A stretch of DNA of 34,829 bases from Methanosarcina sp. Ant1. Lineage in GTDB: Archaea > Halobacteriota > Methanosarcinia > Methanosarcinales > Methanosarcinaceae. The notes below the pieces were generated by a model. That model saw only the letters and a list, made by a program, of their open reading frames with translations. It was not told the origin of the DNA and ran no database searches. The DNA lies in assembly GCA_001714685.2 (NCBI GenBank), contig MDTP02000065.1, positions 1 through 34,829 on the forward strand. Direction: 5' to 3'. Positions 1 through 34,829 of the stretch are shown here, in pieces (position 1 is the stretch's first letter; each line of letters begins with the position of its first letter). Position numbers and translations under genes: made by a program.

Positions 1-394
1 ATTACATAAATATAGAATTATAAATTTTATGTAATGGTGTTACACTTACTTTTATCACTGGATTTTGGAACTGAGTCGATAAATTCAAAAATATATTTTT
101 TAATTGGAAAATTTTACTAACTATGGTCATGTATAATTTATGGACTTATAATATTTTTTGTTATAAGTCTAAAAATTTAATCCTAAGATTAGAATGAGAG
201 TATAACATCAGATAGAAAGCGCATCTTTAGACTCTATTTGGTCCCGGAAGACTAAACGTTAATAGGTTAGACTATAGTTGGAAAAATCGATACCTTTCAG
301 ACTACACATAGAAGGCTAAAACACAATATAATGTGACATATCAAGAATTGATTTTGGAGTTGTTCGAACTTTTATTCTCAAAGGAGCTAAAAGA
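1..394. other. AT-rich upstream region without a recognisable gene
   Basis: I see no convincing open frame in this stretch. It is strongly AT-rich. The only functional signal is the AAGGAG ribosome binding site at 381-386, nine bases before the ATG at 395 that opens the broken alcohol dehydrogenase gene. Confidence 0.6.
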
Positions 395-1542
395 ATGACA
401 TATATGTTTTTAAATCCAAAAATAGCCCTTATGGGGGCTGGTTGTGTAAAAGAAATCGGCATCCAGGCAAAGAATCTTGGGGCTACAAAAGCCCTGATAG
501 TCTCCGGCAAAAGCAAGCACGGAGAAAAGCTTGCAGAAGATATCGAAAATTCTTGAAAACGCAAGACTGAAAGCAGTAATCTTTGCAGGAGCAGACCCTA
601 ACCCAACTGATATTTCAGTTATGGAAGGAGCAGAGATTTACAGGAAAGAGAATTGTAATATGATCGTTGCTCTCGGAGGAGGGAGCCCAATGGACTGTGC
701 AAAGGCAGTTGGAATTGTAGCATATAACGGCGGAATAATTAATGATTACGAAGGAGCCGGAAAGGTTACAAAAGGAATTCCCCCGCTAATTACTGTAAAC
801 ACGACTGCGGGTACTGCAAGTGAGATGACGTGTTTTTCAGTTATCACAGATACAGAGAGACGTATCAAAATGCCAATTTGTGACCTACTCATCACAGCTG
901 ACGTAGCGGTTAACGATCCTGAACTTATGGTAAGTATGCCGCCAGATTTAACGGCTGCAACCGGAATGGACGCTTTAACCCATGCAGTTGATGCCTACGT
1001 CTCCACCATGGCTACCCCGACTACTGATGCAGCCGCTATTAAGGCAATTGAGCTTGTCTCAAAATACCTGCGTGAAGCTGTTGCTCATGGAGATAATATT
1101 AGAGCAAGGGATATGATGGCACATGCTGAATATCTCGCAGGAGTTGCTTTCAATAGTGCCTTCCTTGGCTATGTGCATTCTGTGGCCCACCAGCGCGGAG
1201 GCCTTTATGATCTTCCTCACGGAGTTTGCAATGCGATTCTCCTTCCCTATGTGGAGATGTATAACAAACAGGTCTGCCCTGAGCGTTTTGCAGATATTGC
1301 AAAGGCAATGGGAGAAAAAAATAGACGGATTGAGCCCGGAAGAAGCTGCAAATAAAGCCATAGATGCCATTATAAAGCTTGCAGCAGACATTGGAATTCC
1401 CTCGGGTCTGAAAGATCTTGGAGCAAGGGAAGAAGATTTTGTACTTATGGCTGAGAATGCCATGCAGGATATATGCAGGCTCACAAATCCCAGAGGACTC
1501 TCAAAAGAAGATATTGTCGAGATTTACAGGAAAGCCATGTAA
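395..1542 (+). pseudogene. Iron-containing alcohol dehydrogenase, two frameshifts
   Basis: This is a group III (Fe-dependent) NAD(P) alcohol dehydrogenase split over three frames. The start at ATG 395 follows an AAGGAG site and gives an N-terminus of the family type (FLNPKIALMGAG). That frame stops at TGA near 550, and the second frame continues with the nucleotide-binding GGGSPMDCAK, the metal-ligand segment GMDALTHAVDAY and the second ligand segment VHSVAHQRGG...DLPHG. It ends at TAA near 1354. The third frame carries the C-terminus to 1542. The second break lies in a run of seven A at 1315-1321, where six would restore EKIDGLSPEEAA. Joined, the product is about 380 residues, the usual family length, with all metal ligands (Asp and three His) present. 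The gene is therefore either recently inactivated or carries sequencing errors. No operon partner is visible. Confidence 0.85.
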
Positions 1543-1828
1543 AGAAAAAACTTTTTCAGAAATCTAATAGCTGCAGGAAAGGGTGAATGAACAGTTCCAA
1601 TATTCAGATTTACTTCTTATTTTTTTGACTTCTTAAAATCCACAGGATCAGAGTTTTTTCCGTTCGCTTCAACCTATAAATTGTCCGTCCCACATAGACT
1701 TTACAGAACCTCTAAAAAGTCTCAAATTTTAGATATATTTCTATTAGAGGTAATAAAAGACGTTTCCTAGAGCGCTTGAGAAAAGGGATATAATGGACTA
1801 AAAAAGATCACTTGTAAAATAGTTTGAA

Positions 1829-1915
1829 TGCGAGAGGTGCGATTCGAACGCACGAACTACTACGAGAATATACTCTGAACCTGGCGCCTTTGACCTGGTT
1901 GAGTTGCCTCAGATC
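1829..1915 (-). pseudogene. tRNA-Leu fragment
   Basis: Read on the minus strand, this has the 3' half of a class II tRNA-Leu. It shows an acceptor 3' strand CTCTCGCA, a perfect T arm (stem GTGCG/CGCAC around TTCGAAT), a long-variable-arm region and an anticodon loop reading CAG within CCAGGTTCAGAG. The 5' acceptor strand does not pair properly and the anticodon stem is not closed, so it is not a functional tRNA. Its last 28 bases are repeated in the same orientation near 6192 with three differences, on the far side of the xpaC/VWA/telA operon. Confidence 0.65.
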
Positions 1916-1960
1916 CGTGAGGACTTGCAGTAAATTACTTTCCTTTTTGTGTTAGTTATC

Positions 1961-2060
1961 TGCTGCAGGCCTGTTGATTTTTAGTAGCTCAATAACTTCT
2001 GGATAATCGCTTATACACATCTTTTATGTTTTTGACTGAAAATCCATACGCTCCACACAT
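1961..2060 (-). pseudogene. Possible SRAP (YedK/HMCES-like) N-terminal remnant
   Basis: The minus strand from ATG 2060 reads MCGAYGFSVKNIKDVYKRL before a stop. SRAP-domain proteins begin with MCGR followed by an aromatic-rich segment, and Cys2 is the catalytic residue that crosslinks to abasic sites in single-stranded DNA. The match is short (about 20 residues) and the third family residue Arg is Ala here. I rate it a plausible gene fragment rather than a gene. Confidence 0.3.
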
Positions 2061-2341
2061 GGCTATTACACCCTTGCTGTGAAGAAAAAAGAATTATAGC
2101 ATTTTGCTGCAACTTCAAAAGTCAAGTATGTCAATATACAGATTGAACATTTATATTCAATTCCATTGTGGTTGGTGCAAGCCAGAATCAGGCAGTACAT
2201 GTACAAACATTAAGTGCCTGTTTATTATAGACGGGTCCATTTATGGAGGGTTATAAGATAATTTAACAAAAATGATATAGTGGTTTCACACATGAATCTG
2301 AAGAGAAAGATATTAAAGTAAAATCTGGGGCGAGCATGTGA

Positions 2342-3085
2342 ATGGACAGAAAAAAGCTGATTAAACTATCGGGCCTGAGTTTAGGCATTGCCGCCGCCAA
2401 CATAATTACCTTCTCTCCAAGATTGATCGGACTAGAGTTGTTCGGGGCCAGTGCATTGGAAACAGCCCTTGGCATCACATTCATCTTCTTAAGCGGCGCC
2501 GGGTTCATCCACAGCAATTATAAGATCCATACCGGACAGGAGAAAGATGATCAAACCAATAAAACCAGGACGGCGGAAGATTATATTGAAGCACTGAATA
2601 TTCAAAGAGGGCTCAAAACATTCGAAAAAACCGTTGACTTGCTGCTCGATCAGATTGAGCGGCTGCAGAAAAAAAATAAAACTATCCGGGATATCCTTCT
2701 GCAGATCTTCAGTGCCTCAGAGATGAGCTACAAGAAATTTGATGTGGTCATCGCCGAGGTGGAGAAGATATTCTTTATGAATATCCGCAGCATCCTCAAT
2801 AAATTGGATGCATTCGATGAAGAAGACTACAATTTCGTTAGGAAGAAATACGAAGAAGGGGCCTTTTCGCAGCAAACTATGGAAGAAAAGCTTAAAATTT
2901 TTAATGAGTATATCAATTTTGTGAAAGCTGCTACTGAAGATAATGAGCAGATCCTGCTAAAGCTTGATAAGCTGCTGCTGGAGATTTCAGGCTTAAACAG
3001 CGTAGAGAGTGGTCAACTGGATCAAATGGCCGGGATGATCGAGATCGATAATCTGATTAAACAGGCAAAATACTATAAGAATTGA
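2342..3085 (+). CDS. XpaC-like membrane protein (5-bromo-4-chloroindolyl phosphate hydrolysis family)
   Basis: This 247-residue protein has two hydrophobic segments at about residues 8-30 and 33-56, then a long charged, mostly helical cytoplasmic part rich in coiled-coil pattern (QIERLQKKNKTIRDILLQIF). The layout resembles the XpaC family, which in Firmicutes is found next to TelA/YaaN-like proteins; a TelA-like gene lies two genes downstream here. The biochemical role of XpaC is not firmly established. The stop is 16 bases before the next start, so the three genes should form one operon. Base composition is clearly richer in G and C than the flanks. ATG 2342 is chosen because the earlier ATG (2336) meets TGA at once; the ribosome binding site is weak. 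Confidence 0.6.
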   Translation: MDRKKLIKLSGLSLGIAAANIITFSPRLIGLELFGASALETALGITFIFLSGAGFIHSNYKIHTGQEKDDQTNKTRTAEDYIEALNIQRGLKTFEKTVDLLLDQIERLQKKNKTIRDILLQIFSASEMSYKKFDVVIAEVEKIFFMNIRSILNKLDAFDEEDYNFVRKKYEEGAFSQQTMEEKLKIFNEYINFVKAATEDNEQILLKLDKLLLEISGLNSVESGQLDQMAGMIEIDNLIKQAKYYKN

Positions 3086-3101
3086 AGAGGGAAGCATCGG
3101 C

Positions 3102-4757
3102 ATGCTGAACGAAAGCAACAAAAAAGTAATTTTGAAGATAATCGGAGCAGCAGTTGTAGTATTTATCTTAGTTTACCTGGCAATTATTATAATCGGACCC
3201 GGTGAGGGATCGCTGGATGACGTCATTAAAGACATCAATGTAAATACAGTCCCGCATCCTATGGGCCAGGTTTTCGTTCCCCCAGACCTGAATGGCTCCT
3301 TGACTGAAATCTTGCCTGAGATCTCCAAATACCCGCCGCAGGTTAATAACAGCACACCCAGCTACATCGAAATATTTTCCTCACCGGAAAAAGCTGGCAG
3401 CGGTACTGATGGCTGGCTGACAGAAGTGGCCAGAGACTTCAATAACGCGTCAATAACGATTGATGGCAAACAGGTATCGGTAAGGCTTAGAGGGATTCCC
3501 TCCGGGGAAGGCGCCGATTATATTACTTCCGGGAAGTATTTGCCGGATGCCTATACACCGTCCAATGAGCTATGGGGCGAGATGATCACCTCCAAAGGGG
3601 TTAAAGCCGAGTTAGTGCGAAAAAGACTTGCTGGCAATGTGGCTGGGATCCTGCTCACTAAATCCAAGAAAGACGAGCTGGTAAACAAATACGGGGCAAT
3701 CAATACCAAGACGATTAGCAATGCTGTCGCGAAAAGGGAACTGGCGATGGGCTACACCAATCCTTTTGCCAGTTCAACCGGGCTGAACTTCCTGATCTCA
3801 GCTTTATACACCTTTGACAGCAGCAACTTATTGAGCGATAAAGCAAAAGCAGGATTTGAGAGCTTCCAGACCAATATTCCCTTGGTTGCCTATACTACTC
3901 TGCAAATGAGGGAATCTGCCAAATCAGGTGTTCTGGACGGTTTTGTCCTGGAATACCAGACCTATGTGAATACACCGGATATCAGGTACTACGAATTTAC
4001 TCCCTTTGGGTTCAGACATGACAGCCCGATGTATGCGATCGGCGAACTATCGGCAGAGAAAATGAAAATCCTGAACGAATTCGTTGAATTCTCCCAGCAG
4101 GAAAAGTACCATACCCTGGCTAAGGATTATGGTTTTAATGGTTTTAATGAATACCAATCCGAAGCTGGACCCGTCAGCGGCGATGTGATCATCCAGGCCC
4201 AAAAACTCTGGAAAGAAAAGAAAAAACCTATTTGCGCAGTATTTGTGGCCGATGTCTCCGGTAGCATGATGGGCGAGCCGCTGAACAATTTGAAAGATTC
4301 ATTGCTTAAAGGTCAATACTACATCGGCGAGGACAATATGGTTGGCCTGGTATCATATTCCAACGATGTCAATATCGATCTGCCGATTGCCAAATTCGAT
4401 CTGAACCAGAGAGCCTCATTTGCGGGAGCGGTTAATGATTTGCAGGCCGGCGGCGGCACGGCAACCTTCGATGGGATTGCTGTCGCCATGAAGATGATCC
4501 AAGATCAGCGGGTTGCAGATCCCAATCTGAGACCGATTATCTTCGTTCTCAGCGACGGCGAGACCAATGAAGGCAATTCGTTGAACGATATTAAAGACAT
4601 CGTGGAGGATCTTGGAATACCTATATACACAATTGGTTATAATGCGAATATCCCGGCCCTGCAAGCTATCTCCAGCATCAATGAGGCTGCCAGCATTAAC
4701 GCCGATACTGATGACGTTGTTTATAAGCTGCGCAACCTGTTCAATGCTGAAATGTAA
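3102..4757 (+). CDS. Membrane-anchored VWA protein with N-terminal solute-binding-like region
   Basis: The 551-residue product begins with a membrane anchor (about residues 8-30, VVVFILVYLAIIIIG), followed by an extracytoplasmic region of about 300 residues that resembles the substrate-binding-protein-like region found ahead of VWA domains in bacterial proteins. A von Willebrand A domain occupies about 376-551. Its metal-ion-dependent adhesion site is intact, with DVSGS at 384-388 and a later GGGTATFDG and VLSDGETNEG providing the remaining ligands. It is preceded by an XpaC-like and followed by a TelA-like gene at 17-base spacings. This suggests a bacterial-type envelope-stress or adhesion module; the exact function is unknown. 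Codon and base use look bacterial, consistent with transfer. Confidence 0.75.
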   Translation: MLNESNKKVILKIIGAAVVVFILVYLAIIIIGPGEGSLDDVIKDINVNTVPHPMGQVFVPPDLNGSLTEILPEISKYPPQVNNSTPSYIEIFSSPEKAGSGTDGWLTEVARDFNNASITIDGKQVSVRLRGIPSGEGADYITSGKYLPDAYTPSNELWGEMITSKGVKAELVRKRLAGNVAGILLTKSKKDELVNKYGAINTKTISNAVAKRELAMGYTNPFASSTGLNFLISALYTFDSSNLLSDKAKAGFESFQTNIPLVAYTTLQMRESAKSGVLDGFVLEYQTYVNTPDIRYYEFTPFGFRHDSPMYAIGELSAEKMKILNEFVEFSQQEKYHTLAKDYGFNGFNEYQSEAGPVSGDVIIQAQKLWKEKKKPICAVFVADVSGSMMGEPLNNLKDSLLKGQYYIGEDNMVGLVSYSNDVNIDLPIAKFDLNQRASFAGAVNDLQAGGGTATFDGIAVAMKMIQDQRVADPNLRPIIFVLSDGETNEGNSLNDIKDIVEDLGIPIYTIGYNANIPALQAISSINEAASINADTDDVVYKLRNLFNAEM

Positions 4758-4774
4758 ATACAGGAGAGACTAAG

Positions 4775-5917
4775 ATGGCTTTTAATATGGAAGTGCCTGA
4801 TGAAGCGGCGATCAAGAGTGAGGTAGAGGAGCAAGTCAAACCGGTATCGGAGGAAGTAGCCCAGCTTCAGGCTGTAGCGGAGAAAAATGTTGCGGAAATT
4901 CTGACCCTGGATATCGATGAATTTGCCAAAAAAAAGTATATCCTCCAGTCGATCGAGTCTTTTGGGGCTACCTCGATGAAAAGCTCGGCAGCTAAAAATT
5001 CTTTGCTGCAGGTGACAGTCGGGAACCTGTCCAAAAACGGCGATGAAGGCGGTGTTGTGGCAAAAGGTTTAATGGATTTGAACCGAGAATTAAAAGACCT
5101 GGACCCCAGTCTTATTGATTTCACCAAGACCAGCATCTTAGGCACGCTGTTCAACCCGGTTAGGAGCTATTTTGCCAGATACCAGAAAGCAGATTCGGCA
5201 ATTGCGGATATCATTGTCTCTCTGGACAAAGGGAAAACAATTCTGAAAAATGATAATACTACTCTGGAGATCGAACAGCAGGCATTGCGCAATTTGACTA
5301 AAAAGCTGATGAAGGAGATCCAGCTCGGTACCCTGATGGACAAATCGATTGAAATGCAGATCGAAGCGGCCAAAGTCAGTAACGAGGACCCGGGAAAAGT
5401 TAAATTTGTTACTGAAGAAGTCCTATTTCCGCTGCGGCAGCGGATTATGGATATGCAGCAGATGATCGTCGTCAATCAGCAGGGAGTAATGGCGATAGAG
5501 GTTGTGATCAGAAATAACAAGGAACTGATGCGTGGGGTAGAAAGGGCCAAAAATGTGACTATTTCCGCTTTGAAGACCTCAGTGATGGTTGCCGGGGCTC
5601 TATATAACCAGAAGATTGTCCTGAAGAAGATTCAAATGCTCAATGAGATCACGAATAATATTATCAGCAGCACCTCGCAAATGCTGAAGGAACATGGAGT
5701 GGAAATCCAGAAACAATCAATGGAAGCCAATATCTCTGTCGAGACGCTAAAGACTGCCTTTGCCGATGTCATGGAAGCATTGGATTCCATCAGCACCTAT
5801 AAGCAGGAAGCTCTGCCCAAAATGCGGGATACTATCAATCAGTTCAAGGAATTGGCCGCCAAAAGCGAAGAACAGATTCAGCAGCTGGAGAAGGGCCATA
5901 AACTGGAGTATAGCTGA
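4775..5917 (+). CDS. TelA family (toxic anion resistance) protein
   Basis: This 380-residue, soluble, almost wholly helical protein has the TelA/YaaN family pattern. Diagnostic stretches include the central LFNPVRSYFARYQKADSAI, the LEIEQQALRNLTKKLMKEI helix and the conserved VVNQQGVMAIEVVIRNNKEL segment followed by GVERAKNVTISALK. Family members are linked to tellurite and other toxic anion resistance and to cell-envelope antimicrobial tolerance, but the mechanism is unclear. It is the last gene of the operon and starts 17 bases after the VWA gene behind CAGGAGAG (4761-4768). Pairing of an XpaC-like with a TelA-like gene is typical of Firmicutes, so lateral gain by the archaeon is likely. Confidence 0.85.
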   Translation: MAFNMEVPDEAAIKSEVEEQVKPVSEEVAQLQAVAEKNVAEILTLDIDEFAKKKYILQSIESFGATSMKSSAAKNSLLQVTVGNLSKNGDEGGVVAKGLMDLNRELKDLDPSLIDFTKTSILGTLFNPVRSYFARYQKADSAIADIIVSLDKGKTILKNDNTTLEIEQQALRNLTKKLMKEIQLGTLMDKSIEMQIEAAKVSNEDPGKVKFVTEEVLFPLRQRIMDMQQMIVVNQQGVMAIEVVIRNNKELMRGVERAKNVTISALKTSVMVAGALYNQKIVLKKIQMLNEITNNIISSTSQMLKEHGVEIQKQSMEANISVETLKTAFADVMEALDSISTYKQEALPKMRDTINQFKELAAKSEEQIQQLEKGHKLEYS

Positions 5918-5978
5918 AGAAAGCCGATGCCTGCAGGGCTCTCAGGCTGGGATAGGTAGATCAATATGTAAACTCCTT

Positions 5979-6129
5979 GAGGCGAGTGAAGCAACTGCGA
6001 GAAAGCAAAATTTGGTACACGTGCTCTCTTGTTGGAGCAACAATCTGGGTGCTTAAGGTTGCCAGATCAGTTTTTTCCTCAGGGTTAGTATCAACCGTCA
6101 AATAAATACCGACCGGAGTCACTCGCCTC
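5979..6129. repeat. Short inverted repeat pair downstream of telA
   Basis: GAGGCGAGTGA at 5979-5989 recurs inverted (TCACTCGCCTC) at 6119-6129, 129 bases away. The arms are perfect over 11 bases. The interval has no convincing gene. It could be the ends of a small insertion or a chance pair beside the tRNA-Leu fragment; I see no target duplication. Confidence 0.4.
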
Positions 6130-6191
6130 ATAATTACGGACACGGATTGAGAATAGATAGGTTTTGCCCATTTTCATTCTGCAAAACCTAA

Positions 6192-6255
6192 TGCGAGGGG
6201 TGCGACTCGAACCCACGAAATTCTTTGCCAGATCTTAAGTCCATTGCCTTAGAGC
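6192..6255 (-). pseudogene. tRNA-Leu(UAA) fragment
   Basis: The minus strand shows an anticodon arm with TAA in GGACTTAAGATC, then TTCGTGGGTTCGAGTCGCAC as T arm (one stem mismatch) and CCCTCGCA as acceptor 3' end. The 5' half of the tRNA and most of the variable arm are missing. The terminal 28 bases match those of the fragment at 1829-1856 in the same orientation with three differences. A stem-loop with arms AGGTTTTGC/GCAAAACCT lies immediately to the left (about 6159-6190). Confidence 0.7.
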
Positions 6256-6290
6256 GTGTCTTAAAATTAAATTTGGTTCTATAATTAGGA

Positions 6291-6405
6291 TAGGACTTAC
6301 ACACTAGAACTGAAAAATAGTAGCATTAAGCCATTAAATATCTAAAGTGCAATTTCAAATAAAGATGGATACTGCATTTGATTTCGTATATCGAGTGCGT
6401 AAGTT
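6291..6405. mobile_element. Degenerate copy of the TAGGACTTACGCA MITE
   Basis: The left end TAGGACTTACACA plus nearby AGAACTGA, and the right end TTTGATTTCG...TGCGTAAGTT, align with the complete 118-bp element at 34204-34321. The inner sequence is diverged and no target duplication survives. It has no coding capacity. Confidence 0.55.
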
Positions 6406-6663
6406 TCGCAGGAAAAGTGTGCCTAAATTTCGGAAAAAATTTACGTTAAGGATTTTGATTTAATGTACTCATGCGAATATAACTAATTTGTACCTTTTTT
6501 GGGTATACTTTAGTATAAACACAGTTCAATTTACTTTCAGTGAGATAACAATTCACAAAAATAGGAATAGATAATTTAAGGTCAGGTACGATCGATTCGA
6601 GTTCTTAGCGTTCGATTTTAAAATATTCACACTTTCTTTATTAACGTTTTTTAAGATTTTCTC

Positions 6664-6740
6664 ATTTTTAGGCAAAAATGCTCTCAAATTAGTAGCTGAA
6701 ACCGCTAAAATGCATAGGTTTTACAGCAAAACCTATGTAT
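6664..6740. repeat. Direct repeat copy A with internal hairpin, flanking hicBA
   Basis: This stretch begins ATTTTTAGGCAAAAATGC and is repeated nearly identically at 7932-8010 in the same orientation. Inside is a perfect hairpin with 10-base arms CATAGGTTTT and AAAACCTATG separated by five bases (about 6712-6736). It belongs with the TGCAYAGGTT palindromes found at 7979, 11963 and 12380. Confidence 0.7.
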
Positions 6741-6930
6741 AATAATTTAGAATTTACAGCAAATTCGATGCACTGCCCTCTGTATTTGTCTGATCATTAC
6801 AGCTGTAGGACTTTTAAGGCCGTTAGGACTGTTAATAATGAAATATAGCTACCTTTTATCAGAAAACGTAGCTATCCTAATTTTGCTAAACAGAAAACTT
6901 GAGACGAGAAAAACTACGTCTGCAGATAAC

Positions 6931-7164
6931 TTAAACTTTTTTCCGGAGCTCTTCATAAGTTTCGCGTGAAATCCTAATCTGCTTAAGGATTTCATTTATC
7001 AGGCCAGTACCCAACTCTTCATTCCCATGCACAGGCACAACTGTTTTCCTGCCGTCAGGATGAGCATATCTAACATGGCTTCCTACTTGATGGATCTTTT
7101 GAAAACCAATCATTTCAAGTATTTTACACATTTCTCTCCCACTCACTGGAAGGAGCCTGCTCAT
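6931..7164 (-). CDS. hicA: HicA mRNA interferase toxin
   Basis: This 77-residue protein is of the HicA (YcfA-like) family, which cleaves mRNA independently of or on the ribosome and uses a dsRBD-like fold. The family core is visible as GSHVRYAHPDGRKTVVPVHG, with the catalytic His at residue 30 in GSH and the usual C-terminal GLINEILKQI helix. Length is typical of the family. The start ATG overlaps the end of hicB by four bases (ATGA), so toxin synthesis should be coupled to translation of the antitoxin. The toxin core is intact, so the pair is probably active. Confidence 0.92.
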   Translation of the reverse strand: MSRLLPVSGREMCKILEMIGFQKIHQVGSHVRYAHPDGRKTVVPVHGNEELGTGLINEILKQIRISRETYEELRKKV

Positions 7165-7388
7165 ACCTTTATCTCGACCTGCTGAATTCCTATAAATTTC
7201 AACGGCAGAATATCTTCAAGTTCCTCTGCTTCAAGGCATACTTGGATTGCCTCTTTTACACGCTCCATGGCCTGTTCAACATTTTTTCCCTGAGTGTAAC
7301 AACCTGGTATATCAGGAACTTTTGCAATATATATGCCATCTTCATCCTGTTCGATCAGGACCGTATAATTCAAGTTCTTGCCTTCCAT
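7161..7388 (-). CDS. hicB: HicB antitoxin
   Basis: This partner of HicA has about 75 residues. It has the HicB fold signature YTVLIEQDEDGIYIAKVPDIPGC, then YTQGKNVEQAMERVKEAIQ. It lacks an added C-terminal ribbon-helix-helix or HTH domain, so it is a minimal HicB whose DNA binding, if any, must come from the complex. It is the first gene of the pair, which is the less common hicB-hicA order. I prefer ATG 7388 over the GTG at 7397 because most family members begin close to the YTV strand. A TATA-like element lies about 30-40 bases upstream. Confidence 0.9.
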   Translation of the reverse strand: MEGKNLNYTVLIEQDEDGIYIAKVPDIPGCYTQGKNVEQAMERVKEAIQVCLEAEELEDILPLKFIGIQQVEIKV

Positions 7389-7416
7389 CGTTACCACAAT
7401 ATCATTTAATCTATGA

Positions 7417-7427
7417 GTATTTAAAAT
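7417..7427 (-). promoter_or_regulatory. TATA-like promoter of hicBA
   Basis: On the minus strand this reads ATTTTAAATAC, an archaeal TATA-like box about 30-40 bases before the hicB ATG at 7388. The spacing fits initiation shortly before or near the start codon. No palindromic operator is evident between the two. Confidence 0.4.
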
Positions 7428-8190
7428 CGTCTAGGACAACTTCCCTCCACGCCCGAATGCTCACGAAGTGAGTAGACATCAGGCGGTCACTGGCAAAAAG
7501 AAGGGAAGTATAATCGGCAGCTGCCATAAAAAGCATGTTATAGCTGGAACATTGTTAGCAGCATCTATGCTTGTAATTAGGTTAATAAACTCGCCTAGTA
7601 AAGCCAAGGAGCAATGAAGATCACGTATATCCAAATTGAAAATGGAAGTTTCACAAAGAAACATTAGAACAGAAGCTGCATAATATTTATTGCATACTAA
7701 TAAAAGAAGATTTTGAATTGCAGGAAGCTAGCCACGAGCTCCCTGCGAGCACAAACATAAAGAATTTATTTGCAATTAACTATGAACTACTATTCTATAA
7801 AACTTGTATAAGACATTCTTCTGAATATTATTGAGAAACAAGAAATAGTGAAAGAACTAGACCAATTTACCGAAGAGAAAGTAACAATTTGGTTTTACAT
7901 AGGTTTTAGTAAAAGCTCTGTATTTTTTCCGATTTTTAGGCAAAAATGCTCTCAAATTAGTAGCTTAAACCGCTAAAGTGCATAGGTTTTACATTAAAAT
8001 CTATGCATCGTAGATTAGATTTTACATAACTTTTAGTGCATTGCTTTTTTAAAAACAAACTATTTTATAAATTTTAAAAGCTAGGAAAATAATTTTATAA
8101 AATTGAGCTTTCCTAAGTATGCATAGGAGCACATATTACTAAGACAAATTATCTAGCAGCAGAGAAGATTAAAGGATTAATAAAAGGAGA
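7428..8190. other. Intergenic region, no supported gene
   Basis: No open frame here has a ribosome binding site or recognisable domain. A hairpin with arms CTCAC/GTGAG lies at about 7459-7471 within a longer imperfect fold. The region also contains the second copy of the hicBA-flanking repeat (7932-8010). The rest is AT-rich and featureless. Confidence 0.5.
7932..8010. repeat. Direct repeat copy B flanking hicBA
   Basis: It matches 6664-6740 in the same orientation almost base for base over the first 45 bases. It again contains a TGCATAGGTTTTAC arm facing a partly matching TAAAATCTATGCA arm. The pair lies 1.27 kb apart with hicB-hicA between. Confidence 0.7.
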
Positions 8191-8199
8191 ATGGGATAC

Positions 8200-8454
8200 A
8201 TGACTGAAATTACTTTAATCGAAGCACTAGAAAAACTTGCATTAATAGCAAAAAACGGACTAGATACACTGATTCAGATTCAGGGTAATGCAAACGAACC
8301 TATCACAATTGGTGATGCAATTAAAGCTATCAGAAATCACGCTATAGACATTTACGAAACTGAAAATTATGCTATCAGTAGTGACGGAATAAGGAAAGTT
8401 AAGGATAGTGGGGATCTAGGCGATATTGTATATCAAGTTAAAGAGAATGCATAA
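8200..8454 (+). CDS. Small hypothetical protein
   Basis: I do not recognise this protein of about 84 residues. It is mildly acidic and helical at the N-terminus (MTEITLIEALEKLALIAKNG), with no membrane segment, cysteine pair or known motif. The AAAAGGAGA site at 8182-8190 touches an ATG at 8191 and sits nine bases before the ATG at 8200, so the second ATG is the better start. The good ribosome binding site and even composition suggest a real gene. No neighbours share its strand closely. Confidence 0.6.
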   Translation: MTEITLIEALEKLALIAKNGLDTLIQIQGNANEPITIGDAIKAIRNHAIDIYETENYAISSDGIRKVKDSGDLGDIVYQVKENA

Positions 8455-8785
8455 AACAGTCTTTAATAAATTATTCGGGTGTCTTTCCTTTTTGCCCTAG
8501 TAAAGTATGCCTGGCAGTTGTAATAGCCTGGCGGGTATCTAGAATTCTGCAACTGTGAGAACCTTTGTTCCATCAGAGGTAACAAGTCCATTATCCATGA
8601 GAAATATATACGAACAAAATATTAAAAAGTTCGTGTTTAGCAAAGAATATTCTAAATTTTGATAGAAAAATAAGCGGTTTTCTCCAAAAATACGAACATT
8701 CTATGGTAAAATGTAGCTATTCTTTGGATTTTAGCAGTGTTCGACTTTTCTATACAAGGATATTGATATTGTGATTGTTGAATAA

Positions 8786-8941
8786 GAAAGAGCGATTACT
8801 CGCTCTCCCTCTTCTAAGAACCGGACGTGCACCTTTCAATGCATCCGGCTCAAGCGTTCTATAACCTTTTCTGTATCAAGCAGCAGTTTTTTTCCCAAAT
8901 GGAGTGACCTTTCCGGGGACTTAATTTATTCTGACGTACAC
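8786..8941 (-). mobile_element. Group II intron remnant (domains V and VI, large internal deletion)
   Basis: The minus strand at 8851-8818 is a textbook 34-base domain V. It starts GAGCCGGA with the AGC triad, carries a GAAA tetraloop, has a two-base CG bulge and closes with TCCGGTTC. A domain VI-like hairpin with arms AGAGCGA/TCGCTCT and a GTAA loop follows at about 8789-8806. The upstream side has only about 90 bases before it meets the broken PKD coding sequence at 8941/8942, where GTGTACG could be an intron 5' end. The reverse transcriptase and domains I-III are gone, so it cannot move by itself. Confidence 0.8.
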
Positions 8942-9037
8942 GGAAGTAGGTGATCCTGTGCTCTCATCAGTAAACTTCACATTCAAAGGATGCTTTCCAG
9001 TAGTTGGAGACGCAGTAAAATCAGCAACCTAAGAGGC
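8942..9037 (-). pseudogene. PKD domain remnant of the adjacent TolB-like gene
   Basis: In the same frame as the upstream gene but after its TAG stop, this reads VADFTASPTTGKHPLNVKF and on to TGSPTS. It matches the first PKD domain of the 518-residue paralogue at 32300-33856 position by position. A second TAG lies three codons after the first. The domain is cut exactly after the TSPTS-type turn, where the intact copies continue with WYWNFGD, and intron-like DNA begins there. The gene thus lost its C-terminal PKD part. Confidence 0.8.
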
Positions 9038-9883
9038 CTAAATGGTACCTATGTAAATATCAGCATTTCCATTGCGCCAGTCAGTATATACTATTTTGTT
9101 ACTGTAGAGGACAGGAGATTCAGCATGACTGAATTCAAATGTTGGTAATGAGAACCATTTCTTAGTACTAAAATCATACAGGCAAGTAGATATTCTTTCG
9201 TATTGCACGTTATACAGTATTCGAGTACTGTATATTGAAAGGTCAAATGGCATCATTGCACCCATTTGAACGCCAATCAATACAGTTGTCTTTTTCGTGG
9301 AGATGTCATACGACATAATTTTGTAAAGATTTCCTATATTGTTTTCAGCGCACCAAACTATCTTCTTGCCATAAATTGCAGGTGACCAACTACGTTCATT
9401 AGCGGTCAATCGAGTTTGCTTCTTCGTAGAAAGATCTTGTAGGTAGATATCGTGACCACCATTACGAGTATCTTCCCAAACTATTAGATTTCCATATACT
9501 GCTGGATTTGTTTGGTCGGATGTATTAGTGGTTATTCTGGTCATCTTCTTACTTGAGATTTCATACATGTAGATATCCCAATTTCCATTTCTCTTGTCCT
9601 GCCAAACAATCCGATTGCCGGATACCATTGGATATTCAGCATCAACCCCTTTAGTAACTCTTGTCTGTACTTTTGTTGCCATGTTCTGCAGGTAAATATC
9701 ATTTCCACCATTCCTAGCATCCTGCCATACAATGTAATTGCTCCAGATGGAGGGGTTTACCTGATCAGCTGTATTGGTTGTTATTCGAGTCTCAGTCAAA
9801 GCTGAGCTTATTCCACAACTTAACAATAAAATCACAATTGCAGAAACAAAAGATAAGATATACAAATTTTTGTTAGTTTTCAT
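9038..9883 (-). CDS. Secreted TolB-like beta-propeller protein
   Basis: This 281-residue protein has an N-terminal signal segment (YILSFVSAIVILLLSCG), where LLSCG is close to a lipobox. It continues as about six propeller repeats of the form VNPSIWSNYIVWQDARNG followed by DIYLQ and a KK-T-R-T strand. Such repeats build the cell-surface beta-propellers abundant in Methanosarcina, presumed to bind ligands or contact other surface proteins. The repeats closely resemble those of the larger protein at 32300-33856, so the two are paralogues. The coding frame ends at TAG where the paralogue continues into PKD domains, and the lost domain is still visible downstream. Confidence 0.85.
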   Translation of the reverse strand: MKTNKNLYILSFVSAIVILLLSCGISSALTETRITTNTADQVNPSIWSNYIVWQDARNGGNDIYLQNMATKVQTRVTKGVDAEYPMVSGNRIVWQDKRNGNWDIYMYEISSKKMTRITTNTSDQTNPAVYGNLIVWEDTRNGGHDIYLQDLSTKKQTRLTANERSWSPAIYGKKIVWCAENNIGNLYKIMSYDISTKKTTVLIGVQMGAMMPFDLSIYSTRILYNVQYERISTCLYDFSTKKWFSLPTFEFSHAESPVLYSNKIVYTDWRNGNADIYIGTI

Positions 9884-10082
9884 TATCCTACTCCATAATC
9901 TTCCATTTATTGTTTATACAAAAAATATTAATGTTTCTAACTTACTTATATTCTTATTATTTTCTATTTGACGCTGTTTTATCATAAAATTATTTCACTT
10001 TGAAACTTTTAGTACATTCCATATGAATAAATTTTATAAAATTCAAAACTACTGTATTTATTCGCTACCAAGGGACATTACG

Positions 10083-10421
10083 AAAGTACCTATGTGTTTC
10101 CAAGTATTTTTTTTGCATTTGATGGCCGGGGTTATCGAAGGAAACAAGCATATTCTTATATACTTTAGAATGATCGAGAAAACAAACACATAGGCAATTG
10201 TGAGAAATTTTGTCTGAAAAGGGCAATTTTCATTATAATAATCAGTCAATAAAACATAAATAACATTTTTTATATTACGACTTTTAGCAAAGTTATGTTA
10301 TTTTTGCATACTAGAGGCATTTTGTAATTTTTCAGAAATCAGAAACTTTTTAGAATATCCATAGATTATACCATGAAACATATGGATAAACTAGAAAGCA
10401 AATTTACAGAAATTTCAGCAC
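10083..10421. repeat. Left arm of a 339-bp inverted repeat pair
   Basis: Its reverse complement aligns over its whole length with 13673-14011. Shared blocks include GCCTATGTGTTTGTTTTC, TATAAGAATATGCTTGT, CCTTCGATAA and CTATGGATATTCTAAA-like sequence, with scattered substitutions and small indels. The arms enclose three genes and face each other. Short open frames in the arms lack start signals and I do not call them genes. Confidence 0.8.
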
Positions 10422-10479
10422 ACTAACGATTTAAGAGAGGGGCGGGACATCTAAAGAAGAAATAATTAGAATAAATTTC

Positions 10480-11517
10480 TTATATTTGATCCTTATAAGC
10501 TATTTTCAACATATCAAAAATTGTGTCCGGATTTTCGGATAAATAAAACATAGAAGGCTTTTTGTATTTTTGTATAATCTCGCTGTATACTTTTAATTCT
10601 TCAAGGTTGATTAATTCTATGTATCTATCAACGTTTTTGAAACTAGGATCTTCTTCTTTCCATATCTTAAAGGCTTTACTTCTACATTCTTTACTATCTG
10701 TAAAAAATCTTCTTTCGTCAGGGGATTCGAGTTCTTTAAATATGTCGTGGTTTATGAAATGTTCCAATAAAATATTATCAGGTTTTATATCTAAATCTTC
10801 ATCAATTTTTTTATATATTTTATATGCTTCCTCTAATTCCTTTATCATTTCATCTGTCTTTATTTGAAAATCTTCAAATAACTTAAAGAAAACTTCTTTA
10901 GATAGATGTCTTTGATATATCTCAAAAAAGGGCGATATTTTGTAACCAGGGTTTACTTCTTCAGACATTTTTAAAAAATTCTCAAAATGATGTTCATAAT
11001 TTACAGTTTTTATATATCCTTCGCCTTTAAGGTAAATTTTCATGGCTTTTTTCCTTAATCCATAATAATCTTCATCGAGAAATGCATCAAACAGAGAAGC
11101 CGATAAAAGCAACTCTATAAAAAAACCTAAACCTTCCATTTTGTTGATATCATATCCCCTCTCGTTAAAAACAATCATTATAGACCTTTCATATGAATTT
11201 ATTCTCTTATCTGGAAATTCGCGTCCGATGTTTGGAAATTCACGTCTAATATTTTTTAACTGTTCGATTTTAGAAATATCCCAATAATTAGACCTATTTT
11301 TTGTAACATTTGAAAGCTTCTCAATACATCCCAGTTCAAACAAACTTTTTAAATGTCTATTCACAGTACTTTGATTGATTTCTTTAAATCTGTCTTTTTC
11401 CTTGAATTTAGCTAATATATCAGATTCACTTATCTTTCCTTCGTTTTCAAGAATGAATATAATTGCGTTTATCTTGATTTCATTTTTTTCAAAGTGATAA
11501 TTTCCTTTTTCGTCCAT
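10480..11517 (-). CDS. Winged-helix DNA-binding protein of unknown family
   Basis: The 345-residue product starts with a winged-helix region (about residues 10-75: NAIIFILENEGKISESDILA, then INQSTVNRHLKSLFELGCIE and a wing around KNRSNYWDI), as in archaeal regulators. The remaining 250 residues are charged and helical without a motif I recognise. Low GC and AAA/GAA-rich codons match local DNA. A TATA box at 11533-11541 sits so close to the ATG that the transcript may be leaderless. A 16-base perfect palindrome lies just beyond, suggesting self-regulation. It is divergent from a 44-residue membrane peptide and shares the inverted-repeat islet with a DUF4238 gene. Confidence 0.7.
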   Translation of the reverse strand: MDEKGNYHFEKNEIKINAIIFILENEGKISESDILAKFKEKDRFKEINQSTVNRHLKSLFELGCIEKLSNVTKNRSNYWDISKIEQLKNIRREFPNIGREFPDKRINSYERSIMIVFNERGYDINKMEGLGFFIELLLSASLFDAFLDEDYYGLRKKAMKIYLKGEGYIKTVNYEHHFENFLKMSEEVNPGYKISPFFEIYQRHLSKEVFFKLFEDFQIKTDEMIKELEEAYKIYKKIDEDLDIKPDNILLEHFINHDIFKELESPDERRFFTDSKECRSKAFKIWKEEDPSFKNVDRYIELINLEELKVYSEIIQKYKKPSMFYLSENPDTIFDMLKIAYKDQI

Positions 11518-11532
11518 ATACCTACAATATAC

Positions 11533-11541
11533 CTATTTATA
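11533..11541 (-). promoter_or_regulatory. TATA box for the winged-helix gene
   Basis: The minus strand reads TATAAATAG, a near-consensus archaeal TATA box, about 16-24 bases before the ATG at 11517. Initiation 25 bases downstream would fall at or near the start codon, predicting a leaderless or very short-leader mRNA. Confidence 0.6.
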
Positions 11542-11551
11542 CATAAGCTTT

Positions 11552-11567
11552 ATGCAATTAATTGCAT
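11552..11567. promoter_or_regulatory. Candidate operator palindrome
   Basis: ATGCAATTAATTGCAT is a perfect 16-base palindrome directly upstream of the TATA box of the winged-helix gene. A further ATGCAAT half-site lies at about 11585-11591 on the way to the divergent peptide gene. A dimeric winged-helix protein binding here could control both genes. This is inference from position and symmetry. Confidence 0.45.
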
Positions 11568-11719
11568 CATCAATAGGCACTACAATGCAATCAAAAAGGC
11601 AAACATATTTATACTCCTCTAACATTTTACTATATATGGAAACGTTGATCAGTCTCAGACTCCGGAAATTTCAAGTTTTTCACATAGGTTTAAATTTTTT
11701 AAAAAACGGAGGATAATGA

Positions 11720-11854
11720 ATGCGAAGCCTAAAAGAGATTATCAAAGACATCACTGACAACTTGAATAATATAAAATACTTAATAATAGAGGTTATTTTC
11801 TTTTTTGCCTTCTTAATTGAGTGCTGGAAATTTGTGAAAACAATAACAATCTAA
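11720..11854 (+). CDS. 44-residue single-pass membrane peptide
   Basis: The peptide begins MRSLKEIIKDITDNLNNIK and then has a hydrophobic segment YLIIEVIFFFAFLIECW, ending WKFVKTITI. A strong GGAGGA ribosome binding site (11708-11713) is six bases before ATG 11720; the overlapping ATG at 11716 yields only 13 codons. A TATA-like sequence lies at about 11605-11615. Size, amphipathic N-terminus and one helix resemble small membrane-acting toxins or regulators, but no family is recognised. It is divergent from the winged-helix gene, with the candidate operator between. Confidence 0.55.
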   Translation: MRSLKEIIKDITDNLNNIKYLIIEVIFFFAFLIECWKFVKTITI

Positions 11855-11962
11855 CTCTTTTTTCTGTATTTTCTGAATTTAAATACAATATTCTTCCGTA
11901 TTAGGGGTAGAGCTACGTAAGCTGTCACCAGCCGCAGATTGAACAAAGACAAGCTCTGCAGA

Positions 11963-11991
11963 TGCACAGGTTCTATAGTATAACCTGTGCA
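11963..11991. repeat. TGCACAGGTT palindrome, copy 1
   Basis: This is a perfect inverted repeat with arms TGCACAGGTT/AACCTGTGCA and a nine-base loop. The copy at 12380-12408 looks like its reverse complement including the loop (TACTATA against TATAGTA), so the two face each other 390 bases apart around non-coding DNA. Confidence 0.65.
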
Positions 11992-12301
11992 TTTTGACCC
12001 TTTTTAACCCAATTTTAACCCAAAAATGGGGCAAAAAATGCCTAAAATACACATGTTTAAATAAAAACTGTGTATACTCAGAGCTATAAAATACCCTAAA
12101 AGCTTGTGAAAGAGACCCAGAAGTTTTGCATCTGTATGTCAAAGATATAAAAAAAAGACGATATATAATTAATTATACCAAAAAGAAAACTATTTATATT
12201 ATAAATTATTAGACGGGTCTAATTTGGAGCCTTTTGCCACCTTTGATTTGACTCCCAATTATGTGATTCAACCCCACAATTAAGAGAAAAATGCTTAACT
12301 C

Positions 12302-12330
12302 TTAGAACCTATCTTAAAGATAGGTTCTAA
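12302..12330. repeat. Perfect 12-base-arm palindrome
   Basis: TTAGAACCTATC and GATAGGTTCTAA flank a five-base TTAAA loop. It lies about 100 bases downstream of the minus-strand DUF4238 gene. It could be a transcription-end structure or an element end; the AACCTAT core recalls the neighbouring AGGTT palindromes. Confidence 0.5.
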
Positions 12331-12379
12331 ATTACGATTACCCTTTTTCTAAAACCTATCCATCTAAAAATCACATAAA

Positions 12380-12408
12380 TGCACAGGTTGTACTATAAAA
12401 CCTGTGCG
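12380..12408. repeat. TGCACAGGTT palindrome, copy 2
   Basis: Arms GCACAGGTT and AACCTGTGC surround a loop TACTATA-like core. It lies immediately downstream of the DUF4238 stop at 12425 on the minus strand, so it may serve as that gene's 3' hairpin. Its relationship to copy 1 is that of an inverted copy. Confidence 0.6.
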
Positions 12409-12424
12409 TCTTCTTATCTCTAAG

Positions 12425-13600
12425 CTAAAAAAAGTCATATAGAGATTTAAGTAAAAAAAAGGAATTAAGTTCAAGTGGGCTCTTTCCTTCTTTTTTTAAT
12501 TCCTCTATTGCCTCTTGATATGATTTATTTACTCGTTCATATACAATTTTACATATTTCGAAATCTCGACACAGTTTTGGATGTTTAACTGTTGGATTAA
12601 TTTTCTCAGCTTTTTTAGTACGTCTTTTTAATTTTTTGTACATCTCACGATTTAATCGGATGAAAGATAATTGTAGTCGATAATTTCTTGGTATTTTTCG
12701 AAAAACTTGATCACGTTTAATACTTTTCTCATCTAATAATTGTTTAACTTCTGAATGCAGTTCTCTTATATAGGTCTCATATATTTGAGAAGAAAAAATA
12801 ATATGTTGATCACAATTTAAGATTTGTAATTTATTAATCGCATCAATATCAGATGTCTTATTGATATAGATAATGCCAGTTCTGTTTTGATTTTTATTTA
12901 ATTCAATATGATAGAACTCTTGGTCAACTAATAAAAGGATAATATTTTGATTTAACGGACAATATATTTGAAGACCAGGACATTGAAGTCCTAAGGTATT
13001 ATATTTTTTTAATTTAACAGAATTATATAAGCAAATGAAATCATCACTCGCTAAAAAAGGTTTATCTGTATTATTAATAAGAAATATAGGAAATAAATCT
13101 GATATTAGTTCTGCCCCCATCATTCCAATAGTCATTGTATAACCTAGAGGTTGACCTATAATTAAGTTTGTTGAGTCTATGAATGCGGGAGTGATCCCTT
13201 TTTGTTTTAACTCGGGGCTTTCTTTTAGTATTGGCTTAATTTTTTCATTATAAAAGTTATCTACCAATTTTTTGTATAAATCGGCTAAACCTTTTGTCCG
13301 TGTAAACTGCATTAAAATAAATAAAAACAAATAATATAATTCATTTTCGTCAAGAGAGTCAATTGAGAGACTCTCAATTAATTTATTAAGAATTGAGGCC
13401 TGTTTTCCCTCAATTAATCCTAAGTTTTGTTCGAATTTTATTTCTTTGCTATAGAAATATTTCTCTTGACATATATCTGAGATATTTAACCTAAATGTTT
13501 CGCAATGTTTCAGATTATATGCATAAACAAAATCAGTGCCATCGGAAAATTTTCTAAGAAAAAGTTTTGGAACATAATGTTGTTTCTTGTTTGGTGCCAT
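12425..13600 (-). CDS. DUF4238 family protein
   Basis: The 391-residue protein opens with KKQHYVPKLFLRKFSD, the hallmark of DUF4238, followed by the expected EKYFYSKE and LIEGKQASIL segments, a FILMQFTRTKG helix and a LASDDFICLYN motif with downstream ICPLNQNI-like strand. The family's biochemical activity is not established; such genes are scattered through accessory regions of bacteria and archaea. The C-terminal 90 residues are Lys/Arg-rich and helical. AT-rich codon use fits local DNA. The AGGTGA element upstream is about 20 bases from the ATG, too far to be ideal. It lies inside the inverted-repeat islet. Confidence 0.8.
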   Translation of the reverse strand: MAPNKKQHYVPKLFLRKFSDGTDFVYAYNLKHCETFRLNISDICQEKYFYSKEIKFEQNLGLIEGKQASILNKLIESLSIDSLDENELYYLFLFILMQFTRTKGLADLYKKLVDNFYNEKIKPILKESPELKQKGITPAFIDSTNLIIGQPLGYTMTIGMMGAELISDLFPIFLINNTDKPFLASDDFICLYNSVKLKKYNTLGLQCPGLQIYCPLNQNIILLLVDQEFYHIELNKNQNRTGIIYINKTSDIDAINKLQILNCDQHIIFSSQIYETYIRELHSEVKQLLDEKSIKRDQVFRKIPRNYRLQLSFIRLNREMYKKLKRRTKKAEKINPTVKHPKLCRDFEICKIVYERVNKSYQEAIEELKKEGKSPLELNSFFLLKSLYDFF

Positions 13601-13672
13601 ACAAATAAATTATAATTACTTCACCTGTATAAACGTTTTATTAAGTGTGATTCTGTTATAGTCATAGGGGTA

Positions 13673-14011
13673 GTGTACTGAATAATCTGTAAATTTATTT
13701 TTAAGTTTGTCCAGGAGTTTCATGGTACAACATATGGATATTCTAAAGAGTTCAGTTTAATGAAAAACTACAAAATACCTCTAGTATACAGAACTGACAT
13801 AACATTTGATAAGAATCGTAATACTAAAAATGTTATTTCTTTTTTATCGACTGATTATTATAACGAAAATTACTATTTCAATGAAGATTTTCCCACAAAT
13901 GCCTATGTGTTTGTTTTCTCGATTATTCCAACGTTTATAAGAATATGCTTGTATCCTTCGATAATCCCGGTATCAAATGCAAAAAAAGTGTAAAAAACAA
14001 TAGGCACTTTT
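13673..14011. repeat. Right arm of the 339-bp inverted repeat pair
   Basis: This is the mirror of 10083-10421. It includes an open frame of 77 codons (13760-13993), but the left arm keeps only a diverged part of that frame and neither has a convincing start. I treat the sequence as repeat rather than gene. It ends just before a short TAGGCAC...GTGCCT hairpin (about 14001-14021). Confidence 0.8.
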
Positions 14012-14178
14012 CTCAGTGCCTGTTGATGTTGGTTTTTAGCCCATACTAATAGTACGAAAATAAAAATAAAAACGTGTTTATTAAAAACGATAAACTCTAT
14101 TTTTATAGTAAAGAAAAAGACTACAGAATCAATCTAAATTTTACAAAAATTTCGGTACGCTTTTAGTGAATCATAAAT

Positions 14179-14202
14179 GGGGATGAGAACCTTCCCATCC
14201 CC
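14179..14202 (-). terminator. Hairpin downstream of frhB
   Basis: Arms GGGGATG and CATCCCC enclose a ten-base loop about 50 bases past the frhB stop. No long T run follows on the minus strand, so it may be a 3' processing or stability structure instead of a strict terminator. Confidence 0.4.
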
Positions 14203-14254
14203 GTATTCTGCGTAGATAACGCGAATAGTTTCGATGATGAAAAAAAGATAGTTT

Positions 14255-15130
14255 TTAGGCGTAGGGGTCCCGCAGAGCCTTGTTGACGCCGAAGGTCTTG
14301 CGCTCCTCAACCGTCTTCCGGTTCTTATCGATCTTCTCCTTTGAGAGCTTCATGACGAGCTCGAGACCGGGCTTGACATCCTCGATGGGCTTCGTCTCGA
14401 ACATGCCTGCAGCGACCGCTTTGGACCAGACTTCATTTCCCTTCTTGGTGCGGATGAAGACTGTGGACCAGCCGTCAGGGCTTCCGACCGAGCCTGTCGA
14501 GATGTCGGCGAGGTTGGAGACATAGTCGAGGCAGACGTGGCAGCCGGGCTGTTCGTACTTGTGGGTCGCCTTTAGCGGCAGGGTCGAAACGTTCCCGCGC
14601 TCGGTGTAGACCCAGAATTTTCCCTTCCCGATCTCCATCTTCTTCACGGAGCTGAGGTTCTGATTCGCGTGGTCCTCGACGATGGTCTGCATGGACTTGT
14701 ACGGAAAATTCTCCATGCAGAAGAGCCCAACTGTTAGGGCAACCTTTCCCGGGACATCCCGCATGTTGATGGGATAGAGCTGAGCCTTCCTGACCGCCTG
14801 CATCTGGCAGCAGACGCCGGTGACCCCGACCTTGTCGAGGCCGAAGGACCGGGTCGCCTCTTTGAGCCAGGAAATCTGGGGGCTGATGCTGTACTTCGTC
14901 CCTCGTGCCTTGAGGATGTCCTCGCGGCTCATCGCGACGAACGGCTTTGGCTCCCAGGGCCGGTCGCCCTCGACTGCCACAATTGTCCCGTCGATTATTC
15001 CCTGCTCGAGGGCAAAGGTCATGAGGGTGGTGGCGATGCCGCCGTCCTGTGCTTTCTGGAGGATTTCCTTGTCCGTGCTCCGTGCCGAGATGCAGGTCAT
15101 GTATTTGCCAAGATATGGATCTTCAATCAT
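14255..15130 (-). CDS. frhB: Coenzyme F420-reducing hydrogenase, beta subunit
   Basis: FrhB (291 residues) binds FAD and an [4Fe-4S] cluster and passes electrons from the hydrogenase to F420. Family hallmarks are QDGGIATTLMTFALE, the GVTGVCCQMQAVRKAQ cysteine segment, GLFCMENF and the C-terminal GCHVCLDY and ISTGSVGSPDGWSTV motifs. Length is normal. It is the last gene of frhADGB, starting nine bases after frhG behind GAGGTGA. The operon is far richer in G and C than the surrounding 30 kb. All key cysteines are present, so the enzyme should be functional if made. Confidence 0.96.
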   Translation of the reverse strand: MIEDPYLGKYMTCISARSTDKEILQKAQDGGIATTLMTFALEQGIIDGTIVAVEGDRPWEPKPFVAMSREDILKARGTKYSISPQISWLKEATRSFGLDKVGVTGVCCQMQAVRKAQLYPINMRDVPGKVALTVGLFCMENFPYKSMQTIVEDHANQNLSSVKKMEIGKGKFWVYTERGNVSTLPLKATHKYEQPGCHVCLDYVSNLADISTGSVGSPDGWSTVFIRTKKGNEVWSKAVAAGMFETKPIEDVKPGLELVMKLSKEKIDKNRKTVEERKTFGVNKALRDPYA

Positions 15131-15139
15131 CTCTTCACC

Positions 15140-16003
15140 TCACTTAAGCACTCCAGCGATCATCTCGCTGATGGCCTCGAATTCAGGAATCACGTCGAAG
15201 TTGAAGAACGACCTCGGACAGGCGCCGTAGCAGGAGCCGCACTTGATGCAGAGGTCACGCTGACCCTGCGGCTTCCCGAACTCGTGGGTGATCGCCCGCA
15301 CGGGACAGGATGCAGCGCAGGTGCCGCAGCCGATGCAGAGGCCCTGGTTGATTACGTCATTCATCAGGTCGCAGAAGCATCCGGTCGTGCTGCGCTTCGC
15401 AAGGTCCATGAGGGGCTTTAAGTACCTGCCCGCAAGGGCCTTCTGTTCCTCATTCCCCTGCAGGAGCAGGTACGCCATCACAGTGACGTTCCTTATGAGC
15501 TCCGGGCTCGGGGGGCATCCGGGGATGTAGACATCCACGTCGATGAGATCCCCTATGGGGAGGAAGGACTCGTGCTGGGGCTGGTTGTGCTGCCCGCCGC
15601 GGCAGAACCGGGTGATGTTCCCGTAGCTCGCGCAGGAGCCAAGGGCTACCACGACCTTGGCCTTCTTCCGCGTCTCCTTGATATCTTCCACCGATTCATG
15701 GTCCTGGATGCAGACCGATCCCTCGACGAGCGCCACGTCCATCTCTGGGATATGCCGGACGTCCGCGAGCGTGAGGCTGTAGACGAGGTCGGCGTAGTCG
15801 TCCAGGATCTTGATGAATCCCAGGTAGTTGTCGGCCACGGACACGAGGCAGCCGGTACAGCCGCTCATGTGTACATGCCCGAGCTTGATCTTGTTTGCCA
15901 CTGGTTTTGTCTCCTTTGTAGCTTCCACCTTCTTCTCTGTCGCAACCTGAGGGGGCTTGGATTCCCCGCCCATGGTTTTCTTGATGGAGTTAAGCAGTTC
16001 CAT
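15140..16003 (-). CDS. frhG: Coenzyme F420-reducing hydrogenase, gamma (small) subunit
   Basis: This 287-residue subunit carries three [4Fe-4S] clusters linking the NiFe site to FrhB. The proximal cluster segment starts SGCTGC (Cys49, Cys52) and includes GSCASYGN and IPGCPPSP. A C-terminal double-cluster ferredoxin domain shows CIGCGTCAASCP (from residue 223) and CIKCGSCYGACP (from 252). The start overlaps the end of frhD by 14 bases, which implies translational coupling. There is no Tat signal, in line with cytoplasmic Frh. Confidence 0.96.
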   Translation of the reverse strand: MELLNSIKKTMGGESKPPQVATEKKVEATKETKPVANKIKLGHVHMSGCTGCLVSVADNYLGFIKILDDYADLVYSLTLADVRHIPEMDVALVEGSVCIQDHESVEDIKETRKKAKVVVALGSCASYGNITRFCRGGQHNQPQHESFLPIGDLIDVDVYIPGCPPSPELIRNVTVMAYLLLQGNEEQKALAGRYLKPLMDLAKRSTTGCFCDLMNDVINQGLCIGCGTCAASCPVRAITHEFGKPQGQRDLCIKCGSCYGACPRSFFNFDVIPEFEAISEMIAGVLK

Positions 16004-16469
16004 AGTTCATCCCGATTTCCTTCAGTATCTCGGAAACAGCTCCGGGAATGGCTCTCTGTACCTCGTCTGTAATCCCGATGACCATATCGGGGGCAGAAAC
16101 GTACTTCTTCTGGCATGCAAGGATCCGGATCCGGATATCGTCCTTGATGCACTGGAGCGGCTCGGTAAGATCCCATGAGTGGGCGTCCCGGTAGCTCCCC
16201 ACAGGGAGCTCGTCAACGGCGAGCCACCTGAGCTCGCCGGGTTCCCCCCCGAAGTCCGCGATGTCCACGATAATAAGAGTCTTCGTGGACTCGGGATTGA
16301 GGAGGGTAAAGACGAAATGGGGGCCTCCGAGCCCCGCATCAACGACCGTGACGTTCTCGGGAAGCTCGAGGTCCTTTAGACTCTCCACTACGGCGGGTCC
16401 GAAGCCGTCGTCCGCATATAGCGGGTTGCCGCAGCCTGCCACAACGATCTCGGAGTACAGCGTTTCCAT
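15990..16469 (-). CDS. frhD: F420-reducing hydrogenase maturation protease
   Basis: FrhD is the nickel-dependent endopeptidase that trims the C-terminus of FrhA after metal insertion. The sequence shows VVAGCGNPLYADDGFGPAVV at the N-terminus, VVDAGLGG, and DAHSWDL with the conserved His. I place the start at ATG 16469 (METLYSE) and not the longer open frame, because it follows GGTGAAGGG closely and begins five bases after the frhA stop. The product is about 159 residues, as expected. The presence of frhD separates this operon from the freAEGB type. Confidence 0.93.
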   Translation of the reverse strand: METLYSEIVVAGCGNPLYADDGFGPAVVESLKDLELPENVTVVDAGLGGPHFVFTLLNPESTKTLIIVDIADFGGEPGELRWLAVDELPVGSYRDAHSWDLTEPLQCIKDDIRIRILACQKKYVSAPDMVIGITDEVQRAIPGAVSEILKEIGMNYGTA

Positions 16470-16474
16470 TCCCT

Positions 16475-17845
16475 TCACCACTGGAGGATCTGCTTGGCGA
16501 CTATCTTGTTCTCCTCGTCCACCACAATCATGTGGGTTGCGCACGAGACGCACGGGTCATAGGCCCGGACGACCATCTCGGCAATCTGCCAGGGCGCTCC
16601 CGTCAGACCGCGGCTGCAGGTGGGGAGGTTCCAGGTAGTGGGTACAAGCATCTCATACCACAGCACCCGCCCGTCCTTCACCCGTGCGAGGTGGACATCG
16701 GTCCCTCGCGGGGCCTCGTTCGCGGCCCATCCCATGGATCCATCTCCCTGAGGGATGTGGTCGGCGAGGACCTTGCCCGAGGTATCCAGGTTGTCAAGGC
16801 ACTTGAGGATAGTATAGCAGCAGTCGGGGTACTCCAGCTGCCTGGCGATGTGCTGGGCGAAGGTGCCCTTCTCGTTGAAGTTCTTGAAGGTGGCGAGTCT
16901 TGCCCTCGGGCCGACCTCAATCGGCTGACCGTCGTAGGTCGGAACACCGTTGCAGGCCTCCATCTGGGGGTTGGCTTTGGTGCCGACCTTCGTGGTGCCG
17001 CCGATCGGATAGCTCGGGTCTTCAAGATCGATGGTTACCTCACCCATGTACCATTCCCATGGCCTGGTCTCCTTCCACCGGGCGAAGTCCCACATGGGCT
17101 TCTCGTCCAGACTGGATGATCCGTACATCGGGGATGTGGCCATGACCCCCTGGTTGTGGTACCCGAGCGTCTTTGGAATCGGGATTTGCTTACCTGCGAC
17201 TTCGGTGAACCCCCGGTTCTGCATGTTCCTGATAACATCGAGCATGAACTCCATCTGCTCGTGGGCAAGGACAAGGCCTTCCTTCGTCAGGTCGGCCATC
17301 TTCTGCTTTGCCAGAGGACTTACGTTGCGGTACATCCCGCCGATTCTCGGGTTGGAGGGGTGGATCGCCTCGCCGCCTGCGATGGCTCCAATGGTTTGTG
17401 CAATCTCTCGGATGCGGATGATCCTCGCCGCAACGCTCCTGAAAGGCTGCTCCTTGGCGAACGGATTGATCTTCGTCTCTGTCCCCGGGATGTAAAAGTC
17501 AGGGAGGATCAGGATGTTGTGCAGGGCGTGGCTGTGGAGACGGTTCGCAGCATGGAGAATGACCCGCAGGAGCTTTGCGTCCGTGGGAATCTCGCAGCCG
17601 ATCGAAGCCTCCATAGCCTCGACGCTAGCCAGGGTGTGGGCGATGGGGCAGATACCGCAGACCCGAGAGGCAATCTTCGGGACCTGTTCCATCGTCTTAC
17701 CTATGGCGAGCTTCTCAATACCCCTGACCGGGGTAATGGAGAGCCAGTCTCCTCGCTCGACGATACCCTGATCATTAACCTTCAGGGTGAGCTTGGAGTG
17801 GCCTTCATGTCTCGTGGTTGGAGAGATTTCTACAACTTTCGTCAA
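16475..17845 (-). CDS. frhA: Coenzyme F420-reducing hydrogenase, alpha (large) subunit
   Basis: FrhA (456 residues) holds the NiFe centre that splits H2. The N-terminal nickel ligands are in RVCGIC (Cys63, Cys66) and the C-terminal pair in DPCVSCATH (Cys432, Cys435); all are cysteine, so this is not the selenium form. Cleavage after His438 by FrhD would release an 18-residue tail. The start is TTG at 17845 with GAGG seven bases before; there is no in-frame ATG or GTG between the upstream TGA and this codon. A TTG start could limit translation. The high-GC coding region contrasts sharply with both flanks. Confidence 0.96.
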   Translation of the reverse strand: MTKVVEISPTTRHEGHSKLTLKVNDQGIVERGDWLSITPVRGIEKLAIGKTMEQVPKIASRVCGICPIAHTLASVEAMEASIGCEIPTDAKLLRVILHAANRLHSHALHNILILPDFYIPGTETKINPFAKEQPFRSVAARIIRIREIAQTIGAIAGGEAIHPSNPRIGGMYRNVSPLAKQKMADLTKEGLVLAHEQMEFMLDVIRNMQNRGFTEVAGKQIPIPKTLGYHNQGVMATSPMYGSSSLDEKPMWDFARWKETRPWEWYMGEVTIDLEDPSYPIGGTTKVGTKANPQMEACNGVPTYDGQPIEVGPRARLATFKNFNEKGTFAQHIARQLEYPDCCYTILKCLDNLDTSGKVLADHIPQGDGSMGWAANEAPRGTDVHLARVKDGRVLWYEMLVPTTWNLPTCSRGLTGAPWQIAEMVVRAYDPCVSCATHMIVVDEENKIVAKQILQW

Positions 17846-18743
17846 TGGTATGCCTCGTTTTCGATTAGGTGTTCTTCAGGCTGTACCGTGGTTAAGGCAC
17901 TCTCTGTGCGATTATTCCAATACCGTACATAAAGTAAGTTAACCCTACTTTCTTCAGGCGTTAGTTATAGTTTTCGTTCAGGAACCTTCGTAAGTTTTTG
18001 GAACATTCTATGGAGAAAAGCGTAAAACCCGAAGCAAGGAGAATCTCGTGACCGGAAGAAAACTCCTTCCTTGGAACCCGGCCCGAAACTATCCGGCTCT
18101 TTCAGCCACCTCCCTCAATAGAGCTTCGTGGGTTCTTTCCGGAGAATAGGGTGTTTGATAACTATGACTAAAACCTAGGTTCCCAAATCTTAAGCACATA
18201 AGCCCAATTCCACAAGTATGATGAGTCAGTGATTGTGATTTTGAAATTAGAGCCTGCAGTTAATGTGTTTAATTTTTGAGCACATAATTCGATATCATAA
18301 GAAGCTTATGGTCTTAAAAAAGCGGAACTAAGGTCATAAACATTCCCTCGAAAATTCTCTTCCTTTACTTAGTGCCAGCAACGAAATAACCTATGCAACT
18401 TATTAGTTCTTGGAATTTCGATTGGCTACCTTGATCGTGAAAATCAAGAAGTACAACCGTAGATGTGCATAGTTTATTATGTGACACGTCCTTAAGTGAA
18501 CAATTTGTTGTACTTTTTTGATACTATTGAGGCTATTATTGATCTTTGTAAATAAATGGATAAACAATCGATCATAAAAAAGCCAATGTTTTAATTATGG
18601 CCGTGTACAAGAGTTATTGATCAATTCAGAAAAAGCGAGTACATCTCCTGTATTTGAGGTAAGTGTAGAGAGATTCTATGCTTACGGTTTTCAATCATTT
18701 ATACCCACGACCCAAAATTGGAGAGCTAAAAAATACTTATGAA
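17846..18743. other. Long non-coding region upstream of frhA
   Basis: About 900 bases separate frhA from the next gene. The first 300 keep an intermediate composition and hold short inverted segments (for example GGTTCTTTCCGG near 18131), while the rest is AT-rich. I find no gene on either strand and no confident TATA/BRE pair close to frhA. It may contain a long leader or a distal promoter for the operon. Confidence 0.5.
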
Positions 18744-18935
18744 TTAGAGTCTATTGACTGCATTTCTTACTAGGAATCCTGCTAATAGTCCGACACTGAG
18801 TGAAATTAAGGTTAAGACGTATATATGTGCTGTAAATAATTTTAAATAAAATAATACTTCGGTCATAAATAAAGTTACTATGATGAACGTGATTAATCCT
18901 ACAGCATATTCGAAGTTGTTTCTTTTTGTGCTCAT
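18744..18935 (-). CDS. Small two-helix membrane protein
   Basis: The 63-residue product has a charged start (MSTKRNNFEY), two membrane helices (about residues 11-31 and 37-57) and an Arg/Asn-rich tail. I do not recognise a family. No ribosome binding site precedes the ATG, but ATTATATAAC lies about 15-25 bases upstream, fitting a leaderless archaeal transcript. It sits alone between the frh operon leader and a dead IS element. Confidence 0.55.
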   Translation of the reverse strand: MSTKRNNFEYAVGLITFIIVTLFMTEVLFYLKLFTAHIYVLTLISLSVGLLAGFLVRNAVNRL

Positions 18936-19004
18936 GTTATGTTATATAATGGAACATAATAATTAAAATATTGGGTTATGTCCCCAAGTTATTGAACAGG
19001 AACT

Positions 19005-19500
19005 CTAAACCCTAATAATTCCTTTAAACTCCACATATGACCAGATCTTATCAACCTCTAGTCTCTTTATCAACCTCTAGTCTCTTTATCAACCTCTAGT
19101 CTCTTTATCAACCTCTAGTCTCTTAAGATTATTAAGATTAATATTTCTGAGAAAATAAGTTGTAACTTCTTTTGAATGAGTTCCTGCAATCTCGAGCCAT
19201 CTGCAAATTGTGTTTTTACTATGTCAAGTAGCTCTTGCTACTCCACGAATACCACCTATTTCAGGAATCATAGCTCGTCCTTAGAACTGCTTCCTCAGGA
19301 GTGTCGAGTCCGAAAAATATTGTACCTTTTGTTTCACAAAAGTAATGCATACAAGTTTTAAATTTAAGAAGTGCTTGGTTATTTTTACCGTATATCTCTT
19401 TAAAGACTATATTCCCTTGATTTTTAATTCCATAATCAGAACAATCTTTGTTCCAGCAAAAAAATTGTGAAAAATCGATTTTAGAAGTGATTCCAATGCC
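19005..19500 (-). pseudogene. IS1-like transposase, frameshifted and expanded by a minisatellite
   Basis: The minus strand encodes a zinc-ribbon start (FCWNKDCSDYGIKNQG...FKTCMHYFCETKGTIFF), then LDTPEEAVLRT. After a frameshift it continues as AMIPEIGGIRGVARAT, a TGA, and HSKNTICRWLEIAGTHSKEV with LRNINLNNLKRLEVD. It resumes past a tandem repeat as KIWSYVEFKG before TAG at 19005. The VDxIWSYV motif around the first catalytic Asp supports the IS1-like group. With a frameshift, an internal stop, a repeat expansion and loss of the C-terminal half, it is dead. Confidence 0.8.
19051..19126. repeat. Four tandem copies of a 19-bp unit
   Basis: The unit TCAACCTCTAGTCTCTTTA occurs four times head to tail, the last differing at its end. 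On the minus strand it repeats the codons for RLEVD within the transposase remnant. The array thus arose by local duplication inside a dead gene, probably by replication slippage. It has no spacers, so it is not a CRISPR array. Confidence 0.95.
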
Positions 19501-19830
19501 CCCTACTAATAATAGATTCAAAAATATATAAAAATGAGTCAATGATTTAGGGACACGACCCATAATTTCCTGCCCAAGTCCTGATTTTTCGTGTAAATTA
19601 CTGCTGCAGTTCCGGTTAAGTTCCATCAGCCCGCCACTGCCAAAAAATAGAAATAATTCCTTAAATATCCCTGGCCGCCTGAGGACTCCCCAATATCACA
19701 AATATTCCGAAGCTTTCAGGCTTCCGGCCTCAGGAAATAATTCCATATCTCTCACTAAAATGCCAGTTCGGTGATCATCTCTAATAAAACGAAGCACGAT
19801 TTCCATCTGTGACACAAACACGACTCTCAT

Positions 19831-20066
19831 TTGGGTATAAAAGGTGATTTCACACCCCAGGAGGTAAGTGAGGTCATCCGTGATACGCTTGAGCTGAGTG
19901 AGCGTGGGCTATATATAAGATAAAAAAGTGTTCGGGAATTTGTGAAAATTTCGAGAAAAAATATGATGGACTCAGACCTTTTTATGGAAAAATTGATTCT
20001 GGAGAACCTGGAGACGATGACGACTTTTTCGACTGGTATGAAGCAAAAAAGGGACTCAATATTTGA
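19831..20066 (+). pseudogene. Decayed small antitoxin-like gene
   Basis: Three frames join into one plausible small protein. The first gives FTPQEVSEVIRDTLELSERGLY from about 19849 and stops at TAA. A second gives SVREFVK and MMDSDLFM. A third gives KIDSGEPGDDDDFFDWYEAK and ends at TGA 20064. The pattern of a short helical start, a KKYGMDSD-type helix and an acidic DDDDFFDW tail resembles small antitoxin-like proteins of archaea. Two shifts and no obvious partner gene mark it as a relic. Confidence 0.45.
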
Positions 20067-20156
20067 ATAAGAAGTTAAAAATTATCTCGGGAATCCAAAT
20101 ATGAATTTCAGAGATTACTATCTAATTTTTTAATTCCTCTTATTTTTTCTTTTTTG

Positions 20157-20371
20157 AGGACTTACGCAATTGAACTGAATAATCAATAGCATAAACCTTG
20201 GGTCTTCGTTGTTTTGTGTGGATATCCTCATAAAAACCAACGCGGTCTTGAATTGAAAATCATCTTATCCATAGAGAATGACGAAGAGCATAAACCTTTA
20301 ACTGATTAAAATACATATTTAACTACAATGGCTATTGTACTTGATTTTAGACTTCAAGCGCGTAAGTTCTA
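20157..20371. mobile_element. TAGGACTTACGCA MITE interrupted by a second MITE
   Basis: Ends AGGACTTACGCAATTGAACTGA and GCGCGTAAGTTCTA correspond to those of the 118-bp element at 34204-34321. The copy is longer because a 91-bp ISL3-type MITE (20200-20290) sits inside it. No protein is encoded. Confidence 0.75.
20200..20290. mobile_element. Nested ISL3-type MITE with 8-bp target duplication
   Basis: The left end GGGTCTTCGTTGTTTTGT and right end GACGAAGAGCA are inverted relatives of the GGCTCTTC ends seen at 30114-30236. TAAACCTT stands on both sides (20192-20199 and 20291-20298). An 8-bp duplication is characteristic of ISL3 elements. It shows this element entered the older MITE. Confidence 0.8.
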
Positions 20372-20438
20372 TAAGGATTACCAACGGTAACAAAACCGTG
20401 ATAGAAGGCAACAAGGTCTCCTCTTTTCACTACCCATT

Positions 20439-20591
20439 TTATTTTATAATATGTTCATCTTCTTTTAAGCATTCTTTAAGCATTGCTACTTTCTTTTTTA
20501 GCACATCGAGTTCTTTTGCCAGGGAGTTGGTAATTGCCTCTATCTCCTTTGTTTCTTCTACTGCTAGCTGTTTCTTAGTCAACAAGTTCAT
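20439..20591 (-). CDS. 50-residue coiled-coil protein
   Basis: The product begins MNLLTKKQLAVEETKEIEA and ends in a heptad-like stretch (LAKELDVLKKKVAMLKECL) before EDEHIIK. It starts at ATG 20591 behind GAGGTT, with a TATA-like ATAAATTATATAAG about 50-65 bases upstream. I recognise no family. The composition and good signals favour a real small gene; a leucine-zipper-like oligomer is likely. The 89-codon frame opposite is its shadow. Confidence 0.55.
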   Translation of the reverse strand: MNLLTKKQLAVEETKEIEAITNSLAKELDVLKKKVAMLKECLKEDEHIIK

Positions 20592-20641
20592 AACCTCGAT
20601 ATAATCCGTTTAAAATATTTGTAATGATTATACGGTTTAAT

Positions 20642-20656
20642 CTTATATAATTTATA
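20642..20656 (-). promoter_or_regulatory. TATA-like promoter of the coiled-coil gene
   Basis: The minus strand reads TATAAATTATATAAG, two overlapping TATA-like boxes about 50-65 bases before the ATG at 20591, which would give a leader of about 25-40 bases containing the GAGGTT site. Confidence 0.4.
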
Positions 20657-20659
20657 CTG

Positions 20660-21105
20660 TCTCCCAACCAACAGGAAACCTCATAGACAGGCAACGCGTA
20701 GAATCGAGATGCTGGAATCCCAAAAAAGGTTCCTTTATGAATTAGTTTTCTAAATGTTAGAAGGGAATGGGGAATTGACTAAATAAATTGGAACTATCCA
20801 GCCTGGACAAAATAACACTATTAGCCATCTTTATTAAGATTCAATGAGCAAATTTCAGTGAGCTTTTTTCTTTAATTGTTGGCTATGATTATGTTTTTCT
20901 TTTTAATCAGCTAGTAATCAGACGTATTTATTGCATCATAATCAATATCATCCAACTAATTTTTGGTGGGCTGAATAGTTACAAATTCAGTTTATATAGC
21001 CTTTATGAATTGAGGGGAATTCTGCATAAATCAACAACTATAGACAACATCCAAAGAAAAATATTATATACTTTAAATTTAATCAATATCTAGCAATCTA
21101 TTTGT
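20660..21105. other. AT-rich intergenic region upstream of the MC1 gene
   Basis: I see no gene here. TATTATATACTTTAAAT at about 21062-21078 is a plausible MC1 promoter, 30-45 bases before the GAGGTGA site. The rest is featureless. Confidence 0.45.
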
Positions 21106-21108
21106 GAG

Positions 21109-21402
21109 GTGACCTTTATAACAGACATGAGAAATTTTGTTTTACGAGATGAAGAAGGTAATGAGCACGGAGTTTTCACTGGAAAACAGCCTCGTCAGGC
21201 TGCCCTTAAAGCTGCAAATCGAGGCGAAGGGACTAAATCCAAACCTGAGATTATCCGACTAAGGGAACGCGGGACAAAGAAAGTGCACGTTTTCAAGGCA
21301 TGGAAACACGTTGTCAAAGCCCCAAAAAATAGGCCTGCGTGGATGCCGGAAAAAATCAGTAAGCCCTTTGTCAAGAAAGAGAGAATAGAAAAAATAGAGT
21401 GA
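21109..21402 (+). CDS. Chromosomal protein MC1
   Basis: MC1 is a small, basic, monomeric archaeal DNA-binding protein that bends and compacts DNA. From RNFVLRDEEGNEHGVFTGKQ to the end PFVKKERIEKIE the sequence matches the Methanosarcina MC1 pattern nearly residue for residue, including RERGTKKVHVFKAWK and NRPAWMPEKISK. The start is odd. GAGGTGA (21106-21112) lies five bases before an ATA at 21118, just where the usual ATG of the short MC1 N-terminus should be. The standard choices are GTG 21109, which overlaps the binding site, or ATG 21127, 14 bases away. I list the GTG frame; the true start may be ATA 21118. Confidence 0.93.
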   Translation: MTFITDMRNFVLRDEEGNEHGVFTGKQPRQAALKAANRGEGTKSKPEIIRLRERGTKKVHVFKAWKHVVKAPKNRPAWMPEKISKPFVKKERIEKIE

Positions 21403-22067
21403 ATATAGTTTTCCTTATATGCCCTGAAAATCGGGGCTCTTTCATTTTCTTTTCGATATCCATAAACGGAATTAGATTGAAGTATTTTTAATTTTTAGGA
21501 CTTACTCTAAGACTACTGACATTAGATCTTTTAAAAAATCAACAGGATAAAAATGGGCGACCTGTTTTTTGGTCGTTCTGCATTATTTGGTTGATGTTAT
21601 TTCCAGGCGAACTAAGAGCCTATCCGAAAAGTGGTTACCTGCTGTAACTTTTACAATACGCAATATGCAAAACCGGAACTGATACTTTGATATTATAGAC
21701 CTATTGTGACTTTTCAACATGCATTACTGAATTTTCGGATAGGCTCTAAATACCTTTTTTCAGTCTTTTTTACCCCGCACTTCAGTGAGATTAACGAGGC
21801 AGACCGGCTTTGGCACATGAAAACGCAAGCAATTGTTAAATTGGAAACTTAGAGACTTTTTAAATATTCTAGGATCGCCAAGATTTACTTTAATTCAACT
21901 TGCAATTGACTGCAATCAATCAAAAACCCATAAAATTATAAAAAGTCTCAAAGTTATTGATCTTGCCTGATTCTTACCAAAATATTTAACTGCATTTAAA
22001 AATATTAAACTGCTTTTATACTGCACTGATAGCGTGTATGCATAATCTGCAAGTTGGGGTTCTTTTT
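21403..22067. other. Intergenic region with one MITE
   Basis: Apart from the IS5-type MITE at 21616-21746, I find no gene. ATTTTTAGGACTTACTC near 21488 resembles one end of the TAGGACTTACGCA MITE, but no partner end is present. Confidence 0.5.
21616..21746. mobile_element. IS5-type MITE with TAA target duplication
   Basis: The 131-bp element has perfect 15-base terminal inverted repeats, GAGCCTATCCGAAAA and TTTTCGGATAGGCTC. TAA borders it on both sides (21613-21615, 21747-21749), the 3-bp TNA duplication of IS5-group elements. It has no coding capacity and would need a transposase in trans. Confidence 0.88.
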
Positions 22068-23381
22068 ATGAAAATAAGACAAATGTTGGCAGAAAGTGAT
22101 GAGATTAGTACGTTGAGCTTTGTCCATACTGCAGACCTGCACCTTGACAGTCCTTTTATCGGAATTACCGGGGTTGACCCGAAACTGGGAGAGAGGCTTG
22201 CAAAAGCCACAATTCAGGCTTATGAAACTATTATCGAACTTTGTATCGAGAGAGAGGTTGATTTTCTTCTTATCGCTGGAGATGTGTATGATAGTGCTGA
22301 CAAAAGCCTTTATGCACAGGTCAGATTCATAGAGGGACTTCGAAAGCTTAATGCTGCCGGGATCCGAGCATATATTTGCCACGGGAACCACGACCCACTG
22401 GACGGATGGTCTGCAAGTCTTCAATGGCCGGAAAATGTGCATATCATGGGTGGAAGAAGCGCTGAGGTCGTGGAATTTGAAAAAATGGGGGAAACTGCTG
22501 CTCTTGTCGTTGGAAGGAGTTATCCCACACAGCACATCATGGCAAATCTAGTTAAAAATTTCCCGGGGAAAAAAGAAAACTGGCCTTTTACCATAGGGCT
22601 GCTGCACTGCAGCGTGGGAAACTGTTCAGGACATGACCCATACTCACCCTGCACCCTGCAGGATCTCAGGGAACTAAATTATGATTACTGGGCTCTGGGA
22701 CATATCCATACTCCTTCTGTAATTTGCAAAGAAGCTCCACTTACAATATACCCAGGAAATCCACAGGGTCGGCATCCCGGAGAAACAGGGGCAAGGGGTT
22801 GCTACTTTGTAAAAGTTACCCAAGGGGAGATAACATTCACAGAGTTCGTTGAGACCGACTCCATCCGGTGGCACACCAGGGACATTTTCATCGAAGGCCT
22901 GGAAGACGAAGGGAAACTTATGGAAAGCCTTTTCAGCCAACTTGAGGAGATCAGAGAAAATTCAGGAGGGAGATCTGCTATTTGCAGGCTGGTCCTCAGA
23001 GGAAGGGGCCCTCTTCACCGCATCCTCAGGAATGAAGGTTTTCTTGAAGATATTCTCCAGCTGCTCAGAGAGGACGAAATCCGGGACCAGCAGTTTGTCT
23101 GGGTAGAACGCATTGAAGATGAGACACGTTTTCCGATCGAAAGGGACCTTCTTCTTAAAAGGGAAGATTTTGTGGGAGATGTGGTTAAGATCGTCGAATG
23201 CTTGAAGACCGATGAGAAAGTTCGGAATCAGTTTCATGAAAGCCTTATCTCTCTTTTTAATTCAAAGAACGGGAGGAAATTCATTTCAAAAATTGATAAT
23301 GAAGAGCTGGATTCCTTGCTTCAACGTGCAGAAAACATCCTGCTTGATGCTCTTCTGATTGAGGAAAAAAATGAAAATTAG
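22068..23381 (+). CDS. DNA exonuclease, Mre11/SbcD-like (YhaO family)
   Basis: This metallophosphoesterase of about 437 residues is the nuclease half of an SbcCD/Mre11-Rad50-like pair. Phosphoesterase motifs occur in order: HTADLHLDSPF, LIAGDVYD, CHGNHDP, LLHCSVG and WALGHIHTP. The C-terminal half is of the YhaO type. It overlaps the ATPase gene by 11 bases. The start is uncertain: ATG 22038 and ATG 22068 both give N-terminal extensions before the usual first strand (LSFVHTADLHLD), and a TTG at 22113 would give the typical length. None has a strong ribosome binding site. Confidence 0.9.
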   Translation: MKIRQMLAESDEISTLSFVHTADLHLDSPFIGITGVDPKLGERLAKATIQAYETIIELCIEREVDFLLIAGDVYDSADKSLYAQVRFIEGLRKLNAAGIRAYICHGNHDPLDGWSASLQWPENVHIMGGRSAEVVEFEKMGETAALVVGRSYPTQHIMANLVKNFPGKKENWPFTIGLLHCSVGNCSGHDPYSPCTLQDLRELNYDYWALGHIHTPSVICKEAPLTIYPGNPQGRHPGETGARGCYFVKVTQGEITFTEFVETDSIRWHTRDIFIEGLEDEGKLMESLFSQLEEIRENSGGRSAICRLVLRGRGPLHRILRNEGFLEDILQLLREDEIRDQQFVWVERIEDETRFPIERDLLLKREDFVGDVVKIVECLKTDEKVRNQFHESLISLFNSKNGRKFISKIDNEELDSLLQRAENILLDALLIEEKNEN

Positions 23382-26300
23382 TGCCCTCCACATCGACGGG
23401 TTCGGTAAGTTTTCCGGACTGTCCATAGAAGACCTGCCTCCGGGCCTGGTCGTTTACAAAGGGGCAAATGAAGCCGGAAAATCCACATTATTTACTTTCA
23501 TTCGGCGAATGTTTTTTGGTATCCCGAACAGCAGGTTCTGCAACCTCTATCCGCCATTGAAAGGAGGAAAGCATGGGGGAAGGTTGGTAGTCAACAATTC
23601 TTCCGGGGAGCGCTGTGTTATCGAAAGGAATACTGGCCGAAAAGACGATGTAAAAGTGAGACTCCCAGACGGGGTCGAGGGAGGCAAGGCCGAACTCCTA
23701 AAACTCCTTGATCATGCTGATAGAAGCGTTTTTGAAAATATTTATGCATTTGGCTTGGAAGAACTGCAGAGTTTTGAAACCCTGAACGACCAGAGCATCA
23801 ACAGCAAACTCTACTGTGCAGGCACCGGAGTTGGGGTTTCCATTTCCAAAGTGTTAGAATCCATTAGCAGCAGGGAAAATAACCTATTCAAAGTACATGG
23901 AAGCAAACCCCGGATAAATGAGCTGTTCAGGGAAATTGTACAAACCAATGAAAAAATTGCCGAACTGGAAGGAGTCCAAAAGAAATACGATTCATTCCAT
24001 TTTGAACTGGAACAGAAATCAAGGCTTATTGAGCAATTAAAAGAAAAATACCAGAATGTCAAAAGAAAGTCAGACCGTATACATAGCTTGCTTTCCGTAT
24101 GGGAAGATTGGAGGGCCTTGCAGGAGGCAGGAGCCTCCCTAAAAGAGCTACCTGAGCTTGAGAGTTTTCCTGAAAAAGGAGAAGAAAAGATTTTAAGGCT
24201 TCAGGAAAGGATCAAAGATCTCAGAGAAAATATTTCGGGCTTTCAGCAGGAATTTGAGAAAAATGCCATAAGAGAGAGAGCCATCTCCATTGACGAAAAG
24301 CTCCTTGGGAAAAAAAATGAGGTACTGGAACTGGGGGGTGGGATTGAGAAATACAGGTCAGAATGTAAAATGCTTCCTGTGCTGGAAATTAACCTCAGGG
24401 AGGAAGAAGCCAGATTTTCAGAACTCCTTCTGGAACTGGGCCCTTCATGGGATGAAGATGTACTGAACCATTTTGATCGCTCTATCCCTGCCAGAGAGAC
24501 TATAATCCAGATGCGAAGAGCTATTGAAGAAGCTGAAAGTAAAATTAAAGAAACCAGGTCCGAACTGGATCAGATCCTCAACAGCATAGAGAGGGGCCTG
24601 CAGGAAAACAGCGGTTTTGACGACAGGCTCCTTATGCATAAGGATGCGGTTATGGAACGTGGAAACGGGATTGCAAAATACCGGGCTGACAGGGATTTCC
24701 TCCTATCCGGAGAACAGGAACTTCAGGGCAAAAGGACTGAATTCCGGGAAACACTAGATGGGCTGGGCGAAGGCTGGGATGAAGAGGCTCTGAACAGTTT
24801 TGACCGTTCCATTCCTGCAAGAGAAAACGCGATCCATAAGCGGAAGGAAATAGAAGAAAGCGAAAAAATAATTGAGAGAATACGGGAAAGGTTAGGAGCA
24901 GCCCTTAAGGAAATCGAAGAACTCCGCGAAGAAATGGAGTCTATGGAGGAGAAACTGAAAGTGTACTCTTCCCTTCCAGATTATGAAAACGTGAAGCAAG
25001 GGCTTGAGGCAGTGAGCTATCTACGGGTGAAATATCCTCTGCTGAGGGAAAAAGAAGCTGAGCTCAAAAACCTTGAAAAAGACCTCGAAAAGGAAGCAAT
25101 GCTCTTTGCAGCGTTCAGGCCCAGAGAAGCTGAAAATGATACAAAGCTTCCCCTCTGGCCTGCAGGAATGATTCTGATTGCAGGCGGCATCGGGTTAATT
25201 TATGAGTATATGAACGGTTCCCTGCTTTCGGGGGTTGCCATATTCCTCCTCCTTTTTGCAACCTCTGCAGCATACATCCTGACAGCCAGGAGAAACTCTC
25301 CGGCCTCTTCTCCCCTGCCGACACAGCAACAGGAAAGTGTTTCAGAAAAAAGAGAAGCGCTGGGCCTGAAAGAGCAGCTTTCAAAAGAGCTTGCAGCCCT
25401 AAAGGAAGACATGAAGGTAAGGGCAAAAAAATGCGGTTTTGAAGAAGTCCCTGATCCCTCTGTGCTGGAGAGGAAAGCCGATGAGCTGCAAAATTCAAAG
25501 GAGGAGCTGAGAACTGCCGATGAATTGCGGCTCCGGCAGGATAAACTTCAAAAGAAGCTGGAAAGGTTAACTTCCAATTATTCATCGCTTGAGATCACAT
25601 TCAGGGCCGATCAGGCCAGGCAAAAGGAAATCCTTCAGGAATGGAAACAGTGGCTTGTTTCACTTGGACTGAATCCGGCACTCTCCCCGGAGAATGTGCT
25701 TGAGATTTTTTCCTCGATCAGGGCATGCCTGGAAAAGCAAAAAACTGTCAAAGAGCTTGAAAAGCAGGTAAGGCTCAAAGAAGCAGCTGTTGAGAGGTAT
25801 GAAAAGGAAGCACAGGATATCCTGAAAGCCTGTGGAAAACCAGTTACAAGAGCAGGATTTGAAAGTGAAATAGCAAAGCTCCGAGAGGAAGTAAGTGTTG
25901 TATTTAACCAGGCCGAAAGAATGAAAAAACTTGAAGTTGAGGTAGAAAGCCTGGAACGTAAAAGAGAGGAACTGGAAGTCCGACTCCTGCAGGAAGAGAA
26001 GACGAGAAACGATCTTTCCGAGAGGTGGAGTCAGTGGCTTGTATCCCGCGAGCTAGATCCCTCTCTTTCCGTAGAAAGTGTCCTTGAAATCTTTTCGGTA
26101 ATCAGGACCTGTTTTGACAAGCAGAGAACGGTCAGAAAGCTTGAAGAACAGATAAGTTCCAGCAGAGCTTCGATAAAAGATTATGAAGCAAAGGTGTCCG
26201 GGGTTTTGAAGGAATGCAACCGTCCGGTTTCAGGGATTTCTTCCGACACGGAAGTCGAAAAACTTCGTTCAGACTTTGAACTTGAATCTGAAAAATTAAG

Positions 26301-27237
26301 GAATCTGGAGCAGCTCAAAACAAGATCTGAAGAGCTGGATATTGAACTCAGGATTGCCCTTTGCAAGTACAAAGAGGCTGAAGAAGAGCTTTCAACTCTT
26401 CTGGCTACCGGTTTTGCAGATACGGAAGAAAAGTTCTGCGAAAATGCGAGGATCTGGGACCAGCGTACCGGATTCAAAAGCAGGGTTTACGAGGCAGAAC
26501 AGCAAATCCGGAGGGTTTCAGGAGACGGGGCAAAATATGATGCTTTTGTAGAAGAGCTTCAAAATGCAGACCCTATTACTCTGAAAGAAGAATGCCAGAG
26601 GCTAGAGAAATGCCTCAAAAATCTAGACCAGGGTATCTCCGAAGGAATCGACAGCCGCGGAGCAATCCGAAATCAGATTGAACAGCTTGAACATGAAGAT
26701 GGAGGTTCTCTAACCAGGCTTATGAGGGAGGGCCTGCAGGAAGACCTCCGCGAGAAATCAAGGGAATGGGCTGTTCTGGTTCTTGCCAGGAAGATCCTTG
26801 AAAAGGCGGTTGAAGTTTACGAAAAGGAAAGGCAGCCTGCAGTGATCGTGGAAGCCCAGGCTTTTTTTTCAACAATTACCGGAGGCAGGTACACGCGGAT
26901 TTATTCTCCCCTGAACTCTTCCAAAATTTACGTTGAAGACCGTGAAGGGCGCCAGAAGAGTGTCACGGAACTCAGTCGGGGGACGGCCGAACAACTTTAT
27001 CTCTCGCTGCGCTTTGGTTTTATCCGAGAGTTCGAGAGACATTCGGAGCCACTGCCCGTAGTTTTCGATGATGTGCTGGTGAACTTTGATCCTGAGCGCT
27101 GCAACAGCACCTGTGAAGCCATAAAAGACCTGGCATCAACCAACCAGATATTTTACTTCACCTGTCATCCCGAAACCGTACAGATGCTTTCAGAAAGGTT
27201 CCCCGAATGCCGGGTCGTTGACCTGGATGAAGTATGA
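23371..27237 (+). CDS. SMC/Rad50-like ATPase (YhaN family) with membrane-spanning apex
   Basis: This 1288-residue ATPase is the partner of the nuclease upstream. The N-terminal half-domain has Walker A GANEAGKST (about residues 34-42). The C-terminal half has the signature LSRGTAEQLYLSLRFG and Walker B LPVVFDDVLVNFD. Long coiled coils lie between. In place of a CxxC zinc hook, a pair of hydrophobic segments sits near the middle (about residues 597-640, GMILIAGGIGLIY and VAIFLLLFATSAAYIL), as in Bacillus YhaN. Two internal duplications are clear: WDEDVLNHFDRSIPARE with WDEEALNSFDRSIPARE, and WLVSLGLNPALSPENVLEIF with WLVSRELDPSLSVESVLEIF. ATG 23371 follows GAGG by six bases. Confidence 0.93.
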   Translation: MKISALHIDGFGKFSGLSIEDLPPGLVVYKGANEAGKSTLFTFIRRMFFGIPNSRFCNLYPPLKGGKHGGRLVVNNSSGERCVIERNTGRKDDVKVRLPDGVEGGKAELLKLLDHADRSVFENIYAFGLEELQSFETLNDQSINSKLYCAGTGVGVSISKVLESISSRENNLFKVHGSKPRINELFREIVQTNEKIAELEGVQKKYDSFHFELEQKSRLIEQLKEKYQNVKRKSDRIHSLLSVWEDWRALQEAGASLKELPELESFPEKGEEKILRLQERIKDLRENISGFQQEFEKNAIRERAISIDEKLLGKKNEVLELGGGIEKYRSECKMLPVLEINLREEEARFSELLLELGPSWDEDVLNHFDRSIPARETIIQMRRAIEEAESKIKETRSELDQILNSIERGLQENSGFDDRLLMHKDAVMERGNGIAKYRADRDFLLSGEQELQGKRTEFRETLDGLGEGWDEEALNSFDRSIPARENAIHKRKEIEESEKIIERIRERLGAALKEIEELREEMESMEEKLKVYSSLPDYENVKQGLEAVSYLRVKYPLLREKEAELKNLEKDLEKEAMLFAAFRPREAENDTKLPLWPAGMILIAGGIGLIYEYMNGSLLSGVAIFLLLFATSAAYILTARRNSPASSPLPTQQQESVSEKREALGLKEQLSKELAALKEDMKVRAKKCGFEEVPDPSVLERKADELQNSKEELRTADELRLRQDKLQKKLERLTSNYSSLEITFRADQARQKEILQEWKQWLVSLGLNPALSPENVLEIFSSIRACLEKQKTVKELEKQVRLKEAAVERYEKEAQDILKACGKPVTRAGFESEIAKLREEVSVVFNQAERMKKLEVEVESLERKREELEVRLLQEEKTRNDLSERWSQWLVSRELDPSLSVESVLEIFSVIRTCFDKQRTVRKLEEQISSSRASIKDYEAKVSGVLKECNRPVSGISSDTEVEKLRSDFELESEKLRNLEQLKTRSEELDIELRIALCKYKEAEEELSTLLATGFADTEEKFCENARIWDQRTGFKSRVYEAEQQIRRVSGDGAKYDAFVEELQNADPITLKEECQRLEKCLKNLDQGISEGIDSRGAIRNQIEQLEHEDGGSLTRLMREGLQEDLREKSREWAVLVLARKILEKAVEVYEKERQPAVIVEAQAFFSTITGGRYTRIYSPLNSSKIYVEDREGRQKSVTELSRGTAEQLYLSLRFGFIREFERHSEPLPVVFDDVLVNFDPERCNSTCEAIKDLASTNQIFYFTCHPETVQMLSERFPECRVVDLDEV

Positions 27238-27760
27238 ATAGAAGCATTTGTTGTTGAAAATCAAATTTATTGCTCGATCTTTCTTTTTTGGTTTGGCAAC
27301 TTTACAAAAAGCAGTTATTTTCGACCTACACAAAATGGTGAAGAGCCAAAAACTTTCTGATTCGTAGAGATTCTATTCGATCATGAAAAACGGCTACATG
27401 CTCACTTGTGCTCCGCCGCCCCTCGTAAGTTTTATATACTATACACGATAAATAGGAAGATTGTATAAGAGTCTCTAACTTAATTGGAGAGTGTTTTTTA
27501 ACAAAATGTTGCACCAGAGGATGAATACCGCCTAACCTTCAGATGCATCTATTGAACTTTTCAGCTTTTTGTCTCATTTTTAAGGGCTTTACAGAAGCTA
27601 GCCTATATGCTTTAAAGCCGGGGACATTATTTAAATTTAAAGCTGGATATAAAATGCCTGCCGTAAAAACTGAATTGAATCAAAAACATAAAAACAAACT
27701 AAATATAAAAATTAAAACAAGGATACCTTTAGCACCTTTATTTGCGGGGTTTGAAATAAA
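27238..27760. other. Intergenic region with a solo ISL3-type end
   Basis: After the ATPase gene a T-rich run (about 27280-27290) could end transcription. CAAAATGGTGAAGAGCC at 27331-27347 is one terminal repeat of the GGCTCTTC family without a partner end. A TATA-like GGATATAAAATG lies at about 27645-27656, upstream of the next gene. Other frames here lack support. Confidence 0.5.
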
Positions 27761-28006
27761 ATGTCAGAAGAATCCGATGATCCAGACAGTAGTGATAGTA
27801 GTAGTAGCAGTCGTCAGAAAATACTCACAGTAGCCGGAATGGTACTGTGTGCTGTACAGTTTGCCTTCTTTGTATATATGATCTTTAAGTTTATCGAGAT
27901 GGATTTTGGGCAGGGCTTAAAATTCATGTTGCTTGCTTACACTTCAGCGTTCATTTACAGGAACCTGGAGAATTCAGGGGCAATTCCGGTTGCAGCAGAG
28001 AACTGA
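27761..28006 (+). CDS. Small membrane protein with acidic serine-rich N-terminus
   Basis: The 81-residue product starts MSEESDDPDSSDSSSSSRQK, an acidic low-complexity head, then has two hydrophobic segments (about residues 22-44 and 52-68) and a short tail. The head is encoded by AGTAGT-type repeats prone to slippage. No family is recognised. The start has only a weak GGGGTTTG-like site. A TATA-like element about 110 bases upstream is the nearest promoter candidate. Confidence 0.6.
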   Translation: MSEESDDPDSSDSSSSSRQKILTVAGMVLCAVQFAFFVYMIFKFIEMDFGQGLKFMLLAYTSAFIYRNLENSGAIPVAAEN

Positions 28007-28498
28007 TGACTGAGTGGGTTTTGAATGAATCCACACTTTCTACATAACTATCTGTTCTGAATTTTTACTTCATTTTTTTATTTTTTTATATTTGCTTTTC
28101 TCTTCATTTTTACTTTTTACTTTCTATGTTTTCTATTTTTTCCTTATGTGCTGTGCTTTTTAGGCTTTGTGTAAATCCTCTCTAAATTGAAATGATCAGG
28201 TTAAATTTGAATACTGAAGCTTAACGCTGCAAATTCAGTTAGAGATTTTTTATGTTATAATCCCAGGCTTTTGCAGAGTCAAATCTTCAATAAATCTTCA
28301 ATTATGAGTCTTTTTGATTTTTCTGGTTCTTCTCCAATTTCAAAAAAACAATAGAATTTCATCCAAATTCACTAAACTCCCGTTCTCATTTTGGATAGTT
28401 TGTCCACTAAGATCTAAAGTTTTCAGATAAACGTGTGATTTTGCCATAATTATTCGATAGCAATCGCTATAAAATTTCAATTTAAATTAATTTTCTAT
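28007..28498. other. AT-rich intergenic region
   Basis: The first part (28060-28140) is a T-rich tract that could end transcription of the upstream gene. I find nothing else: no gene, repeat or RNA signal. Confidence 0.5.
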
Positions 28499-28694
28499 TC
28501 ACACTTTATTTATCCATACTGGAATCTCGCCCTCATCAAGGGTGAGAATCCTGCCCATTTTCCAGTGCAGAAACACCGTTTACAAATAGCCATCTTCTCC
28601 GACTTTAGAGTGCTTTAGATTGCTTTTTAGCGATGTAGTGCGCACTTCCTTTTTCTTTGCTGGTGATTTCATCCATACCAATAACAAACTGCAA
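28499..28694 (-). pseudogene. Fragment of an unidentified small gene
   Basis: On the minus strand one frame reads LQFVIGMDEITSKEKGSAHY and IAKKQSKAL before TAA. After a shift, another reads KVGEDGYL, a TAA, and FLHWKMGRILTLDEGEIPVW to TGA at 28499. Joined they look like one decayed protein of about 65 residues. I do not recognise it. Confidence 0.35.
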
Positions 28695-28878
28695 CAAACC
28701 ATGCTGTTAATAAAGTGATCATTGTTTTTTCAGGAATTACTGCAAAGTTAATAGTATAAGAACAGACAGATTTCAAAAACACAAGCATATAAGGAGATGG
28801 ATAATTCTTCCATGTTAATAATATATAAATCTAATAAATATCATACGAAATAAATACTAATAAAACAATATAGTAAAC

Positions 28879-29130
28879 ATGGTATTAACTGAAATCGTAG
28901 TGCTGGGTGTCGCTGTAATAGTGGCGGTTGTTTTGTTTAAATTGTTTAACAATCTGATTCATCTTGTAATTCATGCCATAATTGGTCTGGCAATTCTGTA
29001 CATCGCAAACTTATTCGGCTTAAACGTAGCGATATCGATATGGACAATTCTTATTTGTGCATTCGGCGGGAGTATCGGTGCAATAATCGTAATTATTTTG
29101 AGCTACCTGAAAATAGCTTTTGTGGGATAA
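28879..29130 (+). CDS. BofA-like membrane protein
   Basis: This 83-residue, very hydrophobic protein has three predicted helices and the central N-x(5)-HAIIGLAILYIANLFGLNV pattern of the pro-sigmaK processing inhibitor BofA family. In archaea there is no sigma-K, so the name reflects homology; the family may regulate intramembrane proteases. There is no ribosome binding site. The AT-rich upstream region includes AATATATAAATC at about 28818-28830, a good TATA box, about 50 bases before the ATG. Confidence 0.75.
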   Translation: MVLTEIVVLGVAVIVAVVLFKLFNNLIHLVIHAIIGLAILYIANLFGLNVAISIWTILICAFGGSIGAIIVIILSYLKIAFVG

Positions 29131-29224
29131 TCATGTTCAATAGAATGATTATTTGGCTCATTAAAGCCTTTTGACGAGCTTCAAACTTCAACCCTTGTAA
29201 AATAACCTAAGAATTTCCTGCTGG

Positions 29225-29263
29225 CTTTGTCTGGGGCTTCTGGCTGGCGTGGCCGCACCAAAG
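29225..29263. repeat. Covarying hairpin family, copy 1
   Basis: Stem CTTTG/CAAAG encloses a 29-base loop containing GGGGCTTCTGG, GGCGTGGC and GCAC. It lies between the BofA-like and zinc-ribbon genes. A TTCAACCC motif precedes it by about 35 bases, as for copy 2. Confidence 0.65.
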
Positions 29264-29382
29264 AAATCCTAAAACAATCTCACAAGATCTAACTGAGAAA
29301 GCTGTATATTGCAAAAGAAACAAATTAATTAGTGTTGAAGATAAAAAATCAATAATCTTTCATATAGATCGGAGTGAATGGT

Positions 29383-29544
29383 ATGGTAAAGAAAGCAACT
29401 TTGAAACGCACACCTGAAGGTTATGAGAGCGAATGTACACACTGTGGAACGACTAACTTCAGCAAAGACCCTACTGGACAAATGGTCTGTACTATGTGCA
29501 ATAAGGAATATCTTGCAACAGTGGCTCATACGGAAGAAGATTAA
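29383..29544 (+). CDS. 53-residue zinc-ribbon protein
   Basis: The product starts MVKKATLKRTPEGYESECTH and has two CxxC knuckles, CTHC (18-21) and CTMC (36-39), typical of a single rubredoxin-like or TFIIS-like zinc ribbon, with an acidic tail HTEED. GGAGTGA (29371-29377) lies five bases before the ATG. The frame on the opposite strand is a shadow. Such free zinc ribbons are common in methanogens and usually of unknown role, possibly nucleic-acid or protein binding. Confidence 0.8.
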   Translation: MVKKATLKRTPEGYESECTHCGTTNFSKDPTGQMVCTMCNKEYLATVAHTEED

Positions 29545-29833
29545 AATTGGAAGCAAAGACGATTCACAGGAAGTACGACGACTGCATAGCTTGTAATCCG
29601 GCGTATATCCTGTGAATCGACATGTCAGGTAGTTTTTATGCAGTGAAGCAGTCTGTTTAGCCTTACTGAAGTGAGAACAAGATTCAGTTAAGATTCAATA
29701 CTTATAAAAGTGTTCTTTCTTATGCTAATATCTAAGAAGTACGTTGGAAAATCATATATGGATACTCAAGTTATGAATAAATGTCATAACAGTGGCAGAA
29801 GAGATACTATTTTAACGCCCGCATAAAACACAT

Positions 29834-30019
29834 CTATTGTTTTTGCTCTTCGTCTGTCTTATCAGTAAATTTTATGTTATGCCAACTGCACTTATCTTTG
29901 TAATGACCAATTAAATAGCCTACAAATACGCCTTTAACAAAACCAATTAAACCGACCCCTACAACAACACTAAACGCTATTTTTTCAGCTGTTTTGCACA
30001 TCCTTTTAACTCCACCCAT
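29834..30019 (-). CDS. Small single-pass membrane protein
   Basis: This 61-residue protein begins MGGVKRMCKTAEKIAF, then has a glycine/valine-rich hydrophobic segment (about residues 15-38) and a charged tail ending KTDEEQKQ. GAGGTG stands five bases before the ATG, supporting expression. I recognise no family. It is alone on the minus strand between the zinc-ribbon gene and a MITE. Confidence 0.6.
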   Translation of the reverse strand: MGGVKRMCKTAEKIAFSVVVGVGLIGFVKGVFVGYLIGHYKDKCSWHNIKFTDKTDEEQKQ

Positions 30020-30113
30020 AGATACACCTCTATTTTTTCACTTTTTTATCAAGTTTTTCTTTATTTGTTTATATTGCTCTAATGTTACGTCACAATATAC
30101 GTAAGTACATTTT

Positions 30114-30236
30114 GGCTCTTCGCTGTTTTGTATGGTTGAAAATGATTAGTTATTTAGACAGTTGTCAGTCCATAATGAAAAATGCCATGCTTGAAAGGCG
30201 ATGAATGGAGTTACCCACTCGAAATAATGAAGAGCC
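30114..30236. mobile_element. ISL3-type MITE with perfect 8-bp target duplication
   Basis: The 123-bp element has ends GGCTCTTC and GAAGAGCC and is bounded by TACATTTT at 30106-30113 and 30237-30244. It is non-coding. The target duplication length fits ISL3. Its left end (GGCTCTTCGCTGTTTTGTAT) matches the nested element at 20200 and the solo end at 27331-27347. Confidence 0.9.
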
Positions 30237-30319
30237 TACATTTTCTATGCTTGGAGCATCGTGAGCTCCTTACCGATGACCAATGAATAATCCTTCATTA
30301 TCACCGGTTAGCTAGTTTT

Positions 30320-30361
30320 TAGGTATAACTTCAAATACTGTAGGTATAACTTCAAATACTG
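30320..30361. repeat. Two tandem copies of a 21-bp unit
   Basis: The unit beginning TAGGTATAACTTC and ending ATACTG occurs twice in direct succession without change. It is non-coding, upstream of the RNase HI relic, and may lie in its former promoter. Confidence 0.85.
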
Positions 30362-30496
30362 TATATAGTGATTTTCTAACTTGATGGAGACAATTAGGAT
30401 AAAAAAGAACACTACTTTTGCATCTTGACGTGTGTTAATTGTGTATGACTTGGTGCGGTGTTGTGGTGATACAATGGAAGATTTTGATGTGATGCG

Positions 30497-30974
30497 TATA
30501 CAGATGGAGCTTGTAAGGGCAATCCAGGTATAGGTGGTTGGGGTGTTAAACTTGTATGTAAAAATGGCAGTAGCGAGTTATATGGATGCGAAAACAATAC
30601 CACAAATAATCGCATGGAATTAACAGCTGCTATTAAAGCGATAGAAAAATGTCCTAGCATCCTTCAGCTATTCTTGTTTATACGGATTCACAATATCTCA
30701 TGAAAGGAATTACTGAATAGATTAAAGGATGGAAGAAGAAAGGTTGGAAGAACTCTAAGGGAGAGCCTGTAAAGAACATTGACCTATGGAAGCGTTTGGA
30801 TGAACTATGTGGTGCACATAATACATCATGACGGTGGGTATAAGAGGTTATAATGAGAATCCGGGAAATGAACGAGCTGATATATTAGCAAATAAAGGAA
30901 TAGACCAAATGAGAAGTAGACAAAAAAGACCGGTAGAGTTCTTTAATCCCTTGTTTTACATCATTTTTATCTAA
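30497..30974 (+). pseudogene. RNase HI, frameshifted
   Basis: Three frames restore a type 1 RNase H. The first gives [20 protein letters not shown] and [19 protein letters not shown], including the catalytic Asp and Glu. The second gives [14 protein letters not shown], a TAG where Trp is expected, then [19 protein letters not shown] and [15 protein letters not shown]. The third gives NENPGNERADILANKGIDQM with the last catalytic Asp. Two frameshifts, an in-frame TAG and a TGA make it inactive, although every active-site residue can still be read. Its end overlaps the next minus-strand gene by eight bases. Confidence 0.9.
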
Positions 30975-31224
30975 ATAGAAAGTCATTCATGATTCTATGA
31001 AGATTTATTTCAAGAAAATACACTTTTTCGCCATCACTATAGGCTCCAATCTCTATAATATCTCCATTAGTTAGTAGCTCTCGCAAATCATCAGGTTTGC
31101 AATCGACAGTGAACGCATTAACTACATACTCACGCCAATTACACATCATTGTCGGCATTCCATCCGTCGGTAAATCTGTAAAAACTTTAGCATACGAAAT
31201 ATCACATGATGCTTCATCTTTCAT
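30967..31224 (-). CDS. Hypothetical protein
   Basis: I do not recognise this 85-residue acidic protein. It has no membrane segment; the middle (CNWREYVVNAFTVDCKPDDL) and the end (IGAYSDGEKVYFLEINLHRI) look like a small alpha/beta fold. No ribosome binding site precedes the ATG at 31224. It converges on the RNase HI relic. Protein-like composition favours a real gene, perhaps expressed without a leader. Confidence 0.5.
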   Translation of the reverse strand: MKDEASCDISYAKVFTDLPTDGMPTMMCNWREYVVNAFTVDCKPDDLRELLTNGDIIEIGAYSDGEKVYFLEINLHRIMNDFLFR

Positions 31225-31353
31225 GTATGATATTTTTGCAGTTTATTATTTAAGAATCGTTGCATTTGTTGACAATTCAGGAATTTTGCAAGCCTATAAC
31301 CATCAATATGTGAGTTAATGGCATATGCGCAGAGAGTATTTTATGACTTTTAA

Positions 31354-31671
31354 TTACCTATACCTTCTTAATCTTTTTATCCTCTTTTTTTGATAAGCCA
31401 CGATCTTGTCACTTAAAGGGTGATCCGGCTTTATTATAAGATGAGTTAATGAAATAATAAGAACCTCTTTTTCATCTCCCTCTATAGTGCAAATTATACC
31501 TCCTGTATCTCCAGAATAAAATACATTACTTATATTTATCTCCCGATTCGAATCGGTATATATTTCTTTTTGCTTAAGGTATTGATATGAATCTTCGGTG
31601 AAGCGAGCTGGAATAGGTAAGTATTGCTTCATTTCCTCAATGAGAGTTTCACTTCCCTGCTCTTGTTTCAT
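31354..31671 (-). CDS. Hypothetical protein
   Basis: This 105-residue protein is unrecognised. It starts MKQEQGSETLIEEMKQYLPI, has a beta-rich centre (ISNVFYSGDTGGIICTIEGD, then KEVLIISLTHL) and a basic tail KKRIKRLRRYR that could bind nucleic acid. The upstream minus-strand GATAAAACTATAAT, about 25-40 bases before the ATG, is a plausible TATA region; no ribosome binding site is visible, so translation may be leaderless. It may pair with the preceding hypothetical gene on the same strand, although 130 bases separate them. Confidence 0.55.
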   Translation of the reverse strand: MKQEQGSETLIEEMKQYLPIPARFTEDSYQYLKQKEIYTDSNREINISNVFYSGDTGGIICTIEGDEKEVLIISLTHLIIKPDHPLSDKIVAYQKKRIKRLRRYR

Positions 31672-31793
31672 ACAAGATTGAATTGCCCTGAAAGATTATA
31701 GTTTTATCTTGGTATGTTAGAACGACCAGAGCAAAAGAGCGCCCTTCTAAGAGTTCCAGAATTCAACCCTAAGCTTCCGTTAGAAATTCTTTT

Positions 31794-31837
31794 TTCCTAT
31801 TCCGGGGCTTCTGGGTGGCGTGGCAGCACATAGGAAA
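31794..31837. repeat. Covarying hairpin family, copy 2
   Basis: Perfect 8-base stem TTTCCTAT/ATAGGAAA encloses a 28-base loop with GGGGCTTCTGG, GGCGTGGC and AGCAC. The loop nearly equals that of copy 1 while the stem differs completely. Confidence 0.75.
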
Positions 31838-31996
31838 TCTTAAGGTAAAGTTAAGGTAAGTTTACTACAAAGGTTTCCAATTCAAATTCAACCAACATAA
31901 ACCACTCGTTTTCTCAGTAAACCGATCACATGCGGGCTCATTACAGCCGTCGTGAGGGTCTCATGAATAACTACTTACAATTCTCAGAATTACTTT

Positions 31997-32041
31997 TTCT
32001 CCTCGCTCTGATGCTCTGGCGGGCGTGACAGCATAAGAGAA
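31997..32041. repeat. Covarying hairpin family, copy 3
   Basis: Stem TTCTC/GAGAA encloses a loop with GCTCTGGCGGGCGTGACAGC, a diverged version of the shared loop. The stem again differs from copies 1 and 2 on both sides. Confidence 0.6.
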
Positions 32042-32299
32042 TTATCACATTAAACTGCACTTTCGATTAGGTTCTAATAATATCCCTTAAAATCAAGAGC
32101 AACCGTAATCAATCCTCTAAAAGTCTGGGTTTAATTTCCTATGATTAATATCCCAGCTTGAAAAATTCTTGTTTTGTAGCGGCTATGCGAATAGTACAAA
32201 AAAGTAGGTCGTGAGAGTCCAACCTGAAAATTTAATAAATGACTCCACAACCTTTATTCTTCATCGTTTTACGTTTTCAATTTAAGAAGATCAATTACT

Positions 32300-33856
32300 T
32301 CATCTTAATGTAGTTATAGTCTTTTTCGCAGTACTCGTGCCCGCTGCATTTTTCACTGTTAAACTGACAGTGTATTTTTTACCTGCTTGAGGGTATTTAT
32401 GCACAGGAGGATTCTGCAATTTTGAAGTGGTTTTATCGCCAAAGTTCCAGTACCAGGAAGTTGGGTTGTTCGTACTTTTATCAGTGAACTTAACAATTTT
32501 CCCAGTCATTGGATATGCAGAGAATGCAGCAACTGGAGGGTTTAGAACAGTTATATAGCTAGACTTTGTGACAGTATTACTACCTGCTGCATTAGTTACT
32601 GTTAAGCTAACGCTGTACTTTCCTGCTTTTGTGTATTTATGTACAGGATTCTTGACTTTTGATGTGTATTTATCACCAAAGTTCCAGTACCAGGAAGTAG
32701 GTGATCCTGTACTTTTATCCGTGAATTTCACTGTTAACGGGACTTTTCCTGAGGTTGGAGATGCAGAAAAACCAGCAGCAAAAGGAGGGGTAAGAGTGCC
32801 CATATAGATATCCCATCCATTGGGATTTCCATACTCGTCAATACTTCTTCCACTGCGACTATCCTGCCAAACTATCCTATCACCGTAGATACGAGGATTA
32901 GATGCTGATCCATTTGTGGTAATCCGAGTTTTATTCTTGGTGGTTAGATCGTAAACATAGATATCTGGATATTGCCATCCATATTGACCATATTCAGTCC
33001 AAACTATTCTGTCCCCGTAAATATGAGGATCTGTAGCGCTACTGGGGATCAGGGTTTCACTCTTAGTGGAAAAATCATACATGCAGACATAAGCAGGCGC
33101 TCCATATTCTGGAATCCACTTATGCCATACTACCCTATTATTATAAATATCAGGCGACTTGACATCCACATAATTTTCTCCATATCCATTCCCTCCCATC
33201 TCCGTTACCTTTTTAGTGGAGAGGTCAAATATACCAATTCTAGCAAATGGCTCAGCAGCACTATAAGAACCCGCTATTAACCATACTATCCTGTTACCGT
33301 AGATAGCAGGATTTGTATTAATTAAGCTGTACTCACTAGGATAATCAGAACCATCATTAACTGGGATATCATCTTCAGCAATTTTAGTTACCCTCTTAGT
33401 AGATAGATCATAAAGAAAGATTCCGCCCCCATACCATACTATCTTATTACCGTAGATGTCAGGGCTGAAAGCGTTTCCACTCTTGGTTATACGAGTTTCC
33501 TTTTTAGCGGAAAGATCGTACATGTAAATATCTCCCTCATTTTTGTTACGCCCATCACTCCATACTATCAAATTACCATAGATAGCTGGGTTTACTGCGG
33601 ATCCACTTTTGGTAATACGGGTTTCCTTCTTAGTGGAACTATCGTATATATATACATCATTTCCACCGTTGCGCGCATCCTGCCACACAATGGTGTTACC
33701 GTAGATATCAGCGTTAGTTGAATTTCCGCTGGTGGTGATCCTGGTTTCTGTGATCGTTAGCGGAGCTGCAGATGCCGCAGATGATACGAGAATTAGAAAT
33801 ATAATGAGGGCTGCTGCAGCTAAGGCTACAGAAGATGATTTACTTTTATACTCCAT
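32300..33856 (-). CDS. Secreted TolB-like beta-propeller protein with two PKD domains
   Basis: This 518-residue surface protein starts with a signal peptide (residues about 1-31, ending SAASAA). It is followed by about seven propeller repeats of the type NPAIYGNLIVWSDGRNKN with DIYMYDLS and KKETRITKSG strands (about 35-352). Two PKD domains at about 355-437 and 441-518 each show SWYWNFGD and a KAGKYSVSLTV-type strand. PKD domains are immunoglobulin-like spacers in archaeal surface proteins. It ends without a sorting motif or C-terminal membrane helix, so it is secreted or held by other proteins. It is the intact paralogue of the truncated gene at 9038-9883. Confidence 0.92.
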   Translation of the reverse strand: MEYKSKSSSVALAAAALIIFLILVSSAASAAPLTITETRITTSGNSTNADIYGNTIVWQDARNGGNDVYIYDSSTKKETRITKSGSAVNPAIYGNLIVWSDGRNKNEGDIYMYDLSAKKETRITKSGNAFSPDIYGNKIVWYGGGIFLYDLSTKRVTKIAEDDIPVNDGSDYPSEYSLINTNPAIYGNRIVWLIAGSYSAAEPFARIGIFDLSTKKVTEMGGNGYGENYVDVKSPDIYNNRVVWHKWIPEYGAPAYVCMYDFSTKSETLIPSSATDPHIYGDRIVWTEYGQYGWQYPDIYVYDLTTKNKTRITTNGSASNPRIYGDRIVWQDSRSGRSIDEYGNPNGWDIYMGTLTPPFAAGFSASPTSGKVPLTVKFTDKSTGSPTSWYWNFGDKYTSKVKNPVHKYTKAGKYSVSLTVTNAAGSNTVTKSSYITVLNPPVAAFSAYPMTGKIVKFTDKSTNNPTSWYWNFGDKTTSKLQNPPVHKYPQAGKKYTVSLTVKNAAGTSTAKKTITTLR

Positions 33857-34203
33857 TCGTTCTACTCCTTTTCTTCCGTTTATTTTTCATATAAAAAATG
33901 TTAATAATTGATAGTTTATAATTATTTGGATGTTTTCAATTATGAAAAAATTATAATAATCAACATAATACAAGGATAAAAATAATAAAATAAGGCTAAC
34001 ATTAATCTAATATATTCATAAATGTTAAGTCATTCAGACGTAAGAAAAATGAAGAAAAGGTTCCTATTGAAGATCTACACGACATATATAGTTATGCAGA
34101 GAAATTAAAAATTGCAGTTAGTAATTATGATAACAACAAGCAAAATTTAGGTTAATAACCTATTAACGAGCTCAATCATCAACCTTTAACATTCCCTCAA
34201 AGT
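33857..34203. other. Upstream region of the propeller/PKD gene
   Basis: AT-rich DNA holds the likely minus-strand promoter (several TATA-like stretches between 33870 and 33990). On the plus strand a short frame (about 34040-34155, EEKVPIEDLHDIYSYAEKLK) stops without a start codon or binding site and may be a gene scrap. I call no gene. Confidence 0.45.
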
Positions 34204-34321
34204 TAGGACTTACGCAATTGAACTGAGAAAACAATAACACCAAAGCTTCTATCGTCTAAAAAGCGAATTTGACCACAGCATCTATTGCGCTTGATTTTGT
34301 ATTTAAAATGCGTAAGTCCTA
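34204..34321. mobile_element. Complete 118-bp MITE with 5-bp target duplication
   Basis: Perfect 13-base ends TAGGACTTACGCA/TGCGTAAGTCCTA are bordered by AAAGT on both sides (34199-34203, 34322-34326). It is non-coding. It is the reference copy for the interrupted element at 20157-20371 and the degenerate one at 6291-6405. Confidence 0.9.
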
Positions 34322-34326
34322 AAAGT

Positions 34327-34377
34327 ATTCTTTTGACTCAATCTCTGGCTCTGGCTAGTTATACAGCACCAAAGAAT
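34327..34377. repeat. Covarying hairpin family, copy 4
   Basis: Stem ATTCTTT(T)G/CAAAGAAT, with one extra T, encloses a loop with CTCTGGCTCTGGCTAG and CAGCAC. It starts directly after the target duplication of the neighbouring MITE. It is the most diverged loop of the four. Confidence 0.6.
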
Positions 34378-34513
34378 CCTTCATCAGTTCCAGACTCAAA
34401 CCGCCATATTCTCAGACTTCATAGAGCTTTATAATTTCGTTTTTGCAGATTATCGTTTCATGGCTTCACAAGTTTGGGCATATATACTTTGCAGCTAGTA
34501 CACCGGAGGTCAA

Positions 34514-34588
34514 AGTTCCATCAAAGCGAAGTTCCATCAAAGTGAGGTTCCATCAAGTAAAGTTCCATCAAAGTGAAGTTCCACCAGA
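34514..34588. repeat. Five tandem copies of a 16-bp unit
   Basis: The unit AGTTCCATCAAAGTGA occurs about five times with small variations; the third copy is shorter. It is non-coding and has no spacers. Confidence 0.9.
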
Positions 34589-34829
34589 TAAATAACACAC
34601 ATGTTAGTTTACTATCTAATTTACCAAACATTACTAAACTTTTGCAAAATTATTATATATATCGTCTTTTATAAAATATTGTCAATGTCAGTGTAGTTGA
34701 GCGATTCCTTGCACATGATTTGATAAATATGGCTGCAAAATAAAAGTATAAATTGAGGTTTTGCCAATCTCCACAATATTCCTTATTTTTCAATAATACT
34801 TGATAATAATGCTTATTTTGCGAAAAATT

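Follow-up and report, generated by a model that had tools for sequence, protein, structure and literature searches.

The window, that is, the whole 34,829-nt stretch that was analysed, is contig C65 of the draft assembly of Methanosarcina sp. Ant1 (4.29 Mb, 342 contigs), whose neighbours in the genus are Methanosarcina-type. Its ORF list places three intact reading frames head to tail on one strand (Table 1), and the same-strand operon described in the initial annotation is real. On the left lies an iron-type alcohol dehydrogenase gene that is split over reading frames and represents either a pseudogene or assembly errors; this side of the window (196-1217) is 89% identical to contig C37 of genome G019 and provides the left-hand synteny landmark. 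Short dispersed repeats that recur many times in the present genome and in other Methanosarcina occupy the right flank at 6248-6404, 7438-7569, and 7826-7999. A hicA/hicB toxin-antitoxin pair (6931-7397) sits beside the operon region, and a group II intron domain is matched on the minus strand at 8777-8853. No conserved fourth operon gene is seen around the copies that were compared. The inverted-repeat tail downstream of telA is shared with the copy in genome G001 and in large part with that in G184, and is absent from the L081 and Methanothrix-type copies. An Rfam search gives no match at the operon, and a z of -1.7 for the tail does not make a convincing structured RNA.

Table 1. Features of the telA operon region in window coordinates.
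Feature	Position	Strand	Basis
Gene 1, 247 aa; all-helical domain preceded by two predicted N-terminal membrane helices; not XpaC	2342..3085	+	Intact ORF, PF10112 tests, AlphaFold
Gene 2; SBP domain and VWA domain (complete metal-site motif) after an N-terminal membrane anchor	3102..4757	+	Pfam, fold matches, invariant residues
Gene 3, telA (toxic anion resistance protein family)	4775..5917	+	PF05816, 260 bits
Non-coding tail 3' of telA with perfect 12-bp inverted repeats	5978..6130	.	Travelled with the operon; inverted repeat found
Decayed tRNA-Leu(CAG) 3' piece (piece 1) and native downstream flank	1829..1901	-	Predates the operon
Decayed tRNA-Leu(TAA) 3' piece (piece 2)	6192..6245	-	Best match the TAA gene on C168, anticodon TAA retained; origin unrelated to piece 1
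Iron-type alcohol dehydrogenase gene, split over frames	395..1542	+	Pfam ADH domains, broken frames
Dispersed repeat abutting piece 2, many copies across Methanosarcina genomes	6248..6404	.	Repeated matches, query 334-490 of window 5915-8000

Gene 3 belongs to the TelA family, with a full-length PF05816 match (residues 48-369, E=4.6e-77) that exceeds the curated cut-off of 30 bits. For gene 2, Pfam reports VWA (3e-16) and SBP_bac_11 (8.5e-7), and the DxSGS, T, and D residues of the VWA metal site are invariant. Fold matches are to VWA domains and, for the binding domain, to ModA and a sulfate-binding protein; the latter, at 11-15% identity, suggest oxyanion binding. A search of viral contigs and phages finds no gene 2 relative, and the plasmids searched hold only distant ones, at about 30%. 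The archaeal plasmid pNP174 of Methanosphaera (L203) carries a telA that is 47% identical to the window copy, directly downstream of a gene for an uncharacterised zinc-ribbon protein.

The VWA protein had been placed between XpaC and TelA; its VWA domain and the TelA assignment are confirmed by Pfam, but the identification of gene 1 as xpaC is not borne out. The PF10112 profile (XpaC / Halogen_Hydrol) matches none of 22 gene 1 relatives, although the positive control, a genuine XpaC encoded in a Cytobacillus xpaC-telA operon, reaches 200 bits, and hhalign gives a probability of 0.3% for true XpaC against the gene 1 profile. The AlphaFold model is all-helical (mean pLDDT 74), with two low-confidence N-terminal helices compatible with membrane spans, and a fold search against the PDB returns no match with E below 0.001. 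Gene 1 is a member of an uncharacterised family, for which "XpaC-like" may at most describe the position in the operon. All three genes are under purifying selection (dN/dS 0.16-0.43). Within gene 1, the first 80 codons (window 2342-2581) yield dN/dS of about 0.4-1.0 between methanogen copies, with 0.14-0.31 for the remainder; the membrane part is subject to relaxed or diversifying change.

The operon had also been described as richer in G+C than its surroundings. This is true relative to the intergenic flanks (45.3% versus about 36%), but not relative to neighbouring genes. Because the dehydrogenase (44.7%), mre11 (45.3%), and rad50 (46.3%) are equally high in the same window, the contrast is one of coding versus intergenic DNA and is no sign of foreign origin. 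Compared with the telA operon, composition is far more deviant in a coenzyme F420 hydrogenase set at 14255-17845 (NiFe large subunit, maturation protease, small subunit bearing ferredoxin domains, and FrhB), with 58-59% G+C, and with 77-81% at third codon positions in two of the genes, in a surrounding stretch of 28-36%. This set may have been imported from a high-G+C methanogen.

The tRNA-Leu 3' fragments are real: two pieces lie on the minus strand, with ends at 1829 and 6192 and, as first reported, three differences within the final 28 nt. Both matches are far above chance. Piece 1 has a CAG anticodon and is 88% identical over 73 nt to the tRNA-Leu(CAG) gene on contig C252 of the same genome (E=7e-20), and piece 2, with a TAA anticodon, matches the genome's own tRNA-Leu(TAA) on contig C168 (E=1.5e-11). 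ARAGORN calls no tRNA in the window, so both are pieces rather than genes. The double occurrence of the 28-nt end says little, since this segment corresponds to the T-arm and acceptor stem, which tRNA-Leu genes share; the equivalent ends of the genome's own CAG, TAG, TAA, and GAG genes differ from that of piece 1 at 0, 1, 3, and 4 bases, respectively. The anticodons and best matches show that the two pieces stem from different isoacceptor genes, CAG and TAA.

On contig C37 of G019, the order is purD-like, argF-like (both labels are readings of the ORFs), tRNA-Leu(CAG), about 100 bp, the piece 1 orthologue with its downstream flank, and the dehydrogenase, with no operon; G019 is 81% complete, but the contig spans the site itself. 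Because the orthologue occupies the equivalent position next to this dehydrogenase in an operon-free contig, piece 1 is older than the operon. The operon-free site that the initial annotation proposed to look for in relatives already contains piece 1. Such fragments are common away from this locus, an outcome that the initial annotation had itself named as counting against it, and they occur in several Methanosarcina genomes without the operon. Pieces of tRNA-Leu(CAG) that lack the 5' part occur in G002, G003, G004, G007, and G026, and telA is found in none of these genomes. Piece 1 is part of a hotspot for integration at tRNA-Leu(CAG) in this genus. In the present genome, argF and tRNA-Leu(CAG) are on C252 and piece 1 is on C65, and extra DNA may lie between the C252 stretch and piece 1. 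The absence of an integrase, recognized from the start, is confirmed by Pfam among the larger window ORFs, and between the pieces no large ORF occurs besides the three operon genes.

The tRNA-Leu(CAG) locus of G004 (L190, L191) is a busy hotspot of integration and defence. Beside the intact gene lies a 5' half with 100% identity, together with several 3' pieces, one of which is next to a phage-type integrase, and the locus also holds a D5-type primase and the defence-like HEPN_Swt1/DUF499 and DUF1156 methyltransferase genes. Elsewhere, a near full-length tRNA-Leu(CAG)-like pseudogene with a changed T-arm lies at 273-357 of L003 (contig C211), where ARAGORN does not call it.

A genome scan recovers this gene trio, with order and strand conserved, in Methanothrix-type archaea (gene 2 identity 70-79%), in a Peptococcaceae bin (75%), and, at about 57-64%, in Clostridia and Paenibacillaceae. 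The concatenated tree unites all methanogen copies in a single clade (SH-aLRT 99), in which those of Methanosarcinaceae are monophyletic; the Peptococcaceae copy branches next (100), and the other Firmicutes all fall outside. An alternative topology, in which the Methanosarcinaceae and Peptococcaceae copies group to the exclusion of all others, is rejected (p-AU 0.0002). The SRAP, Sel1, and CobN-type genes on the Peptococcaceae contig fit a bacterium, though this contig comes from a metagenome bin. The Firmicutes-like character read initially from the gene set is upheld by this tree placement and by the identical gene order in Firmicutes loci. With the direction of transfer taken from a midpoint root and one Peptococcaceae metagenome bin, the simplest reading is passage from Firmicutes to a methanogen, followed by spread among methanogens. 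Firmicutes are known as frequent donors of genes to Methanosarcina (PMC4455057).

Of 31 Methanosarcina genomes, two carry telA; across the phylum, the count is 8 of 393, which includes a weak 24% partial match. The other seven comprise two in Methanosarcina, one from a different genus of this family, and four from a single further family, probably Methanotrichaceae as judged by named relatives. The second Methanosarcina genome, G001, which we take to be M. acetivorans-like, carries the same block (window 2342-6133) with 92% identity at an unrelated site with unrelated flanks. In nearly all comparisons, homology starts near the gene 1 start and stops at or just past the telA stop; upstream DNA is shared with the window only by the G184 and L081 copies. 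At fourfold sites, the operon is 84-90% identical to that of G001, compared with 57% for rpoB, 78% for mcrA, and 51-54% for mre11/rad50. The corresponding figures are 81-89% versus 48% (rpoB) and 63% (mcrA) for another Methanosarcinaceae genus, and 63-72% versus 32% for both core genes for the Methanothrix-type G304. Vertical archaeal descent, which would have refuted the initial reading, does not produce this synonymous-site excess over core genes. Horizontal acquisition of the operon is strongly supported by these sequence comparisons, which also show recent movement between Methanosarcina, another Methanosarcinaceae genus, and Methanothrix-type genomes, into different chromosomal surroundings.

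We consider it probable that this is a horizontally acquired, mobile, and selectively maintained three-gene envelope-protection operon that is shared among methanogens. Vertical inheritance of an old methanogen operon, lost from most Methanosarcina, would agree with the single methanogen clade and the monophyly of the Methanosarcinaceae copies, but the fourfold-site identity of the operon is far above that of core genes at every distance. Vertical descent is thus excluded as the sole source; together with the sparse occurrence of telA in Methanosarcina and surroundings that differ from lineage to lineage, this leaves such a history highly improbable. Another possibility is a single element that integrated at a tRNA-Leu gene, with the two pieces as its left and right ends, the operon as cargo, and the integrase since lost. 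The operon does lie between two same-strand tRNA-Leu 3' ends, as the initial annotation emphasized, and islands with such pieces at tRNA-Leu(CAG) are served by an integrase in G004. The interpretation as paired borders nevertheless fails on several counts: the pieces derive from different isoacceptors and are not matching direct repeats of one tRNA gene, piece 1 occupies the same place in G019 without the operon, and neither side has an intact tRNA gene. Furthermore, the pair is absent around the copies in G001, G184 (another genus), and Methanothrix-type genomes, and homology to the block found elsewhere starts at gene 1, not at the pieces. We regard this scenario as very unlikely. An att pair built from unlike isoacceptors, with a TAA-type element site entering a CAG-type site, was also considered and is disfavoured by the G019 site that holds piece 1 and no operon.

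A larger hotspot island deserves more weight, though we still judge it unlikely. Here, the operon would sit within a long insertion that extends from the intact tRNA-Leu(CAG) on C252 to piece 1 as its far end, and piece 2 would be an inner scar. The roughly 100 bp that separate tRNA-Leu(CAG), next to argF, from the piece 1 orthologue in G019 contrast with the placement of the same elements on two contigs in the present genome, and the spacing of pieces in other species points to islands of tens of kb at tRNA-Leu(CAG), one with an integrase. However, C252 and C65 are unjoined in the draft assembly, there is no integrase among the C65 ORFs scanned, and mre11-rad50 on C65 have relatives in G001 and G020, which makes a single island over the whole contig doubtful. 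Casposons, for which the tRNA-Leu ends would be target sites and the operon cargo, come to mind since those of M. mazei insert at the CGCA ends of tRNA-Leu genes (PMC6977970, PMC10359463). On C168 (L207, 4377-4510), the genome's own tRNA-Leu(TAA) gene is indeed followed, 10 nt past its CGCA end, by GGGTAATAGGTAACATAAAAAAACGCAACGC, very like the published M. mazei casposon end. This sequence may be a casposon remnant; no casposase ORF lies downstream on C168, where the next gene encodes a PKD-repeat surface protein. The window itself contains no casposon end at up to 3 mismatches in 16 nt, the 14-nt sites 3' of the two pieces differ, and no casposase is found among the ORFs scanned. A casposon duplicates 14 bp and leaves no 50-70 nt copy of a tRNA, and this origin is scarcely credible for the operon. 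For the horizontally shared operon that we favour, entry would have occurred by uptake and recombination into a scar-rich region, rather than as cargo of an element bounded by the two pieces.

As to function, the three-gene set probably protects the cell envelope. In Listeria, the xpaC-telA pair responds to a bacteriocin, and disruption of telA increases sensitivity to nisin fourfold and to tellurite twofold (PMC12791056). Work on the CesSR envelope-stress response of Lactococcus lists the xpaC-telA pair among the induced genes (PMC3139573), and TelA has been proposed as a builder of sub-membrane structures (PMC7824862). Our best guess is a sensor-to-scaffold envelope defence. Gene 2 would be held by its N-terminal helix with the oxyanion-type binding domain and the metal-site VWA domain outside the membrane; a signal sensed there could pass through the membrane helices of the gene 1 and gene 2 proteins to TelA, a presumed scaffold under the membrane that might make it more resistant to toxic oxyanions or to agents that attack membranes. 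Both the oxyanion ligand and any contacts among the three proteins are predictions. The literature search found no experiment on any member of the three-gene set and no open-access paper on the operon in Methanosarcina. Of the complete imported stress module suggested at the outset, the Firmicutes type, the horizontal origin, the completeness, and the selection stand, and XpaC as a member does not. Possible, but more doubtful, is a broader view in which a cassette free of mobility genes is exchanged among methanogen families and Firmicutes that possibly cohabit with them; its membrane protein of a new family, its extracellular sensor with oxyanion-binding and VWA domains, and its TelA would give archaea a bacterial-type envelope defence independent of peptidoglycan.

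These results correct a tempting but wrong sign of integration, the two tRNA-Leu ends, and the core-gene controls show the movement of an envelope-stress operon of Firmicutes type from one methanogen family to another. As M. acetivorans is genetically tractable, the copy in the M. acetivorans-like genome offers a possible test bed for TelA function without a bacterial wall. Among known systems, the Firmicutes xpaC-telA (yaaN) operons (Listeria lmo1966-lmo1967, Lactococcus llmg_1115-telA1), likely involved in envelope defence, are alike in having a gene for a small helical membrane protein followed by telA, but gene 1 of the window belongs to another family without PF10112, and the SBP-VWA gene lies in between. 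The Ter stress systems (PMC7824862) also combine TelA with a VWA protein and a proposed sub-membrane protection. In contrast to these, no TerB, TerC, or TerD gene adjoins the operon, whose immediate neighbours are the dehydrogenase pseudogene and hicA/hicB, and the VWA protein has an extracytoplasmic binding domain. Transfer into Methanosarcina is already well known, and the operon is an ordinary but well-documented, modest addition. It shares its donor group with the clostridial and other bacterial genes described in Methanosarcina (PMC4455057), where we found no mention of it, and differs in having also crossed methanogen families. The SBP-VWA / TelA operons of Paenibacillaceae, Clostridia, and Methanothrix-type archaea are its true homologues, with identical families, gene order, and strand; their make-up is identical, and only host and surroundings differ.
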